Positions 1 to 64,000 of a DNA stretch of 64,000 bases are shown piece by piece (position 1 is the stretch's first letter; each line of letters begins with the position of its first letter). The notes under the pieces were generated by a model. The model ran no database searches. It was not told where the DNA came from and saw nothing but the letters and a program-made list of their open reading frames with translations. Origin of the DNA: Flagellimonas eckloniae (GTDB lineage Bacteria; Bacteroidota; Bacteroidia; Flavobacteriales; Flavobacteriaceae); contig NZ_LCTZ01000002.1 in assembly GCF_001413955.1 (NCBI RefSeq), forward strand, positions 434,001-498,000, in the 5' to 3' direction. The position numbers were made by a program, and so were the translations under genes.

Positions 1-1321
1 CAAAGTCAACGTAAGCGTCAATTAAATCCTGATAAAAAGAGCTTCCGTTTGCTTTTGCATTTGCTGCAATTTCACAGGCCAATAGGGTAGAGGTAACGGC
101 ATCTTTATCACGGACAAAGTCGCCTACCATATAACCAAAACTTTCTTCTCCACCTCCAATAAAAGTCGATTCAGGAAAATCCTTGATCATTTTTCCAATC
201 CATTTGAATCCGGTCAAAGCAGTTTTAAATTCAACACCATAGGATTTGGCCATTTGCTCCATCATTGGTGTGGAAACTATTGTAGTTGCAATAAATTCAT
301 TGCCTTTAAATCCGTTTTCTTTGTATTTATCCAAAAGGAACTTGGTCATCAATACCATGGTCTGATTTCCGTTGAGCAATTCTATTTTTCCTTCCAAATT
401 TCTTACTGCGATGCCTAATCTATCACTATCAGGATCTGTACCCACCACCATATCTGCACCGATTTCCTCTGCTTTTTTAATGGCCATTGCCAAAGCTTCC
501 GGTTCTTCAGGGTTTGGGGATTTCACAGTGGGAAATGCACCATCAGGCTTTGCCTGTTCTTCAATAATGGTCACATTTTTATAACCAGCACGTTTTAAAA
601 CTTCTGGAATAGCCGTTATCGATGTTCCATGTAGGGAAGTGAAAACAATTTTAAAATTGTCCTTATCCTTTGCATCAAAACTTCCGTTGCTTACCGAAGC
701 TTCAAAAAATGCTTCATCAACTTCCTTGTCAATTAATTCAATAAGATTTTTATTGGCCTTAAAGTTTATATCCTCAAAAGACAACGAATTGATCTCTGCT
801 ATAATCTCACGATCTTGCGGTGGTACAATTTGCCCGCCATCTGTCCAATATACTTTATACCCATTATACTCAGGTGGATTGTGGGAAGCAGTTAATACAA
901 TCCCTGCATGACAGTTTAAATGTTTGACGGCAAATGAAAGTTCAGGCGTCGTACGCAATTCTGAAAATAAAAAGACCTTAATTCCATTAGCAGACAATAC
1001 TTCAGAAACGGTGCGCGCCAAAGTATCAGAGTTGTGTCTACAGTCATAGGCGATAACCACCTTTATTTCTTCTGTGGGATATGATCTTTTAAGATAGTTT
1101 CCGAGACCTTGCGTATTTTTACCTAGAGTATATTTATTTATCCTATTGGTTCCAACACCCATTACACCGCGCATTCCCCCGGTTCCAAATTCTAAATCTT
1201 TGTAGAAGCGTTCTTTTAGTTCTTCTGTGTCATTTTCTATAAGATGTTGAATTTCTTTTTTGGTTTCTGAATCAAAAAAATCGGTTAACCAAGTCTGTGC
1301 GGTTGAGAGAATGGAATCCAT
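1..1321 (-). CDS. Phospho-sugar mutase (phosphoglucomutase/phosphomannomutase family), C-terminus cut by window edge
   Basis: The reading frame opens with ATG at 1321 and stays open to the window edge, giving about 440 residues of a family that usually has about 570. It moves a phosphate between C1 and C6 of a hexose through a phosphoserine intermediate, linking glycolysis to nucleotide-sugar synthesis in the cytosol. Visible motifs are the catalytic TASHNPPEYNGYKV loop (phosphoserine near residue 146), the metal loop GTDPDSDR, and the sugar-binding GGGEESFG loop. The N-terminal GTGGMRGVMGVG segment is typical of the PGM2-like branch. The neighbouring glycosyltransferase fits a role in sugar-nucleotide supply. 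The substrate (glucose, mannose or pentose) cannot be set from sequence alone. Confidence 0.93.
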   Translation of the reverse strand, partial: MDSILSTAQTWLTDFFDSETKKEIQHLIENDTEELKERFYKDLEFGTGGMRGVMGVGTNRINKYTLGKNTQGLGNYLKRSYPTEEIKVVIAYDCRHNSDTLARTVSEVLSANGIKVFLFSELRTTPELSFAVKHLNCHAGIVLTASHNPPEYNGYKVYWTDGGQIVPPQDREIIAEINSLSFEDINFKANKNLIELIDKEVDEAFFEASVSNGSFDAKDKDNFKIVFTSLHGTSITAIPEVLKRAGYKNVTIIEEQAKPDGAFPTVKSPNPEEPEALAMAIKKAEEIGADMVVGTDPDSDRLGIAVRNLEGKIELLNGNQTMVLMTKFLLDKYKENGFKGNEFIATTIVSTPMMEQMAKSYGVEFKTALTGFKWIGKMIKDFPESTFIGGGEESFGYMVGDFVRDKDAVTSTLLACEIAANAKANGSSFYQDLIDAYVDF

Positions 1322-1378
1322 GAATATAGCTTAATATTTTGCGTGTTAAAATTACAAAGAATCTGTGTTTGACTCTAC

Positions 1379-2326
1379 TTAAACGTTTATTTTATTGGAG
1401 ATGGTGTAGCGGGTATCATTTTTTCTGGAGCGGACCATTATTTCCCCTAAGAATCCAGCCAAAAAAAGTTGTGTTCCAAGAAGCATGGCGGTAAGGGCTA
1501 TGTAAAATTCGGGTCTTTCCGTAATTAACCTGCCAGTTGGGTTTAGGTACAGCTTGTCAATGCCCAGATATAGTGAAAATGCAAAACCAATTATGAACAT
1601 AAGAACTCCAAGAGCCCCAAATAAGTGCATGGGTTGGCGTCCAAATTTGGAAACAAACCAGATGGTGATCAAATCCAGGAAGCCATTGATGAAACGTTCT
1701 GCTCCAAATTTGGTACTTCCGTATTTTCTAGCTTGATGCTGAACCACCTTTTCTGTGATTTTGGAAAAACCTGCATTTTTTGCTAGAACTGGAATATACC
1801 GATGCATATCTCCCGAAACTTCTATGTTTTTGACCACTTCGTTCTTGAAAGCTTTGAGGCCACAGTTGAAATCATGTAATTTTACTCCAGATGTTCTTCG
1901 GGCTGCCCAATTGAATAGTTTGGAAGGGATGTTCTTTGTAATAATGGAATCGTATCGTTTCTTTTTCCAACCGGAAACAATATGATTTCCATCTTCTTTA
2001 ATCAATTTATACAATCCGGGAATTTCTTCCGGATTGTCCTGTAAATCAGCGTCCATGGTAATGACAACCTCACCTTGGGCGGCTTTAAACCCAGCATGTA
2101 AGGCTTGGGATTTTCCAAAATTCTTTAAAAATCGGATTCCCTTGACATTGTTATTTTTTGTTGATAATTCGGTGATGGTCCGCCATGATGCATCGGTACT
2201 GCCATCATCAATAAAAATAATCTCATAAACAAAATGATTGGATTGCATGACACCTGCAATCCAATCATGAAGTTCTATAAGCGATTCTTGTTCGTTAAGT
2301 AAAGGAATTACAATAGAAATCTGCAT
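1379..2326 (-). CDS. Family 2 glycosyltransferase, polyprenyl-phosphate sugar transferase type
   Basis: The product has 315 residues. An N-terminal GT-A domain has the nucleotide-sugar motif FIDDGSTD near residue 39 and the metal-binding DADLQDNPEE near 92. Two membrane helices follow near residues 235-256 and 275-297. This matches the DPM1/GtrB/ArnC-like group, which moves a sugar from a nucleotide donor to undecaprenyl or dolichyl phosphate at the cytoplasmic membrane face. The product lipid-linked sugar would feed glycan modification. The gene follows the mutase gene on the same strand with about 57 bp between them, so they may be co-transcribed in reverse order or separately. The sugar is unknown. 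Confidence 0.9.
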   Translation of the reverse strand: MQISIVIPLLNEQESLIELHDWIAGVMQSNHFVYEIIFIDDGSTDASWRTITELSTKNNNVKGIRFLKNFGKSQALHAGFKAAQGEVVITMDADLQDNPEEIPGLYKLIKEDGNHIVSGWKKKRYDSIITKNIPSKLFNWAARRTSGVKLHDFNCGLKAFKNEVVKNIEVSGDMHRYIPVLAKNAGFSKITEKVVQHQARKYGSTKFGAERFINGFLDLITIWFVSKFGRQPMHLFGALGVLMFIIGFAFSLYLGIDKLYLNPTGRLITERPEFYIALTAMLLGTQLFLAGFLGEIMVRSRKNDTRYTISNKINV

Positions 2327-2368
2327 TGTCTGTTTGTGGAATTCCTTTCAAAAATAGCATTTTTTGCC

Positions 2369-2890
2369 TTAGTAGGAAGTCTCCTCCTTTTTAATGATAA
2401 GTCCTGTAATAAGTCCAACAATTAGACCGAAAAGTGCACTGATTACCAATCCGAAGGCCAAGAATACCGGGAACAACTTTTTTTGGAATGCCACTCCCTG
2501 ATCCCATTGTTCTTGAGTGATTTTTGGATTAGCTGCAAACGTCTTTGCTTTTTCTATTTCCATCATATTATCCATATAATCAGGCTCAATTACATTTGAA
2601 AGTACCAGGAAATAAATTGTGCCAAGAACTGCTGCAATTAAGCCAACCCCAGCCCCAATTTTAATAGCTTGCCCCAGTTTGATGAAGCCGCCATTTGCTT
2701 TTTTGTATTGAACCAAGGCTATGACCACAAATACGGCCAAAATTCCAAATTGAACTGCCTGAATTGCAAAACCTCTTTCATAATGCATATCCATAGTGTA
2801 TAGCATTATGCCAAATACAATGCCTACCAATCCAGCTATTAGGCCAAATTGTAAGGAGAACTTCCCAGTTTTTGGTTGATTTTCTTCCAT
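2369..2890 (-). CDS. DUF4199 domain membrane protein
   Basis: This 173-residue protein has four predicted membrane helices, roughly at residues 14-30, 44-60, 75-98 and 138-165, with a charged loop at about 103-133. The layout and the Gly-rich last helices match the DUF4199 family, which is common in Bacteroidota and has no known function. It lies just upstream of the glycosyltransferase on the same strand with a 42-bp gap. In other Flavobacteriia this pair tends to stay together (from memory), so a role in membrane glycan or envelope biology is possible, but this is inference. Confidence 0.8.
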   Translation of the reverse strand: MEENQPKTGKFSLQFGLIAGLVGIVFGIMLYTMDMHYERGFAIQAVQFGILAVFVVIALVQYKKANGGFIKLGQAIKIGAGVGLIAAVLGTIYFLVLSNVIEPDYMDNMMEIEKAKTFAANPKITQEQWDQGVAFQKKLFPVFLAFGLVISALFGLIVGLITGLIIKKEETSY

Positions 2891-2989
2891 GTTTTTATAA
2901 ATTTATGTGTTGATTGTTGCTTGTTAGTGAATAACTTATATGTTTTGTTACATGCTAAGGTAGATTTTTTCTTTTTTACTCCTTTTTGG

Positions 2990-3019
2990 TTGCACTAATA
3001 AAAGAAATTATTAAATTTG
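2990..3019 (+). promoter_or_regulatory. Promoter of the L31 gene
   Basis: A TTG at 2990-2992 is followed after 19 nt by TAAATTTG at 3012-3019. This matches the Bacteroidota primary sigma promoter (-33 TTG, -7 TAnnTTTG). It predicts a transcript start near 3026 and a leader of about 30 nt before the ATG at 3055. Confidence 0.7.
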
Positions 3020-3054
3020 CACCTCGAAAAATCTGAGATTTAAGTTTTAAGACG

Positions 3055-3324
3055 ATGAGAAAAGGTATACACCCAGAGAATTATAGATTGGTAGCTTTCA
3101 AAGATATGTCCAATGACGATGTGTTTATTACAAAGTCTACTGCTGAAGCAAAAGAAAATATCACTGTTGATGGTGTTGAGTATCCTTTGATAAAGTTGGA
3201 GATATCAAGAACATCACATCCATATTACACTGGTAAAACCAAGTTGGTGGATACTGCGGGTAGAATTGATAAGTTCAAAAACAAATACAAGAAGTTCAGC
3301 AAAGAGGAAAAAAGCGAAGAATAA
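3055..3324 (+). CDS. rpmE2: 50S ribosomal protein L31 type B
   Basis: An 89-residue ribosomal protein of the large subunit. The N-terminal MRKGIHPENYR and the SRTSHPYYTGKTKLVDTAGR core (about residues 50-69) are diagnostic of L31. The zinc-binding cysteines of type A L31 are absent, so this is the zinc-independent type B form. It is slightly longer than many family members because of a Lys/Glu-rich tail. It is monocistronic, with a clear promoter upstream and a hairpin terminator downstream. Confidence 0.96.
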   Translation: MRKGIHPENYRLVAFKDMSNDDVFITKSTAEAKENITVDGVEYPLIKLEISRTSHPYYTGKTKLVDTAGRIDKFKNKYKKFSKEEKSEE

Positions 3325-3347
3325 GCGATTTCTTTTAATAATATTGG

Positions 3348-3378
3348 ACGCCTCTGATTATTGTCAGGGGCGTTTTTT
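3348..3378 (+). terminator. Rho-independent terminator after L31
   Basis: The arms acgcctctga (3348-3357) and tcaggggcgt (3364-3373) pair with one G-U and a 6-nt loop, and are followed by a T run. It lies 23 bp after the L31 stop codon. Confidence 0.85.
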
Positions 3379-3405
3379 ATTTTTACAACATTCTAAACTA
3401 CAACC

Positions 3406-4581
3406 ATGAGCTATATTCTTTCTGACGGACCACAAAGAGAATCGTTACTTCCTTTTACATTCACAAGACCGGTAGCAGACATTAGAATAGGAATCTTGAC
3501 CATTCGGGAAAAATGGGAAAAGCACCTTAATACTTCCATAAGTTTTAAAACTGAGGATTATCTATCGGAGAAGTTCCCATTGTTCACTGCTTCTGAAAAT
3601 GTTGTAATCAATGCAGGTTATATGCCCACTCCCAATTTAATTCAGGCAATTAAAGACTTGAAAAATGGTGAAGCTTTAATGGATGGGGAAGAATATATTA
3701 CTTATATAACCAAGGATGTCCATGAACAATTTGAGGCTTCAAATTACAAATCAATTGATTTTTCTTTTGACGGTCTCACGATTAAAAATGCTTGGGATAT
3801 ATTTTCTAAAAACGGAGAGGCAATTCAGGCAGATTTTGACTTAATCACTAAAGGAAGAAAGAGCCAAGCAATTTCCAGCACCAATCAGGTGGTGAACCCT
3901 GAAAATATTTTCCTTGAGGAGGGGGCTAAAGTGGAATTTTGCATCTTGAATGCATCAACAGGACCTATATATATAGGGAAAGATGCTGAGGTTATGGAAA
4001 GTTGCACCATACGAGGTGGCTTCGCGCTTTGCAACAACGCCATTATAAAAATGGGAGCAAAAATCTATGGTCCAACTACCGCAGGTCCACATTGCAGATT
4101 AGGGGGAGAGGTTAATAATTCAGTCCTGTTTGGTTTTTCCAATAAAGGACATGAAGGATTTTTGGGCAATTCTGTCTTGGGTGAGTGGTGCAATATAGGC
4201 GCTGACACCAATACATCCAACATGAAGAACAATTATGCAGAGGTGCGTTTATGGAGTTACCAAACCGAAGGTTTTGCAAAGACCGGACTTCAGTTCTGTG
4301 GGTTAATGATGGGTGACCATAGCAAGTGTGGAATCAATACCATGTTCAATACGGGAACAGTTGTAGGAGTAAGTGCCAATATTTTTGGAAGCGGTTATCC
4401 CAGGAATTTTATTCCTAGTTATAGTTGGGGCGGAGCATCTGGCTTTACCAGGTTTCTGCCTAAAAAAGCATTTGAAGTAGCTACAGAAATGATGAAAAGA
4501 AGGGGAATTGGTTTTGATGAAAAAGAAGCCCGTATTTTGGATTATGTATTTGAGATGACCAAAAAGTGGCGAAATTATTAA
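3406..4581 (+). CDS. GlmU-like sugar nucleotidyltransferase/acyltransferase family protein
   Basis: A 391-residue cytosolic protein. The N-terminal part (LSDGPQRESLLPFTFTRPVADIRIGILTI) is a degenerate nucleotidyltransferase-like domain in which the usual GxGTRM-type loop is not evident. Residues from about 160 on form a left-handed beta-helix with hexapeptide-like repeats (GPIYIGKDAEV, GAKIYGPTTAGPHCRLGGEV, GADTNTSNMKNNYAEV). Bacteroidota proteins of this shape are usually named GlmU family or putative sugar nucleotidyltransferase. A role in amino-sugar nucleotide metabolism is likely, but the reaction has not been set and the N-terminal catalytic residues look altered. The gene stands alone after the L31 terminator. 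Confidence 0.8.
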   Translation: MSYILSDGPQRESLLPFTFTRPVADIRIGILTIREKWEKHLNTSISFKTEDYLSEKFPLFTASENVVINAGYMPTPNLIQAIKDLKNGEALMDGEEYITYITKDVHEQFEASNYKSIDFSFDGLTIKNAWDIFSKNGEAIQADFDLITKGRKSQAISSTNQVVNPENIFLEEGAKVEFCILNASTGPIYIGKDAEVMESCTIRGGFALCNNAIIKMGAKIYGPTTAGPHCRLGGEVNNSVLFGFSNKGHEGFLGNSVLGEWCNIGADTNTSNMKNNYAEVRLWSYQTEGFAKTGLQFCGLMMGDHSKCGINTMFNTGTVVGVSANIFGSGYPRNFIPSYSWGGASGFTRFLPKKAFEVATEMMKRRGIGFDEKEARILDYVFEMTKKWRNY

Positions 4582-4605
4582 AGGTGTTTTAAGTAGACCT
4601 TTAGT

Positions 4606-5031
4606 CTATTTTTTGGAAATAGCTTCATACTCCTTTAAGAGGACCGCACTCATTTTATCCTGTAACTCTTTACCTCCTTTTACAAGTTCCGAGACATGAG
4701 CTCTATCTTTTTCAGAAACTTTTCTATGATTTAAACTCCATAAAGACATTGCTATCATAATTGGCATTAAGTTAATACCAGTTTGGGTCAAGGTGTAAAT
4801 ATTTTTTTGTTTGTGCTTGGCGTCTTTTGTTTTAATAACAATTCCTGATTCTTCCAGTTTATTAAGTCTGTCCGTTAAAATATTACTGGCAATTTTTTCA
4901 TCAGACTCCCGTATTTCATTAAAGTATCGCTTCCCATCAAACATAATATCCCTTATAATCAACAAGGTCCATTTATCCCCAAACACTTCTAGATATTGAT
5001 TTATGGGGCATGATGATTTTAACTCTTTCAT
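4606..5031 (-). CDS. HxlR family winged-helix transcriptional regulator
   Basis: A 141-residue regulator. CPINQYLEVFGDKWTLLIIRDI at residues 8-29 (key residues Cys8, Gly18, Lys20, Trp21) is the HxlR hallmark, followed by the recognition helix and wing (ASNILTDRLNKLEESGIV). HxlR proteins act as dimers and often sense reactive aldehydes, quinones or oxidants through the conserved N-terminal Cys, present here at residue 8. It is divergent from the DUF1330-SRPBCC-SDR operon, and an inverted repeat sits on that operon's promoter, so it most likely controls these genes. Confidence 0.92.
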   Translation of the reverse strand: MKELKSSCPINQYLEVFGDKWTLLIIRDIMFDGKRYFNEIRESDEKIASNILTDRLNKLEESGIVIKTKDAKHKQKNIYTLTQTGINLMPIMIAMSLWSLNHRKVSEKDRAHVSELVKGGKELQDKMSAVLLKEYEAISKK

Positions 5032-5050
5032 ATTAAGTTTTACATTAAAA

Positions 5051-5106
5051 CTAGTTGCAAAATAAAATTAGTTTAATATATTTGAAAAGTTGTTTTTTGC
5101 AACTGG
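5051..5106 (+). promoter_or_regulatory. Promoter with flanking inverted repeat, probable HxlR operator
   Basis: A TTG (5055-5057), a 19-nt spacer and TATATTTG (5077-5084) form a good Bacteroidota promoter pointing at the DUF1330 gene. The arms ctagttgcaaaa (5051-5062) and ttttttgcaactgg (about 5093-5106) are inverted copies. The left arm covers the -33 box and the right arm covers the start-site region. This is a classic repressor layout, and the divergent HxlR gene is the obvious candidate. Confidence 0.6.
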
Positions 5107-5132
5107 TCAAATATACGTGAAAATTCACACTA

Positions 5133-5429
5133 ATGAATAGAGGCTATCTGATTGAAAACTATACCGTAACGGATAATAAGAATTACATCCCACCTGTAAA
5201 AGCAATAAACAAAATACTAGAAAAGTTTAATGGAAAATTCTTAGTGGCAACACCAAAAGCTAAAACTTTATTTGGCTCACCCTTAGAAGTTGTATTGGTT
5301 ATGGAGTTCAAATCTGTGGATAATGCTTACGAATTCCATACTTCTAAGGAGTATGGGAACTATAAAAAACTATATGAAAATACCACACAGGGCTGGATAT
5401 GTCTAGCTCCAGAATACATTAAAAAATAA
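5133..5429 (+). CDS. DUF1330 domain protein (dimeric alpha-beta barrel fold)
   Basis: A 98-residue protein matching the DUF1330 family in length and pattern: N-terminal MNRGYLIENYTVTD, the GGKFLVA-like segment GKFLVATPKAKTLFG, and VVLVMEFKSVDNAYEFHTSKEY with the F-x-S-x-x-x-A signature. The family has a ferredoxin-like fold of unknown reaction, often found near dehydrogenases and monooxygenase-type genes. It is the first gene of a three-gene operon (15 bp to the next gene) divergent from HxlR. Confidence 0.82.
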   Translation: MNRGYLIENYTVTDNKNYIPPVKAINKILEKFNGKFLVATPKAKTLFGSPLEVVLVMEFKSVDNAYEFHTSKEYGNYKKLYENTTQGWICLAPEYIKK

Positions 5430-5444
5430 TTAATACTATTTAAT

Positions 5445-5906
5445 ATGGATTTTAAAAAAATAATTGACATTAAAACATCGAAAGAAAAAGCCTTTAACGC
5501 AATAACAACCGAAGTGAATAAGTGGTGGGGAAATGTAGATAATGAGATGGCAAATGAAATTGGAAGTGAGTTTTCCATTTTTTTTGAAGAGAATACGGAA
5601 TGGCGGTTTGTGATTTCAGAACTGGAGGAGTTTAATCATGTCACGTGGAAGTGCATTTATGCAAATCATTCGTTTTCAGGGCTCAAAGGTATAAAAGAAG
5701 AATGGTTGAATAGTGAGATACAATTTGTTTTTAAACAATTAAAAGACAATAGGACACAACTTTCATTTGTACACAAAGGGCTAACTCCAGATCTCAATTG
5801 TTATGAAATTTGCGATGCCGGCTGGACCCATTTCATAACCAACAGCCTTAAACACTATTTGGAAACGGGAACCGGAAATCCGAATCTAGTAAATATTCAA
5901 AATTAA
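5445..5906 (+). CDS. SRPBCC (START-like/AHSA1) domain protein
   Basis: A 153-residue protein of the START/Bet v1-like superfamily. It begins with DFKKIIDIKTSKEKAFNAITTEVNKWWG, the strand-helix start of the fold, and ends with the long C-terminal helix (CDAGWTHFITNSLKHYLETG). Such proteins form a hydrophobic pocket and have varied roles in ligand binding or cofactor handling. It lies between the DUF1330 and SDR genes with gaps of 15 and 11 bp, so it is co-transcribed with them and probably serves the same HxlR-controlled response. Confidence 0.85.
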   Translation: MDFKKIIDIKTSKEKAFNAITTEVNKWWGNVDNEMANEIGSEFSIFFEENTEWRFVISELEEFNHVTWKCIYANHSFSGLKGIKEEWLNSEIQFVFKQLKDNRTQLSFVHKGLTPDLNCYEICDAGWTHFITNSLKHYLETGTGNPNLVNIQN

Positions 5907-5917
5907 AACTTAATTAT

Positions 5918-6703
5918 ATGAATAATCAATTACTGACGAACAAGAATGCACTTGTTTTTGGTGCTAAGGGAGCTTTAGGGGTGCAAGTATCAAAAGCATT
6001 GAAAATGCAAGGAGCCACTATTTATATGTCTGATATTAATGTAAATGGCATTGCGGAAGAATCAGCATTAGGCCAGGTACGAAAGTTGGATACGCTGGAT
6101 GAAGCTGCCGTTTTGGAATATTTTGACTGGTTTAAAAAGGAGAATGTAAATGTTGATATCGTGATTAATTTAAGTGCTTCAAATCCTGCAGAATATAATC
6201 ATGGAAAACCTGCAATGGAAGTATCCTTGGAACAATTTATGATACCTTTGAAATCTACTACGGCTTGCCAGTTTCTCACGGCTAAAGCTGCTTACTCAAT
6301 TATGTCCAAGCAGGGACAAGGAGTTATTATATTCATCACATCTACCTTAGCTAAGGTAGGTTCCCCTTGGAGTCCTGCTTTAACTGCATCTCATGCAGCT
6401 ACCGAAGGTTTGTTGAAAAGTTTGGCAAATGAGTGGGGGCCAGAAGGTGTAAGGGTAATTGGGGTACGAACAGAGGCAATGCCAGATTCCCCAACAATTG
6501 ATTATACGTTTACCACAATGGGGTTAAATATGGGAATAAGCAGAGATGAAATGCAACAATTCATAGTAGAAAACAAAACTGCGATGAAAAAACTTCCTTC
6601 CACAGAAAATACAGCAAACGTAGTAGTTTTAGCAGCATCTGAATTGGCAAGTTACATGACCGGTACCGTAATAAACCAATCTGTGGGGCACATTTTAGAG
6701 TAG
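5918..6703 (+). CDS. Short-chain dehydrogenase/reductase family protein with altered active site
   Basis: A 261-residue Rossmann protein of the SDR superfamily. The nucleotide loop is FGAKGALG at residues 14-21 in place of the usual TGxxxGxG. The NNAG motif is replaced by NLSAS (84-88). Ser142 of the catalytic set is present (ITST), but the YxxxK positions are Leu155 and His159 (PALTASHAATEG), so the classical proton relay is missing. The C-terminal SYMTGTVINQSVG is typical of enoyl-reductase-like or classical SDRs. It may be a non-catalytic binder or use another mechanism. It is the last gene of the HxlR-linked operon. Confidence 0.85.
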   Translation: MNNQLLTNKNALVFGAKGALGVQVSKALKMQGATIYMSDINVNGIAEESALGQVRKLDTLDEAAVLEYFDWFKKENVNVDIVINLSASNPAEYNHGKPAMEVSLEQFMIPLKSTTACQFLTAKAAYSIMSKQGQGVIIFITSTLAKVGSPWSPALTASHAATEGLLKSLANEWGPEGVRVIGVRTEAMPDSPTIDYTFTTMGLNMGISRDEMQQFIVENKTAMKKLPSTENTANVVVLAASELASYMTGTVINQSVGHILE

Positions 6704-6788
6704 TTGAATAATAGGATGTTTCTTTTGCCAACAAATAAAAATCAAATCAATTTAGTAACTTTGCAGCCTTTAAAATCAGGGGTTTGCC

Positions 6789-8117
6789 ATGAGCAAAAAA
6801 GTTGCTTTTTATACATTAGGTTGCAAGCTTAACTTCTCCGAAACTTCCACTATTGCCAGAAGTTTTACAGGGGAAGGATTTAAACGTGTGGATTTTTCCG
6901 AACATGCAGATATTTATGTGATCAATACCTGTTCTGTTACGGAGAATGCAGATAAGCGCTTTAAGACCATTGTAAAACAGGCACAGAATACCAATCCAGA
7001 GGCGTTTGTAGCGGCCGTAGGTTGTTATGCACAGCTAAAGCCTGAAGAGCTGGCTGCAGTGGATGGTGTGGATTTGGTCTTGGGAGCAACTGAAAAATTT
7101 AAAATCACGGATTACCTCAACGACCTGACTAAAAATGATAGGGGTGAAGTACATTCCTGTGAAATTGAGGATGCGGATTTTTATGTGGGTAGTTATGCCA
7201 TTGGTGAAAGGACAAGAGCCTTTTTAAAGGTTCAGGACGGATGTGATTATAAATGCACCTATTGCACCATTCCTTTGGCGCGAGGCATATCACGAAGTGA
7301 TACTTTAGAAAATGTGCTCAAGAATGCCGCAGAAATTTCTGCTCAAGGCATCAAAGAAATTGTTTTGACGGGAGTAAATATTGGAGATTATGGCAAGGGA
7401 GAGTTTGGAAACAAAAGGCATGAACATACTTTTTTGGACTTGGTGAAAGCCTTGGATAGGGTAGAGGGGATTCACCGGTTACGAATTTCATCCATAGAGC
7501 CCAATCTCTTAAAAAATGAGACCATTGATTTTGTTTCCCAGAGCAATAGCTTTGTCCCGCATTTTCATATTCCGTTACAGAGTGGTAGCGACCATATCCT
7601 AAAATTGATGCGCCGTAGGTATTTATCCAATTTATATGTGGATAGGGTAAACAGGATAAAACAAACTATGCCCCATGCCTGTATAGGGGTGGATGTGATT
7701 GTTGGTTTTCCAGGTGAAACCGATGAGCACTTTCTGGAAACCTATCATTTTCTGAACGAACTGGACATTTCGTATTTACATGTCTTTACGTATTCGGAAA
7801 GGGATAATACTGTGGCAGCTGAGATGGAAAATGTTGTTCCTAAAAGTGTTCGTAGTAAGCGCAGTAAAATGTTACGAGGACTTTCAGCAAAAAAGAGAAG
7901 AGCTTTTTACGAAACTCAAATTGGTACTAAACGAACAGTGCTTTTTGAGGGTGAAAACAAATCGGGCTATATTCATGGCTTCACTGAAAACTACATAAAA
8001 GTAAAGTATCCGTGGAACCCTGAGTTGATAAATACCCTGCACGAAGTGGAGCTTACTGAAATTGATGAAGATGGTTTGGTGCGGATACAGTTTTTGCCAG
8101 CTAAAATCTTGGTATAA
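6789..8117 (+). CDS. mtaB: tRNA threonylcarbamoyladenosine methylthiotransferase MtaB
   Basis: This 442-residue radical-SAM enzyme adds a methylthio group to t6A37 of ANN-decoding tRNAs, making ms2t6A. The N-terminal UPF0004 domain carries Cys12, Cys48 and Cys79 for the auxiliary cluster. The radical-SAM motif CDYKCTYC (Cys152, Cys156, Cys159) binds the second 4Fe-4S cluster, and a C-terminal TRAM domain follows. Length and the GCKLNFSE start fit MtaB rather than MiaB. A TAACTTTG box at 6756-6763 is the likely -7 element. The gene is monocistronic with a hairpin after its stop. Confidence 0.95.
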   Translation: MSKKVAFYTLGCKLNFSETSTIARSFTGEGFKRVDFSEHADIYVINTCSVTENADKRFKTIVKQAQNTNPEAFVAAVGCYAQLKPEELAAVDGVDLVLGATEKFKITDYLNDLTKNDRGEVHSCEIEDADFYVGSYAIGERTRAFLKVQDGCDYKCTYCTIPLARGISRSDTLENVLKNAAEISAQGIKEIVLTGVNIGDYGKGEFGNKRHEHTFLDLVKALDRVEGIHRLRISSIEPNLLKNETIDFVSQSNSFVPHFHIPLQSGSDHILKLMRRRYLSNLYVDRVNRIKQTMPHACIGVDVIVGFPGETDEHFLETYHFLNELDISYLHVFTYSERDNTVAAEMENVVPKSVRSKRSKMLRGLSAKKRRAFYETQIGTKRTVLFEGENKSGYIHGFTENYIKVKYPWNPELINTLHEVELTEIDEDGLVRIQFLPAKILV

Positions 8118-8120
8118 AAA

Positions 8121-8145
8121 AACCTCCCGTATTGAGAGGTTCTTT
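8121..8145 (+). terminator. Hairpin terminator after mtaB
   Basis: The arms aacctc (8121-8126) and gaggtt (8136-8141) form a short stem followed by cttt, between the convergent mtaB and GNAT genes. Confidence 0.55.
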
Positions 8146-8164
8146 ATAATTTGACATCTTGTGG

Positions 8165-8458
8165 TTAGATGCGTATGCCTACCGGAAGCATCTCTTTATA
8201 TTGTCTGTTCTTTCTTAAAAAACCTGCTATATGAGGGCTAGTAGGAACAACTCTTAGATTTTTTTCTTGGATTTCATTCAAAACGGCTTTAATAAAAGTT
8301 TCTTTGAAGCCCTCTTGGGTAATTTCTTCAGGTATTACTAGTTTGGTTAAAAATACCTTACGCTCTTGGGAGGAGTATTCAATTTTAGCTAAATGCCCAT
8401 CAACCTTGGTTTCAAATTGGCGCAAGAAACTATTGTCATTAATTTCCATTTCTGTCAT
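8165..8458 (-). CDS. Small GNAT-like N-acetyltransferase (YjdJ/GTNL type)
   Basis: A 97-residue single-domain protein, the usual size of the minimal GCN5-related acetyltransferase group. The KLVIPEEITQEGFKETFIKAVLNEIQEKNLRVVPTSPHIAGFLRKN stretch (about residues 40-85) shows the acceptor strand, the acetyl-CoA-facing helix and the conserved PxSPxxxxxLRK-like segment of this family. Substrate unknown. The gene has a leader of about 100 nt with an 8-bp hairpin (8488-8506). Confidence 0.75.
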   Translation of the reverse strand: MTEMEINDNSFLRQFETKVDGHLAKIEYSSQERKVFLTKLVIPEEITQEGFKETFIKAVLNEIQEKNLRVVPTSPHIAGFLRKNRQYKEMLPVGIRI

Positions 8459-8487
8459 ATAGTATCGTTTTAAATTAACTCATAAGT

Positions 8488-8506
8488 AATTACCGAAGCG
8501 GTAATT
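8488..8506 (-). repeat. Perfect 8-bp hairpin in the GNAT leader
   Basis: The arms aattaccg (8488-8495) and cggtaatt (8499-8506) are exact inverted copies around a 3-nt loop. They lie about 30 nt upstream of the minus-strand GNAT start codon. They could be an operator or an RNA hairpin; the sequence does not decide. Confidence 0.5.
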
Positions 8507-8616
8507 GTATTCTAGGTTCTAGTTGCACATAAAAATAAGTGGGGCTTTGCGCAAAAGGGACACAAAATTAGTCAAAAAATTGCTAATTTCCTAGCCTAAT
8601 CGATATTAGGTAGGAA

Positions 8617-9294
8617 ATGCCCGATAATAAAATTCATATATACCTTATGCCCGGGATGGCTGCCAATCCTTCCATATTTGATGGTATAAAGCTGGATAGC
8701 AACACCTTTATAATGCATAAATTGGAATGGGTTACCCCTGAAAAGGGAATGACATTTTCTGAATATGCCCAAAAAATGTGCAGTAATCTCTCTCATGAAA
8801 ACCCAGTATTATTGGGAGTATCATTCGGAGGAATGCTAGTACAGGAGATGGCCAAGTATATAAAAACAAAAAAGATAATAGGCGTTTCTTGTGTAAAGAG
8901 CCACACAGAACTGCCAAAAAAAATGCTGTTTGCAAAGTACACCAAAGCACATAAACTACTCCCTACCGGCCTTGTAAACAATGTAGAGCTATTAGCAAAA
9001 TATGCTTTTGGAGAAACAGTGACAAAGCGACTTGAATTGTATGAAAAATACCTTTCCGTTCGGGATAAGCATTATATGGATTGGGCCATAGACAACATTG
9101 TCAACTGGCAACAAAAACATCCTCCAAACAATCTAGTTCATATTCACGGTGAATCGGACCCAGTGTTTCCCATATCGAATATTAAAGGCTGCATCCCAGT
9201 TAAAAATGGTACGCATACCATGATAATACACAGGGCAAGATGGTTTAATGAAAACCTACCTGCAATTATTTTAGAAGAAGGCAGTTCTATATAG
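8617..9294 (+). CDS. Alpha/beta hydrolase
   Basis: A 225-residue cytosolic hydrolase fold. The nucleophile elbow GVSFGGML (about residues 67-74) places the catalytic Ser, the late acid is likely the Asp in GESDPVFP (about 184), and the catalytic His lies in KNGTHTMI (about 200). The family splits esters, amides or related bonds, and the substrate cannot be told. The start ATG at 8617 follows an AT-rich stretch. It is on the plus strand directly before the lytic transglycosylase with a 31-bp gap and may share its transcript. Confidence 0.85.
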   Translation: MPDNKIHIYLMPGMAANPSIFDGIKLDSNTFIMHKLEWVTPEKGMTFSEYAQKMCSNLSHENPVLLGVSFGGMLVQEMAKYIKTKKIIGVSCVKSHTELPKKMLFAKYTKAHKLLPTGLVNNVELLAKYAFGETVTKRLELYEKYLSVRDKHYMDWAIDNIVNWQQKHPPNNLVHIHGESDPVFPISNIKGCIPVKNGTHTMIIHRARWFNENLPAIILEEGSSI

Positions 9295-9325
9295 TATCTT
9301 TATCTAACATTAATATTTGGATAGC

Positions 9326-10282
9326 ATGAAGCACATAAAAAATATCTTGGCAGTAATTGGATTGGTTGTTGTAATAGGAAGTCTTGTCTTTGCCATACAG
9401 GCCGATTCAGCTGCCAAGGAGGAAATAAAGCAAGAGGTTGTGGATAAGAATGTGGCAGATGGCTATCAAATTAGTGCAATTGAAATCCCAAGTGATTTAA
9501 ATTTTGCTGATGAAGCAGTTCCTTTGGAAGATCCAGAAATATTGGAACGTGTAGATCGTGAATTTTTGGTGAACACCTATTGGCAATCCAATGCATTATT
9601 GTTAATGAAGCGAGCCAATAAATATTTCCCTATTATAGAGCCGATTTTGGCAAAAAATGGCATTCCGGATGATTTTAAATATTTGGCCGTAGCTGAAAGC
9701 GGATTGCAAAATGTGGTTTCACCTGCAGGTGCCACAGGATTCTGGCAAATAATGAAAGCCACAGGGAAAGAGTATGGGCTTGAGGTGAATGCCAATGTGG
9801 ATGAACGCTATCACGTGGAAAAGGCAACCCAAGTGGCCTGCGATTACATTAAAAAATGGAAAAACCGTTTCGGCAGTTGGACCTTGACCGCTGCTGCTTA
9901 CAATGCAGGACCCGCAGGCATTCAAAAATATATGGATATCCAAAAGGTTGATGATTACTACGATTTATTATTAGGACAGGAAACAGGACGATATATTTTT
10001 AGGATTATGGCTATAAAAGAAATCATTTCCAATCCGGATAAATATGGTTTTGCTGTTGAAAAAGAAGATTTCTACAACGCAGTGCCCACTTTTTCTGTGG
10101 AAGTGGATACGGCGATTGCAAGTTGGACCGATTTTGCCCATGAATATGAGATTAACTACAAGGTTTTAAAAAGACACAACCCTTGGTTGCGTGAGCCACA
10201 CCTGAACAACAGTTCCCGTAAAAAATATGTTATTGAAATCCCAAACAAAGGATATTATAGAAGTACGAGTGAAGGCAAGTAA
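9326..10282 (+). CDS. Lytic transglycosylase (Slt/MltD-type catalytic domain)
   Basis: The 318-residue product cleaves the MurNAc-GlcNAc bond of peptidoglycan and forms 1,6-anhydroMurNAc. An N-terminal hydrophobic helix (about residues 5-24) exports or anchors it in the periplasm. The SLT domain shows the catalytic Glu in AESGLQNVVSP, then GATGFWQIM and the conserved TAAAYNAGPAGI. No LysM repeats follow, unlike long MltD. ATG at 9326 is preferred to a TTG nine bases upstream, because the TTG lies in an AT-rich promoter-like stretch and ATG directly precedes the signal helix. Confidence 0.9.
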   Translation: MKHIKNILAVIGLVVVIGSLVFAIQADSAAKEEIKQEVVDKNVADGYQISAIEIPSDLNFADEAVPLEDPEILERVDREFLVNTYWQSNALLLMKRANKYFPIIEPILAKNGIPDDFKYLAVAESGLQNVVSPAGATGFWQIMKATGKEYGLEVNANVDERYHVEKATQVACDYIKKWKNRFGSWTLTAAAYNAGPAGIQKYMDIQKVDDYYDLLLGQETGRYIFRIMAIKEIISNPDKYGFAVEKEDFYNAVPTFSVEVDTAIASWTDFAHEYEINYKVLKRHNPWLREPHLNNSSRKKYVIEIPNKGYYRSTSEGK

Positions 10283-10324
10283 GTTTTTTTATCCCAATTT
10301 TGTTTTGGAAATATAATATTTTTA

Positions 10325-10418
10325 GGTTCACGTATCGGTCTCGGCTAATCACTTAAATGGAAATAAAAGTGCACTTTTATTTCCCGTACCAATCATAGCC
10401 ATTGTTAGCAATAGTGCT
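10325..10418. repeat. Imperfect terminal inverted repeat, copy 1 (downstream of DUF1028 gene)
   Basis: On the plus strand this begins ggttcacgtatcggtc and ends gttagcaatagtgct. These ends match, in inverted orientation, the element at 11711-11782 on the other side of the DUF1028 gene (agcattattgctaac and gactgatacgtgaag). The internal parts differ. It contains a perfect palindrome at 10359-10384. Confidence 0.65.
10359..10384. repeat. 26-bp perfect palindrome
   Basis: The half ggaaataaaagtg (10359-10371) is followed at once by its exact reverse complement (10372-10384). It lies between the lytic transglycosylase and DUF1028 stop codons and could act as a bidirectional transcription end or as a cruciform site. 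Confidence 0.75.
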
Positions 10419-10424
10419 TTTCTG

Positions 10425-11660
10425 TTATTTTGCTCTTATACTGTTTAATAAGTTTTCAGCTTCAATATTATCGCTGTCCATTCTCAATGCGGTTTCCAAG
10501 TATTTAATAGCTTTTTCTTGTTCTTTTTCATAAAAATAACTTCTACCAAGTAGGAAGTTCAAATAAGAAGATTCAATTTTCTTCTTAAAAAGTCCTTTTA
10601 TTTCTTTAATTACTTCTAACTCTTGGCCGAGATTACTAAGCATTCCCATAGCAATTTCCCAGTCAGTCACACTAAAAGAATCGGATTGGATTCTTGATTT
10701 CATTTCTGGATTATTACGAAGAAAATAAAACGCAGGAATATTTACTGACCAATTAGGATTTTCGTCAAGTCCTTTTTTTATCCATTTGATTGCTTTTGTT
10801 TCATTTCCCATCGCGATATTCGCACCAGCGATTTTTGAGTACATTCCAGTCCATCCATTCAGCATAGATTCCGCCTCTGTCAATTTTTGTTTAGCCCTTT
10901 CTGAATTTCCTCCACGATGTGCAAAAAGTGCTTGATTTAGACGGATTCTACCATAATGATAGTCCATTAGTGTCTTCAGTTCTTTTATGGGTTCTTTTGA
11001 GTTGTCAACTCTAAGGTCAATTTGATTGTACCATTCGTTATTTGAACCTTTTACGACAACAGCGGCAGATTGCTTACCAGATATTTGTCCACCTGCATTT
11101 TGTCCTGCGATTAAGCTTTTCAAAAGTCGTTCAGCCAATGTTCCTTCCGATTTCTCAAAAGATTTCGACATTTCAGAGAGGACTTCATTTGCAAGTTGGT
11201 TACCAATTACCACATAGTTTCTTCCTAAGATTTGTGCTGCTTTGCCATTCCAGTATTTTAAGGATTTACCTGTAAATGCGAAAACATTACCTTTTGCGTC
11301 AATTCCAGAAATTTGGCGATAATTATTTTCATCATCTTCGTCTTTTGTTTCTACGATTGCCTGCTCAATTGATTTTCCTTCTTTAAGTTTTTCAAGTCCA
11401 TTAACGCCATATTTAGGTTCTGTTTCTGCAATTACCGAAAAAGCACCAACCTCAGGTTCAATGTAAATTGTCGAGTTTCCAACATAAATATTGTTTGTTG
11501 CTACTGCAATTCCCCATTCTTGGGCATCTTCATCATAAGCAAGAATTGAAAAAGTCGAATTAATGTTCTTCTCAGTTAAAAGACTAGGTAAATTTTGTCC
11601 ATAGGTTGCAAAAGCAGAAATGAATAAAATGATTGATAATAGCGTTTTGTGATTTTTCAT
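10425..11660 (-). CDS. Secreted DUF1028 (Ntn-hydrolase-like) protein with TPR tail
   Basis: A 411-residue protein. Residues 1-21 are a signal peptide ending TYGQ. Residues about 35-235 match DUF1028: NSTFSILAYDEDAQEWGIAVATNN, the GKSIEQAI segment, and LIAGQNAGGQISGKQSAAVVV. DUF1028 has an Ntn-hydrolase-like fold and is found alone or fused to peptidoglycan-binding or TPR units. The C-terminal 170 residues hold TPR-like helices (AEKAIKYLETALRMD type). Function is not established. The gene sits alone between related inverted repeats, which suggests it arrived as a unit. AATCAATCAAAAA-type sequence precedes its start. Confidence 0.85.
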   Translation of the reverse strand: MKNHKTLLSIILFISAFATYGQNLPSLLTEKNINSTFSILAYDEDAQEWGIAVATNNIYVGNSTIYIEPEVGAFSVIAETEPKYGVNGLEKLKEGKSIEQAIVETKDEDDENNYRQISGIDAKGNVFAFTGKSLKYWNGKAAQILGRNYVVIGNQLANEVLSEMSKSFEKSEGTLAERLLKSLIAGQNAGGQISGKQSAAVVVKGSNNEWYNQIDLRVDNSKEPIKELKTLMDYHYGRIRLNQALFAHRGGNSERAKQKLTEAESMLNGWTGMYSKIAGANIAMGNETKAIKWIKKGLDENPNWSVNIPAFYFLRNNPEMKSRIQSDSFSVTDWEIAMGMLSNLGQELEVIKEIKGLFKKKIESSYLNFLLGRSYFYEKEQEKAIKYLETALRMDSDNIEAENLLNSIRAK

Positions 11661-11710
11661 TTGATTGATTGTTTTTTGATTGGTTAATATTGATGAATGA
11701 TAATTTTTTT

Positions 11711-11782
11711 AGCATTATTGCTAACGTTAAGCTGAAAATCGTCTATAATGATTATTTAACGACTGATACGTGAAGTTCGGGA
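11711..11782. repeat. Imperfect terminal inverted repeat, copy 2 (upstream of DUF1028 gene)
   Basis: Read on the minus strand it runs from cccgaacttcacgtatcagt to gttagcaataatgct. The same outer motif (cgaacttcacgtat) and inner motif (cttaacgttggcaataa-like) recur upstream of the genes at 49363 and 51096. It faces the copy at 10325-10418. Confidence 0.65.
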
Positions 11783-11886
11783 ATTTAATCGTAAAAATTT
11801 AGGTTAAATCAAAGGGTGTGTCCTTCAATTTTATTGATAATATAGATGAACAAATATAATACGGATGATGTTAGTAACTTAAAGAC

Positions 11887-12402
11887 TTATATCTTCTTCA
11901 TCTGCTGTTGCATCATTTTTATTTGATCCGTGAGCATATTGTTTTTGTCCAGTTTCTTGGCTTCCTGTAACAATTGGGTAGCCTCACGCTTTCTGCGCTT
12001 TTGCATGGAGATGCCTGCAAGGCTTAATTTGGCCATGGCCAAATCATAATCCATGGTCAATCCCAATTTCAAGGCTTTTTTAAAATATTTTTCCGCTTGG
12101 GTGAGGTTTTTTTGGGAGAAAATAATTCCGTGCAGGTAATTATAGTATCCCTGTTGCTTTTTTATTAAAGCAGATTCAGGGTTCTTGATTTTGCTCAACC
12201 ACTTTTGGGTTCCCTCCATATCCTGTTTGCGCATACGAAGGAAGGCCATTAAAATAAGCTCATTTCTAAAATACAGAAAAATAAAAACCGTTGAAAGCAA
12301 AATCAGGGCTATACCGTTGCCAATGTACCCCTCAATAAATTGATAAATGCCGTAAGAGATGATAAGGCCAGCGATGATGAGTTTTATATTTTTGTTGAAC
12401 AT
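11887..12402 (-). CDS. Small membrane-anchored TPR-like protein
   Basis: This 171-residue protein has two N-terminal membrane helices (about residues 7-22 and 28-50), resembling a DUF2892-like hairpin, followed by a soluble helical part. AEKYFKKALKLGLTMDYDLAMAKLSLAGI and EATQLLQEAKKLD are TPR-like helices, so it probably scaffolds a protein contact at the inner membrane face. No enzymatic motif is seen. It is divergent from rpmH and has no obvious operon partner. Confidence 0.75.
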   Translation of the reverse strand: MFNKNIKLIIAGLIISYGIYQFIEGYIGNGIALILLSTVFIFLYFRNELILMAFLRMRKQDMEGTQKWLSKIKNPESALIKKQQGYYNYLHGIIFSQKNLTQAEKYFKKALKLGLTMDYDLAMAKLSLAGISMQKRRKREATQLLQEAKKLDKNNMLTDQIKMMQQQMKKI

Positions 12403-12478
12403 ATTCTGTTGTGATTTTAACTTAAATTGAGAGGAGGCAAAAGTAGTAAAAACTAATTTAAATATTTTCTTTTAGTAC

Positions 12479-12508
12479 TTGTCAAAGTAAAAACTCTTCG
12501 TATATTTG
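12479..12508 (+). promoter_or_regulatory. Promoter of rpmH
   Basis: A TTG (12479-12481), a 19-nt spacer and TATATTTG (12501-12508) match the Bacteroidota consensus. The start site would lie near 12515, leaving a leader of about 45 nt. Confidence 0.7.
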
Positions 12509-12558
12509 CGCCCAGAATTTCAGAAGGTCTTTACGACTTTTTTTATAATCCGTTAGAA

Positions 12559-12717
12559 ATGAAAAGAACATATCAGCCGTCCAAAAGGAAAAGAAGGAAC
12601 AAACATGGTTTTAGAGAGCGCATGGCTACTGCCAATGGCAGAAAGGTTCTTGCGAGAAGGAGAGCAAAGGGAAGAAAAAAACTAACAGTTTCATCAGAAC
12701 CACGTCATAAGAAATAA
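12559..12717 (+). CDS. rpmH: 50S ribosomal protein L34
   Basis: A 52-codon gene encoding the small, very basic L34 protein of the large ribosomal subunit. The start [20 protein letters not shown] and the [16 protein letters not shown] core are diagnostic. The extra C-terminal tail ([10 protein letters not shown]) is common in Flavobacteriia. It has its own promoter and terminator. It is not next to dnaA or rnpA, the usual partners in other phyla, which is normal for this group. Confidence 0.97.
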
Positions 12718-12740
12718 TGACTGTAAATAACTTTTTAATA

Positions 12741-12776
12741 AAGGTGCTACTTTTTCAAGTTTAGCACCTTTTTTTT
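12741..12776 (+). terminator. Rho-independent terminator after rpmH
   Basis: The arms aaggtgcta (12741-12749) and tagcacctt (12762-12770) pair perfectly and run into eight T residues. Confidence 0.9.
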
Positions 12777-12819
12777 GACCTAATTTTGAAAAATTTGTAA
12801 ACGAGTAACCCTATTTAGA

Positions 12820-15672
12820 ATGCCAAAAAGAGACGATCTTAAATCCATTTTGATTATTGGTTCTGGCCCTATTATAATCGGCCAGGCATGTGAGTTTGAT
12901 TATTCTGGTTCCCAAGCACTTCGTTCCCTTCGCGAAGATGGAATAGAAACTATCCTAATCAATAGTAATCCTGCCACCATTATGACGGACCCCGTTATGG
13001 CGGACCATATCTATCTTAAACCACTTACCACAAAATCGATTATTGAGATTTTAAAGAATCATCCCAATATAGATGCTGTTTTGCCAACAATGGGAGGGCA
13101 AACCGCCTTGAACCTTTGTATAGAGGCTGATGAAAAGGGAATTTGGGAAGATTTTGATGTTGAGATCATTGGTGTTGATATCGATGCTATCAATATTACC
13201 GAGGATAGGGAGAAATTTAGGGAACTCATGCTTAAAATAGGAGTGGGGATGGCGCCTCAAGCTACTGCCACTTCCTTTTTAAAGGGAAAAGAAATTGCTC
13301 AGGAATTTGGATTTCCATTGGTAATCAGGGCATCGTTTACATTGGGAGGCGCAGGGGCTTCCATTGTGCATGACCCAGAAAAGTTTGATGGCTTGTTAAG
13401 CCATGGGTTGGAAGTATCTCCAATCCACGAAGTAATGATAGACAAGGCCTTAATGGGCTGGAAGGAATACGAATTGGAATTGCTTCGAGATAAAAACGAC
13501 AACGTAGTGATTATCTGTGCCATTGAAAACATGGATCCCATGGGTATTCATACAGGGGATTCCATAACTGTTGCCCCCACAATGACACTTTCAGACCGCA
13601 CATATCAACGCATGCGGGATATGGCCATCCATATGATGCGCAGTATTGGTGATTTTGCAGGAGGTTGTAACGTTCAATTTGCAGTGAGTCCAGATGAAGA
13701 GGAGGAGATTATTGCCATAGAAATAAACCCAAGGGTTTCGCGTTCTTCTGCCTTGGCATCAAAAGCAACGGGATATCCTATTGCAAAGATTGCCGCAAAG
13801 TTGGCAATTGGTTATTCTTTGGACGAACTTGATAATCAAATCACCAAATCCACTTCGGCATTATTTGAGCCTACCTTGGATTACGTAATCGTAAAAATCC
13901 CAAGATGGAATTTTGACAAGTTTGAAGGTTCAGATAGAACCCTGGGACTCCAGATGAAATCTGTAGGCGAAGTGATGGGCATTGGACGTTCTTTTCAAGA
14001 AGCCTTGCACAAAGCCACACAGTCTTTGGAAATCAAACGTAACGGACTTGGAGCCGATGGAAAAGGCTATACGGATTACGAAACTATCATCCAAAAATTA
14101 AAAGTTCCTAGTTGGGACAGGGTTTTTGTCATTTACGATGCCATTCAATTGGGGATTCCATTAAGCCGAATCCATGAAATTACCAAAATTGATATGTGGT
14201 TCTTAAAACAATATGAAGAACTACACTTTTTGGAATTGGAGATTTCAAAATATACCATTGAAAGCCTGCCAAGAGAGCTCATGTTGGAAGCCAAACAAAA
14301 AGGGTTTGCGGACAGGCAGATAGCCCATATGTTGGACTGTTATGAAAGTGAAGTACATACCAAACGTACGTATTCGGGAATCAACAGAGTGTACAAATTG
14401 GTGGATACCTGTGCTGCGGAGTTTAAGGCAATGACTCCATATTATTATTCAACCTTTGAAGAAGAAATTGAAACTACCGATGGCAAACGCTTCGTTGCCA
14501 ATGATAGTGAGGTAACCGATAAGAAGAAAATAGTGGTATTGGGATCTGGTCCCAACAGAATAGGTCAGGGGATAGAATTTGATTATTGCTGTGTGCACGG
14601 TGTTTTGGCAGCTGCCGAGTGTGGATACGAAACTATAATGATCAATTGTAATCCTGAGACGGTTTCAACGGATTTTGACACAGCGGACAAACTCTATTTT
14701 GAACCTGTTTTCTGGGAACATATCTACGATATTATCCTTCATGAAAAACCTGAGGGGGTTATTGTTCAATTAGGTGGTCAGACAGCCTTGAAGCTAGCTG
14801 AAAAATTGGATAAATGGGGCATTAATATTATAGGTACCAGTTTTGAATCCTTGGATTTGGCCGAGGATAGGGGGAGTTTTTCAACATTGCTCAAGGATAA
14901 TGGCATACCTTATCCAAGATTTGGAGTTGCCGAAACCGCGGATGAAGCTCTGGACCTGGCTGATGAACTGAATTTTCCTCTTTTGGTGAGACCGTCCTAT
15001 GTTTTGGGAGGTCAAGGCATGAAGATTGTCATCAACAAAGAAGAATTGGAGGCCCATGTTGTTGATTTACTTCGGAAAATTCCAAATAACAAACTATTGC
15101 TAGATCATTATTTGGATGGTGCCATTGAGGCTGAAGCGGATGCCATTTGTGATGGGGAAGATGTCTATATCATCGGAATTATGGAGCATATTGAACCGTG
15201 CGGAATCCATTCAGGAGATTCCAATGCTACCTTACCTCCATTTAATCTAGGAGAGTTTGTAATGCAACAAATCAAGGACCATACACATAAAATAGCACTC
15301 TCCTTAAATACTGTTGGGTTGATAAATATCCAGTTTGCGGTAAAGGATGATATGGTTTATATCATTGAAGCCAACCCAAGAGCTTCGCGTACGGTACCTT
15401 TTATTGCAAAGGCATACGGAGAACCTTACGTAAACTTTGCAACCAAGGTGATGTTGGGTGAAAAGAAGATCAAGGACTTTGACTTTAAACCAAAGTTGGA
15501 TGGTTACGCCATAAAACAGCCGGTTTTCTCATTCAACAAGTTCCCTAACGTAAATAAAAATCTGGGACCTGAAATGAAGAGTACAGGAGAAAGCATTCTA
15601 TTTATTGATAGTTTAAAAGATGATGAATTCTACAATTTATACTCTCGGAGAAAAATGTATTTGAGCAAGTAA
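12820..15672 (+). CDS. carB: Carbamoyl-phosphate synthase large subunit, form without the MGS regulatory domain
   Basis: The 950-residue subunit makes carbamoyl phosphate from bicarbonate, ammonia and two ATP for pyrimidine and arginine synthesis. Two ATP-grasp halves are visible, each opening with a GSGP motif (IIGSGPIIIGQACEFDYSG near residue 12; VLGSGPNRIGQGIEFDYCC near 574). Both carry GGQTALKL/NL and EINPR/EANPRASR metal-site motifs. The usual 1070-residue enzyme has a C-terminal MGS-like domain binding UMP, IMP and ornithine. Here the protein stops right after the second synthase half, so control by those effectors is probably lost or different. The carA partner is not adjacent. Confidence 0.96.
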   Translation: MPKRDDLKSILIIGSGPIIIGQACEFDYSGSQALRSLREDGIETILINSNPATIMTDPVMADHIYLKPLTTKSIIEILKNHPNIDAVLPTMGGQTALNLCIEADEKGIWEDFDVEIIGVDIDAINITEDREKFRELMLKIGVGMAPQATATSFLKGKEIAQEFGFPLVIRASFTLGGAGASIVHDPEKFDGLLSHGLEVSPIHEVMIDKALMGWKEYELELLRDKNDNVVIICAIENMDPMGIHTGDSITVAPTMTLSDRTYQRMRDMAIHMMRSIGDFAGGCNVQFAVSPDEEEEIIAIEINPRVSRSSALASKATGYPIAKIAAKLAIGYSLDELDNQITKSTSALFEPTLDYVIVKIPRWNFDKFEGSDRTLGLQMKSVGEVMGIGRSFQEALHKATQSLEIKRNGLGADGKGYTDYETIIQKLKVPSWDRVFVIYDAIQLGIPLSRIHEITKIDMWFLKQYEELHFLELEISKYTIESLPRELMLEAKQKGFADRQIAHMLDCYESEVHTKRTYSGINRVYKLVDTCAAEFKAMTPYYYSTFEEEIETTDGKRFVANDSEVTDKKKIVVLGSGPNRIGQGIEFDYCCVHGVLAAAECGYETIMINCNPETVSTDFDTADKLYFEPVFWEHIYDIILHEKPEGVIVQLGGQTALKLAEKLDKWGINIIGTSFESLDLAEDRGSFSTLLKDNGIPYPRFGVAETADEALDLADELNFPLLVRPSYVLGGQGMKIVINKEELEAHVVDLLRKIPNNKLLLDHYLDGAIEAEADAICDGEDVYIIGIMEHIEPCGIHSGDSNATLPPFNLGEFVMQQIKDHTHKIALSLNTVGLINIQFAVKDDMVYIIEANPRASRTVPFIAKAYGEPYVNFATKVMLGEKKIKDFDFKPKLDGYAIKQPVFSFNKFPNVNKNLGPEMKSTGESILFIDSLKDDEFYNLYSRRKMYLSK

Positions 15673-15680
15673 AGTCAATT

Positions 15681-16511
15681 TTATTCTGATACTTGGATGG
15701 CATCACAAGTGCCTACAAAAGGAACACCATTTGTACCAAAGGCATAGGTTATTAGTCCAACATATACATTGTTACCAAAAGTTGGTGCTATACCTGGTAG
15801 ATTCCCAGTTTCGTTGTAGGCTGTCCAATTGTCATCGGTTGTTTCATAATCCAGATTTGGAACTTGCCAGTAAACTGTAATGGTTTGGTCTTCATTACCC
15901 ACAATCCTGATATCTGCCCTTCCATTAGGAACAGTATTGGCACCTATATCATTTACGGATGAGTCACCGTTAACAGTGTTTTTGCCTTCAATTGTAAAAT
16001 GGGTATTTCCCCTATGCCCCACAACTACATGTGCAGAGTTGAAAGAGTCCAAATCTTCTACATGAACCTGAACCCCAGAAAATATATAGAGGGAGCCAGA
16101 TGGCGTGGGTGCTGTCTGTGAATCATCAAGAGTACCGATACCTATGTTTCTAGCAATGAACTCAAAAGGAAAGGTGACCAATTTGGCGTCCAATCTTCCT
16201 TGGTCATCATTAAAATGAAGGGTTTTGTTGTCACTATTATCTGTTAGTTCAGCTCTATATCTGCCATTTTCTCGTGTTACTTCTGGTAAAGCAGCTTCAT
16301 TGTTTATCACAAAATCAACCAAGGGTCCAGTGCCATCAAAACTATCAGTTACAAAAGAGTTGTCAGAAGGGTCTTCTGGATCAGGGTTTGTATCTTCTTG
16401 GGATTCTTCATTGGTATCTTCATCAGCTAAAAAAGGCTCCAAAGAATCCTCAGAACAAGCAAGTACCAAAAACAGAATAATGGAAATAGATAAATAGGCT
16501 ATCCTTTTCAT
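15681..16511 (-). CDS. Predicted lipoprotein with beta-rich domain
   Basis: A 276-residue protein. Residues 1-19 form a lipoprotein signal ending FLVLAC, so Cys19 would be lipidated. An Asp/Glu/Pro-rich linker (about 21-52) follows, then a single domain of about 215 residues with many Gly, Asn, Thr and aromatic residues. It resembles a concanavalin-like or jelly-roll fold (VHVEDLDSFNSAHVVVGHRGNTHF). No catalytic motif is recognised. It may bind glycans at the outer membrane. It is convergent with carB, only 8 bp apart. Confidence 0.65.
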   Translation of the reverse strand: MKRIAYLSISIILFLVLACSEDSLEPFLADEDTNEESQEDTNPDPEDPSDNSFVTDSFDGTGPLVDFVINNEAALPEVTRENGRYRAELTDNSDNKTLHFNDDQGRLDAKLVTFPFEFIARNIGIGTLDDSQTAPTPSGSLYIFSGVQVHVEDLDSFNSAHVVVGHRGNTHFTIEGKNTVNGDSSVNDIGANTVPNGRADIRIVGNEDQTITVYWQVPNLDYETTDDNWTAYNETGNLPGIAPTFGNNVYVGLITYAFGTNGVPFVGTCDAIQVSE

Positions 16512-16664
16512 AAGTAGGTAAATTTCTGATATATAACGAAATAAGAAAGAACCAAGTATACCATTTATCGAAAAGCTCTAGAAAACCTGAAGGGACGTTC
16601 TTTTTTAGAAATACCTCTACAATCCATTGAAATGGGCTCAATGTAACCGTGTTCTTTGCTTAAA

Positions 16665-17498
16665 CTAGCTAATTCTTGGTAACCACATACCCATTGTAGC
16701 TGCAAAAGTGCCCAAGGCTGTAATAGCGGTAAAAATCAATAAGGTTATTGCTGCAAATATTTTAATGCCCATTTGTTTTTGACGTTGTGCCAGAAAATAG
16801 AGTTCCACAATCGCTAAGGGAATCAGGTATTGACCAAATCCAAGAAATACTAGAAAGGGCCCACGAAATGTTTCAGGGTCAAAACCAACAGGGCCTTTAT
16901 TTATAAATAACCAAAACATTAAACCAACCCTAAAAAACCAAACACCTGCCATAACTAAAAACAAGCGAAGTGCCCATTTTCTGTGTGCATCAAACCTACG
17001 TTTAATAGCATTTGTGACCGTCAAATAAGCAAATACCAAAATTAAAACCCCATTTAAACATACGCTGATATCGCCAACAAGACCAGATATGGTTCCTTTA
17101 GTAATAACCATGTAAACCCCACTTAAACTTATCAATACTGCAGCGCCTAAATAGAACCTTCCATTCCATCTATGAAATTTCGGTGCGAACTTTCGTAACT
17201 GTGGAACAAATTGAATTGGGCCACCAGCCATTACAATTACGGCAAATAAAAGATGTATGGCAACAGCAAGGTTGCCCATTGTCTGACCTTCCACATATCC
17301 ATGCGGCAACACTCGGTTCCATCGCATAAAATCACCTTCCATAACAGCTCCTCCGTAAAATGCTGCAACATAAAAAGCAAAGATCCATTGGCCTAATACA
17401 GCAATAATAAACCAGAATTGCACTGAAAAATTTAACAATGACTTAGACCAATGCCTATTGGAAAGGGTAGGGGTTGTTGTTTTTGAATTAGAAATCAT
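16665..17498 (-). CDS. DUF2306 multi-pass membrane protein
   Basis: A 277-residue protein with seven predicted membrane helices, starting near residue 30. The segment AGGPIQFVPQLRKFAPKFHRWNGRFYLGAAV (about 92-122), with its Pro, Arg and His residues, followed by FDAHRKWALR (about 169-178), matches DUF2306, a heme- or quinone-like membrane family of unknown role. It starts a set of minus-strand membrane-protein genes whose leaders share the AATCAAAAAACGAACA-type motif. The neighbouring DUF4386 gene also codes for an uncharacterised membrane protein. Confidence 0.8.
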   Translation of the reverse strand: MISNSKTTTPTLSNRHWSKSLLNFSVQFWFIIAVLGQWIFAFYVAAFYGGAVMEGDFMRWNRVLPHGYVEGQTMGNLAVAIHLLFAVIVMAGGPIQFVPQLRKFAPKFHRWNGRFYLGAAVLISLSGVYMVITKGTISGLVGDISVCLNGVLILVFAYLTVTNAIKRRFDAHRKWALRLFLVMAGVWFFRVGLMFWLFINKGPVGFDPETFRGPFLVFLGFGQYLIPLAIVELYFLAQRQKQMGIKIFAAITLLIFTAITALGTFAATMGMWLPRIS

Positions 17499-17543
17499 GA
17501 CTGTTCGTTTTTTGATTAATTGATGATTGATGATTTTTCAAGG

Positions 17544-18224
17544 TTATTTGGTTTGAATCTTGGGTGCAGAGAAGCCTTTTGCGATGAGCCATCCCATTAA
17601 AATGATCATATGAAGCCCATTTTGACTAAAAAAATAAAAACTGACTTTTACGTCAAAGATGTTAAGCCAGCAAGCAACAAACACCAAGGAGATGGCAATC
17701 ATGCCCCATGCGGATAATATTTTAGGAACAAGTTTGCTTCTAAATAAAAAATAATAAAACATAAAAGCTGCCGAAGCATAGAACATGATGCTAAAAAAGT
17801 GCGCCCAAAAGTAATCTTCGATTTTCATTGAGCCCGCAAGGGCAAAATATTCCGTATTGGGAACTTCGGCCTCTACAAATGCCTGACTGAGTGACAGTAG
17901 GGATAAATGGCTAATATTACTGAAGATGATTATGGCAAAATAGATCATCCAAATTCCAAAGAAACCCAAAGCCAATCTATGGTTGAATTTTTTTATCATT
18001 GGGAATAATAGTGTTGCGGCCACAATCCATAATGTACTTGCAAGTACATCTAGAAGTATGGAAATGCGCATTTCCATTGTATTCTCAAAGATTTGCGATA
18101 AAAAATTTGGTGAATTGGGAAATGAAGTCGATAAGCCTCTAAACATTACTGAGGGGATTCCCATTAACATGATGAGAAGCAATAAAAAGCCAATGATTCT
18201 ACCGATTTTTTGATTTTTTTCCAT
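17544..18224 (-). CDS. DUF4386 multi-pass membrane protein
   Basis: A 226-residue protein with about six membrane helices, beginning KIGRIIGFLLLLIMLMGIPS. It fits DUF4386 in length and in its N-terminal G-R-x-x-G-x-x-x-L pattern. Function is not known. It lies 45 bp upstream of the DUF2306 gene on the same strand and shares its repeated leader, so the two are likely co-transcribed. Confidence 0.75.
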   Translation of the reverse strand: MEKNQKIGRIIGFLLLLIMLMGIPSVMFRGLSTSFPNSPNFLSQIFENTMEMRISILLDVLASTLWIVAATLLFPMIKKFNHRLALGFFGIWMIYFAIIIFSNISHLSLLSLSQAFVEAEVPNTEYFALAGSMKIEDYFWAHFFSIMFYASAAFMFYYFLFRSKLVPKILSAWGMIAISLVFVACWLNIFDVKVSFYFFSQNGLHMIILMGWLIAKGFSAPKIQTK

Positions 18225-18245
18225 GATTTTTCGATTGATGATTAT

Positions 18246-18494
18246 TTAATGATTGTAAATTTTCTCCATACAGTCATCAAATAAGCTTAGGTACGCTATT
18301 GCGGCTTTTCCTTTATCCATGTTGATGACTAATAACTCAAACGCCTGTATGGTGTCATTATAAACACGTTCGGCTTGTTTGGCCTGGCGTTGATTATGAT
18401 TGAAAATGAGAAATGATATAATTGAGACCATACCAACAATTGGAATTAGTCCTATACGTGACCGGTTTCGGTCCTTGGTTCGGTTATATCTCAT
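18246..18494 (-). CDS. Small membrane protein related to the C-terminus of the sigma-linked protein at 46020
   Basis: An 82-residue protein with one membrane helix (about residues 14-30) and a soluble tail. The tail (QAERVYNDTIQAFELLVI, then MDKGKAAIAYLSLFDDCMEKIYN) closely follows the last 50 residues of the 139-residue protein at 46020-46439 (AYNETKKAFELLADNFGKG, then VAYLQEF and QKIYN). The N-terminal soluble part of that protein is missing here. It is probably a shortened relative of an anti-sigma-like family. Its function and partner sigma factor are unknown. Confidence 0.7.
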   Translation of the reverse strand: MRYNRTKDRNRSRIGLIPIVGMVSIISFLIFNHNQRQAKQAERVYNDTIQAFELLVINMDKGKAAIAYLSLFDDCMEKIYNH

Positions 18495-18538
18495 GTTTGT
18501 TCGTTTTTGATTAATTATGTAGATGTACTATTCAGATA

Positions 18539-18988
18539 TCAGATAGGGAATCTCTTAAATTGGAAAAAGGTTCTGATATAGTTTTTGAAAACATATTCCC
18601 ATGGAATTACCACGATATCAATGATAACAGCAGTAATACAAATCCGGTAGAACGATTCTGCTTCTGGAGTAATAATTTCAGCTGATTCCATAGGAAAATA
18701 GACCGTTAATGCCCAAGTGGCTTTGTATGCCAATTGCAAAAAAAGCAAAGGCAACATTTTTATGGGATATCTTACACCCAATCCCATTAAAGTGGCATAG
18801 GTTGCCCAAAAACTAAAAGTAATACCAGTAATATAGTCGATGGGCTCTTTAGGATACAATAAATACTCCCAGGCTTCAAAAGCTAGCCCGATAAAGGTCA
18901 GCAAATAGAGCCCACGCATTAATACCAACCTAAATTTAGGAGGTTTTTGCGGTGTTTGATATACGTTCTTGTTTTCGGTTGATTTCAT
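18539..18988 (-). CDS. Uncharacterised four-helix membrane protein
   Basis: A 149-residue protein with about four membrane helices after a basic N-terminus (KSTENKNVYQTPQKPPKFRLVLMRG). Conserved-looking features are the GLAFEAWEYLLYPKEPIDYITGI loop (about 36-58) and IDIVVIPWEYVFKNYI near the C-terminus. It resembles small DoxX-like or SPW-type membrane proteins, but I cannot assign it. It is part of the minus-strand membrane-protein run and is preceded by the longest version of the repeated leader (18989-19036). Confidence 0.6.
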   Translation of the reverse strand: MKSTENKNVYQTPQKPPKFRLVLMRGLYLLTFIGLAFEAWEYLLYPKEPIDYITGITFSFWATYATLMGLGVRYPIKMLPLLFLQLAYKATWALTVYFPMESAEIITPEAESFYRICITAVIIDIVVIPWEYVFKNYIRTFFQFKRFPI

Positions 18989-19050
18989 GATTGTCCGTTT
19001 TTTGATTGATGATTGATTGATGATTGATGATTAACTAAGTAATGCTCGTT
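18989..19050 (-). repeat. TGATTGATGATT-type tandem repeat and leader motif
   Basis: On the plus strand the stretch reads as repeats of tgattga and tgatgatt, flanked by two copies of ccgttttttgatt / ctcgttttttgattatt (18994-19006 and 19045 area). On the coding strand this gives AATCAATCATCAATC followed by AAAAAACGGACAATCATG. Shorter forms precede the starts at 17498, 18224 and 18494. Confidence 0.6.
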
Positions 19051-19056
19051 TTTTGA

Positions 19057-19614
19057 TTATTGTTTTTTATTTGAGACAAAATCAATTTTTTTGATTTCTC
19101 CTTGTAGATTGACAGTGCCTTCGGTGTTGTTGATATACCTTACAAAATCGTAGGACAGATTCAGGTTTCCCGAACTCTTATCCTTAAATTCTAGATTTAG
19201 ACGCTCCCCTGAAATTTGCCCACTGGTTTCAAAATGTGAATTGTCGCTCAAGTCAATTTTGGTAAGCATTGGAGCATCTATATGTAAGAGGACACTATCT
19301 GTTTTCTTTAATTTTTTGGACGTGCTTACCACCAATTTTTTATCGACCACCTTGGTGCTTACAGAATCGATAACATTATTGGGCGCTTTCACAACTACTT
19401 TCACGGTATCATTTTGATTGAAAACTATTTTTACTCGATTTGCAGCCTTTATTGCGTCAAAATAGGATACGGTTCTAAACTCTGATGTGATTTTTACCGG
19501 AATTTCGTTGGCTTTTCCTTTTTTTATATTGCTATGCACAGCCACTTGAAATACTAGTGAAAAAAAGAGGGCTGTACCCAGTGCGCCTAACAAGATTAGA
19601 TTACTTTTCTTCAT
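19057..19614 (-). CDS. GIN-domain (DUF2807) exported protein
   Basis: A 185-residue protein. An N-terminal signal or anchor helix (about residues 6-25) is followed by a right-handed beta-helix-like DUF2807/GIN domain (YFDAIKAANRVKIVFNQNDTVKVVVKAPNNV, KKLVVSTSKKLKKTD, LTKIDLSDNSHFETSGQISGERLNLEFKDKSSGNLNL). GIN proteins sit at the envelope, and their role is not known. The gene overlaps the upstream GntR gene by 14 bp, so the two are translationally coupled and belong to the ABC operon. Confidence 0.85.
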   Translation of the reverse strand: MKKSNLILLGALGTALFFSLVFQVAVHSNIKKGKANEIPVKITSEFRTVSYFDAIKAANRVKIVFNQNDTVKVVVKAPNNVIDSVSTKVVDKKLVVSTSKKLKKTDSVLLHIDAPMLTKIDLSDNSHFETSGQISGERLNLEFKDKSSGNLNLSYDFVRYINNTEGTVNLQGEIKKIDFVSNKKQ

Positions 19615-19969
19615 TTTTTTGTTGGTTGTATGCGTTCTTTAATTCATCAAAAGAGATATCCAATAGATTCAATTTTTTAAAAACATCAGGTAACATTTGC
19701 TCCATAAACTCCTTACGTTTTATATTCAGCACCTTTATATAACCATCGCTTGCAACAAAATATCCAATACCCCTTTTGTTATAGATCACCCCAAGATCTT
19801 GTAAATGGTTAAAAGCTCGTATAGCGGTGTTTGGGTTTACTTCGACCATCATGGCAACTTCACGCACAGAAGGTATTCGTTCTTCATCTGCCCATCGTTT
19901 TACAAGGATATTTTCGTAGAAAAAGTCCACAATCTGTAAATAAATAGGTTTGCTATTGTCAAATTCCAT
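19601..19969 (-). CDS. GntR family (YtrA-like) transcriptional regulator
   Basis: A 122-residue regulator. It has an N-terminal winged helix (PIYLQIVDFFYENILVKRWADEERIPSVREVAMMVEVNPNTAIRAFNHLQDLGVIYNKRGIGYFVA, residues about 9-73) and a short helical C-terminus in place of a large effector domain, as in the YtrA subfamily. These repress the ABC transporter operon in which they lie. A palindrome at 21564-21587 next to the operon promoter is the likely binding site. It is the third gene of the operon, 2 bp after the permease. Confidence 0.92.
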   Translation of the reverse strand: MEFDNSKPIYLQIVDFFYENILVKRWADEERIPSVREVAMMVEVNPNTAIRAFNHLQDLGVIYNKRGIGYFVASDGYIKVLNIKRKEFMEQMLPDVFKKLNLLDISFDELKNAYNQQKNEEK

Positions 19970-19971
19970 TC

Positions 19972-20721
19972 TTAAACCTCCTTTTCCTTCATTTTAAAAT
20001 AAGCCACAATGAGCATCACCGGGCCAAGGAGCAAACCATAAAACCATCTTCCCAAAGCTGAAAAATCTGCTGCTGTTTTATCAAATGCTTCCGACACTAC
20101 GGCATCACCTGAAAACAAACCATAATTATGATTGAATATTCCAAATAGAAGAAAATTAAATAGTGTAAATACAAGTACCAAAATTCCAAGGGCCAGCATG
20201 GTCTTGCCAATTCTATTTTTTCTGAATGAGATAGCACCTATTAAAAAAAATGGTTGTACCAAAAAATAGACTTTTAGTACGTTCCAATATTCTATTGAAA
20301 AAAGTGAGGAGATATTAAAATCAGCATTAAGGACCACCGCTCCAAATAATAGTGCCAATATCCCTGTGATTATAGCGAGAATCGTGTACACCAGGGTATA
20401 TAAAACTACAGTGGTAAACCACTTTGAAGCAAGTCTTTCTTGAATTGAAATTGGAATGGATAGGTATAACTGATTTGCTTTAGGGTCATTAAACTCTTTA
20501 AAAATAGAGAATGTGAATAGTACACCCATGGGGATGTAAACCAATCGGAATATGCCGAAAAACTCATCCTGAGACAATTGTTTATCCCAAATCATATTGA
20601 AAATAGAGAATAGGAAAATCAAAACAATGCCTACAAGCAGTCCTGTGACAAATGTTCCTTTGTGGATAGTAATGTCACGACGAATGAAATGACCGATTCT
20701 TAGCAAACTAAACTCTTTCAT
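19972..20721 (-). CDS. ABC transporter permease (ABC-2-like)
   Basis: The 249-residue membrane protein has six predicted helices, starting near residue 22 (GTFVTGLLVGIVLIFLFSIF), and no large soluble domain. Together with the upstream ATPase it would form an ABC exporter of the type regulated by YtrA-like GntR proteins, linked in Firmicutes to cell-wall-acting peptides and acetoin. Its start overlaps the ATPase end by 14 bp. The substrate is unknown. Confidence 0.8.
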   Translation of the reverse strand: MKEFSLLRIGHFIRRDITIHKGTFVTGLLVGIVLIFLFSIFNMIWDKQLSQDEFFGIFRLVYIPMGVLFTFSIFKEFNDPKANQLYLSIPISIQERLASKWFTTVVLYTLVYTILAIITGILALLFGAVVLNADFNISSLFSIEYWNVLKVYFLVQPFFLIGAISFRKNRIGKTMLALGILVLVFTLFNFLLFGIFNHNYGLFSGDAVVSEAFDKTAADFSALGRWFYGLLLGPVMLIVAYFKMKEKEV

Positions 20722-21559
20722 CGTTCTGTGTTTGGTTCAAAATTGCATTTATTTTACCAGGAGTACTTAAGACTCCATTGAACAGCAATTCTAGATCTAC
20801 TTCAGTTTCATTTTTATCTAAACGAGGCAAGATTGCCTTTCCTCCAAAAGAAGATTCCGAATAGATTGGTTCGGTAGAATCATTTGTTGATGGTTTTCCA
20901 AACCATAGACCATCAGAGACTTTATCCAAAGGCTGGTCAAAAGCTACTTGGGCATTATCCAAGATCATCACATGGTTTATTAGACTGTGCAAATCTCGGA
21001 CTTGATGGGTGGAAATAACAATGCACTTGTTTTCATTAGCTATTGAAGCCATTACCTTTCTAAATTGACTTTTGGATGGAATGTCTAAGCCATTGGTAGG
21101 CTCGTCCATTAACAATAACTTAGTGTTGGTAGCGATACCAAAAGCTATGAGCACTTTTTTCTTTTGCCCAAATGAAAGTTTTGAAATGACATCGGTAGGA
21201 GAGAGCTGAAACTCTTTTATAAGCTCATAAAATTGCTCTTTTGAAAATTGAGGATAAAAGCATGATTGAACCTTTTCAAATGATAGAATCGATATTGCAG
21301 GCAACTCAAAATCCTCTGGGACCAAAAATATGTGCTGAAGAGATTGCACTTCTCTTTTTCGCATCTCATTTCCCTCAAGCAGGCAATTCCCATTTTTTGG
21401 GAATAGCAATCCGGTCATAATCTTTAGTAAAGTGCTTTTGCCTTCCCCATTTTTTCCAAAAAGGCCGTAGATGTTTCCCGCGGTAAAATCCAAGTTAATA
21501 GATTTTAGCACAAACCGGCTATTCGGATAATTAAAATTTAAATGTTTAACAGTTAACAT
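20708..21559 (-). CDS. ABC transporter ATP-binding protein
   Basis: This 283-residue ATPase powers the adjacent permease. It has Walker A GLFGKNGEGKSTLL (about residues 33-46), signature LSFGQKKK, Walker B LLLMDEPTNGLD and the H-loop STHQVRD. The C-terminal 80 residues are an extra region. It is the first gene of the operon and has a short leader of about 20 nt, with the operator palindrome between the -7 box and the start. Confidence 0.93.
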   Translation of the reverse strand: MLTVKHLNFNYPNSRFVLKSINLDFTAGNIYGLFGKNGEGKSTLLKIMTGLLFPKNGNCLLEGNEMRKREVQSLQHIFLVPEDFELPAISILSFEKVQSCFYPQFSKEQFYELIKEFQLSPTDVISKLSFGQKKKVLIAFGIATNTKLLLMDEPTNGLDIPSKSQFRKVMASIANENKCIVISTHQVRDLHSLINHVMILDNAQVAFDQPLDKVSDGLWFGKPSTNDSTEPIYSESSFGGKAILPRLDKNETEVDLELLFNGVLSTPGKINAILNQTQNDERV

Positions 21560-21563
21560 TTAT

Positions 21564-21618
21564 AGTGTATTAGATAACTAGAACACTACAAATATATTTA
21601 AAAATATTAAATCCGCAA
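21564..21618 (-). promoter_or_regulatory. Promoter and palindromic operator of the GntR-ABC operon
   Basis: On the minus strand TTG (21618-21616), a 19-nt spacer and TATATTTG (21596-21589) form a consensus promoter. Just downstream lies the palindrome AGTGTTCTAG-TTAT-CTAATACACT (21587-21564), with 8 of 10 positions matched. AGTGT...ACACT palindromes suit YtrA-like GntR proteins, and here it covers the transcript start and start-codon approach. Confidence 0.7.
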
Positions 21619-21688
21619 ATATTTTTTCAGAAATGCTTTGGTAAGAACTAGTGGAACCAATGCTTGAGATAAATTAATATAAAAAGGT

Positions 21689-21713
21689 AAAGCCCCATAT
21701 TTAGGGGCTTTTG
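21689..21713 (-). terminator. Terminator-like hairpin behind the SRPBCC remnant
   Basis: The arms aagcccc (21690-21696) and ggggctt (21704-21710) pair with a 7-nt loop. On the minus strand it is followed by a T-rich stretch (ACCTTTTT). It lies where the terminator of the decayed gene would be expected. Confidence 0.55.
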
Positions 21714-21754
21714 TACTATTTGGACCTCAATAAGTTCAGTTAATATTGAAGAAA

Positions 21755-21868
21755 TTATTTTAGTTTGTCAAAAACAGAACCATAGCCATTGTAGCACCCC
21801 ATTTGTTCCTGTTATCTGTAAAATTCCTCCATTTCATGAACGCAATTAAAGATAAAATGGATATTCTT
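21755..21868 (-). pseudogene. Remnant of an SRPBCC/AHSA1-type gene (C-terminal end)
   Basis: About 105 bp align without gaps to the end of the intact SRPBCC gene at 23890-24342, at roughly 80-85 percent identity by eye. Shared runs include tttcatgaacgcaattaaag and cccatttgttc. On the minus strand it reads FNCVHEMEEFYR, stop, QEQMGCYNGYGSVFDKL. The intact copy reads FNCVHETEEYCKQQEQMGFYNGWGSVFERL. An in-frame TAA interrupts it, and nothing before FNCVHE is recognisable. Confidence 0.85.
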
Positions 21869-21889
21869 CTCCAGCCAATACAGTAAAAC

Positions 21890-23431
21890 TTACTCTCCTT
21901 GGCCCAAGGAAAATCCTCTTTTACCATTGAACTCGTATAGATTTTCTGTCTTGATTACATTAAAACTATTTTGATGAAGTTTTGATAATAAGGCAATTAC
22001 TTGTTCGTATTCAACATTTTCGTATTTGGGTTCCTTGGTTTTGATGTTAGCGGCATTTGCTACAAAACGGCACCTCCAATGGTCGGTGCAATACGTTTCT
22101 TTTAACCCACTTGGAAAAACTTTAACGCCTCTATTGGTAATCATTTTGAGTTTCAAGTTATGTGACTTTATTTGCTCCAAACCATTTCCGATAACTTGTG
22201 GGTCATTTCCTTTCCAATCTATAAAAACATCAACACCAACTAATTCCTTGGTAGATTCTTGTCTTTTGTATTCTGGAATTGTAATTGTTCCTGAACCTTT
22301 GGATAACGAGCTTATAGGTAGTTTTTTGGGAGTGGTGCCTAAACGTTCAATAATAGCCTCAGCAAATTCCTCGGTGCCTACCTTTTTAGTGCTTATTGAC
22401 TTTTGGTAGACATCAGCGGTATGAATACCATCTTCCAGAGTTGCCAACCATGCATTCTTGATGTTGTCGGCCACTTCTGCTTGACCGATATGGGCCAACA
22501 TCATAACTGCCGCATTTAATAATCCTGAAGGATTAGCAATTCTTTGCCCTGAAATATCGGGTGCTGATCCATGAATTGCCTCGAACATTGCAATATTCCT
22601 TCCAATGTTGGCAGAACCCGCCATACCAACAGAGCCTCCAATTTCAGCAACAATATCAGAAATAATGTCCCCATACAGATTTGAGGTGACAATTACATCG
22701 AAATCTTCTGGTGAAGCAGCAATTTTTGCGGAACCTATATCAATAATTTGTGAGTTGCTCTCAATTTCGGGGTACTCCAAAGCGATCTCTTTAAAAACGG
22801 TATGAAATAGGCCATCAGTTAATTTCATGATGTTATCCTTTACCATGCAGGTTACTTTTTTTCTATTGTAAGCCCTGGCATACTCAAAAGCGTAACGCAC
22901 AATTTTCTCACAGCCTGGCCTGGTAATTAGTTTAAGGCATTGTACAACATCTTCTGTTTGTCTGTGTTCAATACCGGCATATAGGTCTTCTTCATTCTCT
23001 CTAATGACCACAATATCCATAGTAGGAAAGTTGGTCTTTACAAAAGGATGCAAGGCATTGACAGGTCTTACGTTGGCAAATAGGCCCAATGATTTTCTTA
23101 GGGTAACATTGAGGCTTTTATAACCTTTACCTTGGGGGGTAGTTATAGGAGCTTTTAAAATAACCTTGTTTCGTGAAATAGCATCCCAAGCTGCTTCGGT
23201 AATGCCTGAACTATTACCTGACAAATACACCTGCTCTCCAATTTCCATGGATTCAGTTTCTATCTTGGCACCAGCCGCTTTCATGATATTTAAAGTGGCC
23301 TTCATAATCTCCGGGCCTATACCATCACCATGGGCTACGGCAATTTTGGTTGTCTTGGTTAAAACCGAATTCTTTTCTGATTCTAAAACAGGGATACTTT
23401 CCATACGCTTTGAAATTTTTAAGTTTATCAA
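21890..23431 (-). CDS. icd: Isocitrate dehydrogenase, long form with C-terminal extension
   Basis: The 513-residue enzyme converts isocitrate to 2-oxoglutarate and CO2 in the TCA cycle. The core shows GDGIGPEI (35-42), the substrate loop SLNVTLRKSLGLFANVRP (106-123), the metal-site NLYGDIISD (251-259) and the cofactor loop HGSAPDISGQRIANPSG (288-303). A C-terminal domain after about residue 370 (VGVDVFIDWKGNDPQVIG) marks the Thermus/alphaproteobacterial-type branch. Asp292-Ile293 stand where E. coli NADP-Icd has Lys-Tyr, so NAD may be the cofactor. The product is often labelled NADP-dependent, which this detail questions. Confidence 0.92.
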   Translation of the reverse strand: MINLKISKRMESIPVLESEKNSVLTKTTKIAVAHGDGIGPEIMKATLNIMKAAGAKIETESMEIGEQVYLSGNSSGITEAAWDAISRNKVILKAPITTPQGKGYKSLNVTLRKSLGLFANVRPVNALHPFVKTNFPTMDIVVIRENEEDLYAGIEHRQTEDVVQCLKLITRPGCEKIVRYAFEYARAYNRKKVTCMVKDNIMKLTDGLFHTVFKEIALEYPEIESNSQIIDIGSAKIAASPEDFDVIVTSNLYGDIISDIVAEIGGSVGMAGSANIGRNIAMFEAIHGSAPDISGQRIANPSGLLNAAVMMLAHIGQAEVADNIKNAWLATLEDGIHTADVYQKSISTKKVGTEEFAEAIIERLGTTPKKLPISSLSKGSGTITIPEYKRQESTKELVGVDVFIDWKGNDPQVIGNGLEQIKSHNLKLKMITNRGVKVFPSGLKETYCTDHWRCRFVANAANIKTKEPKYENVEYEQVIALLSKLHQNSFNVIKTENLYEFNGKRGFSLGQGE

Positions 23432-23502
23432 AGGTCTGAAATTGAACTCATAAAGTTTTATTTATATTTAATATGATAAATATTAATTTTTTTTATGATA
23501 AA

Positions 23503-23547
23503 TAAAAAAGCATAGAAGCTTGAACAATTAGTCCAAGTTTTCTATAC
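23503..23547 (-). terminator. Terminator of the small lipoprotein gene
   Basis: On the minus strand the stem ATAGAAAACTTGGA (about 23546-23533) pairs imperfectly with TTCAAGCTTCTATG (23524-23511), followed by a run of six T. Confidence 0.6.
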
Positions 23548-23617
23548 TAAAAAAAGAAAACTATTGATATTGATGAAAACACCAATCATCTTCAACTACT
23601 GCTTATGGGAAATTGGA

Positions 23618-23839
23618 CTAAATTCTAACAACAACATAGCCACGTCTAGTTTTTCTATAGTGATTTCCGTTCCAAAAGTAGTAACGCTTCCCCTTGACCC
23701 TCAATATTTTGTAGTTGGCAGGTCTCGTCTTGACAACGGTAACATTTGAATTGTTGGTTGTCACAACCCTGGTGCGTGTAGCACAGGATGAAAGGCTTAA
23801 AAGCGCGATACTAAAAAGTAAAACAATATGTGATTTCAT
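23618..23839 (-). CDS. Small lipoprotein, DUF6515-like
   Basis: A 73-residue protein. The signal ends LLSLSSC, so Cys19 is the likely lipid site. The mature part is very basic and aromatic (ANYKILRVKGKRYYFWNGNHYRKTRRGYVVVRI). The YYFWNGxHYRK pattern resembles DUF6515-like short envelope proteins of Bacteroidota. No function is known. Monocistronic, with a terminator behind it. Confidence 0.7.
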   Translation of the reverse strand: MKSHIVLLFSIALLSLSSCATRTRVVTTNNSNVTVVKTRPANYKILRVKGKRYYFWNGNHYRKTRRGYVVVRI

Positions 23840-23889
23840 GATATTAAGTTTTCACTTAAGACTAAAACCAGTAACTAAGGTTTAAGTAT

Positions 23890-24342
23890 TTAGGATAAAA
23901 ACTCATTTAATCGTTCAAAAACAGAACCCCAGCCGTTGTAGAAGCCCATTTGTTCTTGTTGTTTGCAATATTCCTCAGTTTCATGAACGCAATTAAAGGT
24001 AAAATGGGTTTTTTCGCCATCTGCCTTAAAAATCGCCTGTATTTCAACACCTTCAGTCATGGGTTTAAAGTCCGCCGTTGAAATAATTTTTTCATGCTCC
24101 ACAATCTCAATATAGCGGCCTTCAGAAATAAATTCATTGCCATCTGGCATCCGCATGGAGTACTTCCAATTTCCACCAACTTTAAAATCATGTTCCAAAA
24201 CTTTGGTCTCCATTCCTTTTGGCCCCCACCATTGCGCAATATGCTCTGATTGTGTCCAGGCTTCCCAAACCAATGCAATGGGAGCATCAAAAGTACGTTC
24301 AAGGGTTAATGTTCTGTTTTTAGGGTTGTTTACTTCACTCAT
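23890..24342 (-). CDS. SRPBCC (AHSA1-type) domain protein
   Basis: A 150-residue START-like protein. LERTFDAPIALVWEAWTQSEHIAQWWGPKG (about residues 14-43) is the AHSA1 signature, and GNWKYSMRMPDGNEFISEGRY and the final helix GWGSVFERLNEFL complete the fold. In ArsR-SRPBCC pairs it is the target of the regulator, and its role (ligand binding or chaperone-like activity) is not known. It overlaps the ArsR gene by 8 bp. A decayed relative of its 3' end lies 2 kb away at 21755. Confidence 0.9.
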   Translation of the reverse strand: MSEVNNPKNRTLTLERTFDAPIALVWEAWTQSEHIAQWWGPKGMETKVLEHDFKVGGNWKYSMRMPDGNEFISEGRYIEIVEHEKIISTADFKPMTEGVEIQAIFKADGEKTHFTFNCVHETEEYCKQQEQMGFYNGWGSVFERLNEFLS

Positions 24343-24664
24343 TTTTTTTGTTTTTGTTCTGTAATTGGGTTAGGTAATTTTCAAAAGAATCCAGCTTTTC
24401 TTCCCATAGATTTTTATATTGATCAATCCATAAAAAAGCTGGGATAAGGTTTTTGGGTTGAATAATACAGTAGCGTTCCCTTCCTTTTTGATTAAAGGTG
24501 ACTATACCACATTCTTCCAGAATTTTTAAATGCTTCGAAATGGCTGGTCGGCTAACATCAAATTTTTCAGCAACAGTGTTTACTGTAAGTGCTTCTTTTG
24601 ATAGAAGCTGAATGATATCCCTTCGTACGGGATCGGCAATGGCCTGAAAAACATCTCTTCGCAT
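24335..24664 (-). CDS. ArsR family transcriptional regulator
   Basis: A 109-residue winged-helix repressor. RRDVFQAIADPVRRDIIQLL and VNTVAEKFDVSRPAISKHLKILEECGIV (about residues 2-58) give the HTH. Cys metal-binding motifs typical of ArsR/SmtB metal sensors are absent from the recognition helix, as in the ArsR-SRPBCC type. It is first in a two-gene operon with the SRPBCC gene and probably represses its own promoter through two dyads (24673-24713). Confidence 0.92.
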   Translation of the reverse strand: MRRDVFQAIADPVRRDIIQLLSKEALTVNTVAEKFDVSRPAISKHLKILEECGIVTFNQKGRERYCIIQPKNLIPAFLWIDQYKNLWEEKLDSFENYLTQLQNKNKKNE

Positions 24665-24672
24665 TTTATTGT

Positions 24673-24718
24673 GTAACTGAATGGTTACAAATATAATGTA
24701 ATCATTCGGTTACGCAAA
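24673..24718 (-). promoter_or_regulatory. Promoter with two dyads, probable ArsR operator
   Basis: On the minus strand TTG (24717-24715), 19 nt and TATATTTG (24695-24688) make a consensus promoter. One dyad, GTAACCGAATGATTAC (24713-24698), fills the spacer. A second, GTAACCATTCAGTTAC (24688-24673), begins at the -7 box and covers the start site. The two are near-identical. Confidence 0.7.
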
Positions 24719-24781
24719 TATTTTGATGTTATAACGCAGTTTTTTCTGCTAAAAAATAACGCCTTTCTATTTTAGATTTAG

Positions 24782-24812
24782 TTGGTATTGATTCCGCGAC
24801 CTTCTACCTTTG
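24782..24812 (+). promoter_or_regulatory. Promoter of the MbnP-like locus
   Basis: A TTG (24782-24784), a 20-nt spacer and TACCTTTG (24805-24812) match the Bacteroidota promoter. The TTG and the GTG inside this element are therefore unlikely to be start codons of the first gene. Confidence 0.6.
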
Positions 24813-24826
24813 TGAAAATTCAACAA

Positions 24827-25234
24827 TTGAATCGCACAATAGCCATATTACTTCTAATATGTTTCCACGCACAACCAATGATGATTGCTTCTGTATGGAT
24901 AGACTATTGTGTGAACAATGATTATATAAAGGAAGTTCTCTGTATCAATAAAGAGCGGCCTAAATTGCAATGTGATGGTAAGTGTTACTTGGCCAAGCAA
25001 TTAAAGAAGCAATCACAACAAAAGGAATCAAAGGAAAAAGGAGTTGTTATTGAACAAAGCATCACTCCCGTATTTTTTGTTGTGATTCAAGATTTCGTCT
25101 TCAGAAAAAAAGAATCTTTATCAACTGATAAAAACCACTACTATTTCAACCACTATCAATTACTTTTTGATAGTGAAAAGGATAGACCTCCAATAATTTC
25201 TTCCGAGTTCTCCAAATATTTGGCTTACTGCTAA
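24827..25234 (+). CDS. Small Cys-containing exported protein of the MbnP locus
   Basis: About 135 residues if TTG at 24827 is used. Upstream in-frame TTG/GTG codons fall inside the promoter, and no ATG precedes the hydrophobic helix IAILLLICFHAQPMMIAS. The mature part has four cysteines in YCVNN, KEVLC, KLQC and DGKCYLAKQLKK. The CINKERP-x4-CDGKCYL pattern is shared, from memory, by a family common in Bacteroidota near metal-handling genes. No function is known. As the first gene of the MbnP locus, the cysteines suggest metal binding or redox work in the periplasm. The start codon is uncertain. Confidence 0.65.
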   Translation: MNRTIAILLLICFHAQPMMIASVWIDYCVNNDYIKEVLCINKERPKLQCDGKCYLAKQLKKQSQQKESKEKGVVIEQSITPVFFVVIQDFVFRKKESLSTDKNHYYFNHYQLLFDSEKDRPPIISSEFSKYLAYC

Positions 25235-25319
25235 ATAACAATTTAAAAATCTATAAAAATAATAATAACGCGAAGCTTTGGGCTAGAGCTGGCCCTTACT
25301 CGCATATATAAATATTCTA

Positions 25320-26114
25320 ATGAAATTATTTAAATTTTTCATAGCGATACTGCTATGCAATACTATTATGTCTTGTTCTAATGACGACGATATGGAGTCG
25401 CTTGATGGACAATTTGGGAACCTAGTCATAAAATTTGATAATGGAGTTGAAGACCAAGATTTCATTTTTGGTGTAAACTATAGCAAATCTGCTAATGAGT
25501 CCTATCAACTGGAAACACTAAAATATATTATCAGCAATATTGAATTAACTGATGCAGACGGTACAACTTTCATGTATCCAACAGATGATAATGTCTTTAT
25601 TGTGAACGAAGCCGATGCAAACAATGCTGGAGAAATCTGGATTACCTTAGAAGGCATTCCTGCGGCAGATTATACCAAAATATCCTTTGGTGTTGGCATA
25701 GATCAAGAACGTTATGGGCTAGGTGCAGAAGGCCAAGGCGATTTTTTGCAAACGGCACAGGATGAAGAAATGTTATGGTCATGGGCCACAGGTTTTCGCT
25801 TTATACGATTAGACGGGGTCTATTCAGATAATTCAGTAACCGATGAGGCACTCAATATACATATGGGTAGTGTAGGGACCAGTCTTGACAATTACCGTGA
25901 AGTAAGCTTGGATTTACCCAATACGGTATTGGTAAGGGAAATGGCTGAACCAGAAGTACATATCAAAGCAGATATCTCATTGGTTTTTGATGGGCAAACA
26001 TCAGTTACCTTTTCAGAAGGTTATAGTCAAGTTCATACGGATGAGACTACTACTCCGATTATTGCCGATAATGTTATGGGAATGTTCGAGGTTCATCACG
26101 TGCACAATAATTAG
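25320..26114 (+). CDS. MbnP-like metal-binding lipoprotein
   Basis: A 264-residue lipoprotein (lipobox TIMSC, Cys19). The body matches the MbnP family: GNLVIKFDN, KYIISNIELTDADG, the MLWSWATGFRFIRLDG segment with Trp153 and Trp155, and His residues at 181, 214 and in the C-terminal EVHHVHN (259, 260, 262). In methanobactin-linked MbnP, a Trp is oxidised to kynurenine by the di-heme enzyme MbnH, and this allows copper binding. The adjacent di-heme gene fits that pairing. No methanobactin precursor or its enzymes are seen, so the module works in another context. Confidence 0.85.
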   Translation: MKLFKFFIAILLCNTIMSCSNDDDMESLDGQFGNLVIKFDNGVEDQDFIFGVNYSKSANESYQLETLKYIISNIELTDADGTTFMYPTDDNVFIVNEADANNAGEIWITLEGIPAADYTKISFGVGIDQERYGLGAEGQGDFLQTAQDEEMLWSWATGFRFIRLDGVYSDNSVTDEALNIHMGSVGTSLDNYREVSLDLPNTVLVREMAEPEVHIKADISLVFDGQTSVTFSEGYSQVHTDETTTPIIADNVMGMFEVHHVHNN

Positions 26115-26125
26115 ATACATAAACC

Positions 26126-26164
26126 TTGTGCCGCAGTATTTACTGCGGCACAACATTCTTTTTA
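26126..26164 (+). terminator. Strong hairpin between the MbnP-like and MbnH-like genes
   Basis: The arms ttgtgccgcagta (26126-26138) and tactgcggcacaa (26141-26153) are perfect inverted copies, 13 bp each, followed by ctttttatt. It ends five bases before the next start codon. It could cap the MbnP transcript or attenuate read-through to the di-heme gene. Confidence 0.7.
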
Positions 26165-26168
26165 TTCA

Positions 26169-27218
26169 ATGGACAAAAAAATCGTATTGGTTTTTGTGTG
26201 CACTATTTTTTTCTGGAGTTGTAACAATGACAGTCCTGAAAATGAATATGTACCTATAAACCTAACAGTGAAACATCCGGAAAATTTTCCGGAGATTAAA
26301 TACACTCTCAGCAATAATCCTGTTACCGAGCAGGGTTTTGAATTAGGTAAAAAATTGTTCTATGATGGCAAGCTTTCAGCAAATAACAGTATACCCTGTG
26401 CATTTTGCCATGAGCAAGCATTTGCTTTTACCCATCACGGTCATACGTTGAGTCATGGTGTAAATGGTGGAATTGGGTTTAGGAACTCGCAGCCTATACA
26501 AAACTTGGCATATTTTTCTGAGTTTATGTGGGACGGTGCTGCATCACATTTGGATTTACAACCAATCATTCCCATTACCAGTGATTTGGAAATGGGGGAG
26601 ACGCTATCCAGCATAGTTGATAAACTTAAAGCGGATAGTTACTATCAAGAACAATTTCCACTAGCGTTTGATGATGGCGAGATTAACAGTGAAAATATAC
26701 TCAAAGCACTTTCACAATTCATGCTCATGATGGTTTCCTCAAATTCAAAGTATGATAAATATGTAAGAAAAGAAGAAGGCATAGAATTCACGGACACTGA
26801 ACTTGAAGGGCAAAGTATCTTTAAAGCCAAGTGTGCATCATGCCATGCAACAGATTTATTTACGGACCAGAGCTATCGGAACACAGGTTTGCCCATAAAC
26901 CCAAAATTGGATGATAAAGGCAGATTTAATGTTTTAGAAAACCCAGATGACCTCTACAAATTTAAAGTGCCAAGTTTACGAAATGTGGAAAAAAGCTTTC
27001 CATATATGCACGATGGTCGTTTTGCTTCCTTGGAAGCGGTTCTGGATTTTTATAACGATGGTATGGTTGACAATGGAAATGTTGATGAAAGTTTACTACG
27101 AAGTGACTCAAGTTTTGGCATTTCACTTACCGATGAAGAAAAAGGACAATTGATAGCCTTTTTAAAAACGCTTACAGATGATGAATTTTTAAACGATACA
27201 CGTTTTGCAGAATTTTAA
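26169..27218 (+). CDS. MbnH-like di-heme cytochrome c peroxidase/MauG family protein
   Basis: A 349-residue lipoprotein (Cys18 in FFWSCNN). Two heme c motifs are CAFCH (77-81) and CASCH (222-226). PYMHDGRF (278-285) is the conserved MauG/CcpA loop near the second heme, and GGIGFRNSQPIQNLAYFSEFMWDGA is the family signature. Members use H2O2 or oxidised heme to modify a partner or reduce peroxide. Directly after an MbnP-like gene, the best reading is an MbnH that oxidises the MbnP Trp. A plain peroxidase role remains possible. Confidence 0.87.
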   Translation: MDKKIVLVFVCTIFFWSCNNDSPENEYVPINLTVKHPENFPEIKYTLSNNPVTEQGFELGKKLFYDGKLSANNSIPCAFCHEQAFAFTHHGHTLSHGVNGGIGFRNSQPIQNLAYFSEFMWDGAASHLDLQPIIPITSDLEMGETLSSIVDKLKADSYYQEQFPLAFDDGEINSENILKALSQFMLMMVSSNSKYDKYVRKEEGIEFTDTELEGQSIFKAKCASCHATDLFTDQSYRNTGLPINPKLDDKGRFNVLENPDDLYKFKVPSLRNVEKSFPYMHDGRFASLEAVLDFYNDGMVDNGNVDESLLRSDSSFGISLTDEEKGQLIAFLKTLTDDEFLNDTRFAEF

Positions 27219-28194
27219 ACAATACATATTTTCACTTTTACTGATTCTTTTTGCTCAGATAGCTTTTGCAAAAGTCATAAACCATTGTGATACATGGCAT
27301 GAAAAAAGCATAAAACCCTACTGTGATTTATGCGGATGTGCTACTAATAATGGAAATTTTGGGTTTGGAACACTGTCCAACAGCAATTTTATTGGTTTTC
27401 GCTATATCCACCAGAGTTTTGAGTCTAGAGATGGGATTTTTAGTGATTCACCCAGTAGTAATGAGTACTTGAACACCTATCAACTTTGGACGCAAGTACC
27501 AGTATTCCAAAGCTTTTATATAACGGCCAGTTTGCCCTATCAAGATTTGAAAAGAACCTTTGAGAGTGGTTCGGCAACTGAATCACTCAAAGGTATAGGT
27601 GATGCAAATGTGATGGGCTGGTATAAATTACAGTTTTTAAAAAAGCAGAATAATGACTCTATACCTTACCCGGTAGGGCGTCCCCTTTCCAGACATTCCA
27701 TCCAGATTGGTATAGGAGCTAAACTGCCAACCGGAGAATTTGAGGAACGGCTAACCAATCGAGTAAATCCTGGTTTTCAGGTAGGGACTGGTAGTTTTGA
27801 CGGAATTTTTTCATTGGGATATAATTATGGAGGGGACAAAATTGGCTTCAATGCACTTTTTACCTATTACCAAAAAGGGGAAAATAAAAATGAATACCGT
27901 TTTGGCAATCAATGGAGCTATGCTGGAAACCTGTACTATAAATTGGCTTTAAATACATTTTCATTGATGCCTTTTGTTGGGATTTCTGGAGATGATTATG
28001 ATACTATTAAGCAGTTTGGGGAGACGCTTCAAGATACTGATGGTCAGATTTTAAACGGAACATTTGGCGCGGAATGCACAATTGGTCAATTCATACTTGG
28101 TGCAAATGCATCGTTGCCAATTTCCCAGGATTTATTTGGAGGAAACGTGCAGGCTAATGAACGCTTGTCTGTATATGTGAATTTTTCCTTGTGA
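27205..28194 (+). CDS. Outer-membrane beta-barrel (transporter-like) protein with Cys-rich N-terminus
   Basis: The product has 329 residues. TTG at 27205 is the only start before the signal peptide (YIFSLLLILFAQIAFA), and it overlaps the di-heme gene by 14 bp, so coupling is likely. The mature start carries HCDTWHEK and CDLCGCATN, with five cysteines in all, which could bind copper or iron. The rest has alternating strands ending in VYVNFSL, as in a beta-barrel of the phenol-degradation MetA-like/transporter type. It probably forms the outer-membrane arm of the module. Confidence 0.72.
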   Translation: MQNFKQYIFSLLLILFAQIAFAKVINHCDTWHEKSIKPYCDLCGCATNNGNFGFGTLSNSNFIGFRYIHQSFESRDGIFSDSPSSNEYLNTYQLWTQVPVFQSFYITASLPYQDLKRTFESGSATESLKGIGDANVMGWYKLQFLKKQNNDSIPYPVGRPLSRHSIQIGIGAKLPTGEFEERLTNRVNPGFQVGTGSFDGIFSLGYNYGGDKIGFNALFTYYQKGENKNEYRFGNQWSYAGNLYYKLALNTFSLMPFVGISGDDYDTIKQFGETLQDTDGQILNGTFGAECTIGQFILGANASLPISQDLFGGNVQANERLSVYVNFSL

Positions 28195-28223
28195 TTATGT
28201 AATGCTTGTTGCGAATGAATGTT

Positions 28224-28265
28224 AAAAGAGGTGTTTATAATGATTTTTGTAAACACCTCTTTTCA
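28224..28265. terminator. Bidirectional terminator after the MbnP locus
   Basis: The arms aaaagaggtgttta (28224-28237) and taaacacctctttt (28250-28263) are exact inverted copies. The A and T ends allow termination from both convergent genes. Confidence 0.85.
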
Positions 28266-28302
28266 TTAATTTGGGTTTGAGATAAATCAGATTTGGTTGG
28301 AA

Positions 28303-28983
28303 CTATGATTTAATTTCCCTCCTCAGTTTTATAATGTCTGTTATATGGGTGTAGATTACAATCGGCACAATAGTAGCTGGCAATAAAACAAACGGAAAAT
28401 AATTTATCCCTTTATTGGGTTGGTCAAATGCAAATTGTTGAAATGGGAGCTCAGCCGATAATATCCCATTTGTCAGAATAAAGCTTACCAAAAAAAGACC
28501 TACAAAGTTCCATGCAATCAGTATCTTTTTCGATACTTTGTTTTTGAGATAGAGTAGACCCATGATTGGGGCGGTAAGTCCAGCCAGAATATCAAAATTT
28601 CTTCCTTCAAAAGTCATTAGTTCAGGAATCATTTTATATATAAAGAGATAGAGCAATACAATTTCAACGGGTACTCTTATGATATGCAGAAAAGTACTGA
28701 TTCGTATATTTCTGTTTTTATCCATCCACTTTAAAACCTTTGGTGTAAGACCCAGGATTATAAATAGGGTTATAGGAATTAAGACCAATGCAAATCGAGG
28801 GGGTATTTTTTCTGTTTCCTGATAAAATCCAGTGTACGCCAGAATCGACTGAATTATTGACCAAACAACAATGGATAAGGTCAGAAAACGTGACTTTCCA
28901 TTGGCATAATGAAACAACACAATTGTCGCTAGACACGTTATCAAAAACAAAATTTCAATCCAATTTGGCAAATTATCTATCAT
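28303..28983 (-). CDS. Uncharacterised multi-pass membrane protein
   Basis: A 226-residue protein with about seven predicted helices, beginning NWIEILFLITCLATIVLFHYAN. Loops carry KWMDKNRNIRIS and FDQPNKGINYFPFV, found in a family of Bacteroidota membrane proteins without a known role (from memory). No transport or enzyme motif is seen. It is convergent with the MbnP locus and may be unrelated to it. Confidence 0.65.
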   Translation of the reverse strand: MIDNLPNWIEILFLITCLATIVLFHYANGKSRFLTLSIVVWSIIQSILAYTGFYQETEKIPPRFALVLIPITLFIILGLTPKVLKWMDKNRNIRISTFLHIIRVPVEIVLLYLFIYKMIPELMTFEGRNFDILAGLTAPIMGLLYLKNKVSKKILIAWNFVGLFLVSFILTNGILSAELPFQQFAFDQPNKGINYFPFVLLPATIVPIVIYTHITDIIKLRREIKS

Positions 28984-29025
28984 GTGCTTAACTTTTATTG
29001 ATTACGCTATCCTATTGTAGCATTC

Positions 29026-29571
29026 TTAATCACCAAGTATTTTTGTTTCAAATCCATCAATACTTTCAGTGTTTTTATTGCTCCAGTATGCCTCTATTCC
29101 CTCTTTTCCTTGTTTTTGGGCCCAAGAATCCAACATGGTTCTTTCTTCATTGAAATCCATATACGGAACGGCGAATCCACAAGAAGTTTGAACAAGGTCA
29201 ATATCCATCTCAATAATTTGTCTAGCACCTGTATTTTCATCAAACAACGCTACATATTTGTTGAACTGCTCGTGCCTATTGTGGTAAATTTTTGCATGAC
29301 CATACAATCTTAGGATTAGGGGTTTACCTTCAAAAGCGCAAAACATGATTGTCATTCTATCATTTTTCAGCAAATGTGCGGCAGTTTCATTGCCACTACC
29401 GGTTAAATTCAACCAAACAATCTTATTTTTCTCAATCACCCTAAAGGAATCCATCCCTTTTGGCGATAAATTAATGCGCCCTTCACTTGCTGCTGTCGCA
29501 ACAAAGAATATTTTTTGATTTTCTATAAACTCTTTTAAGGTAGGAGTAATATGGTCTAAAAGTTTTGACAT
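29026..29571 (-). CDS. Pyridoxamine 5'-phosphate oxidase-like (PPOX) FMN-binding protein
   Basis: A 181-residue split-barrel flavin protein. Residues about 21-60 (IFFVATAASEGRINLSPKGMDSFRVIEKNKIVWLNLTGSGNETAAHL) are the FMN-binding half, where S-P-K-G and the GSGNETAAHL segment match family members. These reduce or bind FMN or F420 for small-molecule redox chemistry. The gene faces OsmC and AhpD-like genes on the same strand, so a shared stress role is possible but not shown. Confidence 0.88.
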   Translation of the reverse strand: MSKLLDHITPTLKEFIENQKIFFVATAASEGRINLSPKGMDSFRVIEKNKIVWLNLTGSGNETAAHLLKNDRMTIMFCAFEGKPLILRLYGHAKIYHNRHEQFNKYVALFDENTGARQIIEMDIDLVQTSCGFAVPYMDFNEERTMLDSWAQKQGKEGIEAYWSNKNTESIDGFETKILGD

Positions 29572-29664
29572 TTATTCAAATTGAATACCATGCAAAAATG
29601 CAGTGCGGTTTTGAAGTTTAAAAATAGTGAATTTCGAAACTTAAATTGGTCTATTGGCAACAGT

Positions 29665-30135
29665 TTATACTGCAATTATCATTGGATTGTGTCCAATTTT
29701 AAAATTACAGGAGTTGGCAATAAAACACATCTTATTTGCTTCTACATGCAGCTCATTTGCTCTTTGTGTATTATCCGAATTTTTGATTTTCACAATAGGG
29801 TTTAAGGTTACTTCGGAAAATTTTCCACTACCATCTGGCATTTCTTCCATCACCCCTGTGGCGTTATCAACATATTCAGTGACTACTATTTTATGTACAG
29901 AACATAGATGCAGATACCATAACATGTGACATGCAGAGAGGGAGGACAAAAACAAATCTTCAGGATTGTATTTTGACTTATCTCCTAAAAATGAAGGGTC
30001 CGAAGAACCATTTATAGAATCATATTTTCCATCGGTGGATATTTTATGGTTTCTATTGTATGCTTTATAGTTTTGCGTGCCCTTTCCTTCATTTCCGGTC
30101 CACTCAACTTTAATTTTATAATTGTGTTTTTTCAT
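29665..30135 (-). CDS. OsmC family peroxiredoxin-like protein
   Basis: A 156-residue protein. Residues about 70-90 (NPEDLFLSSLSACHMLWYLHLC) contain the catalytic Cys in SACHMLWYLHLC, and the second Cys sits near the C-terminus (MCFIANSCNFKIGHN). OsmC/Ohr proteins reduce organic hydroperoxides with two cysteines. The C-terminal peptide is slightly altered from the usual VPV-x-hydrophobic ending. It lies between a PPOX protein and an AhpD-like protein. Confidence 0.88.
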   Translation of the reverse strand: MKKHNYKIKVEWTGNEGKGTQNYKAYNRNHKISTDGKYDSINGSSDPSFLGDKSKYNPEDLFLSSLSACHMLWYLHLCSVHKIVVTEYVDNATGVMEEMPDGSGKFSEVTLNPIVKIKNSDNTQRANELHVEANKMCFIANSCNFKIGHNPMIIAV

Positions 30136-30264
30136 TTATTTGCATATGACTGGCATGGAACCCAAGGCATCAATTTATAATTTTAACCATTTGACTATGA
30201 AACCATTTGTCAGTTTAAAAATATAAAATTGAATTCACTTATCAAGTCCAATAAATAGGGGAGT

Positions 30265-30286
30265 ATCATGGTATGCGTACCATGAT
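30265..30286. repeat. Perfect 9-bp inverted repeat at the end of the AhpD-like gene
   Basis: The arms atcatggta (30265-30273) and taccatgat (30278-30286) pair with a 4-nt loop. The right arm abuts the stop codon of the AhpD-like gene. No T run follows on either strand, so it is not a standard terminator. Confidence 0.6.
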
Positions 30287-30726
30287 CAATCCCAAAGCGG
30301 TTTATGCGTGCTGATTGCAATCCTATTCCAGACATTTATGGTGGCAATGGCCATGATAATCTGTGAAAAGTAATGTTTGTCAAATAGCGAAATTGCTTTT
30401 TGATAGGTTTCATCGGTCAACCCATTTCTATGAATCAGGGTAACTTCTTCGGTAATTTGAAGAATAAGCTTTTCTTCCTTTGTAAATAAGTCAGCGGTTT
30501 TCCAAGCATCCAATAAAAAAAGACGTTGTTGACTTTCACCATTTTTTATGGCTTCTTTTGTATGCATGTCTATACAAAAAGCACATCCATTAAGTTGCGA
30601 AGCTCTAATTTTTATTAGCTCGTAATGAACCTTACTTAATCCACTTTGTTTCATATAATCCTCTAAACCAAAAATGGCTTTATAGGCTAAAGGTTCCGCT
30701 TCATCAATTTGAATTCTTTTATCCAT
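30286..30726 (-). CDS. Carboxymuconolactone decarboxylase/AhpD-like alkylhydroperoxidase
   Basis: A 146-residue protein with the AhpD-type motif: Cys48, Cys51 and His55 (LNGCAFCIDMHTKEA). The fold trimerises and reduces peroxides with the CxxC pair. ATG at 30726 (MDKRIQIDEAEP) is preferred over an in-frame TTG 51 bases upstream, since the extra N-terminus has no family match. It lies directly downstream of the Crp/Fnr regulator with a short gap and is likely its target or partner. Confidence 0.88.
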   Translation of the reverse strand: MDKRIQIDEAEPLAYKAIFGLEDYMKQSGLSKVHYELIKIRASQLNGCAFCIDMHTKEAIKNGESQQRLFLLDAWKTADLFTKEEKLILQITEEVTLIHRNGLTDETYQKAISLFDKHYFSQIIMAIATINVWNRIAISTHKPLWD

Positions 30727-30792
30727 TTTTAAGTGTTTTTTAAATTTTGACGCTAAGTTATTAGTACCAATCCTCAAAAAACTTAAACAGGT

Positions 30793-31368
30793 TTAAGAAC
30801 GTTTTTTTGCGCGTATTTCACTTACATATTCTGGGGTGAGGCCCAAAAAAGAAGCAATTAGATATTGGGGAACGCGTTGGGCAAATAATGGAAACTGTTC
30901 GGTAAAATGAAAGTAGATCTCCTCTTTAGTAAGACCAAACAAATACCTCATTTTAACCAAGGCAGCGCCATAGGAAATTTGATAAATGGTACGGAAGTAT
31001 TTTTCAAGTTGTGGAAATTCTTTTAATAATTGTCCTTGTTTGTCATGCGTAATTGTAAGGAGTCGTGTGTTCTCGACAGCTTGAATGGAAAAATCTGTTG
31101 TAGTTTGATTTAGATAAGCTAAATCATCTGTTATCCACCAGTTTTCAATCGCAAATTGAACTGTACGCTCTGTACCCTTATCATTTAAAAAAAACATATG
31201 GAGACAGCCTTCCAATACAAAATGGTTATGCGTGCACATATTCCCTGCTTCCATGAGCACTTCTTTTTTCTTTAAAATCCTAATTTCAAAAAAAGGAAGT
31301 ATTTCCTGAAAATGCTCTTCAGTTAGTTCCAGATATTTATTAAAATGATGGAAGAGTTGTTTTGGCAT
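30793..31368 (-). CDS. Crp/Fnr family transcriptional regulator
   Basis: A 191-residue regulator with a cyclic-nucleotide-like sensor domain (residues about 25-115: VLMEAGNMCTHNHFVLEGCLHMFFLNDKGTERTVQFAIENWWITD) and a C-terminal HTH (QRVPQYLIASFLGLTPEYVSEIRAKKRS). It lacks the FNR four-Cys cluster. The final recognition helix ends at the C-terminus, as in the short Bacteroidota group that often controls a neighbouring oxidoreductase or CMD gene. Confidence 0.9.
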   Translation of the reverse strand: MPKQLFHHFNKYLELTEEHFQEILPFFEIRILKKKEVLMEAGNMCTHNHFVLEGCLHMFFLNDKGTERTVQFAIENWWITDDLAYLNQTTTDFSIQAVENTRLLTITHDKQGQLLKEFPQLEKYFRTIYQISYGAALVKMRYLFGLTKEEIYFHFTEQFPLFAQRVPQYLIASFLGLTPEYVSEIRAKKRS

Positions 31369-31414
31369 ACTTCATCATTAATCTTGATTTTAACCTTCTA
31401 TTAGGAGGTAGGTG

Positions 31415-32824
31415 TCAATCCTCCCATTCCGTATGAAAAACTCCTTCTTTATCCAATCGCTCATAGGTATGGGAACCAAAATAGTCTCGCTGCGCCTGTA
31501 TCAAGTTTAAGGGCAATCGGCTGCTGGTATATGCATCAAAATAAGTCAAGGCATTGGAAAGTCCCGGCAATGGAATGCCATTTGCAGCTCCATAAGCGAC
31601 CAACTCGCGGGCAGAACCAACGGTTTCCTGTACTTTATCAACAAAAGAAGGTGAAAGCAATAAGTTTTGTAACCCAGGCTCAACTTTAAAGGCTTCCGTA
31701 ATATCGGCCAATAGTGCGGCGCGAATAATACAGCCTGCCCTCCAGATTTTGGCAATTTCACCCAGTTCCAACTCATATCCATACTCCTTTGAGGCATCAG
31801 CCAATTGATGCATGCCTTGTGCATAGGTAATAATAAAGGCAAAGTACAATGCACTTTCGGTCTTGTTTATCAAAGTCTTCTTTACTACAGGTTCTGGTGT
31901 AGGACGACCGTACAGAGCATCTGCTTTTACCCGTTCTTCTTTTAGAGCAGATATTTCACGCATGCTTACCGCAATATCTATGGTTGGCACAGGAATCCCT
32001 AAGTCCATGGCATTTTGCGAGGTCCATTTCCCGGTTCCTTTTTGTTTTGCCTTGTCCAATATTTTATCAACCAGATGCCCTTCTCCCAAATCGTCTTTTT
32101 GCTCAAAGATTTCAGATGTAATTTCAACTAGGAAGGATTGTAATCGTCCAGCATTCCATGAAGCATAGGTCTCATGGAGTTCTTCATTCGTCAAATCCCC
32201 AGCTTTTTTCAAAAGGTCATAGATTTCCGAAGTCAGCTGCATCAATCCATATTCAATGCCATTATGAACCATTTTCACATAATTCCCTGCCGATTTAGGA
32301 CCTAAATAGGCTACACAAGGTTCTCCCTTATATTTTGCGGAAACCGCTTCAAAAATGGGTTTCACATGTTGATAAGCATCCCGTGAGCCTCCAGGCATAA
32401 TGCTTGGCCCTTTTCTTGCTCCTTTGGCTCCACCGGAGACCCCGGCCCCAAAGAAATTTATGCTTTTCTCTTGTAAATAGGCCTCTCGACGGTCTGTATC
32501 GGTAAAAAAGGAATTCCCTCCATCAATAATGATATCTCCCTTGTCCAAATGTGGAAGTAAATTTTCAATAACAATATCAACAACTTTTCCAGCCGGCACT
32601 AGCAACATAATTTTTCTTGGTGTACTCAATCCATTCACAAAAGTGACAACATCCGAAGTGGCATTTACTTTCGCAGAATCTCCACCTTCTTCAATCAGTG
32701 CGCTTACTTTTTCTTCATCCAGATCGTTGCCAAAAGCAGTAAAACCATTATCCGCAACGTTTAAAATAAAATTACGCCCCATCACCCCAAGTCCTACCAG
32801 ACCAAAATCGTATGTATTTGCCAT
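31415..32824 (-). CDS. gnd: 6-phosphogluconate dehydrogenase, NADP-dependent, decarboxylating
   Basis: This 469-residue cytosolic enzyme converts 6-phosphogluconate to ribulose 5-phosphate with CO2 and NADPH. The N-terminal GLGVMGRNFILNVADNG binds NADP. GAGVSGGAKGARKGPSIMPGG and KMVHNGIEYGLMQL hold the substrate and catalytic Lys. ATG at 32824 (MANTYDFG) is favoured over ATG two codons earlier, because it matches the usual start. It is divergent from zwf and pgl, with which it forms the oxidative pentose phosphate branch. Confidence 0.96.
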   Translation of the reverse strand: MANTYDFGLVGLGVMGRNFILNVADNGFTAFGNDLDEEKVSALIEEGGDSAKVNATSDVVTFVNGLSTPRKIMLLVPAGKVVDIVIENLLPHLDKGDIIIDGGNSFFTDTDRREAYLQEKSINFFGAGVSGGAKGARKGPSIMPGGSRDAYQHVKPIFEAVSAKYKGEPCVAYLGPKSAGNYVKMVHNGIEYGLMQLTSEIYDLLKKAGDLTNEELHETYASWNAGRLQSFLVEITSEIFEQKDDLGEGHLVDKILDKAKQKGTGKWTSQNAMDLGIPVPTIDIAVSMREISALKEERVKADALYGRPTPEPVVKKTLINKTESALYFAFIITYAQGMHQLADASKEYGYELELGEIAKIWRAGCIIRAALLADITEAFKVEPGLQNLLLSPSFVDKVQETVGSARELVAYGAANGIPLPGLSNALTYFDAYTSSRLPLNLIQAQRDYFGSHTYERLDKEGVFHTEWED

Positions 32825-33007
32825 TCTCATTGTTTTTTCACCTAGCGCTAATCAAAAACTAAGTAAGTTGTTTGTTCAATTCCGAACCTAAAATAAACGT
32901 TATATTCGTTATGCTCAAAATTAAATGGTTTTGTAAAATGTTTTTTTGAAAATAACATTTTGAGCCTTCTAGTTTTGGACACCCTAAACGGGAATACAAA
33001 TACCTTT

Positions 33008-34540
33008 ATGAAAAAGACCAACAACCAAATGCTTGTTATTTTTGGAGCTTCGGGAGATTTGACCGCAAGAAAACTAATACCAGCTTTGTTCAATTTATAT
33101 GTTGCAAAACAATTGCCCAAAAATTTCGTGGTTTTAGGAGCAAGTAGAAGTGACCTTACGGATGAAGAGTTCAGGGATAAAGTGGTCAATAAAAGTCGAT
33201 ATCTGAAAGCTAAGCTAGATGACTTAAAAGAAAATTTTATCAAGGGCTTTACGGATATGTTTTTTTACGAAGATTTGGGTGGAGATTATACTTCTGAATA
33301 TAGTGGACTTTCCAAACGCATATCAAAATTAAATATAGCGCATGGTACAGATAACAACTATATGTTTTACCTGTCCACACCTCCAAATTTGTATGAAACC
33401 ATTGCAAAAAACCTATCAGAAGTTGGTTTAAGCAGTCAGCAAGAAGGATGGAAAAGGTTGATTGTGGAGAAACCTTTTGGGTATAGCTTGGAAAGTGCCA
33501 AAAAACTGAATTCAGGACTTCAACAATACTTTAAGGAACCACAGATTTACAGAATTGACCATTACTTGGGTAAGGAAACAGTACAGAACCTGTTGGTCAC
33601 TCGATTTTCCAATAGCATTTTTGAACCTCTTTGGAACAGAAACTATATTCATCATGTTGAGATTACCAATGCCGAAAGCGGAGGTGTTGAAAAAAGAGGC
33701 GGGTATTATGACAAGTCGGGTGCGTTGCGGGATATGTTCCAAAACCATCTTTTACAAATAGTTTCCCTTGTTGTGATGGAACCTCCAATTGGTGATCAGC
33801 CTGAAGAAATCCGGAATGAAAAAGTCAAGGCATTGAAGTCATTGCGAATTATGCGCGATGAGAAAACCCTCTTTGACAATACCATTCGAGCACAATACGT
33901 GGCCTCGGAAATTAACGGAGAAAAAGTAAAGGGGTATCGAGAAGAAGATGGCGTTGACCCAGATTCTACAACCGAAACCTATGCTGCAGTAAAATTTTTC
34001 GTAGATAATTGGAGATGGCACGGCGTTCCTTTTTATGTGCGAACAGCAAAACGGATGCCAACAAAGGTAACGGAGATAGTTATTCACTTTCAGCCCCCAC
34101 ATCATCAAATTTTTAGGGATTCCGGTGCTAGCAGCAAGGATAATAAATTGATAATTCGCATTCAACCTGATGAGGGAGTGTTGATCAAGTTTGGGGTGAA
34201 AGTTCCAGGACAAGGTTTTAAGGTGGAGCGTGCGAATTTAGATTTCTATTATTCCAGTTTAGCGGAAACCTATGTAATGGAAGCTTATGAACGACTTTTG
34301 TTGGATGCTATGCAGGGAGATGCCACTTTATATGCAAGAGCTGATGAGGTTGAAGCGGCCTGGGAATTTGTGGACCCAATTCTGGACTACTGGAAAAATG
34401 GAAAGGATGTACGAATGTATGGTTATGCAGCTGGTGTTTGGGGACCCGAGAATGGTGACGAACTTATAGATGATTTAGGGACATGGCGTAACCCTGGAGA
34501 GAATTTAGCGGACGACCCTGGATTTTGTGTTATTTGTTAG
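33008..34540 (+). CDS. zwf: Glucose-6-phosphate 1-dehydrogenase
   Basis: The 510-residue enzyme makes 6-phosphogluconolactone and NADPH from glucose 6-phosphate. GASGDLTARKL near the N-terminus binds NADP. The catalytic loop RIDHYLGKETVQNL holds the conserved His-Tyr-Leu and Lys residues. ATG at 33008 (MKKTNNQML) is preferred to an in-frame TTG 48 bases upstream, since GASGDL lies 11-17 residues in, as usual. Next gene pgl starts after a repeat-containing gap of about 69 bp. Confidence 0.96.
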   Translation: MKKTNNQMLVIFGASGDLTARKLIPALFNLYVAKQLPKNFVVLGASRSDLTDEEFRDKVVNKSRYLKAKLDDLKENFIKGFTDMFFYEDLGGDYTSEYSGLSKRISKLNIAHGTDNNYMFYLSTPPNLYETIAKNLSEVGLSSQQEGWKRLIVEKPFGYSLESAKKLNSGLQQYFKEPQIYRIDHYLGKETVQNLLVTRFSNSIFEPLWNRNYIHHVEITNAESGGVEKRGGYYDKSGALRDMFQNHLLQIVSLVVMEPPIGDQPEEIRNEKVKALKSLRIMRDEKTLFDNTIRAQYVASEINGEKVKGYREEDGVDPDSTTETYAAVKFFVDNWRWHGVPFYVRTAKRMPTKVTEIVIHFQPPHHQIFRDSGASSKDNKLIIRIQPDEGVLIKFGVKVPGQGFKVERANLDFYYSSLAETYVMEAYERLLLDAMQGDATLYARADEVEAAWEFVDPILDYWKNGKDVRMYGYAAGVWGPENGDELIDDLGTWRNPGENLADDPGFCVIC

Positions 34541-34595
34541 GTTTAGTTATCAGTTATCAGTTATCAGTAGTCAGTTCGAGCGCAGTCGAGAACTA
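34541..34595. repeat. GTTATCA tandem units with TCGAGCGCAGTCGA hairpin
   Basis: Directly after zwf, three copies of agttatc-type units (ttatcagttatcagttatc) are followed by agttcgagcgcagtcgagaa, an imperfect inverted repeat. The second part resembles a short interspersed element of Flavobacteriia (from memory). It separates zwf from pgl. Confidence 0.6.
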
Positions 34596-34609
34596 ATCAA
34601 TCAATTGTT

Positions 34610-35323
34610 ATGGAATTAAAAATATATAAAGATAAGAACGAAGTAGCCCAACAGTTTTCAGACTATTTTGCTGAATTGGTGAAAGGGAAATCCAATTTCC
34701 ATGTGGCGCTATCCGGGGGAAGCACTCCTAAAATAGTATTTGATGTACTTGCTTCGGATTACGGTGATAAAATTGACTGGAGAGAGATTCATTTTTATTG
34801 GGGGGATGAGCGCTGTGTAGCGCCAACTGATGATGATAGTAATTATAAAATGACATTGGAACATCTTTTTTCCAAGATTGAAATCCCTGAAACAAACATC
34901 CACAGAATTTTAGGGGAAAACGACCCGATTTCGGAAGCAATGCGTTATGCGAACCTTTTGGAAATCAATTTGGATAGAGTGGAAGGTACTCCGCAATTTG
35001 ATTTGGTGATTCTGGGAATGGGAGATGATGGCCATACTGCATCAATTTTTCCACATGAAATTGAACTTTGGAATGCTAAAGATCATTGTGTAGTGGCCAC
35101 GCATCCAGATTCGGGTCAAAAACGGGTTTCTATCAATGGTGAAGTCATTAACAAGGCTAAAGAAGTTGCTTTTTTGGTTACGGGTTCGGGAAAAGCAGAA
35201 AAAGTAACGGCTATTCTTGAAAAAGGAGAAAGCTATGAAACGTATCCGGCTTCTTTGGTAAACCCAAATTCTGGGAAATTAATTTGGTTTTTGGATGAAG
35301 ATGCCGCTTCTGGACTGAATTAA
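34610..35323 (+). CDS. pgl: 6-phosphogluconolactonase
   Basis: The 237-residue enzyme hydrolyses 6-phosphogluconolactone, the second oxidative pentose phosphate step. It carries ALSGGSTPKIVFDVLA, HFYWGDERCV and ILGMGDDGHTASIFP, which define the SOL/DevB-type fold. It follows zwf on the same strand, overlaps the thioesterase end by 4 bp at its 3' side, and probably shares the zwf transcript. Confidence 0.95.
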   Translation: MELKIYKDKNEVAQQFSDYFAELVKGKSNFHVALSGGSTPKIVFDVLASDYGDKIDWREIHFYWGDERCVAPTDDDSNYKMTLEHLFSKIEIPETNIHRILGENDPISEAMRYANLLEINLDRVEGTPQFDLVILGMGDDGHTASIFPHEIELWNAKDHCVVATHPDSGQKRVSINGEVINKAKEVAFLVTGSGKAEKVTAILEKGESYETYPASLVNPNSGKLIWFLDEDAASGLN

Positions 35324-35865
35324 TCTAAATCCAGTTGTACATTTTCCTTGGCAAGATACTCCAGGTATTCGTCCACTTTAAAATTTGAAGATTCATATTT
35401 GTTGTCCCTTGAACTAGCTGAAGCCTTTCGTTCCATACTTCTTGCAAAACGCCGTATCCCTTGTTTATTGTTCAAAATTAGACCCGGAATAACAATATTC
35501 TTTCCATTGGTATCCTTGGCAACCATTGTAAAATACGAGGAATTACAATGTTTGGTTTTCCCAGTCGTAATATTTTCAGATTCCACCCGAACACCCACCA
35601 CCATAGAAGTTCTTCCGGTATAATTAATGGAAGCTTTCAGCGTAACTAATTCCCCAACCTCAATGGGGTTTAAAAAATCTACCCGATTCACGGAAGCAGT
35701 TACGCAATAGGCTTGCGAATGTTTTGAAGCACAGGCAAATGCAATCTGGTCCATTAAATTTAAAATATGTCCTCCGTGTACCTTTCCGCCAAAGTTGGAA
35801 TGGGAGGGAAGCATAAGTTCAGTTATGGCCACGTTTGATTCTTGGGATGTCTTGAATTTTTTCAT
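35320..35865 (-). CDS. Acyl-CoA thioesterase (hot-dog fold)
   Basis: The 181-residue enzyme hydrolyses acyl-CoA esters. Residues about 17-50 (LMLPSHSNFGGKVHGGHILNLMDQIAFACASKHS) include the catalytic Asp-helix of the hot-dog fold, with N-F-G-x-x-x-G-G. The second half carries the GRTSMVVGVRVESENITTGKTKHCNSSYFTMVA strand pattern of the YciA/BACH-type group. A basic C-terminal tail follows. It is convergent with pgl. Confidence 0.9.
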   Translation of the reverse strand: MKKFKTSQESNVAITELMLPSHSNFGGKVHGGHILNLMDQIAFACASKHSQAYCVTASVNRVDFLNPIEVGELVTLKASINYTGRTSMVVGVRVESENITTGKTKHCNSSYFTMVAKDTNGKNIVIPGLILNNKQGIRRFARSMERKASASSRDNKYESSNFKVDEYLEYLAKENVQLDLD

Positions 35866-35866
35866 G

Positions 35867-36232
35867 CTAATTTTTGAAATGTGGCGATGCTTCGGGTTGC
35901 ACGTTTGTGATAAAATATTTGGTATCGCCCAACCAAAAGAATGTGGAATACCGTTCCTTATAGGTGACTTTCACGTATCGACCTTGATATTCCTTCATAC
36001 TTTCAATGACTTCTTCTTGACTATCTTCAACCGAAAAGGAAAAAATATTTGTCCCCGATACTCCTTGGCTTATTTGCCCTTCCCAAGTTTTCACCAAAAC
36101 ACCTTTTCTACTAAACTTGATTAACTCTCCCGAGCGATAACCCTCACTAAACGGGACATAATAGATAAAGGCAAAGTAAGCAGCAATTCCCATAAGGATA
36201 ACAGAAATACCTATAAATAGAATTTTTCTCAT
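35867..36232 (-). CDS. Membrane-anchored protein of unknown function
   Basis: A 121-residue protein with an N-terminal helix (about residues 4-25) and a soluble part ISQGVSGTNIFSFSVEDSQEEVIESMKEYQGRYVKVTYKERY, a beta-rich OB-like segment. Similar Bacteroidota proteins are sometimes mislabelled as 6-phosphogluconate dehydrogenase, perhaps from neighbourhood; nothing here supports that. One base separates it from the thioesterase start, so the two may be coupled. Confidence 0.7.
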   Translation of the reverse strand: MRKILFIGISVILMGIAAYFAFIYYVPFSEGYRSGELIKFSRKGVLVKTWEGQISQGVSGTNIFSFSVEDSQEEVIESMKEYQGRYVKVTYKERYSTFFWLGDTKYFITNVQPEASPHFKN

Positions 36233-36235
36233 TAT

Positions 36236-37579
36236 TTACAGTTCAAGGGTTGGTTCTTCATAATCATCTTCTTCAGCACGTTTTAAAATGGGTTCTGGAA
36301 TTGACTTCTTTGCTTTCGCTCCCATTTTTTTTAATTTTTCAATGCTGGTAACAATGTTCCCACGACCCTCCACCAATTTGTTCATGGCACCACGGTATTC
36401 TGTTTTTGCCTCGTCCATTTTTTTGCCCACTTTGGTCAGATCGGTTACAAACCCTTCAAACTTATCATAAAGCGCACCTGCTTGTCGTGCAATTTCAATA
36501 GCATTTTTTTGCTGTTTTTCATTGTTCCACATAGTGTCTATGGTTCGTAACGTAGCCAATAGGGTGGATGGAGTAACAATAACGATATTTTGTTCGAATG
36601 CTTTGTTATACAAGGAGTTATCATGATTTATTGCAACTGCAAATGCAGGTTCAATAGGAACAAAGAGTAACACAAAATCAGGGCTTTCCATCTCATACAA
36701 ATCCTCATACTTTTTGGCCGAGAGCTGCTCTACATGTTTCCTCAACGAATTGATGTGGTCTTTTAGATGTTTTTCCTTGAGTTCATCTTCGGCGTTGGTA
36801 TAACGTTCATAATCGGTCAATGAAACCTTGGAATCTACCACCATCTTTTTACCATCTGGAAGGTGGATTATTACATCTGGTAAAACACGACTTCCATCTT
36901 CAAGGGTAAAGCTTTGTTGCACGCTGTATTCGCGATCTTTTTCCAAACCAGATTTTTCCAAAACACGCTCCAAAACCAATTCTCCCCAGTTTCCTTGCAT
37001 TTTACTATCTCCTTTTAAGGCCTTGGTTAAATTTTCTGCCTCTTGGGTAATTTTAAGATTCTGATTTTGAAGGTTGAGCAATTGCTCTTTTAATGCAGAA
37101 TGTATACTGATGTTTTCCTTTTGGGTGGCTTCCACTTTTTTCTCGAACAACTGAATTTTTTCCTGAAGCGGGTTTAAAATTTGTTTTATGTTTTTTTGAT
37201 TCTGCTCCGTAAACTTGGTGCTTTTTTCATCAAGAATTTTATTGGCCAGATTTTCAAATTCCTTGGTGAATTTTTCCTGTAGCTTCTCTACCTCTTCCTT
37301 TTGTTCCGTATTAATGCGCTGCAGATTTTCTAAATCGGCCTGGTAACGAACTATTTGATTCCCCTGCTGTTCTTTTTCGGATTGTATTTGTTTTTTCTCC
37401 TCATCTCCAGTAAGTAACTTATTGTTTAAGTTGTTGATTGTACTGTTCAATTGCTGTTCCCGTTCGCTCCAAACACTTTCATTGGATTTGGTCTTTAATT
37501 TTTGGATATACATGCCCAAAAACAAGCCAATTGCTATTGCCAACACTCCTACAATTACATAAATCAATTCGTTGCTCAT
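36236..37579 (-). CDS. rmuC: RmuC family protein (DNA recombination)
   Basis: A 447-residue protein with an N-terminal membrane helix (about 4-22), a long coiled coil (about 25-190), and the RmuC nuclease-like domain (about 190-400) containing NWGELVLERVLEKSGLEKDREYSVQQSF and PDVIIHLPDGKKMVVDSKVSLTDYERY. RmuC limits rearrangements between short inverted repeats. ATG at 37579 (MSNELIYV) is chosen over an upstream start, because the added residues would read through an interspersed repeat at 37614. Confidence 0.92.
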   Translation of the reverse strand: MSNELIYVIVGVLAIAIGLFLGMYIQKLKTKSNESVWSEREQQLNSTINNLNNKLLTGDEEKKQIQSEKEQQGNQIVRYQADLENLQRINTEQKEEVEKLQEKFTKEFENLANKILDEKSTKFTEQNQKNIKQILNPLQEKIQLFEKKVEATQKENISIHSALKEQLLNLQNQNLKITQEAENLTKALKGDSKMQGNWGELVLERVLEKSGLEKDREYSVQQSFTLEDGSRVLPDVIIHLPDGKKMVVDSKVSLTDYERYTNAEDELKEKHLKDHINSLRKHVEQLSAKKYEDLYEMESPDFVLLFVPIEPAFAVAINHDNSLYNKAFEQNIVIVTPSTLLATLRTIDTMWNNEKQQKNAIEIARQAGALYDKFEGFVTDLTKVGKKMDEAKTEYRGAMNKLVEGRGNIVTSIEKLKKMGAKAKKSIPEPILKRAEEDDYEEPTLEL

Positions 37580-37613
37580 AGAATTTGTTTCACTGGATAA
37601 AGATAATATTAAT

Positions 37614-37690
37614 GTCATTCCGAGGGAACGAAGCGAAGAGGAATCTAATATAGATTTCTCACGCTCTATAAAACTCGGTTCAAAATGACC
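37614..37690. repeat. Interspersed hairpin repeat (GTCATTCCGAG ... GAATCT type)
   Basis: The sequence begins gtcattccgagggaacgaag, has gaatct / agattt arms around aatat, and ends ctcggttcaaaatgac. It folds as an imperfect inverted repeat. It belongs, from memory, to a common intergenic repeat of Flavobacteriia. It lies between rmuC and the BtuD-like gene. Confidence 0.65.
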
Positions 37691-37694
37691 TGTG

Positions 37695-38474
37695 TCACTT
37701 ATTCACCTTAAAAGAACCGGTTTTGGCATCAAACTTTACCATTTCGGTTGGGAATAGCTTTTCAAAATGCTTTTGTTCAATTAGTTTGCAAGGTTCTCCA
37801 AAAGTATTTTTGACTCCATCCAATATCAATATAGTATCGCATAACTGAATGGCCAAATCAATTTCATGGGTGGTAAAGATGATGGTCTTTTGTTTTTCAT
37901 GAGCTAATTGTTGCAACAATTTTAGAATTTGAACCTTATGGTATAAATCTAGATGGGTAGTTGGCTCATCCAACAAAATCAAGGGAGTATCCTGTGCCAT
38001 TGCTCGGGCAATTAATACACGTTGCAATTGACCATCGCTTAACTCGTGGCATTTGTTGTGGCGTAGATCATTCAATAAAAATGCCTCCAAACTATGTTGA
38101 ACATACATTTTATCCGAAGAAGATAAGGAGCCAATCCAATTGGTATAGGGATGTCTTCCCAGAGCAATGAGCTCTTCAACGGTAAGATTTTTAGAAGAGG
38201 GTTGTTCTGTTAGCACTATACCAAGCTCTTGAGCCAATTGCGAGGAAGAATACTCATTTGTAGCTTTATTTTTTATTCTGATTGAACCTGATAGTTTTGG
38301 TTGTAGATTACCCAGAGTTCGCAGCAATGTGGATTTACCCACGCCATTGATGCCAACAATTGCACATAATTCTCCGGCATTACAAGAGAAATTGATGTCC
38401 TTGGCAACGGTTTTGGTTTTATATCCAATTGCTAGATTTTGGGTTGATATGGTTACCTTCTTCTGTTCCGACAT
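37695..38474 (-). CDS. btuD: ABC transporter ATPase of the B12/siderophore type
   Basis: A 259-residue ATPase. Walker A GINGVGKSTLLRTLG (about 37-51), signature LSDGQLQRVLIARAMAQ, Walker B LILLDEPTTHLD and switch TTHEID define the FecE/BtuD family. It powers uptake by the adjacent permease and binding protein. The place next to a cobalamin-riboswitch locus favours vitamin B12 over iron chelates. The start overlaps the permease end by one base. Confidence 0.85.
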   Translation of the reverse strand: MSEQKKVTISTQNLAIGYKTKTVAKDINFSCNAGELCAIVGINGVGKSTLLRTLGNLQPKLSGSIRIKNKATNEYSSSQLAQELGIVLTEQPSSKNLTVEELIALGRHPYTNWIGSLSSSDKMYVQHSLEAFLLNDLRHNKCHELSDGQLQRVLIARAMAQDTPLILLDEPTTHLDLYHKVQILKLLQQLAHEKQKTIIFTTHEIDLAIQLCDTILILDGVKNTFGEPCKLIEQKHFEKLFPTEMVKFDAKTGSFKVNK

Positions 38475-39505
38475 TAAAACAACATTTTACGTTTTCGTAC
38501 CAACAACCAGATAACGACTGGTGCTCCGACCATGGAAGTTATTGCATTTATGGGAAGCACATTAGCTGAATTCGGTAGTTGTGCGATGGTATCGCAAAGC
38601 AGCATTAAAATAGCTCCATAAAGAAAAACTGCGGGTATCAACACTCGGTGATTCATGGTGTCAAAAATTTGTCGGGTTAGATGTGGTACAGCCAAGCCCA
38701 CAAAAGCAATAGGCCCTGCAAAGGCAGTAATTACGCCTGCTAACAATCCCGTAGCCAATATAATCAGTAGTCTTGATTTTTTTAATGAAATGCCTAGACT
38801 TTGAGCATAATTTTCTCCCAATAAAAAGGTATTCAACGTTTTAATGGAAAGAATACTCAATAAAACTCCTAGAGCAACAATTCCACCGAGTAACATTACT
38901 TGCTGCGCTGATAGGTTTCCAACACTTCCAAAGGACCAAAAGACAAAGCGTTGTAAGTTCTCCGCATCGGAAAAAAAAGCTAAAACACTTACAATGGCGG
39001 CAGTAATGCTCCCGAACATCAAACCAATAATCAATAGTGCCATGGTATCCTTTATTCTATTTGCAACAAGCACTACAACTAATAAGATCAAAAAACTACC
39101 AATACTAGAGGCTATGGCAAGTGAAGCATCATTTAAGAATGTAAAAGAAGTAAAACCGGTAATCAATGAAGTCCCCATTAAAAGTAGGGCGGCTCCTAAA
39201 CTGGCTCCGGAACTGATACCCAGAACAAAAGGTCCTGCTAGTGGGTTGCGAAACAAGGTTTGCATCAGTAATCCGCTTATGGAAAGCCCTCCACCCACCA
39301 AAATAGCAGTAAAAGCCTTTGGAATTCTATAGTTCCAAATGATATAATTCCATGAATCAACGTCAACTTTGCCACCGAAGAGAACAGTAAGCATAGCTTT
39401 AAATGGTATTGCAATGGAACCCGAACTTATGTTCAAAATCCATGCAAAAAGCAATGCTAGGATAAGAAGCACAAAGGAAATACGATATATTTTGGGTTCT
39501 TTCAT
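38474..39505 (-). CDS. btuC: BtuC/FecCD-type ABC transporter permease
   Basis: A 343-residue permease with about ten membrane helices. GGGLSISGLLMQTLFRNPLAGPFVLGISSGASLGAAL (about 64-101) and GPIAFVGLAVPHLTRQIF (about 274-291) are the family signatures. It probably carries cobalamin or a similar chelate inward. It is second in a three-gene operon that starts with the lipoprotein and ends with the ATPase. Confidence 0.86.
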   Translation of the reverse strand: MKEPKIYRISFVLLILALLFAWILNISSGSIAIPFKAMLTVLFGGKVDVDSWNYIIWNYRIPKAFTAILVGGGLSISGLLMQTLFRNPLAGPFVLGISSGASLGAALLLMGTSLITGFTSFTFLNDASLAIASSIGSFLILLVVVLVANRIKDTMALLIIGLMFGSITAAIVSVLAFFSDAENLQRFVFWSFGSVGNLSAQQVMLLGGIVALGVLLSILSIKTLNTFLLGENYAQSLGISLKKSRLLIILATGLLAGVITAFAGPIAFVGLAVPHLTRQIFDTMNHRVLIPAVFLYGAILMLLCDTIAQLPNSANVLPINAITSMVGAPVVIWLLVRKRKMLF

Positions 39506-40663
39506 TTAGCGCAGGGGCAAATAAAATTGAGGCTTGTGATCCGTTAAAAGTTCCGGATGCAAAATGGAAATAAGATCTAGCAATGCCAAATCTGGTCGTT
39601 GGGGAGCCAGCTCATAAAAAAGAAGTCCGCCCGTTGCACCTTTATTTATAGCATTTGAGAATATCTTTTTATTAGTGAATGCTGAAAATTTCTGATAATG
39701 CGAATTGGCTTCATGAAGCTCTTCGTAGGTAGTATATAAGGAAGGGTTAAACCAAAAATCGGCTTGTACTCCCTTCTCTAAAACGGCTTCCAAGCTTAGT
39801 CCAATGCTACCCGTCTTTTTAGTATCTGCCCATAAATAATTGGCATTTGCATCTTTTAGAAATTGTGACATCCAACTATTTCCACCGGCAACATACCATA
39901 CATCCTTATAAAGTCCACCTGTTAAAACTGTTGGCTTTTGTGTTGCTTTTTGCGCAAGGGTTTTGGCTTTAGTATAGGATTTTTCAATGCGATTAAAAAT
40001 ACTGTCGGCCGCTTTTTCTTTATTGAAAAAAGGTGCAAAAAATTTAATCCATTCAGCTTTACCTAAAGGAGTGGACTCTGTCCAATCGCCATTATAAATT
40101 ATAGGGATACCCGATCTTTTTAGGGTCTCATAGGCTTTATTGGTGTCGTTGATGCCAAATCCAATAACAACTTCAGGATTTAGCTCCAAAACAATTTCTG
40201 TATTTATTTCTTCATTGGTTCCCAATTCTTTTATGGATCCGGAATCGATTCGTTTTCTTGCTTCAGGAGAAGAAATCAGATCAGTATTAGGAAAACCTAC
40301 TACAGCGTCCAATACCCCTAAAGCTTCCAGTGAGGGAATATGCGTGGTGGATGTAATGACCATTTTTTCAACTGGAACGGGCACTATAGCATCGTAAGCA
40401 TCTCTTGGAAGTGTGATGGAAGCCAATTTTTCTCTGGGAACAAGGGCATAGGTGAACTTGGTTTCTGCCCCAGGCCAAGCAGAAGTAACTTCCAAAACTT
40501 TAAAATTATCGTTTTCCTCAATAGAAAATCCCGTTGCATACCGAAGTGCAGATTCTTTTTGTATTTGTTCAACGTGTAGCGACTTCTTTTTTTCCGTGCA
40601 ACCAGAAAAAATAACAACAAATAGAATGCTAAACACTTGTGTTAAAAACTGTTTTTTGGACAT
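39506..40663 (-). CDS. Periplasmic substrate-binding lipoprotein of the BtuF/FecB type
   Basis: The 385-residue protein has a lipoprotein signal (SILFVVIFSGC) when started at ATG 40663 (MSKKQFLTQ). An upstream start would bury the signal behind 16 residues, so this ATG is chosen. The periplasmic-binding fold is shown by KMVITSTTHIPSLEALGVLDAVVGFPN, ELNPEVVIGFGIND and the late KTGSIGLSLEAVLEKG. It starts the minus-strand ABC operon divergent from the riboswitch. A B12 or siderophore ligand is inferred from context. Confidence 0.85.
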   Translation of the reverse strand: MSKKQFLTQVFSILFVVIFSGCTEKKKSLHVEQIQKESALRYATGFSIEENDNFKVLEVTSAWPGAETKFTYALVPREKLASITLPRDAYDAIVPVPVEKMVITSTTHIPSLEALGVLDAVVGFPNTDLISSPEARKRIDSGSIKELGTNEEINTEIVLELNPEVVIGFGINDTNKAYETLKRSGIPIIYNGDWTESTPLGKAEWIKFFAPFFNKEKAADSIFNRIEKSYTKAKTLAQKATQKPTVLTGGLYKDVWYVAGGNSWMSQFLKDANANYLWADTKKTGSIGLSLEAVLEKGVQADFWFNPSLYTTYEELHEANSHYQKFSAFTNKKIFSNAINKGATGGLLFYELAPQRPDLALLDLISILHPELLTDHKPQFYLPLR

Positions 40664-40732
40664 AGCCCCAAATGTAAGGTTATTTAACTTTTTCAAAAAA
40701 AGATTAAACAAAATGATTACATTCGCGCTGAA

Positions 40733-40925
40733 TTTTGGTTTGCACGAAGATTTTTATCGTGCGATTAAAAGGGAATCCGGTGTAAATCCGGAACTGTTCC
40801 CGCAACTGTAAGTTTATACCAAACTTGATTTGGTACCTCTTAGGAGGATGTTGTTTTCTTCAAAGCCACTGTTCTTTTGGAATGGGAAGGCAAAACAACA
40901 TTGAGCAAGTCAGGAGACCTGCCAA
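40733..40925 (+). ncRNA. Cobalamin riboswitch (AdoCbl class)
   Basis: The core includes the paired gcacga / tcgtgc stem (40742-40762 area), gggaatccggtgtaaatccg (40771-40790) followed by cccgcaactgtaa (40799-40811), the gccactgttc arm, and the B12 box aagtcaggagacctgcc (40907-40923). These are the consensus elements of cobalamin riboswitches. It lies upstream of the TonB receptor at 41012, so B12 should lower receptor expression. The three-gene ABC operon on the other strand is not downstream of it. Confidence 0.95.
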
Positions 40926-41011
40926 ATTCAAACAAACATGTTAAACTTTCGGGATAAAGGTTTACGTATGGGTACAGACATACTATTCTCCCGTTTATTC
41001 TAGTAAACGAA

Positions 41012-42868
41012 ATGAAAAAAGGTAATTTATTGTTATGCGCTGCTATTTTAGCAGGCACAGGTCTCTTTGCACAAAATTCACAGCAAGATTCCATTCAAAT
41101 TCAACAACTGGATGAGGTTGTTGTGAGTGATTCACGATTTGAGTTGAAACGTGAAAATTCAGGAAAAACGGTTGTCAAGATTACCGCCGAAGAATTGGAG
41201 CGTAATCAAGGAAGAACGATTACAGAGCTTATCAATATTAAAAGTGGTATTGAAATTACGGGAAGCAGGGGGCGTGACGGCTCTGTATTTGGTGTTTTTG
41301 CCCGTGGCGGTAGAGGCAAGCAAGTATTGATTATCATTGATGGAGTACGAGTGGCGGACCCTTCATCTTTTTCTGCTGAGTACGATTTAAGACTGCTATC
41401 AACACCAGAGATTGAATCCATTGAGATTATTAAAGGAGCAGCTAGTACGCTTTATGGTACCAATGCGGCAACCGCTGTCATCAATATTACTACAAAGAAA
41501 AGTTCTAAGGAACAGGTTTCTGGAAATTTCCAATCTACTGTAGGGACAAATCAGACCTCAGATGATCAAAACTATAACCTAGCGAGTTTTGCCAACAGCG
41601 CTTTGGTGAATGGCAGCTTAAATAAGTTTAGCTATAGCGTAGGCTTTTCAAATCGATATTCCGATGGGATATCGGCAGCGACCACTCCGGAAAATGAGGA
41701 AGATAGTTTTTCACAGTTTAGCACCACTATTAAGCTTGGCTATCAATTTTCGGAAAAATTTGAACTAAATGTTTATGGAAATCAAACCAAATATGACACC
41801 GAGTTTGATGCTTCATTTACCGAAGCACCAAATCAAACCAAATTGGACCAAGAAAGAATAGGCGTTTCATCGTCCTTTACATATGGAAAAGGTTCACTGC
41901 ATGTGAATGCCGCTTATTCCGATTATGAAACGGATTCCAAATCCACTTTTGGAGAAAGTTTATCAGAAGGAAAGAATCTTGTACTGAATCTTTATAACAA
42001 ATATGTTTATGCGGACAAGATTTATACCGTTGTGGGTGTTGACTATTTAAAAGACGAAGCTATTTTTACGGATACTGAGGAACAGACTATTTTAGACCCT
42101 TATGCAAACGTGGTTTTTGTATCAGATTTTGGTCTTAATCTTAACGCTGGGGCAAGGTTCAATAACCATTCCGAATATGGAAATCACTTAGTCTACAACT
42201 TTAATCCATCTTACGTTTTTCCTACAACCAATGGGTATGTAAAGCTGTTAGGTTCTTATGCCACTTCATACATTACGCCTAATTTAACACAATTGTTCAG
42301 CAGTTTTGGAAATGAGGATTTAGAACCTGAGGAAAATAGGACAATTGAAGGCGGAGTGGAATATGCCGTTAATGATAAGTTACGGTTAAGTACTATTTAT
42401 TTTAATAGAAATGAAAGAAATAGAATTGGTGCAGATGAAAATTTTATAAGCGCCAATATTTCTGACGAGATAGATGCTACTGGTATTGAAACCGAAATAA
42501 CATGGAAGCCATCATCAACCTCGACTGTAGATATAAACTATGCCTTTACAGAGCGTAAAGGAGATAATGCTATCCGTATTCCAAAACATAAGGTCAACGC
42601 TTCTTTTGCGTACGCATTTTCGGATAAAACCTATGTTTCTCTTACGTATCAATACACAGGAGATCGATTTGATACGGACTTTAGAACTTTTGAAGACGTT
42701 GCATTGGAACCTTTTTCGTTGGTGAATCTCTATGCAGAACACCAACTGTGCGATAATTTTAAGTTGTTCATCAATGCCAATAATCTCTTAAATGAGGAAT
42801 TTGTAGAGGTTATTGGCTTTACTACAAAAGGAAGAAATATTAGCGCTGGTTTTAATCTAAGCTTGTAA
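41012..42868 (+). CDS. btuB: TonB-dependent outer-membrane receptor, BtuB-like
   Basis: A 618-residue receptor with a signal peptide (about 1-20). A TonB-box-like start (LDEVVVSDSRFELKRENSGKTVVKI) is followed by the plug ELINIKSGIEITGSRGRDGSVFGVFARGGRGKQVLIIIDGVRVADPSSF, and then a barrel ending KGRNISAGFNLSL with terminal aromatic-free Leu. The riboswitch directly upstream marks it as the cobalamin receptor. It is at the usual BtuB length (about 600-620). Confidence 0.93.
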   Translation: MKKGNLLLCAAILAGTGLFAQNSQQDSIQIQQLDEVVVSDSRFELKRENSGKTVVKITAEELERNQGRTITELINIKSGIEITGSRGRDGSVFGVFARGGRGKQVLIIIDGVRVADPSSFSAEYDLRLLSTPEIESIEIIKGAASTLYGTNAATAVINITTKKSSKEQVSGNFQSTVGTNQTSDDQNYNLASFANSALVNGSLNKFSYSVGFSNRYSDGISAATTPENEEDSFSQFSTTIKLGYQFSEKFELNVYGNQTKYDTEFDASFTEAPNQTKLDQERIGVSSSFTYGKGSLHVNAAYSDYETDSKSTFGESLSEGKNLVLNLYNKYVYADKIYTVVGVDYLKDEAIFTDTEEQTILDPYANVVFVSDFGLNLNAGARFNNHSEYGNHLVYNFNPSYVFPTTNGYVKLLGSYATSYITPNLTQLFSSFGNEDLEPEENRTIEGGVEYAVNDKLRLSTIYFNRNERNRIGADENFISANISDEIDATGIETEITWKPSSTSTVDINYAFTERKGDNAIRIPKHKVNASFAYAFSDKTYVSLTYQYTGDRFDTDFRTFEDVALEPFSLVNLYAEHQLCDNFKLFINANNLLNEEFVEVIGFTTKGRNISAGFNLSL

Positions 42869-42885
42869 TTGATTAATTTGATACT

Positions 42886-43821
42886 ATGTTGAAGGTTTGT
42901 TCTTTTATGCCCGCTGTTACCCAAATGATTTATGATATGGGTTTGGATGGGCATTTATATGGAGTTACGTTTGAGTGTCCAGAGCAAGCCTTAAAGGAGA
43001 AAGAACCTGTGGTTCGCTGTATTTTGGAAGGAAAAAACCTGTCCAGTCAAGAGATTGATGCGCTCTTTTCTGCCAGCAAACATCAAGGCAAAGACCTGTA
43101 CTATGTTGACGAACCTATTTTGGAGCAGATTTCTCCGGATATCATCTTTACCCAAGATATGTGTGATATCTGCCAAATTGATACAGCATGTACAGCTGCA
43201 GCTGTAGCAAATCTTGAAAAACAACCCGAATTGATTTCAATAAGTCCAGAGTCATTGGATGATGTTTTTCAATCGGCTATCACCATTGCCAAGGCAATAG
43301 GTAGGGAAGAAGTGGCTTACACCTATTTGGACCGTCTACATAAACGTATCGATACAGTTATTGATACGTTAAGAGAAACGAAAGCGCTTCCTAAACGGGT
43401 TATGCTTATGGAATGGTTAGACCCCATTTTTAATTGTGGTCATTGGATTCCACATCAAATAGCATACGCTGGGGGAGTAGATATGCTTTCCAATCCCTCG
43501 GGAGACAGTATTGTGACGCAATGGGATAAAATTGTAAAGTATGATCCTGAAGTGTTGATTATAGCTCCTTGCGGTTTTACTGTCAACCGAACTTTGGAAG
43601 AAATGCACATATTAACCGAGAAAGAAGGTTGGGGTAACCTAAAAGCAGTTCAGGATAATGCCGTTTTTATTGCAGATTTTGATATGTTCACCCAGTCCTC
43701 TGCCAATACCCTTGTTGATGGAATTGAGCTTTTGGCAGGTCTCTTTCATCGAGATGTATTGAAGGTACCGGACAGGTTAATGAATAAGTATACACCGTTC
43801 AAGATAAAAGTAGTTCAATAA
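42886..43821 (+). CDS. BtuF-like binding protein without a signal peptide
   Basis: The 311-residue protein has the periplasmic-binding fold of cobalamin/helical-backbone SBPs (VCSFMPAVTQMIYDMGLDGHLYGVT; QISPDIIFTQDMCDIC; WLDPIFNCGHWIPHQIAYAGG). It begins MLKVCSFMP directly in the fold, with no signal sequence, so it would stay in the cytosol or its start is misjudged. Cys residues (C150 to C157 area, DMCDICQIDTAC) are unusual. It follows btuB by 17 bp and shares the riboswitch. It may handle corrinoid after import. Confidence 0.85.
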   Translation: MLKVCSFMPAVTQMIYDMGLDGHLYGVTFECPEQALKEKEPVVRCILEGKNLSSQEIDALFSASKHQGKDLYYVDEPILEQISPDIIFTQDMCDICQIDTACTAAAVANLEKQPELISISPESLDDVFQSAITIAKAIGREEVAYTYLDRLHKRIDTVIDTLRETKALPKRVMLMEWLDPIFNCGHWIPHQIAYAGGVDMLSNPSGDSIVTQWDKIVKYDPEVLIIAPCGFTVNRTLEEMHILTEKEGWGNLKAVQDNAVFIADFDMFTQSSANTLVDGIELLAGLFHRDVLKVPDRLMNKYTPFKIKVVQ

Positions 43822-43848
43822 AAAAGCGGCTTTTTAGCCGCTTTTTTT
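43822..43848. terminator. Bidirectional terminator between the BtuF-like and S41 genes
   Basis: The arms aagcggct and agccgctt (43824-43843) pair around a tttt loop, with an A run on the left and a T run on the right. It serves the plus-strand gene and overlaps the end of the minus-strand S41 gene. Confidence 0.85.
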
Positions 43849-45313
43849 ATTTGTTCAAATTTAGAGGTTTGTCCAAATACATATTATCCTTTAAAGGAGT
43901 TTGTATCCTTGAGCTTGTAAAACTTTTTGCGGGCATTTCTACAGCAAAGCTTCGTTTGCTAACCCCTCCTGTAATTTCCTCAATTGCTCTGGCTAACAGT
44001 GGCTCATCGGGTTCACCCAAGATTCCTAAATTCGCCAAATCTTCTTCAAGCACATATGTCGGGGCCAAACCAGAAGTATAATCAAAGAATCCATCAGCAT
44101 TTTCATTCCTTCCTACCAAGGGTTGTATACCCCAGTTATTTTCTGAATTTATTTCATCTTCACGATCTTCATTATATATGAAACTTCCTTCTGGGTCGTC
44201 GACCAAAGTGATGGAAAATTCATTTTTGCCACGGGTAGTTTCCCCAATGTGCACCACATCAACATAGGGTGCCAATCCATTCATCACAAGTTCACTTGCC
44301 GAAGCCGAACTGTTGGTGGCCAACACATACACCTTACTTAGATTCAGGGTGTTGATAGCAGTCACTCCTGTTGAACTTGCAAAATAATCCTCTAATTGGG
44401 CTGAACTCAGTTGCACTTGAATTTTATCATTCCAACGTTGTCGTATATAAAGTTTATCAGTGTCCGTGCTATGAACCATGCTCGCCAATAAACGTGAGGT
44501 ATTTACGGAGCCACCTGGATTGTAACGCATGTCCAACACCAATTCTGTAGCTCCATCGGCAACAAATTGGCCAAAAGCAGCATTCAATTCCTCATTAAAG
44601 TTGCTTAAAAACCTATTGTACATGAGATAAGCAATTTTTGTACCTCCCACATCCAAAGTTTTGGCTACCAAAATTGGATTTTCTACTTGATTCTCAATTT
44701 TGGTAAGGGATACTTCCGTACTATTATCTGTAATTGTACCATTTTCAATGTCTGCCAATCCCAAAGTGTAGGTATCGTTATCACCAAATAACAAATCTAT
44801 ATAGTTGCCAAGATTTAATTGTTGACCATCAACCCTTGTGAAAATGTCGCCTCTTTTTATCTCTTTTGTTGATGCATCAGAGTCAGGTAGAACATATTCA
44901 ACAAAGCCAAAAACATCTTCACTACCAGAAAACTGAACAAGACCAAACTCCAAACCATTACTTTTTGAAACTCCTGATAAATTGCTTACCAATTCCTCGT
45001 AATTTTCATTTAAAAAACTAAAGCGGTCCTCCTCAAACAGGAGCACATCAAAATAAAAATCTGAAGGGTCGGAGTTTTGCTCAAGAAATTCCGTAAACTC
45101 AGTATCATTTGCAAACCTTGTATCTGAGAGATCATTAACCTCTCCCTGCCAAAAATACCATAGGTTCATTGCCTGCCACATAAAATTTTGGGCAATAACA
45201 TCGGAACCCGGATCAGGATCTGGAGTTTCTGTATTGACAATTCCATCGTCATCACTTTTACAGCCAATATTAAAAAGCAACAGCGCAAATAAGGGGATCA
45301 AGTATTTTTTCAT
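43847..45313 (-). CDS. S41 family C-terminal processing peptidase, lipoprotein
   Basis: A 488-residue lipoprotein (LLLFNIGC, Cys18) with an Asp/Pro-rich linker, a PDZ-like region (about 115-180) and the protease domain. Ser338 in NSSASASELV and Lys363 in TTRGKNE are 25 residues apart, the same spacing as the catalytic pair of E. coli Tsp. LVLDMRYNPGGSVN is the family motif. It cuts periplasmic proteins near their C-termini. The C-terminal 60 residues are an extra tail. Confidence 0.92.
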   Translation of the reverse strand: MKKYLIPLFALLLFNIGCKSDDDGIVNTETPDPDPGSDVIAQNFMWQAMNLWYFWQGEVNDLSDTRFANDTEFTEFLEQNSDPSDFYFDVLLFEEDRFSFLNENYEELVSNLSGVSKSNGLEFGLVQFSGSEDVFGFVEYVLPDSDASTKEIKRGDIFTRVDGQQLNLGNYIDLLFGDNDTYTLGLADIENGTITDNSTEVSLTKIENQVENPILVAKTLDVGGTKIAYLMYNRFLSNFNEELNAAFGQFVADGATELVLDMRYNPGGSVNTSRLLASMVHSTDTDKLYIRQRWNDKIQVQLSSAQLEDYFASSTGVTAINTLNLSKVYVLATNSSASASELVMNGLAPYVDVVHIGETTRGKNEFSITLVDDPEGSFIYNEDREDEINSENNWGIQPLVGRNENADGFFDYTSGLAPTYVLEEDLANLGILGEPDEPLLARAIEEITGGVSKRSFAVEMPAKSFTSSRIQTPLKDNMYLDKPLNLNK

Positions 45314-45523
45314 AGCTTTTTTTTGATAAAAATCATCAATTATCGTTCCACTTAAATAAAGAAGGATAGTAGGTATGTGGGATAAAATTATAAATTCTTA
45401 CAATTTTTGGATACAAAATAGAGACATAAAAGGAGATTACAAATTTTTTGTAACAAAATTCGATATGTGTCGTCGTGATTATGTAGGCAAAATTAAATAG
45501 CTTACCAACAACTAAAAAACTAA

Positions 45524-46033
45524 ATGAAACAGGCCGAATTTTTAAACGTGGTGATGCCCTTTAAGGATAAGCTCTTTAGGTTGGCCAAACGTTTATTGGT
45601 TTCTAGGGAAGAAGCAGAAGATGCCACACAGGAAATTTTGCTAAAACTATGGTCAAAAAATGAAGCCATGGAAGAATATAAAAATGTGGAGGCCTTTGCG
45701 ATGACTATGACCAAGAATTTCTGTTTGGACCGATTAAAATCCAAGCAGGCTGGTAACTTAAAGTTGGTCCATAGCAATTATGAGGATGAAAAAACATCAT
45801 TGCAACGACAACTGGAGACTGAAGATAGTATTGCTTGGATGGAGCGCATTATGGAAGAACTTCCAGAACAACAAAAAATGGTATTGCAATTGAGAGATGT
45901 AGAGCAATATGAGTTTGAGGAAATATGTGAGCTTTTAGATATGAAACCAACAGCAGTTAGAGTAGCACTGTCAAGAGCAAGAAAAATGGTACGACAAGAA
46001 TTAATAAAAAAACATAGCTATGGAATTGGATAA
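45524..46033 (+). CDS. ECF-type RNA polymerase sigma factor
   Basis: A 169-residue sigma-70 family factor. Region 2 (LFRLAKRLLVSREEAEDATQEILLKLWSKNEAMEEYKNVEAFAMTMTKNFCLDRLKSKQ) and region 4 (LPEQQKMVLQLRDVEQYEFEEICELLDMKPTAVRVALSRARKMVR) are clear. It lacks an extra C-terminal sensing domain, so control should come from a partner. The next gene overlaps by 14 bp and codes for a likely membrane anti-sigma. Three DUF4252 genes follow, the likely regulon. Confidence 0.95.
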   Translation: MKQAEFLNVVMPFKDKLFRLAKRLLVSREEAEDATQEILLKLWSKNEAMEEYKNVEAFAMTMTKNFCLDRLKSKQAGNLKLVHSNYEDEKTSLQRQLETEDSIAWMERIMEELPEQQKMVLQLRDVEQYEFEEICELLDMKPTAVRVALSRARKMVRQELIKKHSYGIG

Positions 46034-46439
46034 CATAGAAAAATTATTGGAAAAGTATTTCGATGCAACAACAACTGTTGCAGAGGAAAAAACATTACAG
46101 GCGTATTTTTCCCAAGAAAGTGTAGCAACACATCTGGAGCAGTATAGACCCATGTTCAACTATTTTTCCAACGCCAAGGAAGAGCGGTATACCAAGCAGG
46201 TTCCATTAAAACCTAGAAGAAACTATTACAAATGGATTTCCGTAGCGGCCGTAGCAGTTTTAACCTTTGGCATCTATTTTGGTAATGAATACCAAGAGAG
46301 AAAACAGGCAGAATATGCCTATAATGAGACAAAAAAGGCTTTTGAACTCTTAGCGGATAATTTTGGAAAAGGCACAGAAAAGGTGGCCTATTTGCAGGAG
46401 TTTGAAGTCGCGAAACAAAAAATTTATAACAATAATTAA
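46020..46439 (+). CDS. Membrane anti-sigma-like protein
   Basis: A 139-residue protein. The N-terminal 65 residues (ELDNIEKLLEKYFDATTTVAEEKTLQAYFSQESV) resemble the soluble anti-sigma part. One membrane helix (about 72-90) follows, and then a short periplasmic tail AYNETKKAFELLADNFGKG. It overlaps the sigma gene by 14 bp, so it is its likely inhibitor. Its tail matches the 82-residue protein at 18246. Confidence 0.8.
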   Translation: MELDNIEKLLEKYFDATTTVAEEKTLQAYFSQESVATHLEQYRPMFNYFSNAKEERYTKQVPLKPRRNYYKWISVAAVAVLTFGIYFGNEYQERKQAEYAYNETKKAFELLADNFGKGTEKVAYLQEFEVAKQKIYNNN

Positions 46440-46449
46440 ATCGTAAATA

Positions 46450-46989
46450 ATGAAAAAGAATATTTTAATCATTTTAATAGCCGTACTACCACTTTCAGGT
46501 TTTTCGCAATCACTGTTCGATAAATTCGAAGATTTGGATGACGTTACCTCGGTAGTGGTGAACAAGAGCATGTTCAATCTATTGGCAAAGATAGATGTTG
46601 AGGTTGACGATAAGGAAGCTCAGGATTTTATGGATATTGCCAGTAGTCTTAAAAGTTTAAAAGTGTTCACTACGGACAATCAAGCTATTGGGGCGGATAT
46701 GAAAGCTTCCGTGAACAAATACCTTAAGTCTTCAACTATGGAAGAGTTAATGCGTGTAAAGGACAAGGATGCCAATGTTAAGTTCTATATTAAAGAGGGC
46801 CGGGATTCCGATCATGTAAGTGAGTTGTTAATGTTCGTTACTGGTCTGAAGGATGTGGAAGCCGACGGGAGAAAGTTTGAAACCGTTTTATTGTCACTAA
46901 CAGGGGATATTGATTTAAACAAAATCAATTCGTTGACCAATAAGATGAACTTGCCAGATGAACTGAACAAGGCAGGTAAGAAGCAATAA
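46450..46989 (+). CDS. DUF4252 exported protein, copy 1
   Basis: A 179-residue protein with a signal peptide (ILIILIAVLPLSGFSQS, about 1-20). The DUF4252 body has SLFDKFEDLDDVTSVVVNKSM, LKSLKVFTTDNQ, MEELMRVKDKDANVKFYIKEG and VSELLMFVTGLKD. Members are exported and have no known role. It is the first of three such genes in the sigma operon, and the closest relative is the next gene. Confidence 0.9.
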   Translation: MKKNILIILIAVLPLSGFSQSLFDKFEDLDDVTSVVVNKSMFNLLAKIDVEVDDKEAQDFMDIASSLKSLKVFTTDNQAIGADMKASVNKYLKSSTMEELMRVKDKDANVKFYIKEGRDSDHVSELLMFVTGLKDVEADGRKFETVLLSLTGDIDLNKINSLTNKMNLPDELNKAGKKQ

Positions 46990-47078
46990 ACAGTTTTCGG
47001 TTGGCAGAGAATAAATTTTCTGTCAACTGGAAATTGATAGCTGACAACTATAAAATCAATCAATCAAAAACAATATTC

Positions 47079-47621
47079 ATGAAAAATTTAATCGTATTAA
47101 TTTGCGTGTTGGTATCGGCTCAGCTTTCTTCACAATCCATATTTGACAAATTTGAAGATTCTGATGGAGTTGGCTCCATAACCATTAGTAAAGGGATGTT
47201 AGGTATTGTAGCAAGTGCTATGGCCAATAATTCAGATGAGGAAAGCAAGGAGTTTGTAGAATTGGCAAGAGGAATCAATTCTATTAAAATTTTTATGTCT
47301 GAAGATAAAGGTGCCGCTGCAGATATGACTACGACTATGAAACAATATGTTAGGTCGTCCAAACTGGAGGAATTAATGAAGGTTAGGGATGGGGATACCA
47401 ATCTTAGGTTTTATATTAGGAATGGGAAAGATGATGATCATGTTGAGGAGTTACTCATGTTTGTCACAGGGATAGAGGATAATAAGCGAAATAAAGGATA
47501 TCATAATTTTGAAACAGTCTTATTGACGATGACCGGCGATATTGATTTGACCAAAGTTGGTGCATTGACAAAAAAAATGGATTTGCACCACGGATTGAAC
47601 AAAGTGGGTGAAAAACATTGA
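47079..47621 (+). CDS. DUF4252 exported protein, copy 2
   Basis: A 180-residue protein starting with the ATG at 47079 (MKNLIVLICVLVSAQLSSQS), which begins the signal peptide. An upstream in-frame start would add 26 residues without family match. It is clearly paralogous to copy 1 (SIFDKFEDSDGVGSITISKGML; LEELMKVRDGDTNLRFYIRNG; HVEELLMFVTGIED; MTGDIDLTKVGALTKKMDL). The tandem pair suggests a local duplication. The AATCAATCAATCAAAAACA leader precedes its start. Confidence 0.9.
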   Translation: MKNLIVLICVLVSAQLSSQSIFDKFEDSDGVGSITISKGMLGIVASAMANNSDEESKEFVELARGINSIKIFMSEDKGAAADMTTTMKQYVRSSKLEELMKVRDGDTNLRFYIRNGKDDDHVEELLMFVTGIEDNKRNKGYHNFETVLLTMTGDIDLTKVGALTKKMDLHHGLNKVGEKH

Positions 47622-47653
47622 TAGGGATTAAAAATCAATCAAAAAAAGAATAG

Positions 47654-48193
47654 ATGAAACATATTTTAAAAGGAGTATTGGTAATGGGATTGGTTTTTTT
47701 GGCCTCTTGTTCCTCACAACAAAGTCTACAGGAATATTATGTAGACAATTCTGAAAATCCTAATTTCATTGCAGTTGATGTTCCAGCAAGCATTCTTAAA
47801 ATGGAAGGTGCCAACTTAACGGATAAACAGCAGGAAGCTGTGGAATCCTTGCGCAAGTTTAACCTTCTAGCTTTCAAAAAAACCGCTGATAATGTGGCCG
47901 AATACAAAATGGAGAAAGCAAAAGTTAAGGAAATTCTTAAGAATGATGAGTTTGTAGAGTTGATGAAAATCAATTCAACATATGGTAAAGGCGTCATTAA
48001 ATATTTGGGGGATGAAGATGCCATAGATGAGGTCATTATTTATGGAGACAGTAAGGAAAAAGGCTTTGCCTTGGTACGTGTTCTTGGAAAAAACATGAAT
48101 CCTGCCCATATTGCCCAATTGATGCAGGCCATTCAAAAATCTGATTTTGATGGAGAAGGCTTGGGAGAAATAGGAGAATTTTTAAAAGGATAA
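47654..48193 (+). CDS. DUF4252 lipoprotein, copy 3
   Basis: A 179-residue protein with a lipoprotein signal (VFLASC, Cys19), so it is an anchored member, unlike copies 1 and 2. The body is more distant (ESLRKFNLLAFKKTADN, VKEILKNDEFVELMKINSTYGKGVIKYLGDEDAIDEVIIYGDSKEKGFALVRVLG) but keeps the DUF4252 pattern. The operon ends here with a good terminator. Confidence 0.85.
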   Translation: MKHILKGVLVMGLVFLASCSSQQSLQEYYVDNSENPNFIAVDVPASILKMEGANLTDKQQEAVESLRKFNLLAFKKTADNVAEYKMEKAKVKEILKNDEFVELMKINSTYGKGVIKYLGDEDAIDEVIIYGDSKEKGFALVRVLGKNMNPAHIAQLMQAIQKSDFDGEGLGEIGEFLKG

Positions 48194-48215
48194 ACCAAAC
48201 CATCCAAATATGTGA

Positions 48216-48252
48216 ATCCCGAATAGCTTAGGTTATTCGGGATTTTTATTTT
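48216..48252 (+). terminator. Terminator of the sigma-DUF4252 operon
   Basis: The arms atcccgaata (48216-48225) and tattcgggat (48234-48243) pair perfectly with an 8-nt loop and lead into a T-rich tail. Confidence 0.9.
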
Positions 48253-48338
48253 TCAAAATTTTAAAATCAAAGGATTTTCTGTGACCTTCTTTTTATATTA
48301 GTGTCTCAATGTAAGAACACTAACAAATTACAAAAACT

Positions 48339-49157
48339 ATGGAAAAAGCACAAGAATGGATGAACTACGGTTTGGAATTGGCCAAAGAGTTTGGCCCCAA
48401 ATTGGTTACCGCAATTCTCATTTATATTGTAGGTTCCTGGATAATCAAAAAGATTATTGGAGCAGCAAGAAAAGTAATGTCAAAAAGCAAGTATGATGAA
48501 TCCTTGCAACGGTTTTTACTGAATCTAGTCTCTTGGGCCTTAAAAATATTCTTGATAATTATTGTTATTTCAAGATTAGGGGTTGATGTCACAACTTTTG
48601 CAGCCGTAATTGCCGCTGCCGGTCTTGCAATAGGCTTAGCATTGCAGGGATCGCTTTCCAATTTTGCTGGAGGGGTTTTGCTCATGATTTTTAAACCCTA
48701 TAAAATAGGGGATTTGGTAGAAGCGCAAGGTGTTTTGGGAGTGGTAAAAGAAATTGAGATTTTCACAACTAAATTAGTATCTCCAGAGAATAAACTCTTA
48801 ATAGTACCCAATGGCGCTATGGCCAATGGAAATATTACCAATTATACGGCTGAAGGAAAAATTAGGGTAGATACCGTTATTGGAGTAGCCTATGAAGAGG
48901 ATATAAAACAAGTTAAAGAGGTGTTGATGGAAGTTTTGACATCTAACCCAAAAGTTTTGCAAGAACCTGCTCCATCTGTAAATGTATTGGAACTGGCCGA
49001 TAGTTCAGTGAATTTTGCTGTTAGACCTTTCTCTAAACCAGAAGACTATTGGGATGTATATTTTGCTACCTACGAAGGTTGTAAACTTGCACTTGATAAA
49101 GCAGGCATTGAAATTCCATACCCACACGAGGTAGAGGTGCAAAAAGTATCGAAATAA
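48339..49157 (+). CDS. Small-conductance mechanosensitive channel (MscS family)
   Basis: A 272-residue channel that lets solutes out on hypo-osmotic shock. Three N-terminal helices end with the pore-lining TM3 (AAAGLAIGLALQGSLSNFAGGVLLMIFKPYKIGDLVE, about 88-124). Then come the beta domain (VPNGAMANGNITNYT) and the alpha-beta end of the cytoplasmic vestibule. Length (E. coli MscS has 286) fits a minimal MscS. It is monocistronic, with a terminator before the accessory island. Confidence 0.95.
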   Translation: MEKAQEWMNYGLELAKEFGPKLVTAILIYIVGSWIIKKIIGAARKVMSKSKYDESLQRFLLNLVSWALKIFLIIIVISRLGVDVTTFAAVIAAAGLAIGLALQGSLSNFAGGVLLMIFKPYKIGDLVEAQGVLGVVKEIEIFTTKLVSPENKLLIVPNGAMANGNITNYTAEGKIRVDTVIGVAYEEDIKQVKEVLMEVLTSNPKVLQEPAPSVNVLELADSSVNFAVRPFSKPEDYWDVYFATYEGCKLALDKAGIEIPYPHEVEVQKVSK

Positions 49158-49179
49158 AGAAAACATTTTTTTGAATTGG

Positions 49180-49212
49180 ACCCCAGTATTCTATGCTGGG
49201 GCTCTTTTTTTC
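49180..49212 (+). terminator. Terminator after the MscS gene
   Basis: The arms ccccag (49181-49186) and ctgggg (49196-49201) pair and lead into a T run at 49205-49211. Confidence 0.85.
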
Positions 49213-49345
49213 AACCTTTTGACTTAAAAAGGTAGTATTTGGAAAAAAGCATATCTGGATTTTCACATTAAAATTCCCGAACTTCACGTATAAGTTGCTA
49301 AAGACAATTAAAACAGTCCTTAGTTAACGTTGGCAGTAATTTGAG
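49203..49345 (+). repeat. Direct repeat copy 1 with attC-like core, upstream of the NTF2-like gene
   Basis: About 140 bp match the stretch at 50926-51070 along their length. Shared runs include tttttttcaacct, gtatttggaaaa, cgaacttcacgtat, aaagacaattaaaacagtcc and ttagttaacgttggcagtaa / ttagcttaatgttggcaata. The inner part (cgaacttcacgtat ... gttggcaataa) is also found before the DUF1028 gene on the minus strand. Confidence 0.7.
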
Positions 49346-49362
49346 GTCAAATTATTTTAAAT

Positions 49363-49800
49363 ATGAAAACTTTATCATTTTTATTTCTTGCTCTTTTAAT
49401 TGGTTGTAAAAAACCCGAAGCAAACTCAGATATTGAAAAGTGGAAAACTGAAATCATGAGTGTAGAAAAATCTTTCAATGACATGGCTCAAAATGACGGA
49501 TTAGCTAAAGCCTTTTCATATTTTGCTGCAGAAGATGGGGTAATAAAAAGAGGAAAAAACATAATTAAAGGAAAAACCACTATTGGCAAATGGTATGAAA
49601 AGGATGTCAGACCGAATGAATCTCTATCATGGACTCCTACTTTTGTTGACGTTAGTAAAAATGGTGATATGGCTTATACTTATGGGAATTATATTTTCAC
49701 TTATTTAGATTCTTTAGGAATAAAAAAAGAGAATAAAGGAATTTTCCACACAGTCTGGAAAAGACAAAAAGATGGAACATGGAAGTTTGTTTATGATTGA
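49363..49800 (+). CDS. NTF2-like (SnoaL/DUF4440-type) lipoprotein
   Basis: A 145-residue protein with a lipoprotein signal (LALLIGC, Cys15). The rest is an NTF2-like alpha-beta cone: MSVEKSFNDMAQNDGLAKAFSYFAAEDGVIKRGKNIIKGKTTIGKWYEKDV and GDMAYTYGNYIFTYLDSLGIKKENKGIFHTVWKRQKDGTWKFVYD. These folds often bind small ligands or act as isomerases, and no catalytic residue is obvious. It stands alone between attC-like elements. Confidence 0.82.
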   Translation: MKTLSFLFLALLIGCKKPEANSDIEKWKTEIMSVEKSFNDMAQNDGLAKAFSYFAAEDGVIKRGKNIIKGKTTIGKWYEKDVRPNESLSWTPTFVDVSKNGDMAYTYGNYIFTYLDSLGIKKENKGIFHTVWKRQKDGTWKFVYD

Positions 49801-50179
49801 AAAACTTAATACAAATTGCAGTCAACAACTTGTATAGTTAATTGCTAAGTTGGTTAAGACAAGGAAAACCTCCAACAGATTACTATCTTGTCTATCGGAA
49901 AAATTAGAGCCTTACTGCTCGCGTCTTTCCTCGGAGTTTCAGTTGCACACGCAAGCTGTAATTCCACAACAAACCATACACGAACACGATAAGTGTAACC
50001 CAAATTCAGTAGCCGTTTTTTAAGATACCTTAATGTATTTTGTAATTCCTGAAGTTATAGATGGATTGAAAAGCTACCAATCAAATAAAAATGCACTTTA
50101 TTATGTAACTTATACCAATATAATTTAGGTATGATTGCTACTAACCAGTAATGGATTTATCGATAAAAAAATAATACTT
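49801..50179. other. 379-bp intergenic region after the NTF2-like gene
   Basis: Contains tgcagtcaacaacttg (about 49816-49831), an internal ttgc-acac-gcaa hairpin (about 49945-49956), and the 3' element acacgataagtgtaaccc (49984-50001), continuing aaattcagtagccgtttttt and agataccttaa. The 3' element recurs at 51996 and, more weakly, at 53348. I see no gene in it. Confidence 0.65.
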
Positions 50180-50863
50180 ATGAGAAAATCAATGCTACTA
50201 AGGTTTTTGCTATTTGTTGGGTTCGTACTTTTTTACCCTACAATTTCAACTGCTCAAGAAAGAATGATTGAAGGTGTTGTTACAACTTTTGAGGATATTC
50301 ATGTTGCCAAAGCCAATATTAAAGTAGTAAGAACAAAGGAAGTGGTATTGACTGATACAATCGGTGTTTTTAAAATTACCTGTTTGCCTGGCGATAAAAT
50401 TAGGGTGAGTGCCAAAGGTTTTAATTCACAAACCTTTAGAGTTACTGAAAATACAACAACGGCTTTTATAAACCTTAAACTTAAACCCAATCCAAAGAAC
50501 CAAGAACTTGCAGTTGCATACGGACATGTAAAAGAAGGAAAGAACCTCAATGCGGTTACATCAGTAAACCCTGATGACCAAAGGTATGCAGATTTTTACA
50601 GTGTTTACCAAATATTAAACCAAATTCCCAATGTTGCGGTTAGCGGGTCAGATGTTATAATTAGGGGCAAAAACTCTATCAATGGAAATGGGGCGGCTTT
50701 AATTGTAGTCGATAGGATTATTCAACCGAGTCATTGGTTAAAAAATTTAGTTCCCCAAAACATTAAAAATGTCTCGGTGTTAAAGGGGGTTGCCGCTTCT
50801 TCTTATGGAGCTCGAGGCGCTAATGGAGTAATCCTTATAACTACCAAAAAAGGTACTGATTAA
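50180..50863 (+). CDS. Stand-alone carboxypeptidase-like/TonB plug protein without a barrel
   Basis: A 227-residue exported protein. ATG at 50180 (MRKSMLLRFLLFVG) starts the signal peptide, and an upstream start would precede it with 15 extra residues. Residues about 25-115 form a CarboxypepD-regulatory-like domain (IEGVVTTFEDIHVAKANIKVV). Residues about 130-225 form a SusC-type plug (NAVTSVNPDDQRYADFYSVYQILNQIPNVAVSGSDVIIRGKNSINGNGAALIVVDRII, and YGARGANGVILITTKKGTD). No barrel follows, so it cannot be a pore by itself. It could be a remnant or a free binding plug. Confidence 0.82.
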   Translation: MRKSMLLRFLLFVGFVLFYPTISTAQERMIEGVVTTFEDIHVAKANIKVVRTKEVVLTDTIGVFKITCLPGDKIRVSAKGFNSQTFRVTENTTTAFINLKLKPNPKNQELAVAYGHVKEGKNLNAVTSVNPDDQRYADFYSVYQILNQIPNVAVSGSDVIIRGKNSINGNGAALIVVDRIIQPSHWLKNLVPQNIKNVSVLKGVAASSYGARGANGVILITTKKGTD

Positions 50864-50901
50864 TATCCAACATTTTATTTAGACCTTAAAAAGCCCTACT
50901 A

Positions 50902-50932
50902 AACCCAGTATAACATGTTGGGTTGTTTTTTT
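50902..50932 (+). terminator. Terminator after the plug protein gene
   Basis: The arms aaccca (50902-50907) and tgggtt (50919-50924) form a stem followed by a run of T. Confidence 0.75.
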
Positions 50933-51070
50933 CAACCTGTTGAGTTGAAAAGGCAGTATTTGGAAAATAGCACATTTGTATTTTTACATTAAAATTTCCG
51001 AACTTCACGTATCTGCTACTAAAGACAATTAAAACAGTCCTTAGCTTAATGTTGGCAATAAGCTAAAACC
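50926..51070 (+). repeat. Direct repeat copy 2 with attC-like core, upstream of the GNAT gene
   Basis: The partner of 49203-49345, on the same strand, with about 80 percent identity by eye. The core runs from ccgaacttcacgtatc (50998) to gttggcaataagc (51051-51063). Confidence 0.7.
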
Positions 51071-51095
51071 ACAGTAGTCAAAAAAACTAAACAAC

Positions 51096-51602
51096 ATGAA
51101 AATTGAAAATAGCGGACTTACTGATATCTCTGAAATATTTAATTTATACAGGATAGCAACTGAATATATGAAATCAAAAAATCAAGTTTATTGGCCTGAA
51201 TTTTCAAAGGAATTAGTCTTAAATGAAATAGAAGAAAACAGACAATGGAAATTATTGATTGACGAAAAAATTGCTTGTATATGGGCTACAACTCTGAATG
51301 ACGAATTGATTTGGGGAAACAAAAAGGAGCCTTCGTTATATATTCATCGGATTGCTACCAACCCCGAATTTAGAGGTCAAAATTTGATTATAAAACTAAT
51401 TGACTGGGCGAATAAATTTGGAAAAAACAAAGACCTAAAGTTTATCAGAATGGATACTGTTGGTTTAAATGAAGGCTTAATAAGTCATTATAGAAAATTC
51501 GGATTTGAATTTTTAGGTGCCAAACGACTTGAAAACACTAATGGATTGCCAGAACATTATAAAAATGGAGAAGTATGCTATTTTCAAAAGTCAATAATCT
51601 GA
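51096..51602 (+). CDS. GNAT family N-acetyltransferase
   Basis: A 168-residue acetyltransferase. SLYIHRIATNPEFRGQNLIIKLIDWANKFG (about residues 76-105) contains the acetyl-CoA P-loop-like R-x-x-x-N/G motif RGQNL, and FIRMDTVGLNEGLISHYRKFGFEFLG completes the fold. The substrate is unknown. It is followed closely by the 113-residue gene, so they may form one cassette. Confidence 0.9.
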   Translation: MKIENSGLTDISEIFNLYRIATEYMKSKNQVYWPEFSKELVLNEIEENRQWKLLIDEKIACIWATTLNDELIWGNKKEPSLYIHRIATNPEFRGQNLIIKLIDWANKFGKNKDLKFIRMDTVGLNEGLISHYRKFGFEFLGAKRLENTNGLPEHYKNGEVCYFQKSII

Positions 51603-51614
51603 ACAACAATCGAT

Positions 51615-51956
51615 ATGATAATAAATTACAATAATAAAAGATTTAGTCCTGTTGAAAATACTGAAAACGGAGAAACTACAGCCGAAACGATTTTTATATA
51701 CAAACAAAAAGAAAACATTCTAACGTCTATATATAATGGAGGACAAGTTCTTAGCGGTCATTTAATTGGGCTTGTGGACGAAAATGGCAACATCGAAATG
51801 AGGTATCACCAAGTGAATAAAAAAGGAGAATTAATGACTGGAATTTGTCACTCAAAACCAGAGCTGCTACCTAATGGAAAAATCAGACTTTACGAAGATT
51901 GGAAATGGACTTCAGGCGATAAATCGAGCGGAAAATCCATTTTGGAAGAAATATAA
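51615..51956 (+). CDS. Hypothetical protein (N-acetylglutamate synthase-like label in some genomes)
   Basis: A 113-residue soluble protein, mainly beta: NKRFSPVENTENGETTAETIFIYKQKENILTSIYNGGQVLSGHLIGLVDENGNIEMRYHQVNKKGELMTGICHSKPELLPNGKIRLYEDWKWTSG. Similar short proteins are widely misnamed N-acetylglutamate synthase, which nothing here supports. It starts 13 bp after the GNAT gene, so the pair is probably co-transcribed. Confidence 0.7.
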   Translation: MIINYNNKRFSPVENTENGETTAETIFIYKQKENILTSIYNGGQVLSGHLIGLVDENGNIEMRYHQVNKKGELMTGICHSKPELLPNGKIRLYEDWKWTSGDKSSGKSILEEI

Positions 51957-52378
51957 CTCGAATTAAGTAAAACAGAAAAGCCAGTTGCCAATAAACACGA
52001 TAAGTGTAATCCAGATTCAGTATACCTGTTCTTTTAAAAGATACCTTAAAGCACAGTATGATTTTCCTTTTTCAAATTATTAATTGAATAGTATTCTTCC
52101 CAAAGGGTTATCTATCAAAATAATCTACGTTTTTAAATAGAATTCACGAGGTTGATATAGTTCCTTAAAAACGAACGATATCTTAATCTCTGGATGCATG
52201 GTAAAACTAAGCCCATCCACAACATTATTAGCTTGACCTTTTCAAAGACCCTCCATTCTCTGACTACAACAATAATCGAGGAACATTATCCTTTAGAAAA
52301 GAATACTTTCTAACTAATGAAAAATAAAAAACCACAAGTTTTCAATTAAAATAACATCTAACTATAAAACCAAAAAAT
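51957..52378. other. 422-bp intergenic region after the 113-residue gene
   Basis: Starts with agccagttgccaataaacac (51979-51998) and the 3' element acacgataagtgtaatcc with agattcagtata (51996-52024), followed by agataccttaaag. At 52125-52241 the minus strand has a 38-codon open stretch ending in TAG, including DGLSFTMHPEIKISFVFK, which I cannot assign. No intact gene is seen. Confidence 0.6.
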
Positions 52379-53248
52379 ATGATCTATAGGAAAATAACAT
52401 TCTTTGTATTGGGCTCACTACTATTATGTTCTTGCGGTGGATTAAGTAGTAAAGGAAAACAAGAAATAGGTGGCGAACAACTAGAAGAAGATTGGAGACC
52501 ACCTGAAGGAGATCGAAGACGACCTGAAGGAGGTAGAAGAGAATATGTAGCTGTGCCTACAGCTCCAGGTAAAGCCACGCCTTTATCTGCATTTGATGAA
52601 TTTAATCCTAATTCGGTAACCATTTCATTTGATGGTGATGAAATCACAATTTCTTCAACTGGTTTTCCTAACCATACCACACCATATTGGCAAGAAACTG
52701 ATTCTCTGTACATTGAACCTGTAGTTGCCATTGCCCAAACGCCAGGTCGTATGGGTAGCCATCGCGATCGTAGTCATACGCTCACTGTGCCCGCTGCACC
52801 AGGATTGGCTGTAAGGAGTACAGCTACAAGTTTGGGCGCTATCGGTATTGCCGTAACTGGTGTACCTATTTTTAATGATTCTGAAGGGCCAGGCAGACCT
52901 TTGGAAGAAAAGATTGCAGAAACATTTGATTATGCCGGAGGCCATGTTGGCCCCTCGGGTTATCACTATCACTCAGAGTCTATGGATGTTCCTGAAAATA
53001 CTACGCTCTCCCATGATGATGAAAAATTAATAGGGATTATGGCAGATGGGTTTTTAATTTATGGCAGAAGAGAGATGGATGGCTCTTATCCTTCGGATTT
53101 AGATGAATCAGGCGGACATCTTGGAGCTACACAGCACAGTAATGGCGAAGAATTTTATCACTATCACATTGTAAATGAATATTATTTTGGAAATTTAATT
53201 GTGCTCTTCGGTGGCGATTTTATGGGTTCTCCAAACACTATCTTGTAA
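52379..53248 (+). CDS. YHYH domain lipoprotein
   Basis: A 289-residue lipoprotein (LLLCSC, Cys19). A low-complexity Arg/Pro/Glu/Gly linker (about 34-54) follows, then the YHYH domain of unknown function. YAGGHVGPSGYHYHSESM (about 180-197) and HLGATQHSNGEEFYHYHIVNEYYFGN (about 245-270) both carry the Y-H-Y-H motif that could bind metal. It has no close partner gene and ends the accessory island. Confidence 0.85.
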   Translation: MIYRKITFFVLGSLLLCSCGGLSSKGKQEIGGEQLEEDWRPPEGDRRRPEGGRREYVAVPTAPGKATPLSAFDEFNPNSVTISFDGDEITISSTGFPNHTTPYWQETDSLYIEPVVAIAQTPGRMGSHRDRSHTLTVPAAPGLAVRSTATSLGAIGIAVTGVPIFNDSEGPGRPLEEKIAETFDYAGGHVGPSGYHYHSESMDVPENTTLSHDDEKLIGIMADGFLIYGRREMDGSYPSDLDESGGHLGATQHSNGEEFYHYHIVNEYYFGNLIVLFGGDFMGSPNTIL

Positions 53249-53347
53249 AAACAACACGTCCTTAAAAATTAAAAAAGACATACTAGAGGAATTTACAATA
53301 GTTTGAACAAAACCTCAATTAAACAATTAATTGCTTGGTTTTATAAT

Positions 53348-53394
53348 ACTCGTGAAAATCCAAATTCAGCAGCTGTTTTTTGAAAAACTTCTTA
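53348..53394 (+). repeat. Weak third copy of the 3' element
   Basis: The sequence ctcgtgaaaatccaaattcag then cagctgttttttgaaaaact resembles the 3' elements at 49984 and 51996 (cacgataagtgtaaccc, aaattcagtag, ccgttttttaaga). It lies at the end of the YHYH gene and touches the purB end. Confidence 0.45.
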
Positions 53395-54735
53395 AACCCC
53401 CGTATAATTCGCTGGAGTTATTTTTTTGAGCTCATCTTTTATAGTACCCGAAACCTCCAATGTATCAATAAAGTCCGCAATGGACTTTTGGGTTATTTTT
53501 TCGTTGGTACGTGTAAGACCTTTAAGGGCTTCATAGGGATTTGGGTAGCCTTCTCGTCGCAATATGGTTTGAATGGCCTCTGCTACCACGGCCCAGTTGT
53601 TTTCCAAGTCTTCTTCAAACTTTTCTGCGTTCAACACCAACTTGTTCAAACCTTTAAGAGTGGATAAAAAAGCTACCTGAGTATGCCCAAAAGGAACGCC
53701 CACATTTCTTAGTACCGTACTGTCGGTCAAGTCACGCTGTAAGCGTGAAACCGGAAGTTTTGCGGACAAATGTTCAAACAAGGCATTGGCAAGACCCAAA
53801 TTTCCCTCAGAATTCTCAAAATCGATGGGATTTACCTTATGTGGCATTGCCGAAGAGCCAACTTCCCCTTTTTTGATTTTCTGTTTAAAATAATCCATGG
53901 AAATATAGGTCCAGAAATCCCTATTTAAATCAATATAGATTGTATTGATCCGTTTTAGGCAATCGAACAAGGCGGCCATGTGGTCGTAATGTTCAATTTG
54001 AGTGGTTGGGAACGAATGGTGCAATCCCAATTTTTCCTGAACAAACTGTTGTCCAAAAGCTTTCCAATCTATGGTTGCATAAGCTACTTTGTGCGCATTG
54101 TAATTTCCTGTTGCCCCACCAAATTTGGCAGCACTGGGAATGTCATTTAATAAATTAAACTGCTCTTTCAATCGCTCTACATAAACATCGATTTCTTTTC
54201 CCAATCGAGTAGGGGAGGCCGGTTGTCCGTGGGTCCGGGCCAGCATGGGGATGGCCGCCCATTCTGTGGCCAATGCTTTTAATTTTTCAAATACCTCAAA
54301 ATAGAGCGGTACGTAAACATTGTTCATGGCCTCCTTGATGGAAAGTGGAATAGCGGTGTTGTTTATATCCTGTGAAGTAAGACCAAAATGGATAAATTCT
54401 TTGTGTTTTTCAAGTCCCAAACCATCAAACTTCTGCTTGATGAAATACTCAACAGCCTTTACATCATGGTTTGTAGTTTTTTCAATTTCTTTTATAGCAG
54501 TCGCATCTTCCGAAGAAAAATCAAGATAGATTTTCTGCAAGTCAGAAAATTTGGAGGTATCAAAATCCGCTAGCTGCGGAAGCGGAATTTCGCAGAGTGC
54601 AATAAAGTATTCGATCTCTACTTGCACCCGATATTTAATGAGTGCTTCTTCTGAAAAATAGCCACCTAGGGCTTCTGTTTTATTTCGGTAACGGCCATCA
54701 ATCGGGGAAATGGCACTTAGTTGGTTCAAGGACAT
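53392..54735 (-). CDS. purB: Adenylosuccinate lyase
   Basis: The 447-residue enzyme acts in purine synthesis, splitting SAICAR and adenylosuccinate to fumarate. The N-terminal SAISPIDGRYR, the RTHGQPASPTRLGKEI segment with the catalytic His, and the signature loop GSSAMPHKVNPIDFENSEGN are clear. ATG at 54735 (MSLNQLSAI) is preferred over ATG three codons earlier, because this is where the family starts. The preceding 187-residue gene lies on the same strand 46 bp upstream. Confidence 0.95.
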   Translation of the reverse strand: MSLNQLSAISPIDGRYRNKTEALGGYFSEEALIKYRVQVEIEYFIALCEIPLPQLADFDTSKFSDLQKIYLDFSSEDATAIKEIEKTTNHDVKAVEYFIKQKFDGLGLEKHKEFIHFGLTSQDINNTAIPLSIKEAMNNVYVPLYFEVFEKLKALATEWAAIPMLARTHGQPASPTRLGKEIDVYVERLKEQFNLLNDIPSAAKFGGATGNYNAHKVAYATIDWKAFGQQFVQEKLGLHHSFPTTQIEHYDHMAALFDCLKRINTIYIDLNRDFWTYISMDYFKQKIKKGEVGSSAMPHKVNPIDFENSEGNLGLANALFEHLSAKLPVSRLQRDLTDSTVLRNVGVPFGHTQVAFLSTLKGLNKLVLNAEKFEEDLENNWAVVAEAIQTILRREGYPNPYEALKGLTRTNEKITQKSIADFIDTLEVSGTIKDELKKITPANYTGV

Positions 54736-54790
54736 TGCTTTCAAATTTTGAAAGCATCAAAGATACTTAAAGTCATAGAGTTTAGTGCCT

Positions 54791-55354
54791 TTATTCCTTG
54801 AGCATATCCAAGGTTTTTTTCGCCCTGTTTTTGTATCCGGCACTTCCAGAGGATATTGTGTCTTCCAATACAAGTTTTAGTTCTGGGTGTACCCAGTCAT
54901 ATTTTGTTCCCAGATGATATAAACTTGTCATAGCAAAGACTTTTGCCGCGGCTTTGTGTTCTCCTATTAACCAATCAAAACAGGTGGTTAGCATCAGTTC
55001 AAGTTGGATAGCGTTGATATGCTTTTGAAATGGGGCGCTTTTCTGCTCAAAATAGGCCTCGCAGACCAATTGACAAACGTGTGCCATAGGTCGAATACAG
55101 GATTCTGATTGAAGCCCACTGAGTCCTTGGGCAAATTCATCAAAATAGGGGAGTAGATATTGTAATTTTTTTCGCATGAGATGATCAAACACCCAACTTG
55201 CATTGAAGGTGCCTTGTTTGTCCTCAATATATATCTCCTGAAGAAGACAAGATGTTAATTCAGGAAATTCCAACAGTTGGACCACCAATTGATTGATTTC
55301 TATTTTGGAAAGTCGCTTTGAATTTAATGAGGTGCGGAGTTGTTGTTCGGTCAC
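54791..55354 (-). CDS. Hypothetical helical protein next to purB
   Basis: A 187-residue all-alpha protein (TEQQLRTSLNSKRLSKIEINQLVVQLLEFPEL, MAHVCQLVCEAYFEQKSAPFQKHINAIQLELMLTTCFDWLIGEHKAAAKVFAMTSLYHLG). It looks HEAT-repeat-like. Its position upstream of purB recurs in Flavobacteriia as far as I know, so a linked role or just shared transcription is possible. No catalytic motif. Confidence 0.65.
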   Translation of the reverse strand: MTEQQLRTSLNSKRLSKIEINQLVVQLLEFPELTSCLLQEIYIEDKQGTFNASWVFDHLMRKKLQYLLPYFDEFAQGLSGLQSESCIRPMAHVCQLVCEAYFEQKSAPFQKHINAIQLELMLTTCFDWLIGEHKAAAKVFAMTSLYHLGTKYDWVHPELKLVLEDTISSGSAGYKNRAKKTLDMLKE

Positions 55355-55386
55355 AAAATACTATTTTTACTAAAAACACTTAGTTG

Positions 55387-55860
55387 ATGAAAGTAATAAA
55401 AAAAATAGGAATTGTACTCTTGATCATTTTTATTGGAATGCAATTTTATCGACCTGAAAAAAACACGGCAAGTGGGGATTATTTAGCAATTTTTGAAGCT
55501 GAAACAAAACCAAATGAGTCAGTAAAGGAAATTTTAAAAACCACTTGTTATGATTGCCACAGTGACCATACAGAGTACCCTTGGTACAACAATGTAGCTC
55601 CGATTTCCTATTGGTTGGACGATCATATTAGAGATGGGAAGAAGCACCTAAACTTTTCCGATTGGCAAAATTACTCGGCTAAAAAGAAGGACCATAAATT
55701 AGACGAACTTATAGAAGAGGTTGAGGAAGGAAAAATGCCGTTAGATGAATATACATGGACACACAAAGAAGCCAAACTTACCGAAAACCAGGTGAAAACC
55801 TTATTGGAATGGGCACGACAGGCTAGGTTACCATATCAGAAAGCTCTGCAACAAGATTAG
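55387..55860 (+). CDS. Heme-binding domain protein (haem_bd type)
   Basis: A 157-residue exported or anchored protein (N-terminal helix about residues 4-20). Cys54-xx-Cys57-His58 (TTCYDCHSDH) is a heme c motif, followed by YPWYNNVAPISYWLDDHIRDGKKHLNFSDW, which is typical of the haem_bd family. ATG at 55387 is preferred over TTG one codon upstream. Its end overlaps the sirtuin gene end by 38 bp on the other strand. Confidence 0.86.
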   Translation: MKVIKKIGIVLLIIFIGMQFYRPEKNTASGDYLAIFEAETKPNESVKEILKTTCYDCHSDHTEYPWYNNVAPISYWLDDHIRDGKKHLNFSDWQNYSAKKKDHKLDELIEEVEEGKMPLDEYTWTHKEAKLTENQVKTLLEWARQARLPYQKALQQD

Positions 55861-56524
55861 GCACTCCATTTACAGCTGTTTTAGGTATTACGGTCAGATT
55901 CTTAAAATCTGACTTAGCTACACTAGGTTTTGGGTCCACAAAGTAAATAGGCACTTGGTCCGATACATAATTTATCAAACTTGCTGCTGGATAAACTTGC
56001 ATTGAAGTCCCAATAATGATCAGGATATCGGCATTCAATGTAATATCGATTGCCGGTTTCAGCATAGGAACCATTTCACCAAACCAGACAATATGTGGCC
56101 GTAATTGATGACCGTTTTCGTCCAAATCTCCTAGAATCAAATCTTTTTTCCAGGTTAGCACATGATTTTCGTTTGCTGTGCTTCTAACCTTAAACAATTC
56201 GCCGTGCAAATGCACTACACGGGAACTTCCCGCCTGTTCATGCAGATTGTCTACATTTTGGGTTACAATGTTCACATCAAACCATTTTTCCAAGTCTACA
56301 AGGGCTTTGTGTCCGGCATTTGGGGAAACCTCTAAAAGCTGTCGCCTTCTTTGGTTGTAAAAATCCAAAACCAATTCAGGATTCTTTGCAAACCCTTGAG
56401 GTGAAGCAACTTCCATAACATCATGCCCTTCCCATAATCCATCTGAATCCCTAAAAGTGTTTATACCACTTTCTGCGCTCATACCGGCACCGGTTAGCAC
56501 AACGATTTTTTGTTTTCCACTCAT
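55823..56524 (-). CDS. NAD-dependent deacylase (sirtuin), zinc cysteines lacking
   Basis: A 233-residue Sir2-type deacylase that removes acyl groups from lysines using NAD. LTGAGMSAESGINTFRDSDGLW (about 10-31), TQNVDNLH (88-95) and the catalytic HG (His107) are present. RPHIVWFGEMVPM (142-154) is the later NAD-binding motif. The four zinc cysteines are absent between residues 110 and 142, which is also seen in other Bacteroidota from memory. It is divergent from the SpoU methyltransferase. Confidence 0.9.
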   Translation of the reverse strand: MSGKQKIVVLTGAGMSAESGINTFRDSDGLWEGHDVMEVASPQGFAKNPELVLDFYNQRRRQLLEVSPNAGHKALVDLEKWFDVNIVTQNVDNLHEQAGSSRVVHLHGELFKVRSTANENHVLTWKKDLILGDLDENGHQLRPHIVWFGEMVPMLKPAIDITLNADILIIIGTSMQVYPAASLINYVSDQVPIYFVDPKPSVAKSDFKNLTVIPKTAVNGVPNLVAELSDMVT

Positions 56525-56568
56525 TGGTCATAAAAATAAGAATTTCATTTTTCGTTATCTTGTGATTT

Positions 56569-57222
56569 ATGTTTGACGATGATTTGTTGACATATCTTGA
56601 GGGTTTTCTTACGGAAGATCGGAAACAACGCTTTTTGGAGGTACTACAAAACCGCTCTAAGTATATTACGGTTGCAATTGAAGATGTTTTCCAGTTGCAT
56701 AACACGAGTGCCGTGATACGTAGTTGTGATGCATTTGGAGTTCAGGAGGTGCATGTTGTTGAGGGCAGGTTTGGAGAGCGCCTCGATAAGAATATTGCCA
56801 TGGGAGCTGAGCAGTGGGTGGATGTAAACAGATATCAAACCACATCTGAATGTATATCTACACTACGGCAAAGAGGGTATCAAATTATTGCGACGACCCC
56901 ACACAATGATTCGTGTTTGCTTTCTAATTTTAAATTGAAAACAAAAACAGCCTTGTTTTTTGGTACGGAGAAAGAAGGGTTGAGTGATGAGGTAATGGCA
57001 AATGCGGATGGGTTTTTAAAAATACCCATGGTGGGTTTTTCGGAGAGTTTGAACATTTCTGTCTCGGCGGCTATCATTATACAGGAGTTGATGGAAAAAC
57101 TCAGAAAAACTGATATTGAGTGGCAACTTTCGGATATTGAAATACTGGAAAAGCAATTGGATTGGACCAAAAAATCCATTAAAAACGTGGAAGGGATCAT
57201 CGGGCGTTACCTGGAAAAATGA
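56569..57222 (+). CDS. SpoU/TrmH family RNA 2'-O-methyltransferase
   Basis: A 217-residue methyltransferase with the trefoil knot: NTSAVIRSCDAFGVQEVHVVE (motif 1), LFFGTEKEGLSDEVMANAD (motif 2) and IPMVGFSESLNISVSAAIIIQELM (motif 3). The length and the lack of an N-terminal L30e domain fit TrmH (Gm18 of tRNA). Other RNA targets are possible. The start is on the opposite strand from the sirtuin with 44 bp between. Confidence 0.9.
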   Translation: MFDDDLLTYLEGFLTEDRKQRFLEVLQNRSKYITVAIEDVFQLHNTSAVIRSCDAFGVQEVHVVEGRFGERLDKNIAMGAEQWVDVNRYQTTSECISTLRQRGYQIIATTPHNDSCLLSNFKLKTKTALFFGTEKEGLSDEVMANADGFLKIPMVGFSESLNISVSAAIIIQELMEKLRKTDIEWQLSDIEILEKQLDWTKKSIKNVEGIIGRYLEK

Positions 57223-57266
57223 CTTTTTTGTATTTTTAGCAATAACCAATTTTTAAAACTAAAAAA

Positions 57267-57794
57267 ATGACAACTGTACTTTACATTTTAGGAGGGATTG
57301 TTTTGTTGATTCTGTTTTTGGCGGTTATAGCGCCAAAATCGTACAATGTTTCAAGATCTATTGAAATAGCCAAACCTAAGGCCGAAGTGTTTGAGAACCT
57401 TAAGTTTTTGAAAAATCAAGATGCTTGGTCACCTTGGAACAAGAAAGACCCCAACATGGAAAAAAAGTTTACTGGAACCGATGGGGAAGTTGGAGCTACA
57501 AGTTACTGGAACGGGAATAAGGATGTTGGCGAAGGTGAGCAGGAAATTACCAAGATTGTGGATGGCGAACGTGTTGAATCTGAACTTCGCTTTTTAAAAC
57601 CTTGGAAATCCACTTCAGATGCCTACCTGACCACTGAGGAGGTTGATTCGGACACTACCAAAGTTACTTGGGGCTTTTCAGGAAAGAATAAATTCCCAAC
57701 AAGTATTTTTATGTTATTCATGAATATGGACAAAGCTGTTGGGGGAGATTTTGAGGAAGGATTGGCCAGTCTAAAAGAAACATTGGAAAAATAG
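57267..57794 (+). CDS. Membrane-anchored SRPBCC protein
   Basis: A 175-residue protein. One N-terminal membrane helix (about 3-21) is followed by a START-like domain (SYNVSRSIEIAKPKAEVFENLKFLKNQDAWSPWNKKDPNMEKKFTG). The final helix ends GGDFEEGLASLKETLEK. Members resemble polyketide-cyclase-like proteins. It starts 44 bp after the methyltransferase and sits 2 bp before the VOC gene, so they form an operon. Confidence 0.85.
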   Translation: MTTVLYILGGIVLLILFLAVIAPKSYNVSRSIEIAKPKAEVFENLKFLKNQDAWSPWNKKDPNMEKKFTGTDGEVGATSYWNGNKDVGEGEQEITKIVDGERVESELRFLKPWKSTSDAYLTTEEVDSDTTKVTWGFSGKNKFPTSIFMLFMNMDKAVGGDFEEGLASLKETLEK

Positions 57795-57796
57795 GT

Positions 57797-58177
57797 ATGG
57801 AACAAAATATGGTTGGATGGTTTGAGATTCCTGTTTCGGATATGGAACGGGCCAAGACGTTTTATGAAAAAGTTTTTCAAATCAAGATTCAAGTTCAGGA
57901 TTTAGGAGGTACGCAAATGGGATGGTTTCCTTGGGCAGAAGGAAAAAACGGGGCCGCCGGGTCACTGATTTTACAACCCGATTGGTACAAGCCTAGCGCA
58001 ACGGATGGCGTACTGGTGTATTTTGCAAGCACGGATGTCCAGATTGAACTGGATTTAATTGAAGCCGCTGGAGGAAAAATTTTAAAACCAAAAACCCAGA
58101 TAAGCCCAGATGTGGGTTATATGGGATTGTTTTTGGATACCGAAGGGAATCGTATTGCACTTCACTCGAGGAAGTAA
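57797..58177 (+). CDS. VOC family (glyoxalase/bleomycin-resistance fold) protein
   Basis: A 126-residue single-domain protein. GWFEIPVSDMERAKTFYEKVFQIKI (about 6-30) and GGKILKPKTQISPDVGYMGLFLDTEGNRIALHS (about 91-123) are the two beta-alpha-beta-beta-beta halves. Members bind divalent metal through His/Glu. The substrate is unknown. It follows the SRPBCC gene by 2 bp. Confidence 0.88.
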   Translation: MEQNMVGWFEIPVSDMERAKTFYEKVFQIKIQVQDLGGTQMGWFPWAEGKNGAAGSLILQPDWYKPSATDGVLVYFASTDVQIELDLIEAAGGKILKPKTQISPDVGYMGLFLDTEGNRIALHSRK

Positions 58178-58188
58178 ACCTTTCATAT

Positions 58189-59874
58189 TTACTCCACCAA
58201 TTCTAAGAGAGCGATGTCAAAATCATTATCAAGAATGACTTTTCCTTTGGCGACCATGACTTCGGTTTCAGAGTAGGTGTCATATAATTTGGTTCCATCC
58301 CCAAAAAAACCTTTTACCCAGAGTGATTTTTTGCCTTTGGGCAAATCCAAACCTACTACAACTTTGTCCTTAAATTCTCCATTTGTATAGGTTCTTGAGA
58401 ATACGTAGGGCGATTTTGCAAGTCTTTTATGTTTACCGGCTCCTATTGCGGGATGGTTTCGCCTAAACTGACCCAATTTCTGCCAATGTTTGTGAATTTT
58501 TTTTGTTTGGGGCAAACTATCCAAGTCTTCCCAATTCATAAAGGAACGTAGTGTAGCATCACCATTGGTGGCTTCTATGACTAGGCTTCGAGCCGTTTCA
58601 TCCCCATAATAAACTTGAGAAGCTCCTGGTGTCAGCAGTAAAACATTTGCCGCATATATGGGTCTTTTGCGTTCTTTATCAAAAGGATTTCCATCATCAT
58701 GGGAAGTCAAATAATTCAATACACTCTTTCCTTTTAATTTGGTATTCAATAAACGATTGTACTTTTTGAAAATGGTCTCATAATCTTTGTTAGCATCAAT
58801 CTTTAAATCAAAATTGATAAGACTTTTAAAACCATTGCTGAAGAAATCGACTTTCGTATCGCCAAAATTAAACTCCCTACCACCTGAGATTCCATAATCA
58901 TAAACTTCTCCAACCATATAAAAGGGATTATTGTCCAATACCTGGTCCGGATGTTTTTTCTTCCAGGTCTCAAAAGCGTAATCTGCCTCTTTGTACAGTT
59001 CACCCCACGCGTTTTCATTCACGTGCTTTACTGTGTCTACTCGAAAGCCATCTACCCCAAAGTCATTGATATAATCCGTTAGCCATTTAATAATATAATA
59101 CTTCGGAGCCCTTGGGTATCCTGTTCTTTCAAAAAATAATTGGAGTTCATCCAATTCTTGGCTCAATCGTCCTTCTTCCTTCCACTTGGCAAGTAGGGCA
59201 TCAGGTAATTCAACAGGGTCGTTAGATGCGGTAAGTATGTCTGGAAGATTCTCTACTAAAGTACAGGCGGTTGTATTCTCATAAGTGGTAAATTCACATT
59301 TGGGTCCAGTTTGCACCCATTCTTTTGGCCATACAGGATCTTCTTCGGTAACAGGGCCGGTGTGGTTAAGGACCACATCCAATAAAACCCGTATTCCTTT
59401 TGCATGTGCAGTTTTGACCAATATCTCCAGATCTTTCCGTATGCCAAAATTAGGGTCAATAGCTGTCCAATCCTTTGTCCAATAGCCATGATAAGCATAG
59501 GTATTGCCAGTTCCTTCATCTGTAGCTCCATGGATTTGTTCAACAACAGGAGTAAACCAAATTGCATTTATTCCCAAATCTGTAAAATATCCTTCTTCAA
59601 TTTTTTGTGTAATTCCTTGAATGTCCCCCCCTTCAAAACCTCTCAGAACAGCTGTCTCTTCTGTTCTTTCATAATTTATGTCATTCTCTGTATTACCATT
59701 ATTAAAACGGTCCGTAAGAAGAAAGTAAACATTGGCTCCTTCCCAAACAAAAGGGACTTCCTTTTTTTGAGCTGTTTCCTCAACTACATTTGTGTCTTTT
59801 TTAATGGGGGTTTTTACTTCATTGCAGCCATGGAGAATGTATATCATGGACATAACAGCAAGTAGTTTTTTCAT
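58189..59874 (-). CDS. Alpha-amylase family glycoside hydrolase (GH13), lipoprotein
   Basis: A 561-residue lipoprotein (ILHGC, Cys17) with the GH13 TIM barrel. Region I is VVLNH (167-171), region II DGFRVDTVKH (275-284) with nucleophile Asp280, region III GEVYD with acid/base Glu323, and region IV LTSHDDGN with Asp393. It probably breaks starch-like glucans in the periplasm or at the cell surface. No neighbouring susC/susD-type genes are present, so it is not in a full PUL. Confidence 0.95.
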   Translation of the reverse strand: MKKLLAVMSMIYILHGCNEVKTPIKKDTNVVEETAQKKEVPFVWEGANVYFLLTDRFNNGNTENDINYERTEETAVLRGFEGGDIQGITQKIEEGYFTDLGINAIWFTPVVEQIHGATDEGTGNTYAYHGYWTKDWTAIDPNFGIRKDLEILVKTAHAKGIRVLLDVVLNHTGPVTEEDPVWPKEWVQTGPKCEFTTYENTTACTLVENLPDILTASNDPVELPDALLAKWKEEGRLSQELDELQLFFERTGYPRAPKYYIIKWLTDYINDFGVDGFRVDTVKHVNENAWGELYKEADYAFETWKKKHPDQVLDNNPFYMVGEVYDYGISGGREFNFGDTKVDFFSNGFKSLINFDLKIDANKDYETIFKKYNRLLNTKLKGKSVLNYLTSHDDGNPFDKERKRPIYAANVLLLTPGASQVYYGDETARSLVIEATNGDATLRSFMNWEDLDSLPQTKKIHKHWQKLGQFRRNHPAIGAGKHKRLAKSPYVFSRTYTNGEFKDKVVVGLDLPKGKKSLWVKGFFGDGTKLYDTYSETEVMVAKGKVILDNDFDIALLELVE

Positions 59875-59973
59875 TTTTTGGGATTTTAGCTAAAGCTATA
59901 AAATGCATACGGAAATATAAAATTTATTTCCCATCACTTCTAATCCTCAATGTACGGGAGGTGAGCAGTACTA

Positions 59974-60750
59974 TCAGCGTCTATTCAACACTTTGTATTC
60001 TTCGTAGCAACTAGAAATTGCATCAAGAATCTGAAGGTCGTTCGCGGTATTTATAAAAGATCTAGAGTAATTACAGTTATTTAGGATGTCCTCAAGATCA
60101 ACTTTTTCCAACTGTAGCAATTCTGTAAGTGTTTCCCTATCAAACTTTGAAGCCAATAAATTTCTAATGTCTTCGTCTTCTTTCATTTGACGCAGTTTTC
60201 GCATTTGTTTTGGCTTTTTCCCAAAGAGATTCCGCAATAAGTCTGCGGGGTTTAATATCGCCCCCAATACTTTTGTAACCGCACTAGGGCTTTTGCTACC
60301 GCCCTCATAACTTTTTTGAAGCCCGGAAATGCTATATTGATATGCATTATTGATTGGAAGATTCTTTACGTCAATCTCAAGATATCCAGTCAATAGATAG
60401 GGCTTTACAATAACTTCTTCCAAGGCATATGCAAGCTCGGTAAGTGCTATTTCAGTTCCCTCAAATTTGAACATATCGTTGGTAACCCGAACTTTTTGGG
60501 ATTTAAACCCTAAAAAGGAAAGGTACAGTGTATCATTCACTGCAGCCTGAATTTTGAATTTTCCTTCTTGATCGGTAATGGTACCAACAACTTTATTAAG
60601 ATTGATAACGTGCACACTTACCATGGGATAGCTTGTTTGTGCATTGATAACTGTGGCGTTTAATTCTCCTTCAACCACCGCATCATCCTCATTTTGAGCA
60701 AAACAAAAAAATGAAATAAAGGAAAAAAATGTAAGTAAAACTCTTCTCAT
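59974..60750 (-). CDS. Carboxypeptidase-like regulatory domain protein
   Basis: A 258-residue exported protein (signal about 1-18, FISFFCFAQ). Residues about 25-110 are a CarboxypepD-regulatory-like domain (VEGELNATVINAQTSYPMVSVHVINLNKVVGTITDQEGKFKI). The rest is helical (EEVIVKPYLLTGYLEIDVKNL), with no plug or barrel. It resembles the domain of SusC-like proteins without the receptor part. Function unknown. Confidence 0.8.
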   Translation of the reverse strand: MRRVLLTFFSFISFFCFAQNEDDAVVEGELNATVINAQTSYPMVSVHVINLNKVVGTITDQEGKFKIQAAVNDTLYLSFLGFKSQKVRVTNDMFKFEGTEIALTELAYALEEVIVKPYLLTGYLEIDVKNLPINNAYQYSISGLQKSYEGGSKSPSAVTKVLGAILNPADLLRNLFGKKPKQMRKLRQMKEDEDIRNLLASKFDRETLTELLQLEKVDLEDILNNCNYSRSFINTANDLQILDAISSCYEEYKVLNRR

Positions 60751-60825
60751 GCAATCTTTGTAGTCATAAAAGTACTAAACAAAGAAAAATAAATAGGTCT
60801 CCACCATCATTTAATATAGAATTAA

Positions 60826-62583
60826 CTAATAAAAACCGGGTCGTTTTTTTCCACCTTTTCTCCCAGAGTTGTTTTTTCTGCCTCCTCTGAAGGATTTATT
60901 ATCCCCACCTTTTCTGTGTCCACGTTTTTTATCTCGTTTTCTGCCACCTCTTCCTGAGCCACCTGGGTTTTTCGATACTTCAACATTGATAAAGCGCCCA
61001 TCTACCTTAAATTCGGTAAAGGTTTGAAGTATGTTTTCCGTATGTTGAGCATCGGTATTAAAGAAGGAAAAACTATCCTTGGTGTCCACGTTGAAAATAT
61101 CTTCTTTGTCTAGATTTAGGGTATCCCTTAAAAAATCTTTCAATGACATCCAGTCGTAATTGTCCCGCTCACCTACATTTATAAAGTAGCGCACAGATCC
61201 ATTGGACGGGATATCACCTTTGGAACGATCTTTTCTTTCTCCACGATCTCCCCTATCATCTGATGAGTTTAAATCCCGGGTCTTACTATAATAATTATAG
61301 AAGCGGCTAAATTCAACGGAAATAATTTTCTTGATCAATTCTTCCCTGTCAACACCTTCCAGTACATCATTTATTGCCGGCAGATAATTGTCGATTTCGG
61401 GATTAATTTCAGTTTCTTTTATTCTGCTGGCTAAATGATACAGCTGAATCTCACAAATTTCGATTCCCGTTGGAATTTTTTTGGATAGAAATGCTTGTTG
61501 GATTTTGTGTTCAATGGACTTTATTTTCCGCAATTCTGAACGCGTTACAATGACCATGGAAATACCTGACTTTCCTGCACGACCTGTTCGTCCACTTCGG
61601 TGGGTATAGGTTTCTATCTCATCGGGCAATTGGTAATTGATGACGTGGGTAATGTCATCCACATCAATCCCCCTGGCGGCAACATCTGTAGCGACAAGCA
61701 TCTGCACTTGTTTTTTACGGAAGGAATTCATGACCAAATCCCGCTGATTCTGGCTTAGGTCGCCATGGAGCGCTCCTGCATTATAACCATCTTCAATAAG
61801 TTTTTCGGCAACTTTTTGGGTATCTCTTTTAGTTCGACAAAATATCACGGAGAAAATACCAGGATTGGCATCTGCAAGACGCTTAAGGGCAGGATAACGA
61901 TCACGCCCACCAACTACATAGTACTCATGTTGTACGGTTGACGCGCCTGCATTTTTGGTTCCCACGGTAATTTCCTTGGGCTTATGCATGAATTTTTTAG
62001 CTATGGTAGCTACTTCTTTAGGCATGGTTGCAGAAAACAACCATGTAAACTTTTCTTGGGGGGTATTTGAAAGAATGTCCTTAATATCCTCAAAAAAGCC
62101 CATGTTCAACATTTCATCGGCTTCATCAAGTACACAATAGTCAATTTTTGAAATATCGACCATCCTACGCCCGATCATATCTTTCATGCGCCCCGGAGTT
62201 GCAACAATAATCTGGGCACCGCGCTTAATTTGCCTTGCCTGTTCCGTAATACTGGCACCACCGTAAATGGCAACAGTATTTAATCCTTTAACGTATTTGG
62301 AATATAATTTTAATTCGTTTGTAATCTGTAAACAAAGTTCACGGGTAGGAGAAAGGATGAGCCCTTGTGTTGTCCTACTCTCAGATTGTATTTTTTGAAT
62401 CATTGGGAAGCCAAAAGCGGCTGTTTTTCCCGTTCCCGTTTGTGCCAGGGCCACCAAATCGGTCTCTTGTTCCAATAAAATTGGGATTGCTTTTTCTTGT
62501 ACTTCTGATGGAGTCTCAAATCCTAGATCGGAAATAGCATCCAATAGGGGTTTCTCCAACCCCAAGGTTTCAAATTTTGTCAT
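60826..62583 (-). CDS. DEAD-box ATP-dependent RNA helicase with DbpA-type and basic tail
   Basis: A 585-residue helicase (M start at 62583, since an upstream start adds 8 non-matching residues). Motif I AQTGTGKT, PTRELC, VATPGR, DEAD (in VLDEADEMLN), SAT, ARGIDV and HRSGRTGRAG are all present. A DbpA-like RNA-binding domain (about 455-540) and an RGG/basic tail (GGSGRGGRKRDKKRGHRKGG) follow. It unwinds RNA, perhaps in cold adaptation or ribosome assembly. A structured leader precedes it. Confidence 0.95.
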   Translation of the reverse strand: MTKFETLGLEKPLLDAISDLGFETPSEVQEKAIPILLEQETDLVALAQTGTGKTAAFGFPMIQKIQSESRTTQGLILSPTRELCLQITNELKLYSKYVKGLNTVAIYGGASITEQARQIKRGAQIIVATPGRMKDMIGRRMVDISKIDYCVLDEADEMLNMGFFEDIKDILSNTPQEKFTWLFSATMPKEVATIAKKFMHKPKEITVGTKNAGASTVQHEYYVVGGRDRYPALKRLADANPGIFSVIFCRTKRDTQKVAEKLIEDGYNAGALHGDLSQNQRDLVMNSFRKKQVQMLVATDVAARGIDVDDITHVINYQLPDEIETYTHRSGRTGRAGKSGISMVIVTRSELRKIKSIEHKIQQAFLSKKIPTGIEICEIQLYHLASRIKETEINPEIDNYLPAINDVLEGVDREELIKKIISVEFSRFYNYYSKTRDLNSSDDRGDRGERKDRSKGDIPSNGSVRYFINVGERDNYDWMSLKDFLRDTLNLDKEDIFNVDTKDSFSFFNTDAQHTENILQTFTEFKVDGRFINVEVSKNPGGSGRGGRKRDKKRGHRKGGDNKSFRGGRKNNSGRKGGKKRPGFY

Positions 62584-62702
62584 TGTGGTAAATACCTTAA
62601 ATCGCAAATATGCTGTGTTGTACAGAGCGATTTTGTATTACCTATCCGAGCCCCTCACAACACCATGCCCATACCGGCGGCGTTAATAAAGGCGCAAAGG
62701 TA
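62584..62702 (-). promoter_or_regulatory. Promoter and GC-rich structured leader of the DEAD-box helicase
   Basis: On the minus strand TACCTTTG (62702-62695) is the -7 box, but no good TTG lies 19 nt before it. The transcript would have a leader of about 105 nt. Its first half (62690-62640) is GC-rich (ACGCCGCCGGTATGGGCATG, then GTGTTGTGAGGGGCTCGGAT), unlike the AT-rich surroundings. GTGTTGT can pair with ACAACAC further down, and GCTCTGT with ACACAGC. Autoregulation is an inference. Confidence 0.6.
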
Positions 62703-62724
62703 CATCAATTTGTTAAGGTGGTAA

Positions 62725-63306
62725 CTATAAAGCCCTGTTTTTGAAGAAAGCAACTAATTTTTGGATTGCAATACCTCTATGACTTATAGCATTTTTGGTT
62801 TCTGAAGATAGTTCTCCAAAAGTCTTGGTATGTCCCTCAGGTTTAAAAATTGGATCGTATCCAAATCCTCCGAGACCAAATTCTTTTTCCGTAATATTTC
62901 CGTGTACAATCCCCTCAAAAGAATAGCTCTCATTTTTGAGATTGAGATGGATAACTGTTTTAAAGTGGGCCTTTCTGTTGGAGTTTACATTTAATTCCAA
63001 CAAAACTTTGGACATATTGTCTTTTGCGTTCTTTTGCTCTCCTGCATAACGTGCGGAGTATACACCTGGAGCATTATTCAATGCATCAATAAGCAAACCC
63101 GTATCATCAGAAAAACAATCAAAACCGTATTTTTTAGTTACATAATCGGCTTTTATTTTGGCATTTTCTTCCAAAGTTTTTCCCGTCTCTGCAATTTCGT
63201 CAAAACAACCAATATCATTTAAAGACAGTAGTTGAATTTCAGAAGGCAAAAGTTCGAGAACTTCTTTTAATTTATTCTGATTATGGGTGGCGAAAACAAT
63301 TTTCAA
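62725..63306 (-). CDS. rdgB: Non-canonical purine NTP pyrophosphatase, RdgB/HAM1
   Basis: A 193-residue enzyme that removes dITP/XTP by hydrolysis to the monophosphate and PPi. FATHNQNKLKEVLELL, SDDTGLLIDALNNAPGVYSARYAG and FGLGGFGYDPIFKPEGHTKTFGEL, with the late SHRGIAIQKL, are diagnostic. The length is normal (about 190-200). It is directly upstream of the helicase promoter on the same strand. Confidence 0.95.
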   Translation of the reverse strand: MKIVFATHNQNKLKEVLELLPSEIQLLSLNDIGCFDEIAETGKTLEENAKIKADYVTKKYGFDCFSDDTGLLIDALNNAPGVYSARYAGEQKNAKDNMSKVLLELNVNSNRKAHFKTVIHLNLKNESYSFEGIVHGNITEKEFGLGGFGYDPIFKPEGHTKTFGELSSETKNAISHRGIAIQKLVAFFKNRAL

Positions 63307-63367
63307 AACATGAAATGGTTAAAAACAGTGCTAAAAATAGTAATTTCGAAACATTAGCACGGTTAAA

Positions 63368-63820
63368 ATGAAGTTGAGAATACTCCCACCTTTGGTGATG
63401 TTGATTTTTGGGTTTTTTATGTATAGCTTAAATCTATTACTGCCTTTTGGCAATTTTGATTTCTTTGGAAGAAGAGAGTTGGCAATCTTTCTAGTTGCCT
63501 TGGCTTTTTTGGTGATAACCATTGCATTATTTCAATTTTCAAGGGTAAAAACCACTACAAATCCTATTAATTTGAAAAAGACCAGTAGTTTGGTGACCAA
63601 TGGGATATTTAAGTATACACGAAATCCTATGTATTTGGGCATGCTATTAATTTTATTGGGCTTTGGATTAAAGCTAGGGAATGCGTTTAATACACTTTTG
63701 GCAGCTGGATTTGTGTATTATATGAACCATTTTCAGATTAAAAAAGAGGAGCAAGCATTGATGGAGCTATTTGGGAAGGAATATACTTTGTATTGTAAAG
63801 CGACCAGAAGATGGTTTTAG
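63368..63820 (+). CDS. Isoprenylcysteine carboxyl methyltransferase-like membrane protein
   Basis: A 150-residue membrane protein with about four helices. LVTNGIFKYTRNPMYLGMLLILLGFGLKLGN (about 77-107) carries the N-G-x-x-x-x-x-R-N-P-M-Y-x-G motif, and KKEEQALMELFGKEYTLYCKATRRWF is the SAM-binding end. Bacterial members methylate unknown small molecules. It overlaps the next gene by 10 bp. Confidence 0.88.
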   Translation: MKLRILPPLVMLIFGFFMYSLNLLLPFGNFDFFGRRELAIFLVALAFLVITIALFQFSRVKTTTNPINLKKTSSLVTNGIFKYTRNPMYLGMLLILLGFGLKLGNAFNTLLAAGFVYYMNHFQIKKEEQALMELFGKEYTLYCKATRRWF

Positions 63821-64000
63821 ATTTAAATAGGGTAAAACCGTGTTTTTACATGGGTATTTTGTTGTTTGCATTTTCATTGAATGCGCAAACACAATTTTTC
63901 ACTTCGTTTGATGGAAATCAAATAGCGTATACTGATGAAGGTGAAGGACAGACAGTATTGCTCGTTCATGGTTTTATTACCAATGGAGCGATGTGGGAGA
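63811..64000 (+). CDS. Alpha/beta hydrolase, N-terminal part only
   Basis: ATG at 63811 opens a frame to the window edge (63 codons). An N-terminal hydrophobic segment (CFYMGILLFAFSLNAQ) is a likely signal peptide, followed by QFFTSFDGNQIAYTDEGEGQTVLLVHGFITNGAMWE. The LVHGF motif is the oxyanion part of alpha/beta hydrolases. The rest lies outside the window. It overlaps the methyltransferase end by 10 bp, so the two are probably coupled. Confidence 0.85.
   Translation, partial: MVLDLNRVKPCFYMGILLFAFSLNAQTQFFTSFDGNQIAYTDEGEGQTVLLVHGFITNGAMWE

Follow-up and report, generated by a model that had tools for sequence, protein, structure and literature searches.

Among described systems, those closest to the locus reported here include the MbnP/MbnH pairs of methanobactin loci. 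We take PDB entries 7l6g and 6e1c to be the MbnP and MbnH of the M. trichosporium methanobactin locus, and in the known MbnP case the first Trp reportedly becomes kynurenine and the protein binds Cu(I) (PNAS, 2021). The MopE/SACCP and CorA/CorB systems of methanotrophs similarly place a copper protein with a Trp-derived kynurenine beside a di-heme peroxidase-like gene and are copper-repressed, according to passages of PMC3621798 and PMC3912023. A passage of the former, printed in 2013, also reports MbnP/MbnH pairs outside methanobactin loci, conserved far beyond the producers, and the pair itself is therefore not new. Two further comparisons concern its partners. CutF-like leaders are delimited in part of PMC9973294 as proteins of fewer than 150 aa with CxxxC and a PP within the last 15 residues, and CxxxM plus HxM is given in a section of PMC8610252 as the copper site of the importer OprC.

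In the window, the whole stretch of 64,000 nucleotides of Flagellimonas eckloniae DNA that was analysed, four co-directional genes run together as the initial annotation described, with all four ORFs on the + strand. The features of the region are as follows.

24827..25234, + strand: small Cys gene, probably of leader type (putatively exported protein, 135 aa), start placed from homologues
25235..25319, + strand: spacer from the leader gene to mbnP, 85 nt, fold z -1.7
25320..26114, + strand: mbnP, a lipoprotein carrying M151, W153, W155 and H181, its C-terminal tail being HHVH (PF20243, alignment)
26126..26153, + strand: 12-bp hairpin followed by a T-rich stretch, between mbnP and mbnH
26169..27218, + strand: mbnH-type di-heme enzyme with CxxCH at 77 and 222 and Tyr295 (CCP_MauG, PDB 6e1c)
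27205..28194, + strand: outer-membrane beta-barrel-like protein (judged from sequence), its signal peptide followed by CDLCGC (residues 40-45)
28224..28263, + strand: terminator-like hairpin 3' of the last gene

The barrel ORF overlaps mbnH by 14 nt. Five terminator-like sites are found in the region, with 2.1 expected from shuffles, and the mbnP-mbnH spacers of 15 other loci, judged by eye, also resemble a single strong hairpin; the element at 26126..26153 is possibly an attenuator or an mRNA-stability element. A candidate promoter motif, TAnnTTTG, is located at 24805.

The four genes are a conserved cassette, beyond chance. A barrel gene is nearby in 39 of 101 adjacent MbnP-MbnH pairs, and the small Cys gene accompanies 37 of those 39, giving both partners in 37/101 pairs. 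When loci were fetched with barrel peptides alone, all four genes were present in 73 of the best 80 GTDB loci. Gene order and partner exchange, like the genes, their motifs and their conservation, are read directly from the sequences. These counts bear out the stand-alone MbnP/MbnH module that was proposed initially. Its two partner genes are conserved, it spans 12 families of the phylum here, and the lack of co-occurrence that had been named as evidence against it did not arise. No outer-membrane partner, either barrel or TonB receptor, is nearby in 47/101 pairs, which counts against a role in acquisition.

The di-heme protein contains the two CxxCH motifs and the PYMHDGRF previously noted, and scores 172.5 bits against Pfam CCP_MauG (cut-off 25.6). 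Its top-scoring NCBIfam family is TIGR04039, at 229.3 bits, below the cut-off of 362.85, which counts against the assignment, while its closest PDB chain is 6e1c (E 2.7e-44). Tyr295 aligns with Met258 of the peroxidase 1iqc, a column that presumably supplies the axial ligand of the second heme in ordinary bacterial cytochrome c peroxidases. Among 122 MbnH-like proteins this column is Tyr in 111, Phe in 11 and never Met; a Tyr here is, we assume, a MauG feature, and the window's enzyme has it together with two CxxCH. Because Tyr295 stands where the peroxidase has Met, we regard MbnH as probably not of the ordinary peroxidase type. An ordinary hydrogen-peroxide-reducing cytochrome c peroxidase acting beside an unmodified MbnP would fit the matches to many bacterial di-heme peroxidases and the retention of E141 in 122/122 MbnH-like proteins, but is improbable given the closest solved chain, the Tyr295 column and the 101 pairs in which its gene adjoins mbnP in the same orientation.

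MbnP exceeds the PF20243 cut-off of 27 with 151 bits, and its score against NCBIfam TIGR04052, 45.3 bits, is below the curated cut-off of 140, which counts against the acquisition reading. An MbnP profile matches the solved structure 7l6g (E 2.3e-7); a single-sequence search of PDB gave no real match. We drew the MbnP set from blast clusters because an iterated model drifted (137 hits), and MbnP labels given by the drifted model in loci L161 and L165 were discarded, as Pfam places PF20243 elsewhere in genome G158 and G208 is not listed as matching. The W153/W155 pair and C-terminal His cluster pointed out earlier are both present, the C-terminus being MFEVHHVHNN. Among 40 aligned MbnPs, W153, W155 and H181 are invariant and M151 is kept in at least 90%. 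Overall WxW is present in 95/105 MbnPs; most of the 10/105 that lack it still adjoin an MbnH, which counts against the acquisition reading.

The window pair resembles the MbnP/MbnH of methanobactin loci in gene pairing, in WxW and in the Tyr that the di-heme enzyme has at the axial column, and its MbnP shares with theirs a conserved His and a Met at the second position ahead of the first Trp. It differs in scoring below both NCBIfam cut-offs, in an extra HxH tail, in its other neighbours, and in lacking the four-Cys feature named in the 7l6g molecule title, the sole Cys residues of MbnP being Cys13 and Cys19 in the signal/lipobox region. A search limited, among mbn genes, to the MbnB family (PF05114) gave 0 matches in the window's genome, a further difference and one in line with the earlier remark that methanobactin genes are absent from the locus. 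The MopE/SACCP and CorA/CorB systems, compared by their published description, share the kynurenine-type copper protein beside a di-heme peroxidase-like gene, although their site combines Kyn-x-His with a second His, as against Met-x-Trp-x-Trp plus His in the window MbnP.

The HxH tail of MbnP is found in 31/31 pairs with a CxxCGC barrel and in 0/70 other pairs. When placed on a tree this association reduces to about four independent events (4/4 pairs, p 0.125), which counts against it. We infer the barrel nature of the last gene's product from its sequence; it has no Pfam family up to E 1 and no NCBIfam family, and FapF, its sole PDB profile match (E 0.065), was not used. C40 and C43 are invariant in 40/40 aligned relatives, and CDLCGC is a likely metal site at the start of the barrel. 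Of 42 barrel matches of at least 200 bits, 41 fall in MbnP stretches, with a model that was itself built from such loci. The barrel and leader genes also occur without MbnP/MbnH in 4/16 further stretches, and copper hand-over from MbnP is therefore not the sole role of the barrel. These loci, and a distant relative encoded at locus L172 that matches Pfam 'MetA-pathway of phenol degradation', are what one would expect if the barrel were a mere operon passenger carrying another substrate, such as iron or an organic compound. The invariant Cys pair, the concentration of matches in MbnP stretches and the link to the MbnP tail all speak against this, and we consider it unlikely.

A surface location of MbnP is suggested by acidic residues after the lipobox Cys, as in the surface lipoprotein export signals treated in part of PMC5080379. 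These are present in 22/30 MbnPs of CGC loci. The location stays a suggestion since they are equally common in MbnH (21/31) and the lipobox pattern mispicked some proteins.

The small Cys protein was initially taken to be a partner protein. Its ORF is real, but the start at 24782 does not stand: TTG at 24827 is more likely, because 6/10 homologues displayed begin MNRxIAI without the extra N-terminus. From this start the protein has a hydrophobic, export signal-like N-terminus (by inspection), C39, C49 and C53 (C-x9-C-x-G-x-C), and DRPP near the C-terminus, with PP at 121-122 of 135 and, unlike most relatives, 13 residues after it. It thus agrees with the CutF-like rules in length, in C49-x-x-x-C53 and in a PP within the last 15 residues. 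The window protein matches no Pfam family up to E 10 and no NCBIfam family. Pfam searches with 43 leader-family members returned scattered weak matches, the commonest in 4 members, and PF11162 is absent among the 25 families listed for them.

In 89 of 89 leader-family members a PP follows the Cys motif, or a near variant of it, at a spacing of 61-70 residues, and in 82/89 the PP lies 2-4 residues before the stop. A terminal PP is present in 59/63 leader genes compared with 12/696 other small genes, and the gap to the next gene has a median of 113 nt (81 cases). Folding of the spacer is in only weak excess (z < -2 in 29/69 leader spacers vs 38/150 controls). The CruR (DUF2946) and CutF leaders, which are exported, are likewise small proteins with a Cys motif, a C-terminal PP, conserved spacing and a following gap, in copper-related operons that include MbnPH-like genes, and the neighbours of the family match those printed in part of PMC9426467 for CruR. 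CruR differs in its CXXC and RAPP, where the window leader has CxGxC, with another Cys nine residues ahead of it, and DRPP, and the family mostly [HRKV]PP; the family spacing is about 66 compared with 45. The Bacteroidota CutF-like proteins listed in bulk in PMC9973294, as far as its excerpts go, may include this family.

From the CxxxC, the C-terminal PP, the narrow spacing and the long gap we conclude that the first gene probably represents a leader ORF that senses copper and resembles CutF and CruR; the arrangement of its motifs, its position and its neighbours agree better with this than with a partner protein, an assignment that was probably wrong. A functional periplasmic copper carrier or chaperone would agree with the three invariant Cys and the export signal-like stretch, and CutF too was initially taken as a copper-binding partner of its oxidase (passage of PMC8456105). 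We think such a carrier unlikely, however: little is conserved besides the PP adjoining the stop, the narrow Cys-PP spacing is held over variable sequence, the following gene is distant, and in certain other families of this phylum the equivalent position is taken by DUF2946-like leaders. The leader is not generally the first gene of its operon, as 29/88 have a same-strand gene less than 100 nt upstream, and the family may lack copper specificity, since it also precedes siderophore-like TonB receptors. The same genome has a second leader copy (L172); the idea that it precedes a TonB receptor was dropped, its neighbours being M16 peptidases and a barrel.

What the neighbours indicate is copper rather than another, little described metal pathway as first proposed. 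In 15/101 pairs a TonB receptor with CxxxM and HxM, the motifs of the OprC/NosA copper receptors, adjoins MbnP/MbnH and replaces the barrel as outer-membrane partner, which points to copper import; the window instead carries a smaller protein with CDLCGC. One genome has cassettes of both types, with a barrel and with a TonB receptor (L078 and L091). SCO1 is found in 10/117 stretches and YHS in 5. A single protein query found no CxxxM-HxM receptor in the window's genome, which alone shows little. The opposite possibility, a copper-tolerance operon in which surplus copper is sequestered or exported by MbnP and the barrel while the leader turns expression on with copper, draws on CutF, which raises expression with copper and serves a copper-detoxifying oxidase (part of PMC9973294), and whose CxxxC is nearer to the leader family than the CxxC of CruR. 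Against tolerance are the importer motifs of the alternative partner and the annotated neighbour clusters, a subset of all neighbours, in which no efflux gene is prominent; we judge it distinctly unlikely.

We favour, with a probability of about 0.55, copper acquisition under nascent-peptide control, with a kynurenine-matured MbnP and crossing via the barrel. The leader would be a nascent-peptide sensor like CutF and CruR, with a Cys site that binds copper while the ribosome is at the C-terminal PP, and the bound copper would set expression of the genes 3' of the spacer; an import operon would most likely be off with plentiful copper. MauG-like MbnH would turn W153, the leading Trp of WxW, into kynurenine by oxidation, and together with M151 and H181 this residue would form a Cu(I) site in MbnP. 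As an outer-membrane, possibly surface, lipoprotein, MbnP would use its HxH tail to hand copper to the CDLCGC site, and the barrel would let copper cross the outer membrane. What we infer here is that copper is sensed, that arrest occurs, that kynurenine forms, that copper is bound and handed over, and which way it is transported. A more specific proposal, which we put forward tentatively and with more doubt than belief, is that CDxCGC barrels form a new type of outer-membrane copper channel that works without TonB, and that a surface lipoprotein matured by kynurenine formation docks to it with its HxH tail. The operon would be switched by an arrest peptide that senses copper and belongs to a Bacteroidota family outside DUF2946.

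The passage of ionic copper over the Gram-negative outer membrane is described as poorly known in a section of PMC8610252. This locus provides a likely, predicted protein-derived kynurenine copper site, an unnamed family of barrels in which a metal motif is likely, and an MbnP tail that tracks barrel type. It also provides a leader-peptide family in a phylum for which a survey, in the part of PMC12992588 concerned, found no copper-related RAPP/RGPP leaders.

Four consecutive genes on the + strand of the window encode the leader, MbnP, a di-heme protein of MbnH type and a barrel-like protein of the outer membrane, which bears out the initial annotation that the four run together.

24827–25234, + strand: leader, a small Cys protein (135 aa); TTG 24827 is the more likely start, judging from homologues
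25320–26114, + strand: MbnP
26126–26153: mbnP–mbnH hairpin
26169–27218, + strand: MbnH-type di-heme protein
27205–28194, + strand: barrel-like protein with a CDLCGC motif

In Pfam, MbnP matches PF20243 (151 bits) and the di-heme protein matches CCP_MauG (172.5 bits); no Pfam family was found for the leader or the barrel. The MbnP and MbnH models top the NCBIfam searches for these two proteins, with 45 and 229 bits respectively, below the curated cut-offs of 140 and 363, and the MbnP family profile matches PDB entry 7l6g (E 2.3e-7). Among the best 80 of 307 GTDB loci, the named relative closest to the barrel (97% identity) comes from an uncultured Allomuricauda, which makes this genus or a neighboring one the probable source of the window; most of the nearest barrel relatives in the protein collection carry the name hypothetical protein or transporter. 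An ArsR-type regulator and AHSA1-domain pair lies divergently and immediately upstream (23890–24664).

Of 395 genomes from the phylum, 97 match PF20243 (96 above its cut-off), and 117 stretches were fetched with the intention of covering the matches listed. Counting the window, these contain 101 pairs of adjacent MbnP and MbnH genes, distributed over 99 loci. The barrel is a neighbor of 39 pairs, the leader gene of 48 and both of 37; the pairs with a barrel are spread over 12 families. A whole-genome search with a barrel model gave scores of at least 200 bits in 42 genomes, all 42 of which also match PF20243, and 41 of these 42 barrel matches fall within MbnP stretches as read from coordinates, a count biased towards such loci by a model built from them. 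Below about 110 bits the model matches many barrels that look unrelated. A GTDB scan with barrel peptides alone is a cleaner test, and all four genes are present in 73 of the 80 loci kept (the best 80 of 307); among the seven incomplete loci, four lie on a contig that stops no more than 2.2 kb upstream of the barrel, two have no leader that we could find, and in one MbnH scored under the threshold set. The four-gene cassette is therefore real, and the co-occurrence across Bacteroidota that the initial annotation proposed to examine is conserved. In 4 of 16 additional stretches, barrel and leader stand together with no MbnP/MbnH, and the two halves of the cassette are therefore separable. In literature searches of open-licence papers, we noticed none on the cassette of four genes, the MbnP tail or the CDxCGC barrel; the MbnP/MbnH pair outside methanobactin producers is already known, having been reported in 2013 (PMC3621798).

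Three residues, W153, W155 and H181, are invariant across 40 aligned MbnPs and M151 is retained in at least 90%, M151 and H181 being the only Met or His so strongly conserved. In M. trichosporium MbnP, the copper site reportedly consists of His, Met and a kynurenine formed from the first Trp, and the conservation of M151 and H181 fits such a site. Ten of the 105 MbnPs lack the WxW motif, all ten lying outside barrel loci, and the axial position of 122 MbnH-like proteins (Tyr295 in the window) is Tyr in 111, Phe in 11 and Met in none. A kynurenine copper site is described for MopE and CorA (PMC3912023). The MbnP of the window may carry kynurenine and bind copper. Judged by eye, many flavobacterial loci have a strong single hairpin in the mbnP–mbnH spacer, with sequences unrelated to one another; the window's hairpin could give more MbnP than MbnH. 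The window's genome also encodes, distant from any MbnP, a second CCP_MauG protein (L201, a 632-aa open frame).

The C-terminal HxH tail of MbnP is present in all 31 pairs with a CxxCGC barrel, and in none of those with a CDFC(N/S) barrel (0/8), a TonB receptor (0/15) or neither (0/47). Genome G324 has both kinds of cassette (loci L078 and L091), with the tail confined to the barrel kind. With the last 22 residues left out of the MbnP tree, there are six changes of the CGC label, at least four of them on supported branches, and the tail follows the label in 4/4 independent pairs (p 0.125). The tail-barrel link is thus complete by counts, yet few independent events lie behind it. Copper may be handed over.

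In all 89 leader proteins examined, the Cys motif C-x8..12-C-x-G-x-C, or a near variant of it, is followed further on by a PP, at a spacing of 61–70 residues (mode 66). The PP is 2–4 residues from the stop in 82/89 (74/77 in the GTDB set), and 13 residues follow it in the window leader and its nearest relative, L202. A terminal PP is found in 59 of 63 leader proteins, which are one family and hence not independent, versus 12 of 696 other small genes. The median distance from leader to next gene is 113 nt (n=81), and the other gaps have medians of 1 nt (MbnP-MbnH) and 7 nt (MbnH-barrel). Of 88 leader genes, 59 are preceded by a gene on the opposite strand or by a gap of 100 nt or more, and 29 by neither. 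The small Cys protein could have a structural role, but leader control is likelier, and translation may arrest at the leader.

The leader family is matched in 161/395 genomes. At 20 loci picked outside MbnP stretches, a TonB-receptor-like gene lies no more than two genes downstream in 17 and a PepSY_TM gene is present at seven, resembling the neighbor repertoire of CruR, which includes TonB receptors, PepSY_TM, OprC types, Sco and MbnPH (PMC9426467). CutF has CxxxC, a Pro-rich end and copper sensing during export (PMC9973294); the CutF-like Bacteroidota proteins listed in bulk in that paper may include this leader family. A wide range of lineages was described in 2025 as having copper-related RAPP/RGPP leaders, but Bacteroidota were one of the groups excepted (PMC12992588). 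PF11162 (DUF2946) is matched in 11/395 genomes, five above cut-off, and two matches, one above and one below it, are immediately upstream of MbnP (L129, L131). In four loci, these two included, a small protein cluster takes the leader's place, ending in RGPP (three) or RDPP (one). Elsewhere in the window's genome (L172:6501–11987), two M16 peptidase genes precede a second leader-family gene and a barrel weakly matching Phenol_MetA_deg.

In place of the barrel, a TonB receptor with CxxxMDP lies near 15 of the 101 pairs. All 17 such receptors in MbnP stretches also have HxM at a matching distance, as read by eye; OprC, a copper importer, has CxxxM-HxM as its site (PMC8610252), and copper uptake was previously proposed for a Flavobacteriaceae receptor bearing this motif (PMC11213822). 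Two of the receptors score 76 and 82 bits against TIGR01778 ('TonB-dependent copper receptor'), far below its cut-off of 472. In five loci (L075, L083, L089, L138, L143), protein cluster c17, with a stretch that we take to be YHYH-like, follows MbnP/MbnH in the barrel's place. SCO1 is present in 10 and a YHS protein in 5 of 117 stretches, and L082, L093, L094, L098 and L099 hold longer copper-like clusters in which a leader, YHS, SCO1, superoxide dismutase and a second leader come, in this order, before MbnP-MbnH-barrel. Copper handling by the cassette is well supported by this context, and as between uptake and tolerance, uptake seems likelier, such that transport would be inward.
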